A stretch of DNA of 44,656 nt from a virus, in the IMG/VR virus record IMGVR_UViG_3300013126_000062, positions 1 through 44,656 of that record. One strand, written 5' to 3'. The notes below the pieces were generated by a model. It worked only from the letters and a program-made list of their open reading frames with translations, searched no databases and was not told the DNA's origin. Made by a program: the position numbers and the translations under genes. How positions within the stretch are numbered: position 1 is the first letter of the stretch; every line of letters starts with the position of its first letter. This document shows, piece by piece, positions 1-44,656 of this stretch.

Positions 1-285
1 ACAAAGAATCCATATCCAGTAAATCAATTGGCAGATGTAATTACTCATCTTTCCAATCTTCCCAATAAGTATAGGCATGAATTTGATGGAAAGTTGGATT
101 CTCATCAAGCTCCTTATTGGGATGTTTATAATGCCTTTACAAATGTGATTACTCATGACAATAGAAAGCGTTCAGGTTTCCGTAGGGATTCGCTCCTTGG
201 AAATATCCACTCTTCTTTTGATAAGGTTATGAAGATGAATCATGAACAATTTGAGGATACTCTAAGACTTGCTCATGTAGCATAA
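1..285 (+). CDS. C-terminal part of a DUF932-like phage protein (5' truncated)
   Basis: The reading frame is open from the first base of the window, so the start lies upstream; 94 residues and a TAA stop are seen. The visible part has the motif YWDVYNAFTNVITHD followed by an Arg/Lys-rich stretch and LLGNI, which resembles the C-terminal end of DUF932 (phage/plasmid-related) proteins, whose function is unknown. All tryptophan is TGG and the stop is TAA, so the gene reads the same under standard and TGA=Trp codes. The family call rests on motif recall, not a search. Confidence 0.55.
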   Translation, partial: TKNPYPVNQLADVITHLSNLPNKYRHEFDGKLDSHQAPYWDVYNAFTNVITHDNRKRSGFRRDSLLGNIHSSFDKVMKMNHEQFEDTLRLAHVA

Positions 286-316
286 CAAAATTAGTGAATT
301 CTCTAAATAAGTAAAT

Positions 317-335
317 GGGGAGGGCTAACCTCCCC
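317..335 (+). terminator. Intergenic hairpin, possible terminator
   Basis: A perfect 7-bp GC-rich stem (GGGGAGG / CCTCCCC) with a 5-base loop lies between the DUF932-like gene and the next gene. It is not followed by a clear T run, so it may be a weak terminator or an mRNA 3' end stabiliser. Confidence 0.5.
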
Positions 336-355
336 AAAATTATAAGGAGAAATTG

Positions 356-814
356 ATGATCAAACATGTATTTATTTATTTTATGACACTGATGATTATT
401 TTTTATAAACCAAAAGAAGATAAAATTATAAAATATTATATTCCAAATCCTCAATATGAGCTAAAAGCAACTATTTACAACAATCATCCATCTCAATGTT
501 GGGGTGATGGACAAATAACTGCCAGCGGAAAACGTCTTTATGGAAAAAACGTAGATAATCTTAAATATGTTGCTTTATCGAGAGATATGATTAAGCCAAC
601 AAGATATCATAAGCAAAGAGATGGGTATAACCCAAATGCTCCATTTGAATTTGGAGATACTATTGTAGTAAAATTTCCAGAGGGGGAAGAATTGTGGACT
701 GTTCAAGATGCAATGGCAAAAAGACATAAAAAAAGGATTGACTTTCTGGCAAAAAAGAGTTACTTTAAGGTAAAGTCAAATAGCATGATTACGGTTGAAA
801 AATTTGAGGAGTAG
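356..814 (+). CDS. 3D-domain / double-psi beta-barrel-like protein with N-terminal membrane segment
   Basis: A 152-residue protein. ATG 356 is chosen over an in-frame TTG three bases upstream because AAGGAG lies 6 bases before it. Residues 3-16 are hydrophobic (signal anchor or signal peptide). The body shows ATIYNN, ITASGKRL, YVALSRDM, FGDTIVV and TVQDAMAKRHKKRIDFL. This matches the order of the 3D (Asp-Asp-Asp) domain of MltA/RlpA-type double-psi barrels that act on or bind peptidoglycan. A role in wall access or lysis is inferred. It ends in TAG, 5 bases before nadE. Confidence 0.55.
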   Translation: MIKHVFIYFMTLMIIFYKPKEDKIIKYYIPNPQYELKATIYNNHPSQCWGDGQITASGKRLYGKNVDNLKYVALSRDMIKPTRYHKQRDGYNPNAPFEFGDTIVVKFPEGEELWTVQDAMAKRHKKRIDFLAKKSYFKVKSNSMITVEKFEE

Positions 815-819
815 TTAAA

Positions 820-1572
820 ATGGACATGAAGATTGTTTCTGAAAAAATTGTAACTTGGCTTAGGGATACTGCAATTAAAGCCAAGGTCAATGGTTTTGTT
901 GTTGGCGTGTCTGGTGGAGTTGACTCTGCTACTGTAGCAGCTTTGTGTGCCAGAACGGGACTCCCTACAATGCTCGTTTCTATGCCTTGCCAATCAAAGG
1001 ATGAGCATACCATTGTAGCTAAAAATTATATGGAACTTCTTAGGGATAAGTTTGAAAATGTTTGGTTTAAGACAATTGATTTGACAATCACATTTTCCGT
1101 ATTTGCGAATGAAATTCCAACTCTTTCGGATCTTGCAAAAGCAAATGCTAAATCAAGACTTCGAATGGTAACTCTTTATGGTTTTGCTAACACAAACAAT
1201 CTTCTTGTCGTAGGAACTGGAAATAAGGTAGAAGATTTTGGGGTTGGTTTTTTTACAAAGTATGGAGACGGTGGAGTTGATCTTTCTCCAATTGGTGATC
1301 TTTTGAAGAGCGATGTTCGAGAGCTTGCGAGATTTGTTGAGGTTCCTGAACACATTTGCCAAGCAGTCCCTACAGACGGCTTGTGGAATGATGGGAGAAC
1401 GGATGAGGGCCAACTTGGAGCTACTTATGATGAGTTAGAGTGGGCAATGAATCATCAGGCATATTCAGGAGAAACTCTTTCGAAGAGGCAACAAGAGGTT
1501 CTTAAAATTTATAACAAGTGGCACGTAAATAGTCAACACAAAATGAACACACCTCCAATTTGTAGGATTTAA
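820..1572 (+). CDS. nadE: NH3-dependent NAD+ synthetase
   Basis: A 250-residue protein of usual single-domain NadE length (no glutaminase domain). It converts deamido-NAD to NAD+ with ATP and ammonia in the cytosol. The ATP pyrophosphatase P-loop SGGVDSA is at residues 31-37. The family motif GTGNKVEDFGVGFFTKYGDG and the following DLSPIGDLLKSDVRELA segment are intact, as is the C-terminal PTDGLW...RTDEGQLG region. GAGGAG precedes ATG 820. Trp is TGG and the stop TAA. Phage-borne NadE can support NAD supply during infection or offset NAD-depleting defences; which applies here is not visible. Confidence 0.93.
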   Translation: MDMKIVSEKIVTWLRDTAIKAKVNGFVVGVSGGVDSATVAALCARTGLPTMLVSMPCQSKDEHTIVAKNYMELLRDKFENVWFKTIDLTITFSVFANEIPTLSDLAKANAKSRLRMVTLYGFANTNNLLVVGTGNKVEDFGVGFFTKYGDGGVDLSPIGDLLKSDVRELARFVEVPEHICQAVPTDGLWNDGRTDEGQLGATYDELEWAMNHQAYSGETLSKRQQEVLKIYNKWHVNSQHKMNTPPICRI

Positions 1573-1574
1573 AA

Positions 1575-1763
1575 ATGACAAAAGAAAGAATCGAATACTT
1601 TCGGGATTATGTAAAATCATATTCTCATGATGTTGATGAAAAGACATTTATTCTTGATATGCTATATGGAATAGGAATTTCGATAAACCGAGAAAAGTAT
1701 AGCTGGGGTGAGGGTTTTGAAAAGTTTATGCAAGAAAAAATTGAGTCATTGATTAAGGGGTAA
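1575..1763 (+). CDS. Hypothetical protein, 62 aa
   Basis: A short, charged, mainly helical protein with one TGG and a TAA stop, starting 2 bases after nadE and probably translationally coupled to it. No domain is recognised. Confidence 0.6.
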   Translation: MTKERIEYFRDYVKSYSHDVDEKTFILDMLYGIGISINREKYSWGEGFEKFMQEKIESLIKG

Positions 1764-1765
1764 TA

Positions 1766-2071
1766 ATGAAAAGACCAACAAAACCAAGGACGAAAAAGTT
1801 TGTAGATTTGGTATTGTCAGAATATCAATGGAGTAATTTAACTTTTAAAGAACTTGTTGAAAAATTATCATCATTAAAAATCCCTTTTGAAGAATTGTTT
1901 TTCAAGAAAAGTTATGATTATGATGGAAATTCTGATATGGATATTTATAGGAACAGCGTTTCGGAGAGTGATGTTGCTGATTATAATAAAAAGATGGAAC
2001 AATATAAAAAAGATTTAATTGCTTATCATGAATATAAAGCAAAACAACTCAAGGAGGACATGAATGATTAG
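1766..2071 (+). CDS. Hypothetical protein, 101 aa
   Basis: A basic N-terminus (KRPTKPRTKK) is followed by an acidic, helical, Tyr/Lys-rich region. It starts 2 bases after the preceding stop with AAGGGG upstream, and ends in TAG overlapping the start of the ClpP-like gene. No family is recognised. Confidence 0.6.
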   Translation: MKRPTKPRTKKFVDLVLSEYQWSNLTFKELVEKLSSLKIPFEELFFKKSYDYDGNSDMDIYRNSVSESDVADYNKKMEQYKKDLIAYHEYKAKQLKEDMND

Positions 2072-2768
2072 ACAAACAGATTCTTTGATAAAAGAATATA
2101 TTGAATTTTATAACTCAATGGACGAAGAAGAGAAGAAAAAAATTGATCCATTGGATTTTTGAAACAGCATTCTTTCTACCTATAATAATGGAAATCAAAC
2201 AATTTCTTCGATAGCTTCTGAATTGGATTTAGGTGTTGATTTTCTCAATAATAGAATTTATCTTGTTGGAGAAATAAAAGAATACGATGGTATATTTATT
2301 CAACAAAAAATGAGTGCTTTGACAAAAATGATGGAAATAGACTCCAATAATCCCATTCAATTGATTGTAGACTCTGGTGGTGGAGATGTTTATTCTATGT
2401 TTACAATAATCGATTCAATTCAATTATGCGAGAGAAAGGTTTCTACTATTGGATTTGGAAACATAATGTCAGCAGCCTCCCTTATTCTTGCATCAGGAAC
2501 AGGACCAAGATTGCTTGCGCCACATACGTCAATTATGGTACATCAGATGTCTGCTTCGATGGACGGGCCATCATCTCAACTCAAAGCAAACGCTGCACAA
2601 ATTGAACAATTGGAAAATACATGGTTAGAATTATATTCTAAATTTACAGGAAAATCAAAATCTTGGTGGAAGTCAAAAATGGCAAAAGATTTCTTTTTGG
2701 ATGCAAAAACTGCTATTAAATACGGATTAGCAGATGATCTTTTAACAAAGGAGAATTTTTATGCATAA
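2064..2768 (+). CDS. ClpP-like serine protease (recoded, one TGA=Trp)
   Basis: A 234-residue protein. ATG 2064 has AAGGAGG at 2051-2057 and the frame crosses one TGA (2160-2162, codon 33) before joining the ClpP-fold region. Family features are an IYLVGEI strand, the DSGGGDVYSM oxyanion loop, IMSAAS with the nucleophile near Ser139, MVHQ with His near 160, and KDFFLDA with an Asp near 209. Phage ClpP-like proteins act either as prohead/maturation proteases or modify host proteolysis; no capsid gene is in view to decide. The 50-residue N-terminal extension is only visible with TGA=Trp. It overlaps genes on both sides by a few bases. Confidence 0.82.
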
Positions 2769-3219
2769 TCTTTTGAAAGAAGAATTAGTAAATCTAATTG
2801 ATCGAAAAAATTATGTAGAGATTTATAAAATTTTAAGAGAAGAGTTGGGTCTTACAAAAGAAAATGTTGATAGCCTAATTCCAATTTTTGAACATTTCTC
2901 AGAAAATCGTTCAGAAGAAGCAAGTGATTTAATCGAACAAGCCTACGCTGATGGTTGTGAAGAAATGGCCGAATGTATTTTAGATAATGCGATGGCTTAC
3001 CCAAATTATTCTAAAAGAGAAAAAGAAAATTGGTTAAATCATGATCTTGGGCAAGCAAAAGAATATTTTCCAAATGATGAAAACTTTGAAATGTATAAAC
3101 AAGGGTGGGAAGATGGATTTACCACTCTTGAAGAAAATGCAAATTTTGATGTAGAAGATGAAAGTAATTATAATGTATCGAATATGTATAAAGATTGGAG
3201 AAAAAGAAATGGATTATAA
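2761..3219 (+). CDS. Hypothetical acidic protein, 152 aa
   Basis: It starts at ATG 2761 inside the end of the ClpP-like gene, with AAGGAG upstream. Rich in Glu/Asp, it looks all-helical, with no motif I recognise. All Trp codons are TGG. It overlaps the following DUF1599 gene by 11 bases. Confidence 0.65.
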   Translation: MHNLLKEELVNLIDRKNYVEIYKILREELGLTKENVDSLIPIFEHFSENRSEEASDLIEQAYADGCEEMAECILDNAMAYPNYSKREKENWLNHDLGQAKEYFPNDENFEMYKQGWEDGFTTLEENANFDVEDESNYNVSNMYKDWRKRNGL

Positions 3220-3496
3220 TAAATACGATGAACATAAAAAGATATGCCTTGCCTTAAACAAAATATATTGAGAAAAAAATACAAAATATGGAGACTCTTT
3301 TTCCTTAGCGTATAAAAAATATGGAAAGAAAGCGGCATTGATCCAGTTGTTTCATAAATGAAATAGAATAGAGGCATTATTAGCAAACGAAGATTTGGAT
3401 AATAACGAAGAGTCAGTAAAAGATTCTTTGCTTGATTTTGCAAATTATGCAATTATGACCGTAATGGAAATAGAAAAACAAGAAATACCTTTTTAG
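3209..3496 (+). CDS. DUF1599 / nucleotide modification associated domain 1 protein (recoded)
   Basis: A 95-residue protein with two in-frame TGA codons (codon 21 at 3269, and one before NRIEALL). Read as Trp they give YWEKNTKYGDSF and FHKWNRIEALL, followed by EESVKDSLLDFANYAIM. This is the signature order of DUF1599 (PF07659), a small helical family linked by context to phage nucleotide or DNA modification, with unknown biochemistry. It ends in TAG. Confidence 0.75.
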
Positions 3497-3504
3497 GAGA
3501 TGAT

Positions 3505-4077
3505 ATGTCAGAGATTAAAATAACAGAACAACCAAAAAGGCCAAAATATTTGATCAAAGAAGATGTTAAAAATATAAAAATTAAAATGACAGAAGACGAA
3601 AAAAAAGTTTATACAATAGCAGATCATAATGCTAAATTTGTGGGATTAGAAAAATCAAACATTCCAGAAATTATGGAAAAAACATTTAAAATAACCACAT
3701 TAGCTCAGGTTTTTGAACCTATAGATAATGCTATTATTTGTGTTGACGAAAATGGATATAAAATAAACACCAACAATGGTGATTACGATTGTGCTTCATG
3801 TGATCAATTCGATTCAAATCCAACAGAAAGACATCCTCATGGTCATTGTAAATTTGCAATAGAAAAATGGATTGAAAAATTTGGATCTCTTGATACAAGA
3901 CCAGAAGGATTAGATGAACTTCAAAGTAAATTAAGAAAAATCGGAGAAGAAAAACAGGTAGAACTAACTCCAGAAGAAGTTTTGGCCTTAACAAAAGATC
4001 TACCAAATCAATTTACTGAAGATGTAAAAAAACAAATTGGAGAGTTAGATGAAGATAATGGAGACTCCGTATCATAA
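3505..4077 (+). CDS. Hypothetical protein with Cys/His cluster, 190 aa
   Basis: ATG 3505 follows AGGAG. The centre holds CASCDQF, then HPHGHC about 15 residues later, which could bind a metal. The C-terminal third is acidic and helical. The gene overlaps the downstream nuclease by 20 bases, which suggests co-expression. No family is assigned. Confidence 0.65.
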   Translation: MSEIKITEQPKRPKYLIKEDVKNIKIKMTEDEKKVYTIADHNAKFVGLEKSNIPEIMEKTFKITTLAQVFEPIDNAIICVDENGYKINTNNGDYDCASCDQFDSNPTERHPHGHCKFAIEKWIEKFGSLDTRPEGLDELQSKLRKIGEEKQVELTPEEVLALTKDLPNQFTEDVKKQIGELDEDNGDSVS

Positions 4078-4939
4078 AGACTCTTTTCATGTTTCTTACT
4101 CAGAATATAAAAAATGAAAAGAATGCCAAAGAAAATATAAGTTAGATGTCATAGATCAATTGGATGAATTTAATGGAAATGAACATACTGATTTTGGAAC
4201 TTGTGTTCATGAATTTTGTCAAGATATGCTTGCAAACAAACTAAATGAATCTATCTTAATGGTGGATTGATATGACAGATTTCAAGAAATGTCAAATAAA
4301 AGCGATCATTTTATCAATATGTCAAAAAAAGAAAGAGAGTTATGAGCAGACCAAGGATTCTCTATTGTAGAAGCTTTTTCTAAAAAAAGAAAAGATTGAG
4401 AACATTTACATTTTATAAAGGCTGAGTACGAGTTGTTTACAGATATTTCTCAAGAGATATGTGGAAACATATTTGATGACAGAAAATTATTGAATGAATC
4501 AGTTGAAAATGAAAGATATGGAAAGGCACCTAGATTTAAAGGATTTATAGATGTCTTAATGAAAGATGATGATGGAAATCATTATATTATTGATCTTAAA
4601 ACCGCAACAAAACCATGAAATGAATATAAGTTTAATGATGAAATAATAAATGCCCAATTGAAACTTTATAAGCATTTTTACCACATACAAGAAAAAGTTC
4701 TATATAAGAATATAAAAACATGATATTATGTAATGCCAAGAACTAACACCAATACTTATTATCAGGTAATAAAAAAAGAATATACTCCGGCATCAATAAA
4801 AAAAGAATTAAAAGATCTGTCGTTATTTTTTTCTCAAACATATGACGCAAAACAATTTTGACCAAATTTAGGATCTTGATTATGCAATTATTGTCAGTAT
4901 GTCGGAACATCAAATTGTAAAGAAATGAGGAGAAAGTAA
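4058..4939 (+). CDS. PD-(D/E)XK nuclease of RecB/Cas4 type (recoded, eight TGA=Trp)
   Basis: A 293-residue protein; I count eight in-frame TGA codons and no TGG. Motifs in order: SYSEYKKWKECQRKYK, GTCVHEF, IKAEYEL, RFKGFIDVLM, YIIDLKTATKPW and NAQLKLYKHF. This is the RecB-family nuclease core, with metal ligands H, D and D-x-K, then QxxxY. One Cys near the N-terminus and LCNYCQY...NC near the C-terminus could hold an Fe-S cluster, as in Cas4/AddB nucleases. It probably processes DNA ends in phage recombination or replication. It is interrupted within the first 20 codons under the standard code. Confidence 0.85.
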
Positions 4940-4940
4940 A

Positions 4941-5114
4941 ATGGAAACGAGAGAAGTTTATAGATGTAACTCATGCGAAAAAGACATTCCTTCAGTATTA
5001 AAAGAAGGCAGAGTTATTCCACAAAACATATGTCCTAATTGTGGAGCCGAAGAATCTGCTGTAAAAATAATCGAATCTATAATTCCAGATAAAAGACAAA
5101 CTCTACTTGACTAA
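4941..5114 (+). CDS. Small zinc-ribbon protein, 57 aa
   Basis: It starts one base after the nuclease stop. Two CxxC pairs (RCNSCEKD and ICPNCGAEE) about 20 residues apart form a rubredoxin/zinc-ribbon pattern. The function is unknown. Its last codons overlap the -35 box of the promoter at 5107. Confidence 0.7.
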   Translation: METREVYRCNSCEKDIPSVLKEGRVIPQNICPNCGAEESAVKIIESIIPDKRQTLLD

Positions 5115-5135
5115 TTGCTTTAGATTTACTACATT
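5107..5135 (+). promoter_or_regulatory. Early-type promoter for the AT-hook gene
   Basis: TTGACT (5107-5112), a 17-base spacer and TACATT followed by G (5130-5136), which matches the motif family found elsewhere in the window. It precedes the gene at 5164, which starts after AAGGAG. Confidence 0.5.
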
Positions 5136-5163
5136 GTATTATAAATTAAACAAGGAGTTATAG

Positions 5164-5511
5164 ATGGAAGAAAAAAGAAAAAGAGGAAGGCCAAAGGGAT
5201 CTAAAAATAAACCCAAAGAAGAGTCTGTACAAAAAAAATCAAAAAAACCAAATGTAATAAAAATGACCGTTGATTGAACAAAATATGGATTGGGAATAAA
5301 AGAATATAAAGTATTTGAAGAGCCTGTCAATGTGTCGGAATTACAAAGCGGTGATAGAGTTATTATAGCGGATGGAAGAGAGGGGGAGTTTATTTGTATA
5401 ATGACAGAAGATGCCTGCTCAATAAGAATGGATGATTCAAAATTTTACAATATTAAAAATCAAGCCATAAGAAGAAAGAAAGCAAGAGAGGCAAAAAATG
5501 AACCTATTTAG
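5164..5511 (+). CDS. AT-hook-like DNA-binding protein, 115 aa (recoded, one TGA)
   Basis: ATG 5164 follows AAGGAG. The N-terminus KRGRPKGSKNKP is a classical AT-hook (GRP core in basic context) that would bind the minor groove of AT-rich DNA. One TGA (5276) gives VDWTKYG and joins a C-terminal domain of beta character (SGDRVIIADGREGEF). The same AT-hook sequence occurs in the leftward gene at 30178. A role in nucleoid organisation or transcription is inferred. Confidence 0.65.
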
Positions 5512-5755
5512 TGTGTATAAATTTAAATATGATGACAAAGAAAGGTTTGTTTTTATTACAGAACAGTCTGTAAATTTAGTATCTGGATATGAAATAAATG
5601 GAATACCAGAGATAGCGGGAAAATTAAGCGAGTTATTTTCTTTATTAAAAGATGGTGATAACAAAGAGTTTCTTGAAGAAAAGAAAAAAATGAACCTACC
5701 TCCTTTTCGAAGATATACTGTTTCAAAAATAAAAGAAGAAAAGAGATTGATATAA
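5498..5755 (+). CDS. Hypothetical protein, 85 aa
   Basis: It overlaps the AT-hook gene by 14 bases. It has a beta-rich N-terminal half (YKFKYDDKERFVFI) and a Lys/Glu-rich C-terminus. No Trp and no recognised family. Confidence 0.6.
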   Translation: MNLFSVYKFKYDDKERFVFITEQSVNLVSGYEINGIPEIAGKLSELFSLLKDGDNKEFLEEKKKMNLPPFRRYTVSKIKEEKRLI

Positions 5756-5756
5756 T

Positions 5757-6110
5757 ATGATTTTAATTTTATTGATAACATTAATTTTATCGTTAGCATT
5801 TAATATGTTTATGATATGAGCAACAAGAGGAAGAACAAGGAACTTTAATAAACAGATTCAAATAATGATAGTAAAGCAAAGAATAGTTCAGGAAAAGTAT
5901 GATGCTATGATAAACTTCCTGGATAGTATCATTAAAAATCCAAGATATACAGCAGCATTTTTAGAATTTGATCCCATTATTTCAGAGATATTAAATAAAA
6001 TAAAAGATTTTCATAATACTTTGGTTAATTTATATGACGCAGATCCAAGTTTATACTACAGAGAAGAAAATCTACCAGATGAAATTGATGAGGGCAATAA
6101 TGAAAGGTAA
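5757..6110 (+). CDS. Membrane-anchored protein, 117 aa (recoded, one TGA)
   Basis: Residues 2-21 form a strongly hydrophobic helix (MILILLITLILSLAF), followed by TGA=Trp and the basic stretch TRGRTR, then a helical soluble domain. The topology is N-terminal signal anchor. It overlaps the sigma-factor gene by 11 bases. The function is unknown. Confidence 0.65.
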
Positions 6111-6858
6111 TTATTGAACATTACAAACAGATGAAGCAATTTGAAAATATATAGAATTATCCGAAGATTTAACAAACGATAAAAATATGACAGAAAGAGA
6201 TCTGTTGTTTAAGAATGAATTATACAAACCACTTGTTACCTTAATAGAATCACTGATAAATACTTATAAACTAAATAACAACAAAGGAACAGAGTTAGAC
6301 TCAGAATGATTAAAAAGCTCTTGTTTTTTAAAACTTTTTGATACATTATCTAAAGGTTATCTTAAAAGAGAACGAGGAGGACCATTTAATTATATAACAA
6401 GTGTTTTAAGATTTCATATGATTCAAATAAGAAAAGATTTTCAAAAACAAAAACATCACATTGAATCTAACTTTTTTGATAACGAAGAATACATATATAA
6501 TGAGATGCTTGAGGAATTGGTGGACTACGAAAAAAATAACGATCTTTTAATAGATCCAGAAACTATGGAAGAGGTTAATTTAAGTATTTTCCGATATGAA
6601 AAAATAATTTATTATTTAGAGGACGATATTAAAAAGAACATGTTTTCAAGTAAAAAAGAACTTATATTTGCCGAGAATCTTCTTGATGTTATGAAAAAGG
6701 TCCAAAAAGTTAATTGATCAAATAAATTTTTCATTAAATGAATATTATCTGAACTGTGTTTTTTATCTGGAACACATTTAAAGAGATTCACTATAAATTA
6801 TTATCTTTTAAAATTTTGAAAAAGATATAAATCAAAGATAGAAAAGGAACTTTATTAA
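6100..6858 (+). CDS. T4 gp55-like late sigma factor (recoded, six TGA=Trp)
   Basis: A 252-residue protein with six TGA and no TGG; the first TGA is codon 6. The central part follows the T4 gp55 order: an N-terminal helix (TDEAIWKYIEL), LVTLIESLINTY, a segment like the -10 recognition region (CFLKLFDTL), then GGPFNYITSVLRFHMIQIRKDFQKQ. The last matches the gp55 segment NP-x-AYIT...F-x-QRI. In T4 this small sigma protein directs host RNA polymerase to late TATA-like promoters. The C-terminal half has no match known to me. Assignment is by remembered pattern only. Confidence 0.6.
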
Positions 6859-6860
6859 TA

Positions 6861-7292
6861 ATGATAATTAATGACAACTTGTTCGAAGAAAAATCTATTG
6901 GAGATATTTTAAAAGAGTATTATAAAAGAATAGAGGATGATAGAGAACAAGTTGATGAATTAATAACATCTCTCGAACTAGATAAACCACTTATTTCTCC
7001 ATTTGAGGCTGAGGGAAGGGCTAGAATGATAGGAGTATTGCTTGACGCAAGGCAGAAAACCACTCAGGGACTTGCTAACATTGCTAACATTGCCGCACGC
7101 TTGCAATCAAACGCAACTAAGCTGGCAAAACAAGATGATTCAGATGATTTATGAAGCCTTGCACAAAAGCAACTAGGAATAGATGAGCAACAAATGCTTA
7201 CAGAAGGAGTTAATCAGCCTTTATTAAGACAAGAAGATGATGTAGAGGATCTGGTTTCATTATTAGGAAAAGGTGATAATGAAAAAAGTTAA
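6861..7292 (+). CDS. Possible small terminase subunit (gp16-like), recoded
   Basis: A 143-residue protein with one TGA (7152). The central SPFEAEGRARMIGVLLDAR-x-x-TTQGLANI resembles the helical oligomerisation core of T4 gp16 (SPRHMEVFATLMGQ-type), which recognises DNA for packaging. Length also fits. No large terminase is in the window, so this remains a guess. It overlaps the next gene by 14 bases. Confidence 0.45.
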
Positions 7293-7584
7293 TTATAACA
7301 AGAACGAGGCAGATAAAGAAATAAAAAAGAAGCTTGTAGAAAATGCATCTGAAAAATTTGTTATAACAAATGACGAAAAACTAAAAGACAAGAGAACAGA
7401 TATCTTAGAAAAGTTGATATTGTTTTATCAAAACGAGTATGTTCCTGTATTAAAAAAGCATAATGATATTATGATAGAATGGAATGAAATAAACATAGAA
7501 ATGTTCTCAAGGGGAATTATAACAAAGAATGATGTGATAAGTAGCAACGAGCTATTAAAAAATAAATTAGAAAAATTATTTTAA
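7279..7584 (+). CDS. Hypothetical helical protein, 101 aa
   Basis: ATG 7279 was chosen over the GTG six bases upstream. It is Lys/Asn-rich and predicted helical, with WNEINIEMF near the end. It is coupled to the next gene by a TAATG overlap. No family is recognised. Confidence 0.6.
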   Translation: MKKVNYNKNEADKEIKKKLVENASEKFVITNDEKLKDKRTDILEKLILFYQNEYVPVLKKHNDIMIEWNEINIEMFSRGIITKNDVISSNELLKNKLEKLF

Positions 7585-8921
7585 TGAACGATATCCTACA
7601 TACATATGCTCAGGTAGAAAGAATCTATCAAACATTTAGAGTTATAAATCTCCCACAATTTTCTGAAATATCACAGTTGGAGCACGATATTTTTAATGAT
7701 TATAGTGATATAAAAAAGATAACATCTCCTATTCAAGAAATAAACCCATGAACAGACACTGTTTCTGTAAACGATCAATTGTCTAGCTTAACAGAAGAAA
7801 AAAAATCATATAAAAGAATATTGACATCAACAATAATTCAAGCATCAATTCAGTTGTTCAAAGGAAATAAGGCAGTTAGAGTTGATTGCTATCCTTTTGT
7901 TGATAATATACTTTCTGTCCCCAAAAAAGGTGATTGGGTTCATGTAGTCGGAATAAAAGTTGATTTATTAAACATGGCAGAAATAAAAGGTTTTGAAAAT
8001 GAGTATATTTATTATTATATACCAACGCAATTATTTAAAAAACTAAACGCAGGAATATCTCCATCCTATTCTGACAAGGAAGAAAAAGAGCTTGGAGCAA
8101 AAGCAAAAAATATTCTTTGACAAAGAGGCGGATCTTCTTTGATTCAAAATAATAATGGAAAGTCCTATGTACAAGTCGATAATAATGAAGTTTTGTTATC
8201 TACAGGATTCTCTGATTTTAATATAAAAAATGATGATATTAAATCATCTAGTTATTTTGATTTCTTAAGGTACAATCCGATTTCTCAGAACGACTCAGTA
8301 TTCTTTTTGTCGTCATATGATAAAGAATGAGAACAAAAAATATACGACTATTATAAAAATTTGTATGAATTAAATGATTATAATAAAAAGATAGCTGATG
8401 AAGCAATAAATAAAATAAAAAATCTTAAAAATTTCGAAGATAGAATTAGGTTATTTTTTGGTACAGATTTTTCTATAAAGCCAGAATATGAATATGCTGA
8501 AAAAAATAATAACGATGATACAGAGCTAACAAAAGATAATGGAACATTAATTCACTCAAAAAAAATATATTTAAGCACTTCTGGACAGGGTAAAAAACAA
8601 ACAAAATATACAGCAGCAAGAAGCGAAAGAGTAATCGATTTGTTATCTGGAATTATTGATTTTACTAAGGAATTGCACGGTTCTGTTGTTAAATTAGGGG
8701 ATGCTGTCAAACAAATAGATACTACTCTGTCAACACATTCGCATCTTTATGTTCCATCAACTCAGGTGTTGACACCCGATCCATCTACGATATCTAATTT
8801 AACAAAAGCAAACGTTTCTATTGCAACCGTATCCAATGAAATAAATCAACTTACATCAAAACTCGACGAGCTTAAATCTAAGCTAAACTCCATATCAACA
8901 AAAAATATATTCATTCCTTAA
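7584..8921 (+). CDS. Putative baseplate hub/spike protein (recoded, three TGA)
   Basis: A 445-residue protein read through three TGA codons (NPW, ILW and KEW). The middle has an OB-fold-like VPKKGDWVHVVG. Near the C-terminus are GSVVKLGDAVKQ and THSHLYVPSTQ followed by TPDPST, similar to the HxH and trailing Pro/Thr segments of phage spike tips. The last 45 residues form a coiled coil. Position directly before gp25-like and gp6-like genes supports a baseplate centre or spike. Confidence 0.5.
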
Positions 8922-8938
8922 AATCCTCTTATTTATCC

Positions 8939-8958
8939 ATATATAATTCTATAAAATA
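8939..8958 (+). promoter_or_regulatory. Candidate late promoter before the baseplate operon
   Basis: The 49-base gap before the gp25-like gene has ATATATAATT (8939-8948) then TATAAAATA (8950-8958). T4 late promoters are TATAAATA. The same ten bases ATATATAATT occur in the gap before PhoH (38338). Low-complexity AT-rich sequence makes this weak. Confidence 0.35.
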
Positions 8959-8970
8959 TAGGATAAACAA

Positions 8971-9504
8971 ATGAAAACTGATCCCTTGCAAGAGGAACTT
9001 AACCTAATTTCTCCAAATAAAATAGGATTAATCGATCCGCCAGATACAGAATTTGAGAGCCAAATTCATTTGTTATATACTATGCTCAATACTTTAGAGG
9101 GAGAGATGGTTTATAATGAAAGTTTTGGAATGAATTGAGCATCTGTTTTACCAAAAAATTATAGCGATTCATCATTGAGAAATTTTGAGTACGAAGTGAT
9201 TCAGCTTCTTAATGACAAATGCAAGTTTTATCTTTCAAATTTTAATATTATAAAAGCAGAGGCTCAAAATACTTTTGACGATCTAAACGAAAAATCTAAT
9301 TTAATAGTTTTAACACAATGATTATATAAAAACAAATTTACTTTTAGTTCGGTTACTATTATAAAATGAAACGATAAGTTCGGAACTTTATTAAGTGATA
9401 TAAAGCCTTGAGCAGAAGATCAGAACAACAGATCAAGCCCAATGTCATCACAAATTTTATCAAATATGATAAATTTATTAAATTCATATCTTAAGGAAAT
9501 ATAA
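8971..9504 (+). CDS. gp25-like baseplate wedge protein (recoded, four TGA)
   Basis: A 177-residue protein. It has TEFESQIHLLYTMLNTLEGEMVYNESFGMNW, consistent with the gp25/GpW lysozyme-like fold in which a GER-like loop precedes the fG segment; here it reads GEM. Trp at TGA occurs in MNWAS, TQWLY, IKWND and KPWAE. Placement immediately before BaseplateJ/gp6 is the usual order in contractile tails and type VI systems. Confidence 0.55.
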
Positions 9505-9507
9505 TAA

Positions 9508-11379
9508 ATGGACAGACAAACTATCCAAAATATAAATTACACATCATTAAATGATTACAATACGGCAAAAAACGAAATAGAGAAATTATTAAAACAGTAT
9601 TATCCTGATAATTATAAGAATTATATATCAACAGGAGGAGGGGCTCCTGTTGTTTCTATGTTTGCTTTTATTTCTGAAATTCTAAGTTTTACTCAAGGAC
9701 AATATTTTAATCAACTATTTCCACAGACAGTTACGGATTATCAGTCGGCAATAAATTTGGCCCAATGAAGAGGACTTAGAGACATAGGAGCTTCGCTTCC
9801 TTGGGTGGCCGTGAAAGCCACCATAACCGCTCCAGCAAACGCAGGCACCGTAAGTAGAGATACACTACCAAAAATAATTCCAGGGGCTATATTGTCATCT
9901 AGGGATTCAAATATTCCAGACTTTACTTTAGCGAGTGAAATTGATTTTTCAAAAATTGATGAATCTGAATGAACAAAATATTTTAATGCATCAGGATCTT
10001 TAACAAGGGTAGAAATTCCTGCAATTGGATACGCTACATCATATATTGTAAATAATTATAATACAACAATTTCTACACCAACAAATGAATTTGAACCATT
10101 CTACGAAATTTCATTACCACAACCAAATGTTCAGCAAATAGTCAGTGTTACGGATGACTCAGGTGATATTTATTACGAGGTTGATTATTTGGCACAAGAT
10201 AACATTTTTGATCATGTTTTAAATGAAAATAGTCAAAATGATAATATTCCATATTTACTATTTGACAAAAAGGTTCCAAGAAGATTTATAAAGAAATCGT
10301 ATGTAGGAACCGATAATCAAATTTATACAAAAATAGTATTTGGAAATACAGACGAAGCATCATATAATGAATATCTATATTCGATTAATCCAAATGATTT
10401 AGTTCTTCCTGCTCAATTATCAGGAATTTCGGCACAGGGAATTTCTATACAAAAATTAGCTAATAAAGAATATGATCCAAATAATTTATTGGTAGCTGAT
10501 TCTTTGGGAATTGCGCCTTCTGTTGGATCTATTGTTTCTGTAGAGTATATTTCGGGAGGTGGAAATATAAAAGTAGAAGCTGGTAGGCTAAATAGAATAA
10601 GAAATGTAACATGATCATGAAAAGACAATACTTATAGTTCAGATATTATGTCTTCTCTCGTTGTTAATAACGATAATCAAAGCTCGGGCGGAAGGGATAA
10701 GTTAACAATAGAAGAAATAAAACATTTGTTGATGCAAAGATCCGAAACGCAAAAAAGAGCAGTTACTCCTCAAGATTATATTTCTATAATACAATCAATG
10801 CCAAGTTATCTTGGAAGACCAGATAAAATTTATGTAAGTAGAGCTAATGAAGCGATAGATCCATTTAAATTCTTTATATATATGCTTTCTATTGATAAAA
10901 ATGGATACTATACAGACCCTACAACAAATAACGCTTTTATTCATAACTTAAAAATATATTTAAAAAAATATAAATCACTAAATGATCTTATTATACTTAA
11001 AAAAGGTAATGTTGCAAATATATTGATTAATTTTAATATTATCATAAACAAATCATATAAAGTAGAAGAAGTTTCTTTTAATACGATTCAATACACTAAA
11101 AAGTTCTTTGCAAAAGAAAATTGAGATTTTGGAAAGCATATTTATATTGATGAATTATCCGAATATATAAGACAAAATGTAAACGGAATTGTATCTATTG
11201 GTATGTTGAATATAAAAACTCCAATACAAGATAGTTCCGAATATTCGATGAATTCTTTTTATAATGGACTAACTTATGATTCAAAAAGAAGAATGTATTT
11301 TGTTCCATCAAATACTATCATAGAAGTTAAATATCCAAATAGGGATATTATAATCAACGCAGACATAGCAAAGGGATAA
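9508..11379 (+). CDS. BaseplateJ/gp6-like baseplate wedge protein (recoded)
   Basis: A 623-residue protein crossing several TGA codons (AQW, SEW, TWSW, ENW). Features are N-terminal FISEILSFTQGQYFNQLFPQ, a central beta domain with DDSGDIYYEVDYL, and the hallmark LTIEEIKHLL...KRAVTPQDYISIIQSMP, the conserved J/gp6 segment. It would form the wedge ring that contacts gp25 and the tail sheath. Under the standard code it is split into several ORFs. Confidence 0.85.
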
Positions 11380-11381
11380 AA

Positions 11382-12785
11382 ATGATACTTAAGCAATATC
11401 TTAACCTAAAATATAATACTATATATTTACCATTTAATCAAGATGGTACTGAAAACGAAAGTGTTATAGTAAACAAGCTTCAAAATTATGGCGGAGAAAA
11501 AAGGGTAGATATAGGAGGTGGGTACGTTGGAGATGATTTGAGCGATCAAGCAACTTACGGTATTTATTGTAAAGCAAGAGGTTTATTTGGATTTGATACA
11601 AATGATATAGATGCATCAATTACTGGATTAAATCAATCATCTTATTTGAGATTGTATAATTTAGGATTCGTTCCAACAACATATACACCAACATCATTGA
11701 GTATAGAAATATTTCCAATAACCGCATATTGAGAATCTGGAACAGAAAATTCGACAGACCCAAGTACAGGATATAGTAATTGAATGTATAGAACATCATC
11801 GGATCTATGAACATCATCAGGAGGTCTTGATGTAGATTCTTCTATGTCAGCATTAAAAACATTAAATCCTGGAAATAAGCATATTGAGTTAGATATAACC
11901 AACATAATTCAGCATTCTTTGACATCTGGGGTTCGTTATTATGGATTTTTATTAAAATTAAGTGACGATATAGAATCAACCACAGCAACTTCTTATTGAA
12001 GAAAATCGTTATATTCAGGAGATTTTATCTCATCATATCAGTTTCCAAGAATAGATGTAACATATGACGATTATATTACAGATGATAGAGATTCTCTTGT
12101 GGCTGGGCAGTTGGGTAGACTTTATTTTTATAATGAGATAAATGCGACTCCAACAGAAATATCTTTTGATTCAGCTTCTTTAACTATTGTAAATGAAAAT
12201 GATGAGGCATTAACTTCTAGCGTAAATGTGTTGGAAGATAATAATTATGCAGGATATTATTATGCAGACATAACATTACCATTATCTGCATGAGCGTCTT
12301 ATCACGACTATAGAGATAGATGAATTTTTACTTTTGACGGTCATTCTACGACATCAACAAATTATGTAAAAATACTTGGCAACACAAATCGATCAAATTT
12401 ATCGAAAGATGTATCTTTGTTATTAAATAAAGAAGAATCAAACAATTTAATATTTTGTTCTATTTCATTTAACGAGAAAAGATTTTTGTGATGAAAAAAG
12501 ACGATGGTAAACGAAGGAAACGCTTTATATATCCCAAAAAATTGTTATTATAGAATTTATGCAGTAGACGAAGCAAGCAAAGAAAAATTTATACAATCTG
12601 ATTGAGATAGGGTAAGTTACAATAAAGATGGATGTTGGTTCAATATAGATAAAACATTATTTCCAAGAGGTAAATTTTATATCGAAATAAAAGCAGATTT
12701 ATTTGGAAAAACGCTTGAATTTTCAGATAGAAAATGGTATTTTATTAATGAAGAAGATTTTATAACAAACGAATTAAATTGATAA
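11382..12785 (+). CDS. Tail/baseplate structural protein with DNRLRE-like beta domain (recoded)
   Basis: A 467-residue protein with many TGA codons, ending TGA-TAA, so the last residue is Trp under code 4. SSYLRLYNLGF, SLSIEIFPITAYW, IELDITNIIQH and YYGFLLKL follow the DNRLRE/carbohydrate-binding beta-sandwich layout seen in surface and fibre proteins. The likely role is an appendage or baseplate-attached receptor contact. Starts 2 bases after gp6. Confidence 0.55.
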
Positions 12786-12795
12786 GGAATAAATA

Positions 12796-12969
12796 ATGGC
12801 AGACTCATTAACTGGACAAATAGCTCCCGAACAATTGATCAATTTACCAATAAACTTTGCTATTAAATACGCAGATGTTAATGTGAACAGAGCAATTCAG
12901 GTTGAGCCAAACCAAGAAACTATTATATTATTAAACTTAACAAAAAATATTGTAACTCCGGTAAAATAA
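12796..12969 (+). CDS. Small protein in tail operon, 57 aa
   Basis: ATG 12796 follows AAGGAA. The sequence includes INLPINFAIKYADVNVNRAIQ and is beta-like, with no Trp. The function is unknown. Confidence 0.6.
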   Translation: MADSLTGQIAPEQLINLPINFAIKYADVNVNRAIQVEPNQETIILLNLTKNIVTPVK

Positions 12970-12972
12970 TTT

Positions 12973-13437
12973 ATGCCAATAGGAGAATTTATAGACTGGG
13001 GGGGATTATCCGGAACATTTCCTGATATAGACTGGGGGGGATTATCCGGAACATTTCCTGATATGGGTACCCCTCTTCAAAGTTCCATAACTGGGTTTGG
13101 AGATCCAGATTCTACGGCTATTCATTCTTTAAACAAGAATTCTTTTGTTTTTTATTGGGATGATGATACCAACGAAGACTCTAGTTTACAATGATTAGTA
13201 ACAGAAGGTAATAGTTATACAAATTATGTACGTTTTATAAAAAATTTAAGCGATGTTAATTTTGTTTTACAAAAAAGACATAAAAAGTCTATTACTTTCG
13301 ATATAGACTGAGACGCGATAAGGAAAATGGTTTCCGATAATTTTGAGACAAACATACAGATTGTGTCAAATAAAGGATCTTATTTTTATAGAGTAATTAT
13401 TAATAAAGGAGATTTATGGAACACACTTTCCAGATAA
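12973..13437 (+). CDS. Tail operon protein with 12-residue tandem repeat, 154 aa
   Basis: The N-terminus carries two copies of DWGGLSGTFPDI/M, encoded by an exact 36-bp DNA repeat. Two TGA codons (after SSLQ and in DIDWDAI) extend it to 154 residues ending in TAA. It overlaps the next gene by 22 bases. Probably structural; no family known. Confidence 0.6.
12991..13062 (+). repeat. Exact 36-bp tandem duplication (two copies)
   Basis: Copies at 12991-13026 and 13027-13062 are identical, in frame, and each contains a run of seven G. The Trp codons inside are TGG, although the same gene later uses TGA. Confidence 0.9.
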
Positions 13438-15239
13438 TTCCATCATCATTTACTACGGAAGAAATATCGTCTATAAGCGGCGATTTTGTCTCAATTACAG
13501 GAAGAATCTCTGTAACAAATTCTACTCCTTACACCCTGCTGTCCTCGTTGGGCGGCTACACCGACCAGTGGCTTTTTTATGGTACAACCGCAAGTGACGA
13601 AGTTCATGATTTTGTTTTTACTTATGAAAAACAATGGCTCTTGGGCAGAATTCCATTTAATTTACCAATTTTCCTGTATTTACCAAATACTCCGCAAGAG
13701 ACTTATTTTTGTTCATTTGGTGATATAGAAAGGTCTTCGGGATCTGCACATAAATTATTTTGTTATTCAAAAATGTCAAATGATGATAAGGAATCAATTG
13801 CATATTATAATCCAAGACCAAATGATGTGATAAGACTAAAGGCTATGGATTCTTTAAATTTATATGATCAAACGGCTACGACACTATCTTGAGATTGCAC
13901 AACAAATAATGCAGAGTTTTTAAGAGATTATTGAGATGACCCGCTATCGGCATACAAAATAGAAGGGTTAAATTGATCGCAAAATAGTATAATAAACAAT
14001 AATGAATCTTGTAGTGCATGATTTGAGCAATCATATGGATCTAGATTTTTACAGCCTACGGTTTGAGACTCGGTTTGGGTAAAGTTTAAATCATCTGGAC
14101 CATGCGAAATTAGAATAACGTCACCAAGAGAGCATGAAAATAATACTCTTACGTTAAGATTTTTTGTAAATGATGTACAACAAGTAACTCCAAACTGAGT
14201 AGCCGAATCTTCGTTAACATCTTACAATCCATCATTTTTACAATTTAGACATGATCTTAGAAATTCTTTGTATGCGGTAATTGATCAGAGTGTGAGATCT
14301 GTTGTAGCAGATCAAATGTCAAAATACTTCAGACTCTATAATGAAAATGATGAAAATTCATTTAAAACTTTATTGTTTACAAATAATGAAAGAGTAGAAA
14401 GAATAGACGATTATATTAAACAATTAGAATATAAGGTAGAACAAGCATTAAATGTGATAGGAGATGATCAAATACAATCGCTATATAAATCAATTTATGC
14501 TACACTTCAAGATTATGACTCTAAATTAAAAGACTTTATCACAAATACGTTAGAAAGATCAGTCCAAAACTATGAATTATCTGAACAATTGTTGGCACAA
14601 CTTGATGCGAAAGCAAAAGAAGAAAGTTTAGTACAATACAATTATACAATAAAAAGCATAGATATATCGAGAGTTCAGATTACATTACATACTCAAAGGA
14701 CAAATGAGGCATGAGATATTTCTCAATATTTAAATAATCAAAACGGACAATTAATGATATCTTTACCTATTATATCTAAAATAACAGGATTTGATAATAT
14801 AGATTCTTTTGTTCCATGATACATTTATGTCTGACCAAAATCAAAAACTTTGTCAAATTATAGAGTTCCGTCAAATAGGAATATTCAGTTCAGTATTGAT
14901 AACGATCTAACGGAAATAATATGAGGTAATTTATATGATAAAAACGGAAACTCATATAAAATTATAAACAGAAATGGAGATAATTGGATTTTAGACAAAA
15001 ATATTGATCAAGAAGTGGTTGGAACAGATTTGGTTTTCTATCCAAATTATTTTGAACCACAAATTATTAAACTAGACATTTCTTGGTTGCATAATTATAT
15101 TCCAAAAAATATTCCACTAGGAACAACATGAAGGCCACCAACTCAAATAATAGAAGAGCCTGTTGAAATAACACAAGAAAATATATTTGAAACAGTAATT
15201 CGACCAAATCAAAAAGAAAATAACAAGGAGATTTTCTAG
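13416..15239 (+). CDS. Large tail/baseplate structural protein, 607 aa (recoded)
   Basis: Read through about fourteen TGA codons to a TAG at 15237. The N-terminal 160 residues are beta-rich (ISGDFVSITGRISVTN). Residues 285-415 are helical and coiled-coil-like (VERIDDYIKQLEYKVEQAL). The C-terminal part includes WYIYVWPKSKTLS and a Pro-rich tail. The arrangement suggests a fibre-like or connector protein. No family is recognised. Confidence 0.65.
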
Positions 15240-17368
15240 TGGATCAGATTTTAGAAGAGGTTCGGGCAGAAGAGCTTTATCATATAACAACGCTTGACAA
15301 CGCAATAAATATAATAAGAAAAAATGTTTTTAAATTAAGTCCATGAATGAATCGAACGGAGCGGAATGATATGCAACAAGATAAGTATTTCTTTGGATCA
15401 TTTGCAAGACATCCAGTTGATATATTTGGAAGAAGTAGTCAGGTTATATTTGTTTTGGATCAAAGAAAACTCAAACAAAAATATAAATTTATTCAATTTA
15501 CTTATCAAAGAATCGAAGATAAGCCACCAATGATTCATGAATTTGAGGAAAAATTATTAAGCAATTTTCCATATATAAAAAATTTTAATTCATACATCAA
15601 AGAAATTTATGTAAATCAAAAAAGATATGATACCGATTTTGAAGAGAAAATAATGGGTGATATTTATAGGATAGAAAATTTAGCAAAACAAAATAATATA
15701 GAAATTTACTTCACATATGAAGAGCATAGGAGAACTGAAAACAACAGATCTTTAAGAAAATATATGGTAAAAAACAAAACAGAGCCATACGAATTTTCGG
15801 GTCTAAAATATGGAAAATATAAATCAAGAGGATCTGAATACGAAAAAAATAACTTAATGAATTTTAAAAATCAATTGAATATGATTTATAATGTAATGTT
15901 TTGAGATGAAAATAAAATTATACCAAAGATAGATAATTATTTTAGTCTCTTATCATATAAATCTGATGAATTTTATTGATACTTAGCTCACGAAGTTCTG
16001 AATAACAGAAAATATGATCCACAAATCAGAGTTTTGCTTCCAAAAATAGTTAAAATGTTTGAAAAAGCAAACGTAAAGACAGTAGAACAATTTAAAATAT
16101 ACTTAATGCAGCATAATGGCATATGATACGAGAAGGTAAGTGATTTAAAAAAATCATTAAAAGAGAATCGAGAAAATCCTTTAATAATAGCGTTTTATAA
16201 TGACATAACTGGATATCATCATGGTCAAACTGATGGTACTTTATATGCATATGATCCAAATTCAATGGATAAAAATATATACGGACATTTGACATGAGCT
16301 TTATACGAAGATAAGGTTTATATCCATTATATTGAAGTTAAAGAGGAATTCAGAAGAAACGGTATAGCTACAAGATTATTTGATCAACTTAAAAACAAAG
16401 AATTTCCTGACAAAAAGATAATTCACACAAACTCAACTTCTGATGGTGGAAAGTGAATAAGTTCATTAAAAGAAAGTGTAAACGATAGAGTTTTATATCA
16501 CGCGACAAGCGAAGCTATGTTATATAATATATTAAGAACAAATTCTGTGATACTAAGCATGGAGTCTAATTTGCTTTCATCTTCTGATAATATTCATAAA
16601 TATCCATACTATTTATCAACAGCGAGATCTACTCAGTCTGACTTTTTTAGAGCTTTCTTTAATTGACCAAAAATAGAATTTGATAAAGATTTGGTTGAAA
16701 AAAAATATAAAATCATACCATTTAATTTTTATGCTGATGGAGATTATTATGAAAATAAATTAAGCTCTTTCTTAAATAGGCAAAAAAAGAAGGAATCAGA
16801 AGATAGAATTTTATCAAAAGATCCGGAGATAAAAGATATATCGAAGTATATAAAAGCAGTTCATATCCTTTATGTAGGGAAAACAGATAAAATATTAAAT
16901 CTGTGTAAAAAATTAAATATTAAGGTAATTTTATATAAAAATTTAAAAGATTTTCGTATATTAAAAAATGGAGAAGAATGAGATGGAATTATAGATGGTG
17001 GAATTAACAAAAAAAGAGAAAGTTACGGAGAGAAAATAGATCCAATGCTAATAAAAAACTTTGTTATAGGCTACCTTTTAATTATGTCTAGTTCAAAAGA
17101 ACAATTCTATCAAAAATGTGAAGAAAATAGGCTAGACGGGAATTCTTTTAATTTATATGATTTCTTAGATTTCGTTGAATATCAGTTAAGTTTAAGAGAC
17201 TTCTTTTATGGATTTGAAAAATATAAAAAAATGTTTTATAGCATTATTAAGAAAATAGGAAGATATTCTGATAGGAAAAGAATGATTGATATATTTAATA
17301 ATAAGATAAAAAGATGACTTCCTCATCCGCATCAACCTACTTTATCAGATCAACATGAGGAGGTATAA
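15239..17368 (+). CDS. Polyvalent protein: ART-like domain, GNAT acetyltransferase, second ART-like domain (recoded)
   Basis: A 709-residue protein with GTG start 15239 overlapping the previous TAG. I count nine TGA and no TGG. Residues 1-175 contain LYHITTLDNAINII, FFGSFARHPVD, VIFVLDQRKL and HEFEEKLLS. Residues 417-600 repeat the plan: VLYHATSEAMLYNIL, YYLSTARSTQSD and ESEDRILSKDPEI, then KYIKAVHIL. H, S/AR and E positions fit the H-[S/Y]-E triad of ADP-ribosyltransferase-like folds. Between them, residues 310-400 form a GNAT domain (GHLTWALYEDK, VYIHYIEVKEEFRRNGIATRLF). Its position in the tail operon suggests a virion protein injected like T4 Alt, modifying host proteins. ART assignment is inference; GNAT is clearer. 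Confidence 0.7.
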
Positions 17369-18526
17369 ATGCCAAATAGAACATATATAAATCTAAAAAA
17401 CGATCTTATCCAACTAGATCCTACATGACAAGATGTTGCAAATAGATACGACACCATACCAGCGTCTTTGACTTCGTCAGAAATAGATCCAAAGATAAAA
17501 GAAGCTATAATATTCTCCATATATAATGCAAAATCTTGATATTCGACATATATGGTTCAAAAGCTTGCGTCTATGACTGGAAACGAGGAGTCTCTTGATC
17601 TATCAAATATGCTTGTGGAGAAACTATCTTATTGAGTTGATAGAACAAATACTTTAGTATCATTACTCCAAACCATATCAGCACAAAATCAAGCTGATTT
17701 TTGGGGATACAAAGAAAGGTATTCTGATTGACAAGATAATTTATATTATAATCATCTTAGATTAATAGATGAGACTTATGGTAATAGCGTAGAGAGAAAC
17801 AGAGAAATTTTTGATTCCGTATCAAGAATAGATGAATTAAATATAAGAGTGGAGGAGTTGCATAATAGATTCAAACAGGTAGAATGACCTTATCAAGTAT
17901 GGCAAACAAAAGCTACAGATGATATTGATTATTCGAAAATAAATGCACAGATAATTGGAATATCCAATAACACAAATATAACATTGGACGAATCAGATTT
18001 CAGCAAAGCAGGAACTATAAGTTCATTAAAATTACCAGAATTATTAGAGGGCACTTATATTTTAAAAATTACAAACAAAAACAGTGTAAGATTAACAAAT
18101 ATGAATACACTTGGAAATGGGTGGTACAAAGTTACGGCAAATAGAATAACTGATTTAACAGGATGATTGATAGATAACAAGTATCCAATTTTTAAATCCG
18201 AATTACAAATAGATAGAGATTTGAAAATATACATAGGCAGAGAAATTGAAATAAAACAAGAACTATTTGCTTTTGAAAATTATATAAACGAAGTTTCTAT
18301 TTTAATAGAAAGCAAACAAAATGTAGAAGAAATGGTTTATAACTTCTTCTATGGGTCATATTTTGATGAATATATAGATTTCTTGGATAACGGAAACCAT
18401 ATTTATAGAAGATCGATAAAAGATTCAGAAGGAAATATAATGGCAACATATCAAATAGAACTAGATTTTTCATTAAAAACAGAATCTGGGATGCCTACAA
18501 TACATTATTTAAGGACTGATTTATAA
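17369..18526 (+). CDS. Tail structural protein, 385 aa (recoded)
   Basis: A start directly after the polyvalent gene with GAGGAGG upstream. At least five TGA codons (PTW, KSW, SYW, SDW, VEW). The N-terminal half is helical; the C-terminal half is beta-rich with LEGTYILKITNKN. No family is recognised; context makes it a baseplate or tail component. Confidence 0.65.
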
Positions 18527-18527
18527 A

Positions 18528-21500
18528 ATGACAGCAAGAACTTATACCTTAGAATCTCTTACTTCATATAATGATTTTCTATTATCTCTTCATGATAATG
18601 AAAAAAGAAGAGTTCTTGATCATCTTGACTATTCTTCTTTTTCAAACTTTATAACATTGGGTTCTGCCGAATTTGAAGTAAACCTATCCATATCACAAAT
18701 ACTAAATAACTATCCTACATTTGAAAAGTTTGGCGTTTCATCAAATAATTTATCTATAACAACAAATGACGAAATTGTGTCGGAATATTTGTCATGGAAA
18801 TTCAAATCAACACCATTTTCAGAATACTTTGCTAATGATATTTGCAATGAAACTATTTCTGCTACAATAACTGGTGCTTTGTATGCTTCGTCAAGTTCTG
18901 ATTCTTATACAATTACATTTCCATATTTTTCTAGATTAATAGGCAAAGAAAGTTATTTTACTGATAATACAGTATTATCAAATATATCCTCATGATCTAT
19001 AAGTGCAGAAGAATTTGATAAGTATAATATGAATATGATATGCAATTTTTTACCAGATGTCATGACCATAAAGGATGAGGAGTTTGATACTTTAATAAGA
19101 GCAATAGGTAAAGAATTAGATTTTCTTTATTATTCGATTAAAGATATGAATAGTATGTATTCAGGTGAATATAAAATAAATAAGTTACCAAATGATATTA
19201 TATTAAATCAATTTATAGACTCATTGGGTTTTACTAGAGTTTATGATTTTATAGATTCAAATATTACAAATTATTATCAACCAATTAGTGAAGATTTATA
19301 TAGCAGAAAAGATCTTTCGAGATACTTTAAAGCAGCGTTTGTTAATAATATAATGAATGTTATTAAAACAAAAGGAACAAAAGAATCTATAAATATATTA
19401 AAAAATATATTTGCATGACCTGATAATTTACTTAGAATAAATGAATATGTTACGGTATCTGATAAAATTCCATCAACAGGATTAACATATCATAATTGAT
19501 ATTATGATACTATAACAATACAACAAAAAACAACAGTATCTCCTGCTAGATATGTTGTGATGCCAAGTGACTATTCTGGATCAAAAGATCCTGGCTTGAC
19601 TACATTACATTTTAAATACCCAGCATTTTTTCATTTAAAAAATGGCACATTAAATGCTACAATTTCTGACTTGGAGGCTTTAACCTTTACATATAATTTA
19701 GGAAGCGAAACCGTAAAATTTAGAATTGACGAAGGGACTAAATCGTTTGGAATGTCAAGTTCGGCATCATTATTTCCACTATCGTCATCAGAGTTTAATT
19801 ATGTAACACCAGATTCTGTATTTATGTTTGCTTATGATCCCAAAAATAAATATGTATATATTGGATATTATAACGAAAATACGTCTTATTCATATGATTC
19901 AGTTACATCAAATCATGTTGGGAAAGTTTATTCTTTAACCGCATTTTATGACAATAAGATGCCTAACAAATTTTATTCATTAATAATAGACTTTCATAAC
20001 GAAAATGTTTCAGAAAAGAACTTTGACATTCTTGGGATAAAAACTTTTGAAGAAGATATAGATTTTAACGCACTTTCGTCAATGACAATGAATTATAATT
20101 TAATAAATTATAAAGGAAAAACACCAACTCATTGATGAAAAAAGGCAAATATAAAAAACAGTTCGCAAAGTATTGACGAATATATTGATAGTATTAATGG
20201 TGAAAATGCTATAGCTACTACTTTTGTGTCAAATATTTCGGATTTAAAAACTATTGGAGTAATTAAAGCAGAAGAAGTAAATTTTTCTTCTGGAGAAATG
20301 ATAGATCCTATTGGAATCTATGTAGATGATAATCAAGAGAATATATCAAATTATTTGTTAGCAAATAATAAATTAAAAATAGAAATTTCCCCAATCAATA
20401 CCATAAATGAATTTATTAAAAATCTTTTAAACATTTATAATTTTGATGAAATAAGTGGAAACCCGGATGATTTTTATAAGCCAAACAATTCTAAATTAAA
20501 AGAATTGAGACAAATTGTTTATGCATTTTTGTCAAATTATTCAGAAGATATAGATATACAATCATTTTTTAATATATTGAAAACTCAATATTCTGAAAAC
20601 ATTATTAAGTTTATAATAGAGTATTTAATTCCTGCTAAATCAAGTGTTGAGGGAGGAATTGTTGTTCAAAATGATATATTAGATGATTCAAAATATGCAT
20701 GAAAACCTATAGATTGTGACGAAATAAATAAAGAAGATTGTGTTTATAAGAGTATATTGGAGCAATCTGATATATTAGATGATCCAGTTCAACTATGAAA
20801 AAATATATTAAATACGGCATCAGAAAATTCTTTAAATTCACAAAAACTTTTAACCAATGCGATAGATTCTAGTGACGGTTGTTTAAATGTCCAAGATAAT
20901 ATAAACCAAATTAACTTACTATCTACCATTTTGGACGATCAAACTTCTTATGAAAACAACATAAAACAAGAATCTGACATAGTTGAACAAAACGATACAG
21001 AGATGAAAAATATAGTAAAAAACATGAGTGATTATACTTATGAAAATAAATATATAGATCTTGGAAAATGATCAAATAACAACTCTCAGGGAAATGAAAC
21101 AGATATAAATAGCATCACTGGATTTTTTAAATTTGGAACGTCTCCTTCTAATATAAAATGATCGATAAGTGATGCTTTTGAAGAAAAGATAGCTCATTCT
21201 GAATTATCAGAATTAAATTTGTCATGAAACAAAAATGAGTTAAACGAAAGTGAAACAGGAACTTTAAATATAAGACTCGATAGATTTGGTAACGAAACTC
21301 CAAATGGAATAGTAAAACTCGTCGTTCCAACAAGAGCAGAGAATGATAATGAACCAATTATTTCATTCTTAAACCTAAATTCAACATCTGGGGATTTGTA
21401 TTATCCAAGCATAACATCCGCCAAAGAAATTTATGTAAAGCTCGATAACAAAGGATATAGAAGTTTGGATTATTGTTTAAATATACCAAGTCTTTCTTTG

Positions 21501-22025
21501 TCAACTTTACAAAATGCATATACAACAATTGACTTTGGAAATTTAGGGCCAAGCTCTACTAGCGTAACAATGAACATAACTAGTTCCGATGAATTTTCTA
21601 ATGAGAAAGGAAATTTATTATCTTTTGTTATAGAAGAGGATTCGTCCATGCAAACATCATACGCAAAATGTGAAATAATAAAAAACAAGATAATAAAACT
21701 ATCTGTTATCGAGGTTCCTTATGTAGTATATAATATTATTGATGCACTAACATCAAATACAAAAATCAACAATTTTGTTTCTTTAAATTTATCAGATCTT
21801 TATTCTGCAAGAAATTCTTCTACAAGCGATTCTGAGTGAATGTCAAAGACAGTAGGAGAATTCTTTTTAAACAATGGCACAGGAAATTTGTCAACAATAA
21901 AGAATAAAGAATATAAAATTCAAACAATAAACATATATAATAATAAACAACAAACATTCTCTTTAATTCCAAGGGTTTATACAATTGCAAAAGATGAGAA
22001 TGAAAAATTAAAAGAAATAATTTAG
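18528..22025 (+). CDS. Giant tail protein with tail-protein-I-like segment, 1165 aa (recoded)
   Basis: One frame from ATG 18528 to TAA 22025 crosses about thirteen TGA codons; the standard code splits it into many ORFs. Residues 180-300 include DEEFDTLIRAIGKELDFLYY and NVIKTKGTKESINILKNIFA. The latter is the KGT-x-ESI-x-x-ILNIF motif of P2 tail protein I and related baseplate proteins. Later parts alternate beta domains and acidic helical linkers, and the C-terminus is beta (VTMNITSSDEFSN). The likely role is a baseplate platform or fibre-attachment protein. Confidence 0.7.
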
Positions 22026-22037
22026 GAGATATACAGA

Positions 22038-22628
22038 ATGTTCTTATCATCGAGTGGAAATATATTAGAGGCTCGCTTAACCAGAAAAGGAAGAGAGGCA
22101 ATGGCAAAAGGAGAATTTAAAATTACTCAATTTGCGGTATCAGATGATGGTGTTAATTATAATTTATATGATACATCACTAGGAGATAATGCCGATCAAG
22201 AGATTTTATCTTTGCCTGTTCTTGAAGCAAACACTAATGATAATGCCGCATTAATGAATCTTCTTTTAACAATGGACGAAGGAACTCAAATTGTAACATT
22301 TATTACAGTAGGATCGACTACATTAAGTATAAATTCTACAAATCAACTAACATCGCTATATGTGGCTACGAATAATGCAGAAAATGTATCTGAAACCTAT
22401 ATACCAATTGATATTAATAATGCTCAGTTATTTAACACAAACATACAATATTCGTCACAAGCAGTCGGTACAAATGGAAGAAACATTACCTTCTCGTATA
22501 AAGTTGGAGCTTCTATATCTACAGATACAACATTTACGTTCAAACTCCAAGGTCAAGAGTCTGGAGTTCAGTCTGAAACTATCACAATGACAGTTGGATC
22601 ATTTACTAATACTGGTGAAATAAGATAA
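22038..22628 (+). CDS. Phage structural protein (LTRKGRE / DDG family), 196 aa
   Basis: The N-terminus GNILEARLTRKGREAMAKGE then ITQFAVSDDGVNYNLYD is a signature I have seen in structural proteins of large myophages. The rest is Thr/Ser/Asn-rich beta sequence. No Trp codon at all. AGGAG precedes ATG 22038. The exact virion location is unknown. Confidence 0.6.
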   Translation: MFLSSSGNILEARLTRKGREAMAKGEFKITQFAVSDDGVNYNLYDTSLGDNADQEILSLPVLEANTNDNAALMNLLLTMDEGTQIVTFITVGSTTLSINSTNQLTSLYVATNNAENVSETYIPIDINNAQLFNTNIQYSSQAVGTNGRNITFSYKVGASISTDTTFTFKLQGQESGVQSETITMTVGSFTNTGEIR

Positions 22629-22643
22629 GGAAAAATGTAAGAA

Positions 22644-23633
22644 ATGAGATACACATACAAAAGATTTGAATCAGATGATATAATTCTTCAAAATGATGAA
22701 GCAACTTATTTCCTTTGGTATTTATCAAATGCTGGTGTTGGAACTGACGGATCTGGAGATAAATGGCTTAATACAAGCATATCTGGATGGGTGACTCATG
22801 CTATAGCGTCCGCTACATCAAACGCAGTTCTCTCGGGTTCTGATGGGTTGGAGATGCAAGGAAATATCACTAGCAAGGACATTTATAGAGTAATAGGAAC
22901 AAAATACTATAATCTAGTTGATCCATCAACAGATTATATTCAATGAAGCGGTAGTTCTGTTCAAAATTTTTATACAATAATGATAGATTCAGAATTATTC
23001 TTAGATAGACTTAGACAAGAGGGGGCTTTGTTTGAATTAAAATGGACAGATACTTCTTGGACAACAACCGGTTATCAGTTTAGATTAGTAAACGAAAGCT
23101 CTACATCAACCATTTATGATCCCGCCCAAGCTGGTATTTATTATGCATCTAAACATGGATCATTAAGCTCTACAAAAGTAGGAGATGCCTGATTGGACGA
23201 TGGATTGTTTTGTTTTATGACGAGCGGAAATGAGCCTGTAACCGGACTATTGTATTCTATTTTTAATAAGACAAACTCTCCTTTGACAGCAGCAGACGCT
23301 CTTCCCGCATTTATTAATAATACATCCGCAAGTTCTGTTTGTCAAGGGATTATGGCAAACTCTATTGAGTATCAAAATAGCTATATTTATTTTTGTGAAG
23401 CAAAAAATAAAGAATTTAACTACTCACTAAATTCAACATGATCAGTCGCCGCATCTCCATATGTTGGAACAAGAAGAGTGAGAGATGAATTTAGTATCAA
23501 TCCAACTACATATATAACAGGAATTGGATTGTTTAATGATAATGGAGATTGTTTGGCCGTAGCAAAAACAAACATACCAAGAAAAAAAGATAAATATAAT
23601 AGATCGTTATTTAAGATAAAGGTCACTTTATAA
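22644..23633 (+). CDS. Tail protein with conserved C-terminal GLFND domain, 329 aa (recoded)
   Basis: A frame from ATG 22644 through three TGA codons to TAA 23633; TGG is also used (FLWYL, KWLNT). The C-terminus reads TYITGIGLFNDNGDCLAVAK-x-NIP-x-KKD...FKIKVTL. The same segment ends the proteins at 23642 and 26449, which marks a family of paralogous appendage proteins. Confidence 0.65.
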
Positions 23634-23641
23634 GGAACTAA

Positions 23642-24739
23642 ATGAAAGTTCAGCATGATAGAGAATATATTTACCATAAAATTTCATCTTCTTCAACTCC
23701 GGTCGTTGAGAAGGTAGAGTATTTTTATAAAGATAATGAAATAAAATATGATTCTTTAAATAACAATATACCTTTGTATATAGAAACATTTACAGCAAGA
23801 ACCTTATCGACAAGAACAGAAGCCGATAAGGTTTTTTTTAGAGGATTTGATGCAAATCACAGCTTATCCGGAAGTTGATTTTGGTCAGATAATATATTTT
23901 ATCAAATACAATCAAAGTTCTTTCCAGAAGACGCTTTTCAAAAAAGAAATTATATAACAAATCCATGAAACGGAGAATCTGTATCTTCTCTGCATTGCAT
24001 TTCTTTTTCAAATCATTTATTTATAGATAAGTTTGATAGTTTAAATTCAGATATTATAATTTCTATTACCGGAGATCTTGAATCTTCTTCTTTCCTTGGA
24101 TACGGAAGTTATGGAGGGACTTCTTTTGTTTATACCGATTATTTATCAACAATCTCGGATGTATCAACCTTATCAAAAACAAATGATGGATTAAAAATAC
24201 CAACATGGGACGAATATGGATTTGATTATGTTTATGTAATGGCAAAGGTATATTATGACGGAACAATGAATTATAAGCTATCAGGAGCTTTATTAAAAGA
24301 TTTTGGTTTAATCATTCTTTTTAATAATCCGGATGGATGGCCGGATTTTGACACGGCAAAATTAATAAACAAAGATGATGTAAATTTTGGATCAACAGAA
24401 TATCCTGCTGTATGATGAAATATTTTGGGACAAGATGTTAAGTATAATTATGTTAGATATTATTATGATTATAAATTAGCAATAAATTTACCATGAGATA
24501 AGGCTAATTATACATCAAATTATACAGCAAGAGATTTGTCTGGGAGCTATAAATTTAATCATATAAACGATTTAGTAAAGTTGTCGCAAACACAAAAGGC
24601 ATATCATCCGAAAACTTATATAACAACCATATCTTTAATGAATGATAGAAATGAAGTTATGGCAATTTGTAAATTACCAAATCCAATAAAAAAAGATTTT
24701 TTAAACGAATATGACTTTAATATAAGGATAAGAAAATAA
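23642..24739 (+). CDS. Tail protein, paralogous C-terminus, 365 aa (recoded)
   Basis: TAAGGA precedes ATG 23642. At least five TGA codons, including an adjacent pair (AVWWNIL). The C-terminus has TYITTISLMNDRNEVMAICK-x-PNPIKK...FNIRIRK, matching the end of the preceding protein. Upstream regions are beta-rich without clear similarity to neighbours. Confidence 0.65.
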
Positions 24740-25125
24740 TGAGCATTCCAGGAGGAATGGTAGCTGGGCAAATTATTAATGAAAGTGATGTTAGACATAT
24801 ATATGAAAGTTTAACGTCGGCGTCACAAGATATAGTAATAAGAAATATATTTTTAAACAATTTCTCAACATCAGGAAATTCATTTGAGCATTATAGTTTA
24901 AATATATTGGATTCATCTGTAAGTATTCCAAAGTTAACAAACTATGCTGATATTAATGATGTTTTTCTGTCTCATGGATTATCACCTAGTTCAGATTATC
25001 ATGGATTGTTAAAAACATTATCTTGAGTAGATATCTATTCAAGAACACAACAAGGAACGGCAATTTGTATGAAGAACGGCGCGTCCACTTATAAGTGAGT
25101 AGAAATATCAAGGAGTTTTGTATAA
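24739..25125 (+). CDS. Small tail-operon protein, 128 aa (recoded, two TGA)
   Basis: Coupled to the previous gene by a TAATG overlap. The N-terminus IPGGMVAGQIINESDVRHIYES is followed by helical sequence. The end is CMKNGASTYKWVEISRSFV, with Trp at TGA. Similar tryptophan-containing ends close the next two proteins. Confidence 0.6.
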
Positions 25126-25535
25126 TGTGAATTTCGGCACCAGAGGATCTTTACGGTACAAAATATTCTTTATCTGATATTTCTCACATAAATGAAATTT
25201 ATACACAATTAACTGATGGGACAAGAGATTGTATGCCATCAAATGTTACTTGTGATGAAATGATATCAGAAACTATTAAAGGGTGTGACTCCAAAAGTTT
25301 TAGTTTACATATGATTGAATTAATGTCATCAGTAGTCGGTGACAAATCTGGAGATATCAATAATATTTTAGAAAATAATGGGTTTTATGCAGAAAACTAT
25401 AAATATACAATTGTATCATTTATGGGACAAAACTACTCGTCTTTATACAACAATTTTTCTATTTTGGTAAAATCCATAAAAAACGAAAGCGGTAAATGAG
25501 TTTGGGATTCATTAGGAGTTCATCAATGGAACTAA
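25125..25535 (+). CDS. Small tail-operon protein beginning ATG-TGA, 136 aa (recoded)
   Basis: AAGGAG at 25110-25115 places the start at ATG 25125, whose second codon is TGA. Under the standard code only one residue would be made. The sequence MWISAPEDLYGTKYSLSDISHINEIY resembles the start of the previous protein (a short N-terminus then DVRHIYE / DISHINEIY), so the two may be paralogues. It ends KWVWDSLGVHQWN with mixed TGA/TGG. Confidence 0.65.
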
Positions 25536-26449
25536 TAACGCCATTAAATGCAGCAAACGGATATATGCCATATATTGATTTGTATACAAGAATATATGGT
25601 CTTTTGAATTCCTACGATAGAGGAAATCCAAATATTAACAATTATACAATTTCTGCAAATTCCATAACCTGTCATGAAATAAATCTTTATTCAATTTCTT
25701 CTCAAAATCTTTGGGTTTATAGCAATTCTTATAGTAACGTGATCGTTTTATCTGGAAATGGTGGTACTTATTTTGGTCTAGATTCTATTACTGGTAATTA
25801 CAATGTTTATTATTCAAATTTACATAAAGACATTCATTGAGCAACTTCGGCGGCAACAAATAGTTTTGATTCATCGACATACAATAGAAAAATAAAATAT
25901 TTTAATTGAAGTTATTATATTCAAGATGCGGCATCTGCTGCCGTTAGTGGATGCTTTGCTTACCCAAGCGATGATGGACAAAATTGATTAGGATCTCAAT
26001 ATCCAATAAGTGCGTATCCAGATTCAATGTATTTTGTTGTATCTGCAAACTCTTGAAATATAGATATAGAGAACTCATTAAATTTATCTGAATGCGTTCT
26101 TGTCACTTCTGTGAACGGTACTCAATATATTAATCCATATACATCTTCTGAAGCTGGTAAAGACAATTATTTTTGAGCAGTTTCTTTGAGAGATTCACAA
26201 TATGCTGCCGGAAACACTGTTTATTGATGGTTACAATTATCCGAAACGTGAACAGGAAAAATTACAAAGTCAGCAACCGGTTCTTTCAAAATTGATACAA
26301 CTGATATAGATAATTCAATATCTGCAAACATATATGGAGGCGGTATTGGGACAAGTCCAATTACTGGAGCCAGAAGTTGTCTTACAAGAAGTATGGGACA
26401 ATCCAGTAATTGAAAATGAATTGAAATTTGTGGAGTTGATTGAGCATAA
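25526..26449 (+). CDS. Tail appendage protein, 307 aa (recoded, TGA-rich)
   Basis: ATG 25526 has AGGAG 7 bases upstream and is preferred to the in-frame ATG 25496. About ten TGA codons, one directly followed by TGG (VYWWLQL), which shows both codons used for Trp in one protein. Beta-rich, Ser/Asn/Tyr-rich, fibre- or tip-like. C-terminus SSNWKWIEICGVDWA. Confidence 0.65.
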
Positions 26450-27321
26450 TGGAACATTATAATTTTATAAATAAAGATAAATTTAACCAGATAACATCAT
26501 CATCTGGTGGATCTAAGTATATTTATTATGAACAAATAAAGCCATATACTATAACAAAGAAAAATCTTAAATATACAAAATCAATAACAGCAAATTCAGA
26601 TCTGTTATGATATAATATGTTTTCTTCTTTAAATAATCCATATAGAAATTATATTGATTCTTTGTATCCAAATTTATTACAATGAGATAATTTTTCTTCT
26701 ATGGGAATTGTAGCTGTGAATCATGGTGATAAGATTGTGTTTAATTCAACTCAATTTAATTATCAAAATAGCTCTGCAACCGGAACTGTAAGTGATTATT
26801 TAACAACTACAGCAAATGAAAAATATCCTTTATATTATGAAAAAGTTGGTTATTTAAGAAACACTATAGATAATTCGCATAATGGCTATGTATTATATGA
26901 TTATGGAATTTATGTGTTATTTAACGATTGTGCTTCTGCATTAGATTTATGAACCTCAAATGATTCGTTTACATACTCCACTTTAACAGAACAATTTGAA
27001 ATTAAAATATATTGTGATATGGACGGCTCAAAGACAAAATCAACAAATAACATAACTTATTGGACAAAAATAGATGAAACAGATTCATCAATAACTTCTG
27101 CTCTCACAGCATATTGAATTCAGAATAACCTACCAAGTTTATCAATATCATCAGATGCATATAATTGAATGATATTGGAACAAAACGACAAACCTCTCTT
27201 TGTTACAAAATTAGGTCTATATAATGATAAGAAAGAATGTTTGGCTGTGGCCACAATCAAAGAGCCATTTAAATTAATAAATGACTTTGATATGTCTTTT
27301 GTAATATCATTAAAATTTTAA
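26449..27321 (+). CDS. Tail protein, third GLYND C-terminus paralogue, 290 aa (recoded)
   Basis: TAATG overlap with the preceding gene. At least six TGA codons. The C-terminus FVTKLGLYNDKKECLAVATI-x-EP...MSFVISLKF aligns with those of 22644 and 23642. It closes the tail cluster; the next gene is a resolvase. Confidence 0.65.
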
Positions 27322-27329
27322 GAGGATAT

Positions 27330-27869
27330 ATGTTAATTTTAGGAATAGATATCAGTACAACAAATATTGGATTTTGTATAGCTGATCAGGATGATAATAT
27401 CAAAGAATTTTTTACGGTAGAACTTAACAAATACGTCCCAGATAAAAATATATTTAAAAAAGTTGATGTGTTTGAAAAAACAATTGAAATATTGTTCAAA
27501 AAATATGAGATAGATCATGTGTTTATAGAGCAGGCATTAAGTTTTTTCAAAGAAGGTGGTAGCATGGCTGCTACAATTATACTTTTAAATCAATTCAATA
27601 TTCTTTGTCAATATGTTTTGACAAAAAAGGGAATAAAATATCACATGGTTGCAAGCCAAACCGCTCTCAAGTGCTCGACAGGTGTAGGGAGAAAGCCTGC
27701 ATATGAAAAAGATAAAAAGATATGGTTATCAAAACTATTTGAACAAAAACATCCAGAGATTGAATTAAAAAGAAAAAAGGATGGAGTTGAAATTCATCCA
27801 ACGATGTTTGATGCTGTAGATGCGTGAGCAGTGTCTAGATGTTCAATTGCTCTTGCAACTTTGGATTAA
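27330..27869 (+). CDS. RuvC-like Holliday junction resolvase (recoded, one TGA)
   Basis: A 179-residue protein with the RNase H fold order: GIDISTTNIGF (Asp7), VFIEQAL (Glu67) and FDAVDAW (Asp161/Asp164), where the final Trp is TGA at 27825. These acidic residues form the RuvC metal site. It would resolve branched phage DNA before packaging. AGAGGAT precedes the start. Its 3' end carries the promoter for the primase. Confidence 0.8.
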
Positions 27870-27881
27870 GTTTGCTATATT
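27853..27881 (+). promoter_or_regulatory. Early-type promoter for the primase
   Basis: TTGCAA (27853-27858), 17-base spacer, TATATT followed by GG (27876-27883). The -35 box lies in the last codons of the RuvC-like gene. Confidence 0.55.
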
Positions 27882-27916
27882 GGTTATGATGAGGTCGAAT
27901 TTAATGGAGGTTATAG

Positions 27917-28858
27917 ATGGAGTTAAGCAACAAAGAAGAAATTATATATTCGCTGGAATCTAAACTAGGATCTTGTATAAGAAAAGATCCTGAATTTATT
28001 TTCTCTTGTCCTAATAAAGATTGTGAAAGTCATAAAAAGAATAAGCTAAAACTTCAAGTAAACATGGACAAACAACTTTTTCATTGCTGAGTTTGTGAAT
28101 ATCGTGGTAGTAATCTATATTTTCTTTTTAAAAAATTAGGCTTAGATACCTCAATTCTTCCTACTGCTCCAACTCAAGAAGAGCTTGATATTTTTGACGA
28201 AGAAGAAAAACCTCAAATTATCCACATAGAGAAAATCCCATCAAATTATTCTCTTATTTATAAAGCAAGAGATGATTCAAACAATTATATTCAAGCTGTA
28301 AAATATTTAAAGAAAAGAAAGTTAAATAAACTGGATATAATTAAATATCAAATTCATTATCAAACAGACGGATATTCGATTTTAATTCCAAGTTATGATA
28401 GATTTGGAAATGTAAATACATATTTTATTAGAAACATATTCGATGATATAAAGATAATGCCAAAATATCCCAAAAAAGAAGTTATTCCTAACGAACTATT
28501 TATTGACTGAGAGGAACCTATAACTTTGGTGGAGGGATTTTTTGATGCATTTACTGCTGGCGACAACGCTATCCCTTTGCTTGGGTCTAGCATTAAAACC
28601 GATTTCAGGCTATTTCGAGAGGCAATGGTTAACCGTCCTCCTCTTGTTATTCTTGCGTTGGACAATGATGCGTTTGAAAAGAAAACTCTAAAGATAGCCA
28701 AACTGTTTTATAGAAATGGATTTAAGATCAAGATAGTAAGGTTTCCAGATAACAACGATATCAATAAAATAGGAAGAGCCTCATATGAGGCTCTCAAAAA
28801 CAATGCTGATTATTATCATGATTTATACGAAACGGAGTATTTACTTAGCCAAGTTTAA
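27917..28858 (+). CDS. DnaG-type primase with zinc finger and TOPRIM (recoded, two TGA)
   Basis: A 313-residue protein with GGAGG before ATG 27917. The zinc finger has CPNKDC (31, 36) and FHCWVCEYRG (57, 60), in which Trp58 is TGA; this Trp is highly conserved in DnaG zinc fingers. The TOPRIM domain shows VEGFFDA (Glu206) and LALDNDA (Asp249, Asp251). It is shorter than bacterial DnaG and lacks the C-terminal helicase-binding region, as in many phages. It would prime lagging-strand synthesis. Its 3' end overlaps the convergent NUDIX gene by 18 bases. Confidence 0.88.
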
Positions 28859-29272
28859 TGAGTTTTCAAAAATATATTGAGTAATAATTTGAAATTGAAC
28901 AGCATGTAACTTTTGTCCTAACTCGCTCCAATTAACTCATTTAAAATTATCAACCTCGGGAGTACTTATTCCTTCTCAATTATCAAAATAGCTCGTACAG
29001 ACCAATTTAAGATTAGAAGATCCTGTAATTTTTGTCATAAACAAATGGATATTCTTTCCTGGCCTAAAAGAATGTTCGCCCATATCTTTTAAGACAGCAT
29101 TTGATAAATCAATTCCGGTTTCTTCTTTAACTTCTCTTTTGGCTGCTTGTTCGGGAGTTTCGTTTTCATCCATAATTCCTTTTGGCAAAGATCAAACGCC
29201 TCCTCCTGTTGGATGACAAATTAAAAACTTACCATTTTCATTAATGATTACTACTCCGCAAGATACTTTCAT
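28841..29272 (-). CDS. NUDIX hydrolase (recoded, two or more TGA)
   Basis: A 143-residue protein on the minus strand. The complete NUDIX box is at residues 32-54 (G-x5-E-x7-REVKEETG). It is preceded by GGGVWSLPKG, where Trp27 is a TGA codon; this Trp is near-universal in the family. The substrate (nucleoside diphosphate-X, ADP-ribose or oxidised nucleotide) cannot be told. It is the last gene of the leftward operon and the only one there using TGA. Its end overlaps the primase end, so antisense interaction is possible. Confidence 0.85.
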
Positions 29273-29408
29273 TCTTTTCTTTTTCCTTATTGATTAATTT
29301 TGTCCAATATGAGAAATCTTTTGCTACAATTATTAATTCTTTCGGAACATTATCTATTAAATACTGAAACAATTCTTTTGACTTATAACTTTCACCATCA
29401 TCTTCCAT
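29241..29408 (-). CDS. Small protein, 55 aa
   Basis: ATG at 29408 (minus strand) follows AAGGAG. The sequence SKELFQYLIDNVPKELIIVAKDF...YWTKL is helical, with TGG for Trp and a TAA stop. It overlaps the NUDIX start by 32 bases. The function is unknown. Confidence 0.5.
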   Translation of the reverse strand: MEDDGESYKSKELFQYLIDNVPKELIIVAKDFSYWTKLINKEKEKNESILRSSNH

Positions 29409-29409
29409 T

Positions 29410-29973
29410 TTAATTACTCTCCTTATCTAGTTGATCAAGTCTTTTTGCTATAGAAACAAAGACATTCAGTTTTTTTTGATCAATATAAATTATTTCTTTA
29501 TTTTTTGCTTGTGCATATTTAATTGTATGATAAGTTCCTCCTGAACAATCTCCGTTCCATACTGCTAAAACAAGATTTGCTCGATTTACCATCCACTCGT
29601 CTCTTTGCAATAGCTTGAAATTTGCGTGAGAGCCTCTACAAACGACGATTGCCTCGTTACACGACTCCAAGATAGTCTTATGATATTCTTGGCTTAAAAT
29701 CGGCCAATTGCTACCATGATTTTCATAAGGTAATGCTGCAATGAGGGAAATTTTATCTGGATGTTTTTCTTTTAGAAGCTTGACGATTGTTGCAAAAATA
29801 ATATCAACTCCAAGTGCCATCCCTGAGATGCACTCAATTTTTTCATGTTCATTTAATTGTTTGATCAATTGAATACCTAGCCATCTATAAATATAAGTGG
29901 CTACTGGATTCTGTTTATATCCACCAATTTTATTTGGCCTATGTCCTGTTACCATTATTTTATATGGTTCCAT
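29410..29973 (-). CDS. SLOG-superfamily (DUF1273/YspA-like) protein, 187 aa
   Basis: MVTGHRPNKIGGY, CISGMALGVDIIFA, LIAALPYENHG and LAVWNGDCSGGT follow the Rossmannoid SLOG fold of the YpsA/YspA type, predicted to bind nucleotide-derived ligands. Such genes are common in phages and near NAD/ADP-ribose enzymes. All Trp codons are TGG. It precedes the small gene and NUDIX in the leftward operon. Confidence 0.78.
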   Translation of the reverse strand: MEPYKIMVTGHRPNKIGGYKQNPVATYIYRWLGIQLIKQLNEHEKIECISGMALGVDIIFATIVKLLKEKHPDKISLIAALPYENHGSNWPILSQEYHKTILESCNEAIVVCRGSHANFKLLQRDEWMVNRANLVLAVWNGDCSGGTYHTIKYAQAKNKEIIYIDQKKLNVFVSIAKRLDQLDKESN

Positions 29974-29988
29974 TTTATCCTTTAAAAT

Positions 29989-30165
29989 TTACATAAATAA
30001 AACAAGTGCAGTAAGAAGAAAAATGAGCATTGAGGAGCTTAGGCACAAAAGAGAGATATATGCACAAACAGTAAAAATAACAGCCATTCCTTCTCTTACA
30101 TTTCGCTCAAAACAATTAAGTCGATGACCAACTATAATCTGAATGAATTCTTCGTCATAACGCAT
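29989..30165 (-). CDS. Small membrane protein, 58 aa
   Basis: ATG at 30165 (minus) follows AAGGAG. The C-terminal half is two closely spaced hydrophobic segments (AVIFTVCAYISLLCL and SMLIFLLTALVLFM). Ends in TAA. Phage membrane peptide of unknown role; the short length would also fit a holin-like or inner-membrane regulator. Confidence 0.55.
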   Translation of the reverse strand: MRYDEEFIQIIVGHRLNCFERNVREGMAVIFTVCAYISLLCLSSSMLIFLLTALVLFM

Positions 30166-30177
30166 TTTTATTCTCCT

Positions 30178-30474
30178 TTAATTTTGAAAGGCTTGCCAAA
30201 TCTTTTTCTTTGGTTTATTTTTTGATCCCTTTGGCCTTCCTCTTTTCCTCTTTGGAACAATTTTATCAATTGGATTTAACTCATATTCTACATCAACAAT
30301 TTCTCTTCCTAAAATATATAGAGGTTGTTGAGGATGTTTTAATATAACATCAGCTAAAAATTGATTGTCAAGAAATTTTTGAGCCTTTTCTTGTCCAATA
30401 TATTTTAACCATTCCTCAGATACTTGCTTTAAAACTTCGTATCTATTTCCATCTGGAGTCTCAATTATTTGCAT
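30178..30474 (-). CDS. AT-hook protein, 98 aa
   Basis: The C-terminus KRKRGRPKGSKNKPKKK is an AT-hook, nearly identical to that in the recoded gene at 5164. The N-terminal 70 residues are helical and unassigned. Trp is TGG, stop TAA. Starts by TAATG overlap with the membrane-protein gene upstream. Confidence 0.65.
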   Translation of the reverse strand: MQIIETPDGNRYEVLKQVSEEWLKYIGQEKAQKFLDNQFLADVILKHPQQPLYILGREIVDVEYELNPIDKIVPKRKRGRPKGSKNKPKKKIWQAFQN

Positions 30475-30731
30475 TACAGTTTCTTTGTTTCTATTTTCTT
30501 TACAAACAAAGTATCAACAGAATATAAGGTATCTTTGTTATCGATGATATGCATCTTTTTAATAATCTCCATATAATATGGATTCTTGCCCCTCAGACAA
30601 TTAATTGCCGTTTCTTTCTCAATAAATCCATCAACTTTAGCAAAATCAATTCCAAGTAGGAACATTGTGAGTGCAAAAACAATAAACAAAAATCCAAACA
30701 GCCAAATTTTATTGCCTTTTGTCGTCTTCAT
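30474..30731 (-). CDS. Single-pass membrane protein, 85 aa
   Basis: Residues 8-27 are hydrophobic (IWLFGFLFIVFALTMFLLG) after a basic N-terminus, giving an inner-membrane anchor with a small soluble C-terminal domain. The function is unknown. Confidence 0.6.
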   Translation of the reverse strand: MKTTKGNKIWLFGFLFIVFALTMFLLGIDFAKVDGFIEKETAINCLRGKNPYYMEIIKKMHIIDNKDTLYSVDTLFVKKIETKKL

Positions 30732-30746
30732 CTTTAATTCTCCTTT

Positions 30747-31544
30747 TTAAAATCCAGAACAATGAGGAAGGAAGTTCTTCCTCAAATTGAAATAAATCGT
30801 TTGCCAAATTTCTGCGTGATCCCCTGCTTTTTTGCTTGAAGTATCCAAATAACTCTTTTCCACAGGAATCGTATTAAAAAACTTTTGACGAATCGAATGA
30901 GCAACTTCATGACAGCATAAAGCCATCACAATATCTTCAAAATTCTCGGACTTAAATTCTCCGATATGAGGATCTTTTTCAATATGCTTATATTCGTTAA
31001 AAACAAAATTCTTTCCATCAACATTCAAATAAGGAGCAAGTCTCAAAACAATCTTTTGAGGCTTTCCCATCCAAGAATTTTTCGCAAAACTCCTACGAAA
31101 TCTGTAAGATTGAATAAAACTTGTCGTCAAATCAATGTTCAGATCAACATTATATTCTTGCTTTGCAAAATTAAGAAGCTTTACTACATAATTTATTATA
31201 AAATCTTCCCAATACTGAATGGATTTACCAGAAACATTTTGAGTATTTGTTTCTGCTGCTACAGCCTTCCTCTCATTTTCATTTTTATAATAAATCTTAT
31301 CTTGTCCCTTCCATGTAAGAGTCGGATTGATTGTCTTTTCAATATGATCAAGCACCTCTTTCTTTTGAGAAAATCCTTCAGAGACAATTTCTGCATTAGA
31401 ATGAGGATAATAATAATACCAAAATCCATTGACGGATTTAAATATATAAATCCGTTGAACAGTTTCGGTAAGATAAGCAGAAGTGAACGCAAATTTTTCA
31501 ATTTCCCTCTTCTGCCACCACTCAATCTTTTTGCACGGGATCAT
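30747..31544 (-). CDS. SprT-like zinc metalloprotease domain protein, 265 aa
   Basis: The motif CCHEVAHSIRQ (His212, Glu213, His216) and a distal GDHAEIWQTIYFNLR (His243) are the SprT/Spartan arrangement of zinc ligands. The first 100 residues, rich in aromatic residues, are unassigned. SprT-like proteins cleave DNA-protein crosslinks; a phage role in clearing bound proteins is inferred. First gene of the leftward operon behind the promoter at 31574. All Trp codons are TGG. Confidence 0.75.
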   Translation of the reverse strand: MIPCKKIEWWQKREIEKFAFTSAYLTETVQRIYIFKSVNGFWYYYYPHSNAEIVSEGFSQKKEVLDHIEKTINPTLTWKGQDKIYYKNENERKAVAAETNTQNVSGKSIQYWEDFIINYVVKLLNFAKQEYNVDLNIDLTTSFIQSYRFRRSFAKNSWMGKPQKIVLRLAPYLNVDGKNFVFNEYKHIEKDPHIGEFKSENFEDIVMALCCHEVAHSIRQKFFNTIPVEKSYLDTSSKKAGDHAEIWQTIYFNLRKNFLPHCSGF

Positions 31545-31573
31545 GCTTCTTTCCTTTCTTGCTTTGTGGCTCC

Positions 31574-31602
31574 AATATAAGGAAGGAAAGGGAGAGAGTC
31601 AA
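31574..31602 (-). promoter_or_regulatory. Early-type promoter of the leftward operon
   Basis: On the minus strand: TTGACT (31602-31597), 17-base spacer, TATATT (31579-31574) followed by GG. It drives 31544 leftward to the NUDIX gene. Confidence 0.6.
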
Positions 31603-31606
31603 GCGG

Positions 31607-31635
31607 TTGTAAGTCTGCTCTGCGTTTCCTACTTT
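31607..31635 (+). promoter_or_regulatory. Early-type promoter, divergent to the leftward one
   Basis: TTGTAA (31607-31612), 17-base spacer, TACTTT followed by G (31630-31636). Only 4 bases separate its -35 from that of the leftward promoter. Confidence 0.5.
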
Positions 31636-31677
31636 GTAGCATGATTCAGGAAATCAAATATTTCGAAAGGAAAGTTT

Positions 31678-31869
31678 ATGCCTAAGTTTCAGGTCTATCT
31701 AAATGGTAAGGTTGTGGGAAATGTTGAAATGAATAATGAACGAATTATCAAGACAAATCTTAACGAAATGATTGTGCCTCTTCAAAATTCAATCAATTGT
31801 TCTACGAAGAAGTTTGGAAATTTTTCACACAAGAACGAAAATTACTTTTGGATATCCCTTGACTTTTAG
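31678..31869 (+). CDS. Hypothetical early protein, 63 aa
   Basis: AAAGGAAA precedes ATG 31678. A small beta-rich protein (KFQVYLNGKVVGNVEM) with one TGG and a TAG stop. Its last codons contain the -35 box of the next promoter. Confidence 0.6.
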   Translation: MPKFQVYLNGKVVGNVEMNNERIIKTNLNEMIVPLQNSINCSTKKFGNFSHKNENYFWISLDF

Positions 31870-31887
31870 CTCTCCCTTCCTTATATT
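31859..31887 (+). promoter_or_regulatory. Early-type promoter upstream of the SbcDC operon
   Basis: TTGACT (31859-31864), 17-base spacer, TATATT followed by GG (31882-31889). It is the closest to bacterial sigma70 consensus of the set. Confidence 0.6.
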
Positions 31888-31921
31888 GGATCATGTTGAA
31901 CAACCAAAGGAGAATTGAGAA

Positions 31922-32287
31922 ATGGCTTGGTTTGATCAAAAGATGAAGCAGGAAATGGCTCCGAAGATCAAAAAGCTTTGTCAAAAGTATGGAATCAAGG
32001 GTCGTCTCTCGGTTCATAATCATTCAACTGTTATTTTTAATGTAACAGAAGGAATTCATGATTTTTGTAAAGACCGACCTTCTTATTTTAGTCCAAATCA
32101 ATACTGGCTTGATCAGTATGAGGATAATCCAATTCTTCATTCTTTCTTAAAGGAAGCTTTTGAAATTCTTTTCGAAGGAAATTGGGACAAGTCAGATATT
32201 CAGACTGATTATTTCAACGTTGGTTGGTATGTTAATCTAAATATTGGAAGCTACAACAAGCCTTATATTTATAAGAAGGAGATCTAA
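31922..32287 (+). CDS. Conserved phage/plasmid protein of unknown function, 121 aa
   Basis: AAAGGAG precedes ATG 31922. LSVHNHSTVIFNV and the C-terminal SDIQTDYFNVGWYVNLNIG match a family I recall from many phages and plasmids of Gram-negative bacteria, with no known function. All Trp codons are TGG. Confidence 0.7.
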   Translation: MAWFDQKMKQEMAPKIKKLCQKYGIKGRLSVHNHSTVIFNVTEGIHDFCKDRPSYFSPNQYWLDQYEDNPILHSFLKEAFEILFEGNWDKSDIQTDYFNVGWYVNLNIGSYNKPYIYKKEI

Positions 32288-32288
32288 A

Positions 32289-32450
32289 ATGAACAAAACT
32301 TTTATTGCAGGAATGATCATGTCAGTTCCTCCATACGGACATATTCTTGCTCCATTTGGAATTGCTATTCAATTAATTAGCCTTGGAGTTCAACTGATTG
32401 GTCTTGGTATGATTATTTTTGGTGGAATTAAAATGTTGAAAGGAATTTAA
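32289..32450 (+). CDS. Small hydrophobic protein, 53 aa
   Basis: The ATG starts 1 base after the preceding stop. Two hydrophobic stretches rich in Gly/Ile/Leu (APFGIAIQLISLGVQLIGLG and IIFGGI) suggest a membrane peptide. Directly followed by the SbcDC fusion. Confidence 0.6.
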   Translation: MNKTFIAGMIMSVPPYGHILAPFGIAIQLISLGVQLIGLGMIIFGGIKMLKGI

Positions 32451-35400
32451 ATGAGTTGAAAGATTTTAACAATTTCTGATGTTCATATTCGAGCCTTAGA
32501 AAGGCACAAAGAATATAGACAAGTTTTTACAAAGTTACTGGCTGAGGCAGAACAACTTCAGCCAGATTTTATATTTAATTTGGGAGATTTATTTCATAAT
32601 AAGTTACAACTATCTCCTGAAGCTATTATTTTAGTTAGATGATTCTATAAAAAGTTAGTAAAGATAGCTCCTGTTTATACAATTGTTGGTAATCATGATA
32701 TGAATGTAACCAACAGTTTAAGGCCAGATTCTATTTCTGCAACTATTTCTGATATTGGCAATAGTTTTATCCTTAAACATTCTTCATTCCAAGAAATCTC
32801 CAAACCAACAGATTCAAAAAAAGGTGTTGCAGTAGGACACTTTTCTTGATTTGAACCGCAATCCGAATGACCTAAAAACATACCAAATGAATTTAAAGAT
32901 CATATTTGTATAGCCCTATATCATGGAGCGGTTGATAAATATGAAACAGATTCTGGATTCTTCGAAAATAGTCCAATAAAATATTCTGATTGGTTTACTG
33001 AATATGATGCTGTCATGTGCGGAGATATTCATAAACAACAAAAGATGACAGACAATTGTTGTATGGTGGGCAATTTAATTCAGCAAAATTTCGGCGAAAA
33101 TGTAGATAAAGGATACTTGGTTTGGATATTTAAGGATAAAAAGAATGTAAGAATCGATAGAAAACTTTTGTCCAACGATTATAATTATTTAAATGTATTT
33201 ATCCCATTTTCAGATTTAGATAAAGCAAAAGAAACAATCAAAAAAGAATTGGATCAACTATATGTAACAAAGAATTCTAATATTAAGTTAATGATATCCA
33301 CAACAAGAGTCGTAGATGTTGCATTAAAAGAAGATTTGGCAAAATATGTAATTGAAAACTATGGCATAACTCCTATCATAGAGGAATCTTTTAGATTAAA
33401 TACTACACAAGTAGAAGGAAAGAAATCTAAAGAATTAAGGCCAAAAGAATTCTCGGATTTTTCTTATCAAAATGAATTGATAACAAATTATTTAACAAAT
33501 GAATTTAGTATTCCAAAAGATATGACAATTGATGAAATTTGTGATATCAACAGAGAAATAAATGATGAATTGGGACTGAAACCTAATTTTGGATCTAAAA
33601 CATGGAATATTATAGACTTTAAGTTCTCAAATCTATTCCAATATGGAGAAGATATATCTCTTGATTTTAATGAACTATCTGGAATTATTGGATTGTTTGG
33701 CGATAATGCGGCAGGAAAATCAAATCTATTAAATGCCTTATCTTTTGTTATCTTTGGAGATACAATTACTAATGTTTCTAACATAGAGATAATAAGAGAT
33801 GGTCAAAAAGAAGCATTTGGAGAAGTTAATATTGAAAGAGGTGGAAAATATTTTAGAATAACAAGAAGTTTAGTAAGACAAAAAGATAAGGCTAAACACG
33901 AAGTTAAGTTTTGTGTAAAAGAAGGATCTGAATGAGATTCTTTAAATGATGAATCAGTAACAAAAACAAATCAAAGAATTGCTGAACAGCTTGGAACATT
34001 TGAAAACTTTTGCTTAACAACATTATCTACACAAGATGATTTTGCTAAATTCATTAAAACAGGCAATACTACAAGAAAAGATATTGTCATGAATAATCTT
34101 GGAATAGGAATTTTTGCAAATTTATTTGAGTATTCAAAAGATAAACTAAAGGAAATAAACGCAGTAATTAAAAACTATGAAGATTCAGATAAGTTACTTG
34201 ATTCGTTATCTGTTTATAAAACAAAAAGTATAGAAATTGAATCAAGTAACGCAACAGAGTCTATTAAATTAACAAAACTAAAAGATGTTGTAAGTAAGAT
34301 AGAAGAAAAAATAACAATAGAAGAGAGTAAAATAAAACCAATTACTTGTCTTATTATAGACGAAAGCAAAATAACAAAAGAACTGTTTGAAATTGATACG
34401 GAAAATGTTAAGTGGTCAAAATTAAAAGAAACTAACGATATCGAAATTGAAGAAACTCAATTATCTATAACAAAAACAAGAAAAGATATAGAAGAATTCC
34501 AAACAAAAATAAGCAATCAGTTAAAGGTTGTGTATTCAGATATTGGTAAATTAGAAGAATCTATTAAAAGACATAACAATATAACAAGTAAATTTGGCGA
34601 TATTAACTGTAAACAAGATGATTGTATTTTATTACAATTATACAAAAAAGATTGTTGTGATATTGATATCGTAAATAAAGATCTTGATAAGTTAAAAGCT
34701 GGAGAGGTTGTTTTATTACAAAAACAATTGGAATTAAAAGAGATAACTAAATTGCATGATAAGTTAGATCAATTACAAAGAAAAAGTGTAGAGATTGATG
34801 CTAAACTTCAAAAGTTTACTTATGAAAAAGAGAATAAAAACAGATTATTAAAAGAGTTTAATGATAACAAAAAAGTAATAGATCAAAATAAAATAATTCA
34901 AGACGGCATAGATAAGCTTAAATTAAATAGATCAACTGGAACAAACGCTGTAGCCGAATCTACTGCATTAATAAATGCTAACAAGAAACTCATTAAAGAT
35001 TATGAAACGATTATTACTGAAATATCGAGAAAGATTGATTATGTTCATGAAATGAAAAGAAAAGCAAATGTATTAGTTGTTTATAATAACATAATGAATC
35101 CAAACTCATTACCAAATAACGTATTAAAGAATTATATCAGTATTCTTGAGGATGAAGTAAATAAGATTTTAACACTAACTACTGGATTAAAGACTAAGTT
35201 TTATTTGGATACGAGAGAAGGAAAGAAAACATCTGAGCTTGTGATTGAGTTCAAGAATTTAAATGGTGATACCTGACATTCTATTTCAACTTGTTCTGGT
35301 GCAGAGAAAATGTTATTATCCTTAGCTATTCGAGTTGCTTTAATCTTAATAACAACGTCTCATAAATCAAATATACTTATCGTAGACGAAGGATTTAGTG

Positions 35401-35564
35401 CAATAGATTCAAAGAAATTACCAGATATAAAGAACGTGTTTCATATATTAAAATCAATGTTCAATTCAATTATTATTATATCACATTTAGACACCATAAA
35501 AGATATACCAGATAAAACTCTTTATGTAATAAACGAGGATGGAAAATCGAGTCTGGTATTATAA
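32451..35564 (+). CDS. Fused Mre11-Rad50 (SbcD-SbcC; T4 gp47-gp46) protein (recoded)
   Basis: One 1037-residue frame with six TGA codons, the first at codon 3, plus four TGG. Mre11 part: SDVHIR (Asp10), LGDLFH (45-48), GNHD (80-83), CGDIHK (His194). A linker (about 290-385) leads to the Rad50 part: Walker A GDNAAGKS (about 417), long coiled coils, a Cys pair CKQDDC near 720 at the hook position, ABC signature CSGAEKMLLSLA near 947 and Walker B ILIVDEG near 975. Elsewhere these are two proteins. It would resect DNA ends in phage recombination-dependent replication. The hook is not canonical CxxC. AAGGA precedes ATG. A terminator follows. Confidence 0.88.
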
Positions 35565-35571
35565 AAGAAAA

Positions 35572-35595
35572 GGGGCCGAAAGGCCCCAATTTTTT
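35572..35595. terminator. Bidirectional rho-independent terminator
   Basis: GGGGCC-GAAA-GGCCCC stem-loop (35572-35587) followed by AATTTTTT on the plus strand and by CCCCTTTTCTTTT on the minus strand. It separates the convergent SbcDC gene and the leftward gene at 35594. Confidence 0.85.
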
Positions 35596-35821
35596 AAATG
35601 ATAAGTGATTTTAAATTTTCAATTGGATAAGCTACTTTGCTATTTAACCAAGTTGATTGAATATCAAAAATTTCAATCCCGTTTGGAATCAAATTAACTG
35701 GGAATAAATCATTTTCACTTGACATAAACTTGGTATAATTATCGGCCTCCTCGTAATTATTAAACATGACAAAAAATTCACAATCATTAAGATCTCGGAA
35801 GTACATGATAATCTTTTCCAT
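35594..35821 (-). CDS. Hypothetical protein, 75 aa
   Basis: On the minus strand, with AAGGAG before ATG 35821. Sequence IIMYFRDLNDCEFFVMFNNYEEADNY looks like a small alpha/beta protein. Trp is TGG, stop TAA. Transcribed alone from the promoter at 35867 toward the bidirectional terminator. Confidence 0.65.
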   Translation of the reverse strand: MEKIIMYFRDLNDCEFFVMFNNYEEADNYTKFMSSENDLFPVNLIPNGIEIFDIQSTWLNSKVAYPIENLKSLII

Positions 35822-35866
35822 CTTTAAATCTCCTTATGTTGAGTTTTTCCAATTCGTTACGATTCC

Positions 35867-35895
35867 AATATAGGAAAGCAGATTGAGACTTGCAA
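35867..35895 (-). promoter_or_regulatory. Leftward promoter sharing its -35 box
   Basis: On the minus strand: TTGCAA (35895-35890), 17-base spacer, TATATT (35872-35867) followed by GG. The -35 hexamer is the same DNA as that of the rightward promoter. Confidence 0.6.
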
Positions 35896-35918
35896 GCTTG
35901 CTCTGCATTCCCTATATT
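35890..35918 (+). promoter_or_regulatory. Rightward promoter sharing the palindromic -35 box
   Basis: TTGCAA (35890-35895), 17-base spacer, TATATT followed by GG (35913-35920). TTGCAA is its own reverse complement, so it serves both directions. Confidence 0.6.
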
Positions 35919-35945
35919 GGTTCCAAGTCAAAGGAGAAGGCAGAA

Positions 35946-37106
35946 ATGAACACCAAGACTTTCAAGACAATTGATTTGAAGGATGCGCTGGTCAAGATTC
36001 AGAGTCTTCAAAAGAAGGCTGAAAAGTTAGGAATCATTCCTCCAGAAATTGTTGATACAGTTGAGGGTATTCATAAAGAACTTGATGAAGAAACTGGCGT
36101 TGAAATCTCTTATAAATATTGGCAAGTTACCATAAATTTTCATCCAATCAAGCTTTCTGGATGGGAGTTTCTTGCCGAAGTTCATCATGGAGAAAACGGC
36201 AACGGCAATAGTTTCAAGAAGATCAATTTTGATGTTGAAATTCCTGAAAAGTATTATAATACTCACACAAATCTTTGTGAACATTGTGGGCATAATAGGT
36301 ATCGTGTTTTTACTTACATTGTTCGCAACATCGAAACTAATGAATTCAAGCAGGTTGGTTCTGCTTGTCTCAAAGATTTTTGTGGTCATTCTTTCAACTT
36401 CATCAATACTTATCTGAAGGCTGTTGATGAGAATTTTGATGAAGGATTTGATGTTCATCATTCTGCCCCTTCTGTTTGTCGTGATCAATTTCTTGAATTG
36501 GTTGCTTATACAGCAAGAGTTCATGGATTTGTTACTGGCAAAGAATATTATGAAAAGAATGGATTTGCGGGCGGAACAGGTCGTCAGACTTGGAATCTAA
36601 TCTTTTCAGATAAGAAAGGTGTGAATAAGGAAAAGGTCAATATTTCCGATGATGATAAGCTTCTTGCAAAGGAAGCAGTTGAAATTATTGAAAATCTCAA
36701 GGATGTTGAGCGAAACAATTTTCAACAAAGTTTGTATGCCGCCGGATCTGTTGGTTATCTTGATCATGATCAAGCTGGTGTTGTTGCTTATTCAATCAAG
36801 ATGGCAATTCAGGCAAGGGAAGATAAGAATTCCGTAGATGTTTCCAATTCTCAATTTATTGGGAAGGTCGGAGACAAGGGAGTTCATTTTAATGTTTTAG
36901 TGATCGGTAAGCAGAATATGGGAGAATATTATTTAATTAAGATGGCGACCAAGGAAGGAAATTCTTTGGTTTGGTTTGGTTCTTTTGGATCTTTTGCTGA
37001 CAATCTTGAGCCGGGAAACTGGTATAAGATTAAGGGAAATATCATGAAGCATAACAATTTCCGAGGAATCAATTCAACTCAAATCAATCGAGTGAAAGAA
37101 ATTTAA
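35946..37106 (+). CDS. Zinc-binding and OB-fold-like protein, 386 aa
   Basis: ATG 35946 follows AAAGGAG and is preferred to in-frame upstream alternatives that overlap the promoter. Residues about 112-150 contain CEHCGHNRYR, then VGSACLKDFCGH, a four-Cys treble-clef-like site known from large phage and plasmid proteins. The C-terminal 80 residues (GVHFNVLVIGKQ...YKIKGNIMKH) look like an OB fold. Nucleic-acid binding is inferred. Eight or so Trp, none TGA. Confidence 0.65.
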   Translation: MNTKTFKTIDLKDALVKIQSLQKKAEKLGIIPPEIVDTVEGIHKELDEETGVEISYKYWQVTINFHPIKLSGWEFLAEVHHGENGNGNSFKKINFDVEIPEKYYNTHTNLCEHCGHNRYRVFTYIVRNIETNEFKQVGSACLKDFCGHSFNFINTYLKAVDENFDEGFDVHHSAPSVCRDQFLELVAYTARVHGFVTGKEYYEKNGFAGGTGRQTWNLIFSDKKGVNKEKVNISDDDKLLAKEAVEIIENLKDVERNNFQQSLYAAGSVGYLDHDQAGVVAYSIKMAIQAREDKNSVDVSNSQFIGKVGDKGVHFNVLVIGKQNMGEYYLIKMATKEGNSLVWFGSFGSFADNLEPGNWYKIKGNIMKHNNFRGINSTQINRVKEI

Positions 37107-37107
37107 A

Positions 37108-37785
37108 ATGATTTTCGTAACTGGTGATACTCATATTCCAATTGATATTGGAAAACTTTCTTCAAAGAAATGGGAGCAAGGAAATTCATTAACCAAGAAT
37201 GATTTTCTTATTATTCTCGGAGACTTTGGCCTTCTGTGGAATAATGCTCCCGATAAAGAAGAAATTTACTGGAAGAACTGGCTTGACAATAAGCCTTGGA
37301 CAACTCTTTTCATTTCAGGAAATCACGAAAATCATGATCGAATTGCTCAACTTGAAGAAATTCAAATGTTTGGAAATATTGTTGGCAAAGTTTCTGATTC
37401 AATTTTTCATCTTCAAACAGGAAGAATTTATACAATCGATGGCAAAGAGTTCTTTTGTTTTGGTGGAGCAGAGTCAACTGACAAGCACCTAAGAATTGAG
37501 GGAAAAAATTGGTGGAGTCAAGAAACTGCAACAATGGAAGAAATTAATAGAGCTTTGGATTCTCTTGAAAACAAATCTTTTGTTGATATTATTTTAACAC
37601 ACACACTTCCAAATGATCTCGTTCCTTTTTGGAGGAAAACAAAGTGTCCAACATCAAGCTTCCTTCAGCATATTTTTGAAACAATGAATTGGAATAATTG
37701 GTTTTGTGGACATTTTCATATGAATGAAAAATTTGAGATTGTCGGAGTCGAGATTCTTTATAATAATATAAAGGAGATTAAATAA
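37108..37785 (+). CDS. Calcineurin-like metallophosphoesterase, 225 aa
   Basis: The motifs GDTHIP, ILGDFGLLW, ISGNHENHD, LTHTLP and CGHFHMN occur in standard order with all metal ligands. Substrate unknown; phage members can act on cyclic or modified nucleotides, RNA or proteins. It follows the previous gene by 1 base and overlaps the HD gene by TAATG. All Trp codons are TGG. Confidence 0.88.
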   Translation: MIFVTGDTHIPIDIGKLSSKKWEQGNSLTKNDFLIILGDFGLLWNNAPDKEEIYWKNWLDNKPWTTLFISGNHENHDRIAQLEEIQMFGNIVGKVSDSIFHLQTGRIYTIDGKEFFCFGGAESTDKHLRIEGKNWWSQETATMEEINRALDSLENKSFVDIILTHTLPNDLVPFWRKTKCPTSSFLQHIFETMNWNNWFCGHFHMNEKFEIVGVEILYNNIKEIK

Positions 37786-38285
37786 TGGATGCCAAGACTT
37801 TTGCTTTTATTCACCATCAGGGGCAAAACTATGGAGATAATTCTTTTATGAGTCATCTTCATCAAGTAAAAATTATTGTTGAAAAATATTTAAGTGATAA
37901 TTCTATAATTCAAGCAGCATATCTTCATGATATTCTTGAGGACACAAATTGTACCTATATGGATCTTTATAATGTTTTTGGAGAAAAAACAGCAAATGTC
38001 ATTTGGCTTGTAACAGATCCCAAGGGAGAAAATCGAAAAGAAAGAAAGAAGAAGCTTTATCAAAAGATTGAAGAAGCAAAACTTGTTTTTGATGGCAATG
38101 TTTTTAATGGTGTTTATTTGATTAAGGCAGCAGATCGTCTTGTTAATCTACAAAATTGCAAGAATGGATCAAAGCATATGATTTATATGTACAAACAAGA
38201 GCATGAAGAATTTCAGAAACATTTTTATTGTATTTTGTATCATGACATTTGGAATGAAATGGATAAAATTTTGATTGATGTATAG
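37785..38285 (+). CDS. SpoT/MESH1-like HD-domain phosphohydrolase, 166 aa
   Basis: FMSHLHQV (His26), YLHDILEDT (48-54), VTDPKGENRKERKK and LIKAADRLVNL follow the (p)ppGpp hydrolase HD domain of RelA/SpoT and MESH1. The length matches stand-alone hydrolases without a synthetase domain. It would lower (p)ppGpp and counter host stringent response; inferred from family. Ends in TAG before a terminator. Confidence 0.82.
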   Translation: MDAKTFAFIHHQGQNYGDNSFMSHLHQVKIIVEKYLSDNSIIQAAYLHDILEDTNCTYMDLYNVFGEKTANVIWLVTDPKGENRKERKKKLYQKIEEAKLVFDGNVFNGVYLIKAADRLVNLQNCKNGSKHMIYMYKQEHEEFQKHFYCILYHDIWNEMDKILIDV

Positions 38286-38312
38286 GTTAAATTTTCATTA
38301 AATAACAAATTT

Positions 38313-38335
38313 AAAGGGAGCAAATGCTCCCTTTT
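38313..38335 (+). terminator. Rho-independent terminator after the HD gene
   Basis: AAAGGGAGC-AAAT-GCTCCCTTT stem-loop with a TTTT tail, 30 bases after the stop of the HD gene. Confidence 0.85.
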
Positions 38336-38337
38336 CA

Positions 38338-38347
38338 ATATATAATT
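38338..38347 (+). promoter_or_regulatory. Candidate late promoter before PhoH
   Basis: ATATATAATT, identical to the ten bases before the baseplate operon at 8939. It sits just after the terminator, 39 bases before the PhoH start, with no TTG-N17-TATATTG match in this gap. Confidence 0.35.
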
Positions 38348-38385
38348 ATACCTACTCCAAGGCTTTAAAAACTTAGGAGAACAAT

Positions 38386-39096
38386 ATGTGTAGTTTAAAG
38401 AAAAAAGAAAAAACAAAAAAGGAAACGACACACCAAATGCATGATCTGGAATTGGTTCAATCAATTAATTCAACCGATTTCAGAAATGAGACTCAGAAAA
38501 AGTTACATTCTTCAATTATGCAAAACTATATAACATTTGCATACGGAAGTGCTGGTTCTGGAAAGAGTTATGTAGCATTATGATCCTCTTTAGAATTAGT
38601 TTTGAAAGGTGATTCCAAATTTAACAAGATTTATTTGGCAAAACCTTATGTTACAGCGGATGAAGATATTGGATTCTTACCAGGAGGAGTTGAAGAAAAG
38701 TTAGATCCATTCTTAATGAGTTTCTACTTAAATCTTGAAAAAATCATTGGCCCTCAACAAGTTTTGAAGTTGAAAAGAAACAGAATAATCGAAATCGTAC
38801 CAATTGCGTATATCAGGGGCGTTACTTTTTCAAATTGTATTGTTATATTGGATGAAGCGCAAAATGCTACACCGTCACAAATTAAAATGTTTTTAACAAG
38901 ATTGGGTGATGATTGTAAGTTTATTATAGCAGGAGACTTAAAACAATCAGATCTTGAAAAAGAATCTGGTTTAGGTGACGCAATCAATAGATTCAATGGT
39001 ATTAAAGGGGTAGGTCTTGTAAAATTTACCAAAGAAGATGTTGTTCGTCATCACTTAGTTAGAACAATTTTGGAGAGATATGGAGACGAAGATTAA
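38386..39096 (+). CDS. phoH: PhoH-like ATPase (recoded, one TGA)
   Basis: A 236-residue protein with AGGAG before ATG 38386. Walker A AYGSAGSGKS (52-61), then TGA at 38581 giving YVALWSSLEL, KIYLAKPYVTADEDIGFLPG, Walker B VILDEAQN (Asp156), and FIIAGDLKQSD sensor. The family is an RNA-helicase-like P-loop ATPase frequent in phages. Overlaps the next gene by 17 bases. Confidence 0.9.
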
Positions 39097-39472
39097 TAAC
39101 GAAGATATATTGATAAATTATATGAATTCATGATCAAAGAAAACAAAAAAAGAAATTCTAAATGAACTCTATAATTTAAAGAAAACAAATCTCGATATGT
39201 TTGATAAAAATAATGCTATGTATTTGTATAATATTGGATTATCTGAAGAATATGATTTAAGGAATGACTTGGTTGAAATTCTTGGTCCAAATTATACAAA
39301 AGTAAGACAATTTATGGCTGGATTATCTATGAATTTATCAAATCTATTTGAAGACTTATCTGCAATAGATGATAGAATTTTGAATACAGCAAAGAAACAT
39401 AATTCAGATAAAGTTGTTGCAAAGATTCTTGGCTATGAAACCGATGAATCAGACGAGGGAGCCATTGCATAA
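39080..39472 (+). CDS. Hypothetical protein downstream of PhoH, 130 aa (recoded, one TGA)
   Basis: TGA at codon 17 gives YMNSWSKKTKKEIL; the frame then continues as a helical protein with an acidic C-terminus (DESDEGAIA). The start lies within the PhoH 3' end. It resembles no family I know. Its stop region holds the -35 of the next promoter. Confidence 0.65.
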
Positions 39473-39493
39473 TAGCTCTCCGTTTGCTATATT
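39465..39493 (+). promoter_or_regulatory. Early-type promoter
   Basis: TTGCAT (39465-39470), 17-base spacer, TATATT followed by GG (39488-39495); leader continues TTCTGTAGCAAAGGAGG. Confidence 0.6.
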
Positions 39494-39516
39494 GGTTCTG
39501 TAGCAAAGGAGGGACA

Positions 39517-39768
39517 GTGGAATATCCGATGAAGGCTGGAAATATTGAGGAAGCTCGCAAAGAAGCTATTCAACATTCCAGCCTTTTTCCTAATATGTAT
39601 TTTATAGTTTCTGCATGTTTTGGTTTGTATTTGATGGGGAAAGATAATCTTTGGAAAAATGCTTATAGCGATGCTCTTTATTGTTGTAAGTATTATTATC
39701 ATAACGGAAAAGAAAAGAGTTTCACCGAAAAACAAATTGTGAAAAGTCAAGACTCGTTTCGGGATTAA
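39517..39768 (+). CDS. Hypothetical protein, 83 aa
   Basis: GTG 39517 is chosen because AAAGGAGG lies just upstream; ATG 39529 would be too far away. It has AGNIEEARKEAIQHSSLFPN and a Tyr/Cys-rich middle. Trp is TGG, stop TAA. No family. Confidence 0.55.
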   Translation: MEYPMKAGNIEEARKEAIQHSSLFPNMYFIVSACFGLYLMGKDNLWKNAYSDALYCCKYYYHNGKEKSFTEKQIVKSQDSFRD

Positions 39769-39790
39769 ATCAAACAAGGAGAGTTCTGCC

Positions 39791-40093
39791 ATGAAGACTT
39801 ACAAGTTTTACAATGATCCCGGACACGCCTGGATGGCGGTTAAACGAAATGAATTGAATCAACTTGGAATTGCCGATAAGATTTCTTCTTATTCTTATCA
39901 AAAGGGACAGACGGTTTATTTGGAAGAAGATATGGATGCACCAACTTTTTTGAATGCTTTGAAAAACAAGAACATTCCTTGTTTGATTAAAGACATTATA
40001 GTGAATGGATATTCTCCAATCAGATATTATGAATATTATCGTCCTGATGTAATTATTAAACCGAGTGACTTTGATCACATTTTTAGGAAATAA
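39791..40093 (+). CDS. Conserved phage/plasmid protein, 100 aa
   Basis: DPGHAWMAVKRNEL, LGIADKISSYSYQKG and VYLEEDMDAPTF match a family common in phages and plasmids of diverse bacteria, function unknown. AAGGAG precedes ATG. Confidence 0.7.
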   Translation: MKTYKFYNDPGHAWMAVKRNELNQLGIADKISSYSYQKGQTVYLEEDMDAPTFLNALKNKNIPCLIKDIIVNGYSPIRYYEYYRPDVIIKPSDFDHIFRK

Positions 40094-40094
40094 G

Positions 40095-40415
40095 ATGCAT
40101 TTTCATTACATGCTATATTTAGATGATTCCAGATTCCCGAAGTCTTCGGGAAACTGGAGGATTGCTCGATCTGTTGATGAAGCTATTCAAATGATTTCAG
40201 AGTTTGGATTGCCAGATCAAATTTCTTTTGATCATGATCTTGGTGAGAATCAAAAGACTGGATATGATTTTGCCAAGTGGATTGTTTGGAATGAATTGGA
40301 CACAAGAGGAATTTTCATAAATGTTCACTCTGCCAATCCAATTGGTCGGGATAATATTTATGGATTGATTCGGAATTGGGAAAATCACCTCAACAATCAA
40401 GTGAAGGAGAATTAA
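40095..40415 (+). CDS. Cyclic-phosphate processing receiver-like (cREC) protein, 106 aa
   Basis: ATG 40095 directly follows the preceding stop. YLDDSRFPK, ARSVDEAI, ISFDHDLGENQKTGYDFAKW and HSANPIGRDNI are the diagnostic positions of the receiver-derived cREC family predicted to process cyclic phosphates in RNA repair. Catalysis is inferred from that prediction. Trp codons are TGG. Confidence 0.75.
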   Translation: MHFHYMLYLDDSRFPKSSGNWRIARSVDEAIQMISEFGLPDQISFDHDLGENQKTGYDFAKWIVWNELDTRGIFINVHSANPIGRDNIYGLIRNWENHLNNQVKEN

Positions 40416-40418
40416 ACA

Positions 40419-40706
40419 ATGTCTCAACCAATTCTTCTGACAACTCACGATATCAATATTTATCATTCTTGGAGGAGTCGTTGGGCTTGGATGCTGGTGA
40501 ATAATAATCCAGTATATTTCTATGCTGGATATGGTCTTTTTAAGTGTCAATATTGTTCTGTTGAATGTCTTAATCATGAACAATTTGAGAATGTTGCTCC
40601 TCGATTGATTAAGAAGTTTACAGAATTGTATCGAGGACAGTTCAAAATCGTTGATGGAAATGTGTTTTTTAAGGAAATCCCAACTCTTATTATGGAGAAA
40701 GAATAA
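40419..40706 (+). CDS. Hypothetical protein with CxxC pair, 95 aa
   Basis: AAGGAG precedes ATG 40419. CQYCSVEC in the middle may bind metal. Trp codons TGG, stop TAA overlapping the next start. No family. Confidence 0.6.
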   Translation: MSQPILLTTHDINIYHSWRSRWAWMLVNNNPVYFYAGYGLFKCQYCSVECLNHEQFENVAPRLIKKFTELYRGQFKIVDGNVFFKEIPTLIMEKE

Positions 40707-40858
40707 TGGAAAATTATATTTTGGTATATTCTCACGATAAAGAAGCTTTTCGTAAAAAAGTTAATAGTTTTATTGAAATCGGATATATTCCAATTGGTGG
40801 AATTTGTATAGACAAAGATGGCTATTATCAGGCTATGATTAAAAAGGAAAAGATGTAA
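40706..40858 (+). CDS. DUF1737-like protein, 50 aa
   Basis: YILVYSHDKEAFRKKVNSFI, GYIPIGGICI and YYQAMIK fit the short DUF1737 domain (a beta-alpha-beta unit of unknown function). TAATG overlaps on both sides indicate translational coupling. Confidence 0.7.
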   Translation: MENYILVYSHDKEAFRKKVNSFIEIGYIPIGGICIDKDGYYQAMIKKEKM

Positions 40859-41070
40859 TGAAACATTATATTCTAACATTTTCTTATACTGGAAAGAAGA
40901 AGAAAAAATCAATCGTCTTTGACAGAAACACAATTCCAGAATTGGTGGAAATTGCTCGGAATTGCCAAAAACTTGACTATGATCAAGTTACAAAGCTCTT
41001 TAAAGACAATAAAGTTAAAAATGGATCTTGGCTTATTACAATTGAAGAAAAAGAAACTATATGAATGTAA
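40858..41070 (+). CDS. Hypothetical protein, 68-70 aa, ending TGA-ATG-TAA
   Basis: A basic protein with SYTGKKKKKSIVFD and a C-terminal GSWLITIEEKETI. Under the standard code it stops at TGA 41062-41064; under TGA=Trp it gains Trp-Met and stops at TAA 41070. Either reading yields almost the same protein. Confidence 0.6.
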
Positions 41071-41456
41071 AATGTGAATTTTGTAGAAAAGAAGAAGATC
41101 TTTATACCATAAAATTTGTTAATAGCACAAATTTTATTTGTGATCCCTGTAAGTATAAATTTGATTTGTATTGATTAAATAGAGATGGAAGGGGAAAGTT
41201 TTATATAGAAAAAGATATGGTTATTTTTACAGTCAATCCAGCTATTAAATTTCCGGTTTATTCCTTTTCGACTCATCGATACTTTCCACAAAGAAAATTC
41301 ACTTATTTTAAGTGAAATAATAAATTATGAAAAGCAAATAAAAATAAGATAATGTTTAGAAAAACAAATCATGATCATATTGATTGAAAAGAGAAAGTGA
41401 CAATGGAAGATTTGGATGAGTTAATGAATTTGGAGAATTATTATGATACAATGTAA
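41061..41456 (+). CDS. Cys-rich putative zinc protein, 131 aa (recoded, four TGA)
   Basis: ATG 41061 lies in the end of the previous gene. The N-terminus has CEFCRKEE and CDPCKYKFD, a four-Cys site. Trp at TGA occurs in LYWLN, FKWNN, LWKAN and IDWKEK. Ends TAA. Recoded although surrounded by standard-compatible genes. Confidence 0.65.
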
Positions 41457-41691
41457 ACAGTGCAAAGAATATAAAAACGAAGCTGAATTTAATTTTATTG
41501 GTGTATCTAAAGAATTAAGATGAGATATATGCAAAGAATGCACAAGAGAAAATAAGAACCAAAAACAAAAAGAACAAAGAATTATGATAAGAAAGCTCTT
41601 AAGCGAAAGAGATTTTTTTAAGAAAAAGATTATAGAACTTCAGCTTAAAATAAAACAACTCGAATCTCCCTCTCCTCCTCTTGCAGAATAG
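41443..41691 (+). CDS. Zinc-finger-like small protein, 82 aa (recoded, one TGA)
   Basis: CKQCKEYKN and WDICKECTREN form two CxxC pairs about 27 residues apart; the Trp before the second pair is TGA at 41521. A coiled, Lys-rich helix and a Pro-rich tail follow, as in phage zinc-finger proteins of unknown function. TAG stop; the next promoter overlaps its end. Confidence 0.65.
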
Positions 41692-41709
41692 GTCTGCGTT
41701 CCCTATATT
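41681..41709 (+). promoter_or_regulatory. Early-type promoter
   Basis: TTGCAG (41681-41686), 17-base spacer, TATATT followed by GG (41704-41711). Confidence 0.6.
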
Positions 41710-41747
41710 GGTTCTTGAGGGCATTCAAACGCAAAGGAGACGCTATC

Positions 41748-42050
41748 GTGTTCAGCGAAAAAAACTACTGGATCTCTTTACGGGACAATTTAACTCAACA
41801 AAGAGTTGTTGTTGAAAATAATGAAGGAGAGCGTTGGCATTATATTATCGGAAAAGAAGATAAAAATCTTCCCAATTCTGTGAAAGGATTTTGCGGAAGA
41901 AAGTTTATCGTTCATTTCAATAACGGAGAAATTGTTGAAACAACAAATCTTTGGGAGCAAGACAGGGTTCCTGAAGAATTCCTAAATGATTTTCTTGTCA
42001 ATGCAATTGTTGAAGATTTTCAACCACCATTCAGTATTTATTGAGGATAA
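41748..42050 (+). CDS. Hypothetical early protein, 98-100 aa, ending TGA-GGA-TAA
   Basis: GTG 41748 follows AAAGGAG. FSEKNYWISLRDN, GERWHYIIGKED and KFIVHFNNGEIVE suggest a beta-barrel-like small protein. Stops at TGA 42042 under the standard code or adds Trp-Gly to the TAA at 42048. No family. Confidence 0.6.
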
Positions 42051-42052
42051 CA

Positions 42053-42313
42053 ATGAACAAAAACGCAACAAAAGATTTAGCTCTGATGATTTTTGAGCTT
42101 GAAAGACGAAATGATTATTCCGAAAATAGAAATCGTTTTATTCGAGAATTTAAGATTGCGATTGGATATTGGCCCAATCAAAAGATTGTAAGTACAAAAG
42201 TGTTCCGAGGAGATTTTATTCCTCCAATGAAATATGAACTTCCGTCCGGAAAAAGACACTCAACATATAACTGGAGAGTTGCCCTAAAGCATTGGAGCGA
42301 ATATTGTGAATAA
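42053..42313 (+). CDS. Hypothetical protein, 86 aa
   Basis: ATG 42053 follows GAGGA. A basic helical protein with IAIGYWPNQKIVSTKVFRGD; Trp TGG, stop TAA. Overlaps the next gene by 8 bases. Confidence 0.6.
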   Translation: MNKNATKDLALMIFELERRNDYSENRNRFIREFKIAIGYWPNQKIVSTKVFRGDFIPPMKYELPSGKRHSTYNWRVALKHWSEYCE

Positions 42314-42635
42314 AATCATCTTTCTCGACATTGATGGAGTTTTATTGACTCAAAGTAGTCTGATAGAATCTCGTCAAAAATATCTTAATGGAGAAACCGA
42401 ATATCAATACGATGATAAGTTTGATCTAAATTGTGTCAATAATCTGAAAAATATTCTCAAAGAAGTTCCTGATGCTGAAATTGTTATTAGCTCTTCTTGG
42501 AGAATTCTTCACTCTTTAGAAGAATTGAGAGAGTATTTTTCAGATTATGGAATTAATCCATATCGAATTATTGACGTAACTCCGAAAATAAATAGGACAC
42601 ACCAAAGAGGATTTGAACAAACTTGTTTTGATTAA
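42306..42635 (+). CDS. HAD-like phosphatase domain, C-terminally short, 109 aa
   Basis: GTG 42306 with GGAG upstream. FLDIDGVLL (HAD motif I, nucleophile Asp) and IVISSSWR (motif II) are clear and match the HAD domain of RNA-repair-type proteins. After RGFEQTCFD the gene stops, so the usual motif III/IV segment (ending in a DD pair) is missing. Probably a truncated or degraded enzyme. Confidence 0.75.
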   Translation: MNKIIFLDIDGVLLTQSSLIESRQKYLNGETEYQYDDKFDLNCVNNLKNILKEVPDAEIVISSSWRILHSLEELREYFSDYGINPYRIIDVTPKINRTHQRGFEQTCFD

Positions 42636-42644
42636 AGGAGAATA

Positions 42645-42776
42645 ATGATATATTTCATAAAAGGATCAACTGCGTTTGAAATACAAATTCATAAATTATG
42701 GATTCGCATCTTGCGTTATAAATATTGGTGCAAAAACAATAGAATTATCAAATTCACAATTATTAAAGGAGAATAA
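42645..42776 (+). CDS. Small basic protein, 43 aa
   Basis: AAAGGAG precedes ATG 42645. Sequence rich in Ile/Lys with two TGG Trp; TAA stop, followed at once by AAGGAG for the next gene. It does not resemble the missing HAD segment. Confidence 0.45.
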   Translation: MIYFIKGSTAFEIQIHKLWIRILRYKYWCKNNRIIKFTIIKGE

Positions 42777-42779
42777 TTA

Positions 42780-43106
42780 ATGTTTTATCAACTTGCTTCA
42801 ATTTTCTTTCTTCATTGGTTTGCTGATTGGTTTTGCCAACCAAGATTTATTGCAAATAAGAAAGGAAAAGATATTCGATATCTTGCTTTACATGTTTTAA
42901 TTTATACAATTATTATGTCAGTCTTTGGATGGAAATTTGCAATTGTAAATGGAGCAATTCATTTTATTGTAGATTTTATTTCTTCAAAGATTACATCTCA
43001 TTGTTTTAAGAATCAACAATGGTGGGGATTCTTTACTACAATAGGGTTTGATTCTTATATTCATCAAATCACACTCCTAGCAACCTACTTCAAATTCCTC
43101 TCCTAG
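42780..43106 (+). CDS. DUF3307 membrane protein, 108 aa
   Basis: FFLHWFADWFCQPRFIA, LALHVLIYT, GAIHFIVDFISSK and a C-terminal IGFDSYIHQITLL match DUF3307, a small integral membrane family found in phages and bacteria. Three hydrophobic segments. Stop is TAG; Trp codons all TGG. Confidence 0.75.
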   Translation: MFYQLASIFFLHWFADWFCQPRFIANKKGKDIRYLALHVLIYTIIMSVFGWKFAIVNGAIHFIVDFISSKITSHCFKNQQWWGFFTTIGFDSYIHQITLLATYFKFLS

Positions 43107-43109
43107 CGT

Positions 43110-43138
43110 TTGCATGTTTGCTCCTAATATGCTACCTT
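43110..43138 (+). promoter_or_regulatory. Early-type promoter (weak -10)
   Basis: TTGCAT (43110-43115), 17-base spacer, TACCTT followed by G (43133-43139). A leader with AGCAAAGGAG follows. Confidence 0.45.
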
Positions 43139-43170
43139 GTGCTCTAGGGTAGAGAGCAAAGGAGAGAGCG

Positions 43171-43467
43171 ATGTCATACGCAGATGTTTCAACCTACTTC
43201 GAAAATAAAGGCACCATCCTTGGTTCTTTTGAGCATAAGGAAACTGGTGCTTTTTTTGAATATTCTGTTAATGATGAACAAATTATTCACGAAGGATTTA
43301 ATGAATTTGTTTGGGTAAATGATGTTATTGGTTGGCCCAAGAGATACGCAAAAGTTCTCAAGACAGTTGCGTATGTTATTACCGATGAAGATGAGTTTGG
43401 AAATCCGGTCATTGAAAAATGGCCGATAAAGAATCATCGAATCTATAAGAATTGGAAGGAAAATTAA
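43171..43467 (+). CDS. Hypothetical early protein, 98 aa
   Basis: AAAGGAG precedes ATG 43171. A beta-rich protein with ILGSFEHKETGAFFEY and WVNDVIGWPKRYAKVLKT. All Trp are TGG. No family. Confidence 0.6.
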   Translation: MSYADVSTYFENKGTILGSFEHKETGAFFEYSVNDEQIIHEGFNEFVWVNDVIGWPKRYAKVLKTVAYVITDEDEFGNPVIEKWPIKNHRIYKNWKEN

Positions 43468-43468
43468 A

Positions 43469-43762
43469 ATGCAAGTAGCTCAAACAATTCTTGAACAACT
43501 TGGCGGAAGACAATTTATTGTCATGACTGGAGCCAAGAAATTCATTGGTTCTTCCAACAGTCTTTCAATGAAACTCCCCAAGTGCAAGAACAACATCAAT
43601 TCTTTGAGGATTGAACTGAATGGAGAAGATCTTTATGATCTTTATTTCTATTCAGGGTTTAATCTTGTGATGGAATTGAATTCTATTTACGCAGAAGACC
43701 TGAAGGACTGTTTTGAGAGAGAAACAGGTCTTTATGTAACTCTTTTTCCAAGGAGGAGTTAA
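43469..43762 (+). CDS. Conserved phage/plasmid protein (LEQLGG...MTGAK family), 97 aa
   Basis: TILEQLGGRQFIVMTGAKKF, LSMKLPKCKNNINSLRIELN and YAEDLKDCFERETGLYVTL match a widespread phage and plasmid family of unknown function. One base after the previous stop; TAA stop. Confidence 0.75.
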   Translation: MQVAQTILEQLGGRQFIVMTGAKKFIGSSNSLSMKLPKCKNNINSLRIELNGEDLYDLYFYSGFNLVMELNSIYAEDLKDCFERETGLYVTLFPRRS

Positions 43763-43764
43763 GT

Positions 43765-43935
43765 ATGGACAAGGATATTTTCATCAAATTCATTGAACAA
43801 TGTATTAGAGAAATTAAAATGGAGAAATTCGATATTAACAAAATGCTCCTTGTCGGTAAGTTTTATGGTAGAATTGAAACTTATGAACATATTCTTAAGT
43901 GCGTAAAGGAAGGAGATTTCGATGCCAAAATTTAA
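43765..43935 (+). CDS. Hypothetical protein, 56 aa
   Basis: AAGGAGGAG precedes ATG 43765. An all-helical short protein (IKFIEQCIREIKMEKFD). No Trp. Overlaps the next gene by 14 bases. Confidence 0.55.
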   Translation: MDKDIFIKFIEQCIREIKMEKFDINKMLLVGKFYGRIETYEHILKCVKEGDFDAKI

Positions 43936-44101
43936 TTCTCATAGGACTCAACTTAAACTTGAAAAGTTGAATAAGCAAGTAACAATTGCTTACAACAATT
44001 GGAATATGAACACTAACAAAACAAAAGACAGAAAACTATTTGATAAACTCGAAGAAGCTCGAAGGGCATATGAGATTTATTTGTTTTCAGTGGAGGATTA
44101 A
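43922..44101 (+). CDS. Hypothetical protein, 59 aa
   Basis: AAGGAAGGAG precedes ATG 43922. A basic helical protein with coiled-coil character (LKLEKLNKQVTIAYNN). TGG for Trp, TAA stop. Confidence 0.5.
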   Translation: MPKFNSHRTQLKLEKLNKQVTIAYNNWNMNTNKTKDRKLFDKLEEARRAYEIYLFSVED

Positions 44102-44104
44102 ATA

Positions 44105-44263
44105 ATGAAGTTTACTGATATTGCTCAAGACATGATTTTAAATAGAACGAAATATATTAATACCAGTTTTCCATATATTAAATATTGGTATTTTAATGAA
44201 GAGTATGATCTTATTGCTATTTATATGAATGGGGAACTTAAATGTAATCTATTATTCAGATAG
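44105..44263 (+). CDS. Hypothetical protein, 52 aa
   Basis: GGAGG upstream at the end of the previous gene. It contains FTDIAQDMILNRTKYI and YIKYWYFNEEYDLIAIYMN. TAG stop. No family. Confidence 0.5.
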   Translation: MKFTDIAQDMILNRTKYINTSFPYIKYWYFNEEYDLIAIYMNGELKCNLLFR

Positions 44264-44435
44264 ACGCATTCATTTAATGACAAAAGAGTTTGGCGATAAT
44301 CAAATCATAACAATTGAGGACAAATTTCATAATATAAAGAAAATTAAAGCAAAGGAATTGTGTTCAACAGATATTGCTGTGATGAGGAAGAATAAAATTA
44401 GATATAACATCGTATCAATTGAAAGAAATTGATAA
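44229..44435 (+). CDS. Hypothetical protein, 67-68 aa, ending TGA-TAA
   Basis: The start is uncertain: ATG 44229 overlaps the previous gene by 35 bases and lacks a good ribosome site; ATG 44277 is an alternative. The sequence is beta-rich (DNQIITIEDKFHNIKKIKAKEL). TGA 44430 is followed immediately by TAA, so the protein differs by one Trp between codes. Confidence 0.5.
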
Positions 44436-44614
44436 TGATAACCAAAAATCAATTAATTATACAGTCATTAAAAGATGCAATTAAATGGCACAAAGACATT
44501 CTTTCAATATATGGAGAAAATTATACAGACGAAATGTGGTTAAAAGATATCCAAAATTCAAAAGAATGGATCGATAGATATAACAAGTTATTAAATAAAA
44601 TGAAAGAGAAATAA
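44435..44614 (+). CDS. Hypothetical protein, 59 aa
   Basis: TAATG coupling to the previous gene. An all-helical protein (LIIQSLKDAIKWHKDILSIY) with TGG Trp codons and TAA stop. Confidence 0.55.
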   Translation: MITKNQLIIQSLKDAIKWHKDILSIYGENYTDEMWLKDIQNSKEWIDRYNKLLNKMKEK

Positions 44615-44616
44615 AA

Positions 44617-44656
44617 TTGAATGATGTAAGATATACAACAGAAAGATTTTGTAGTC
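44617..44656 (+). CDS. Possible start of a gene running off the window
   Basis: TTG 44617 opens a frame (LNDVRYTTERFCS) to the window end with a weak GAAAGAGA upstream. Too little is visible to identify it. Confidence 0.3.
   Translation, partial: MNDVRYTTERFCS

What the first reader, a model, noticed from the sequence alone, without database searches (positions are those of the whole stretch)
15239..17368. Polyvalent tail-operon protein: two ART-like domains flanking a GNAT
The N- and C-terminal thirds repeat the same pattern (LYH-x-T, S-x-AR, LD..KL/KYKI, E-x-E/E-x-ED, YI-x-x-IHI-like) around a clear GNAT acetyltransferase. This suggests an injected multi-effector, with NAD-dependent and acetyl-CoA-dependent activities in one 709-residue protein.
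Basis: partly seen in the sequence, partly recalled or inferred. Interest (0 to 1): 0.75.

Follow-up and report, generated by a model that had tools for sequence, protein, structure and literature searches.

The report
Phage fusion protein: two ADP-ribosyltransferases, one acetyltransferase
A phage that reads TGA as tryptophan encodes, inside its baseplate gene cluster, one 709-residue protein with two copies of an uncharacterised DarT-like ADP-ribosyltransferase domain on either side of an acetyltransferase, most likely a multi-enzyme effector carried in the virion and injected into the bacterial host, which is a new variant of the known 'polyvalent' phage proteins.

Summary
Window 15239-17368 is one 709-aa ORF, but only if TGA is read as Trp (9 TGA, 0 TGG). 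Residues 1-210 and 406-630 are homologous (0/500 shuffles). Residues ~313-412 are a GNAT.

Both repeats belong to a phage family for which Pfam, PHROGs and PADLOC gave no convincing model. Its invariant or near-invariant residues (H-x-T, S-x-x-R, E-x-E) are kept in both window copies. AlphaFold2/Foldseek of the N copy puts DarT at ranks 1-5 (best E 1.5e-4). The family profile's only PDB sequence hit is E. coli DarT1, weakly (E=0.28). It is not DarT itself: catalytic R51, Y71 and the long loop are not conserved.

Injection is inferred, not shown. Supporting it: the gene sits in the baseplate operon (a context reported for T4-Alt-type genes), the GNAT's homologues lie in large proteins beside head or terminase genes, and family members in other phages share a transferable N-terminal leader with unrelated neighbours, like T4 capsid-targeting peptides. 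ART+GNAT polyvalent proteins are already described. New here are the ART family, its doubling and the leader evidence.

The parts
15225..15230 (+). Shine-Dalgarno AAGGAG, 8 bases before the GTG start
   Evidence: sequence
15239..17368 (+). whole ORF, 709 aa, GTG start, TAA stop, 9 in-frame TGA read as Trp
15239..15259 (+). residues 1-7 (M)DQILEE: L-x-E in register with the leader end of homologues; upstream targeting part missing
   Evidence: function inferred
15263..15733 (+). ART1, DarT-fold ADP-ribosyltransferase-like domain, residues 9-165
   Evidence: AlphaFold2 and Foldseek, family alignment
15281..15289 (+). ART1 H15-I16-T17, counterpart of DarT H13-I14-T15 (NAD+ contact)
   Evidence: DarT residues from PMC9967889
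15398..15409 (+). ART1 S54-F-A-R57
15539..15547 (+). ART1 E101-F-E103; E103 aligns with DarT catalytic Glu
15830..16123 (+). helical module after ART1, residues 198-295, shared with single-domain homologues
   Evidence: low-confidence model
16175..16474 (+). GNAT acetyltransferase domain, residues about 313-412, with acetyl-CoA motif RRNGIA
16484..16978 (+). ART2, DarT-fold ADP-ribosyltransferase-like domain, residues 416-580
16499..16507 (+). ART2 H421-A-T423
16616..16627 (+). ART2 S460-T-A-R463
16793..16801 (+). ART2 E519-S-E521
17042..17317 (+). helical module after ART2, residues 602-693
   Evidence: low-confidence model
9508..11379 (+). context: baseplate wedge protein gene of the same operon
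820..1572 (+). context: NAD synthase gene (possible NAD+ supply, inferred)
   Evidence: PF02540 E=8.5e-53

Best explanation
The ORF encodes a polyvalent phage effector: two DarT-fold ADP-ribosyltransferase units (each an ART domain plus a helical module) joined through a GNAT acetyltransferase. It is made late, with the baseplate proteins, carried in the virion and delivered with the DNA. In the new host the ART units would use NAD+ to attach ADP-ribose to host macromolecules (protein or nucleic acid; the substrate cannot be predicted). His15/421 and Thr17/423 would hold NAD+, and Glu103/521 of the E-x-E motif would be catalytic. The GNAT would acetylate a protein. Shown here: ORF, repeat, fold affinity, conserved catalytic set, GNAT, operon position. 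Inferred: late expression, virion carriage, injection, enzymatic activity and targets.
For: Internal repeat 0/500 shuffles. Foldseek: the five best PDB matches of the N copy are DarT, E=1.5e-4 for 7omw; the C copy + GNAT model hits DarT and GNATs with probability 1.00. The family profile's only PDB sequence hit is E. coli DarT1, E=0.28; hhalign against DarT aligns H-x-T and the catalytic Glu in order over 141 columns, P=0.0012 but probability about 20%. H, T, S, R, E, E kept in both copies. GNAT above Pfam cut-off. Baseplate operon with overlapping start and stop. GNAT homologues sit in large proteins beside head and terminase genes, one of them with NUDIX, ART-PolyVal and GNAT. Family members elsewhere share a leader with unrelated neighbours. 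ART+GNAT polyvalent proteins and Alt-baseplate association are published (PMC5512222). TGA/TGG use groups the gene with the structural block.
Against: No virion proteomics, no activity data. Sequence support for DarT kinship is weak outside H-x-T; the C copy's DarT match has E=6.7e-3 only. The window protein lacks most of the leader seen in homologues. No prohead protease of T4 type was identified in the window. Baseplate location could reflect timing only. The helical modules have no predicted role. Substrate unknown.
Confidence: 0.6

Rival explanations
1. The ART and GNAT enzymes are real but not injected: they are produced inside the infected cell and act there late in infection, as T4 ModA and ModB act after their own synthesis; the baseplate-operon position only gives timing.
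For: Homologues in Dickeya, Salmonella Sen-NF and contig L010 lack the leader and lie beside a DNA ligase gene, and the Vibrio K566 homologue follows an RNA ligase gene, not structural genes. The window protein has no full leader.
Against: The gene is wedged between tail genes with fused start and stop; its GNAT relatives sit in large proteins next to head or terminase genes; leaders are shared by unrelated genes in several related phages.
Confidence: 0.25
2. The protein is a processed polyprotein: three enzymes are packaged and separated by the prohead protease at L-x-E sites before each module (ILEE, SLKE, SLKE).
For: L-x-E precedes all three modules. A 1659-aa homologue in L036 repeats K-S-L-L-K-E before each of three ART copies and before other modules. 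T4 gp21 removes N-terminal leaders at such sites (PMC9026906).
Against: The SLKE before ART2 lies in the last helix of the GNAT as aligned with homologues. Eight [LI]-x-E triplets occur in the protein, so three near domain borders is weak. No prohead protease was identified in the window.
Confidence: 0.08
3. The ART domains are degenerate and have a structural or binding role in the baseplate.
For: The gene lies among baseplate and tail genes; the N copy has K105 and Q75 where the family has Arg and Gly.
Against: All six residues of the conserved catalytic set are kept in both copies of a fast-diverging protein; related phage immuto has no counterpart in its baseplate operon.
Confidence: 0.07

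Closest known systems
Polyvalent proteins with ART and GNAT (Iyer et al. 2017, PMC5512222); example found here: Tunturiibacter phage Tunturi_5 gp273
   Same: several unrelated enzymatic domains in one phage protein, ART beside GNAT, ART repeated, gene among structural genes; the GNAT of Tunturi_5 is homologous to the window's
   Different: published polyvalent ARTs have an H-Y-D active site (Tox-ART-HYD2 clade, PF18760); here the ART is a DarT-fold family with H, S/R and E-x-E, and the protein is smaller and has no LPD domain detected
DarT, toxin of DarTG (PF14487)
   Same: ART fold by Foldseek; YHxT NAD+-contact motif, YW and catalytic Glu in the same order
   Different: no PF14487 hit; no counterpart of R51 or Y71 conserved; stretch between the conserved Arg and Glu about half as long; no DarG beside it; found in phages, often tandem
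T4 Alt, head-packaged injected ART
   Same: works like it if the injection reading holds; Alt-type genes are associated with baseplate genes (PMC5512222) and Alt loses a 7-residue N-terminal propeptide (PMC9026906)
   Different: Alt is of the R-S-E clade; no sequence relation found; no GNAT
Uncharacterised single-domain phage proteins, e.g. Pseudomonas phage Lu11_0202, Dickeya phage JA33_137 and JA33_138, Alishewanella phage Slicko01 cluster
   Same: same ART + helical module, same conserved residues
   Different: one unit per gene, no GNAT; several have a leader that the window protein lacks

Membership tests
ART superfamily | split beta-sheet ART fold | tested here: met
   AlphaFold2 core with high pLDDT; PDB ranks 1-5 are DarT; C copy DarT probability 1.00
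ART superfamily | active-site triad of one of the clades (H-H-h, H-Y-[EDQ], R-S-E) | tested here: inconclusive
   His in strand 1 and Glu in E-x-E are invariant, but the middle position is Ser with Arg three residues on, not a conserved Tyr
ART superfamily | NAD+-dependent ADP-ribosyl transfer | not testable with these tools
   needs biochemistry
DarT (PF14487) | match to the curated family model | tested here: not met
   none of 22 family members matches it up to E=10
DarT (PF14487) | H13-x-T15 NAD+ motif and catalytic E160 | tested here: met
   aligned by hhalign, with low probability
DarT (PF14487) | catalytic R51 and Y71 | tested here: not met
   no conserved residue at these places in 36 sequences (DarT residues from PMC9967889)
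DarT (PF14487) | partner antitoxin with macro domain in the operon | tested here: not met
   neighbouring genes are tail genes
GNAT acetyltransferase | curated model and acetyl-CoA motif [QR]-x-x-G-x-[GA] | tested here: met
   PF00583 above cut-off; RRNGIA; RibT best PDB match
Polyvalent proteins | two or more unrelated enzymatic domains in one phage protein | tested here: met
   ART + GNAT + ART
Polyvalent proteins | characteristic ART-PolyVal (PF18760) or LPD domains | tested here: not met
   no such Pfam hit in the protein
Polyvalent proteins | virion carriage and delivery into the host | not testable with these tools
   context only
T4-type head-packaged proteins | N-terminal capsid-targeting sequence of about 10 residues ending at an [LI]-x-E cleavage site | tested here: inconclusive
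   homologues have such leaders, shared with unrelated neighbours; the window protein keeps only MDQILEE

The most novel reading that the evidence does not exclude
The two domains represent an undescribed, widespread family of capsid-packaged DarT-fold transferases, often in tandem or clustered copies behind transferable capsid-targeting leaders. Phages would thus use, as an injected weapon against host nucleic acids or proteins, a fold that hosts use against phage DNA; in this phage two such units are fused around a GNAT.
Probability: 0.35. Interest if true: 0.7.

Novelty: new variant of a known kind. Interest (0 to 1): 0.5.

Why it matters
It adds an ART family that has no model in the profile libraries searched to the set of candidate injected phage effectors, with a defined catalytic set to mutate and simple predictions (virion presence, NAD+-dependent labelling). 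The shared leaders on clustered ARTs and unrelated neighbours offer a sequence handle for finding head-packaged effectors in other large phages. It also shows that such genes are missed by standard gene callers when TGA is recoded.

Tried and rejected
Code 15 (TAG=Q) does not open the frame; code 4 does. Scans of viral contigs with the whole protein and with the baseplate wedge protein found nothing; two broad family alignments were too divergent for the pattern search. phmmer of the whole protein against PDB found nothing credible. PHROGs, Pfam and PADLOC gave no ART family for the homologues beyond a weak Tox-ART-HYD1 hit, E=0.016. A tree could not place either window copy (long end branches, no supported group), so internal duplication versus fusion of two paralogues stays open. 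The processed-polyprotein reading is kept only as a weak rival because the second SLKE falls in the GNAT's last helix. The T4 capsid-targeting peptide could not be checked letter by letter in the paper library. Papers on virion proteomics of Agrobacterium phage Atu_ph07, a fold-level relative, were listed but not read, because the phage had no clear sequence match.

Full report
What is there. The window is a 44,656-base virus record of about 27-33% G+C. The ORF 15239-17368 is interrupted by nine TGA codons in table 11; it is not opened by TAG=Q and is open with TGA=W. All predicted genes examined end in TAA or TAG. Of five TGA positions in the baseplate wedge protein one falls on Trp in the immuto homologue, the others on M, N, Y and a gap, so Trp is the likeliest meaning but is not proven by that. 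TGA use is block-wise: genes 4049-35564 hold 115 TGA and 36 TGG, the flanking genes 3 and 32 (counts, Fisher p=8e-14). The finding's gene has 9 TGA and no TGG and so belongs with the structural block. This agrees with late expression but does not prove it.

Repeat and domains. Residues 1-210 align with 406-630 at score 111 (shuffles 47 +/- 8, maximum 91, 0/500). tblastn finds the repeat unit as separate proteins of about 190-390 aa in Alishewanella, Vibrio, Salmonella, Pseudomonas, Dickeya, Salicola and Microcystis phages, several as tandem genes. More were found in viral contigs and in one contig of a Spirochaetaceae MAG. These proteins have no convincing Pfam, PHROG or PADLOC family. In a 36-sequence alignment the conserved residues are H15 (36/36), T17 (33/36), S54 and R57 (35/36 each), E101 and E103 (36/36), and R105 (35/36; Lys in the window's N copy). 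Both copies in the window keep H, T, S, R, E, E. Most homologues continue into a helical segment that aligns with residues 198-295 of the window protein, so the repeated unit is ART + helical module.

Fold. AlphaFold2 of the N copy with 22 sequences gives pLDDT of about 85-97 in much of residues 11-160 (weaker around 31-50, 61-70 and 91-100) and weak helices after that. The five best PDB matches by Foldseek are all DarT (7omw, 7omx, 7omy, 7omv, 7yk3; best E=1.5e-4). The model of GNAT + C copy hits RibT and DarT with probability 1.00, at E=3e-3 and 7e-3. Independently, the family profile's only PDB sequence hit up to E=10 is E. coli DarT1, at E=0.28, over the H-x-T motif. Against a DarT set collected with PF14487, hhalign gives a 141-column alignment that pairs YHxT with the DarT YHIT, S-x-x-R with CPRS, DYW with YW, and the second Glu of E-x-E with DarT's catalytic Glu; P=0.0012, probability only about 20%. 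DarT contacts NAD+ through H13, I14, T15 and N19 and needs R51 and E160 (PMC9967889). The N copy reads H-I-T-T-L-D-N at that place. R51 and Y71 have no conserved counterpart, and the stretch between the conserved Arg and Glu is about half as long. So this is a relative and not DarT.

GNAT. PF00583 passes its cut-off at residues 342-385. The nearest phage homologues of this GNAT lie inside very large reading frames: Tunturi_5 gp273 (1489 aa: NUDIX, three ART-PolyVal stretches, GNAT; directly after a minor head protein gene) and Rctr197k_045 (next to a terminase). Iyer et al. 2017 (PMC5512222) describe GNATs beside ARTs in polyvalent proteins. The architecture is thus a known kind, carried out here with another ART family.

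Setting. Upstream are a baseplate wedge gene (PHROG E=1e-7; 28.8% identity over 96% to Flavobacterium phage immuto) and, by synteny, a baseplate assembly gene. The immuto operon has no counterpart of the finding's gene at that place. Start and stop are fused to the neighbours (TAG/GTG overlap; AGGAGG before the next ATG). T4-Alt-type ARTs are also associated with baseplate genes and are packaged in heads (PMC5512222).

Leader evidence. In Alishewanella phage Slicko01, six genes between 86525 and 91558 share an N-terminal leader of the type MKI[DE]xLYxxxLxE: four members of this ART family, a different ART (PF18760, E=2e-11) and a protein without a Pfam match; a seventh neighbour (85888-86523) is similar more loosely. 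In an ORF list of the whole genome no other gene matched the leader pattern. In contig L024 five neighbouring genes share a leader of the type MKYIKIYEQFLNE, and in L016 three share MKLLxExWRxY. The patterns were chosen after seeing the sequences, so this is descriptive, not a test with a null. A leader shared by unrelated domains fits T4 capsid-targeting sequences, which are about 10 residues, carry the protease site at their end and suffice for packaging (PMC9026906). The window protein keeps only MDQILEE with the L-x-E in register. So the leader argument supports packaging of the family, and only weakly that of this protein.

Verdict. Injection remains the best reading, by context. A survey of viral NAD+ systems reports ARTs in 30% of myoviruses and many contexts suggesting head packaging (PMC9503650). 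I could not check whether this exact family is one of the 16 families listed there, since its supplement was not available.

Noticed in passing
window 820-1572: NAD synthase (PF02540, E=8.5e-53) in a phage; the phage NAD+ enzymes listed in PMC9503650 are NadV, NadM and NadR, not this one. It could supply NAD+ for the ARTs or counter NAD+ depletion.
   Followed up: partly
window 4049-35564 versus 353-4077 and 35883-39096: TGA is used as a sense codon mainly in one block of genes (115 TGA to 36 TGG) and hardly in the flanking genes (3 to 32); no tRNA found in the window.
   Followed up: partly
L036 1719-6695: 1659-aa reading frame on a 312-kb contig with three copies of the ART-like domain and DUF4116, each module preceded by a repeated K-S-L-L-K-E linker; possible processed polyprotein.
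   Followed up: partly
L002 973-6643 (Slicko01 85888-91558): Cluster of predicted ARTs of two families plus other genes sharing one N-terminal leader; the same phage has a macro domain gene and nicotinate phosphoribosyltransferase.
   Followed up: partly
window 32451-35564: One 1037-aa reading frame with a metallophosphoesterase (SbcD/Mre11-like) part at the N-terminus and SbcC after it, an apparent fusion.
   Followed up: no
window 2019-2768: ClpP-type protease (PF00574, E=1.6e-33), also matching phage head maturation protease families.
   Followed up: no
window 29410-29973, minus strand: Match to a phage GTP-binding domain family, on the strand opposite to nearly all other genes.
   Followed up: no
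window 37785-38285: By eye an HD-type protein resembling a small (p)ppGpp hydrolase; not tested.
   Followed up: no
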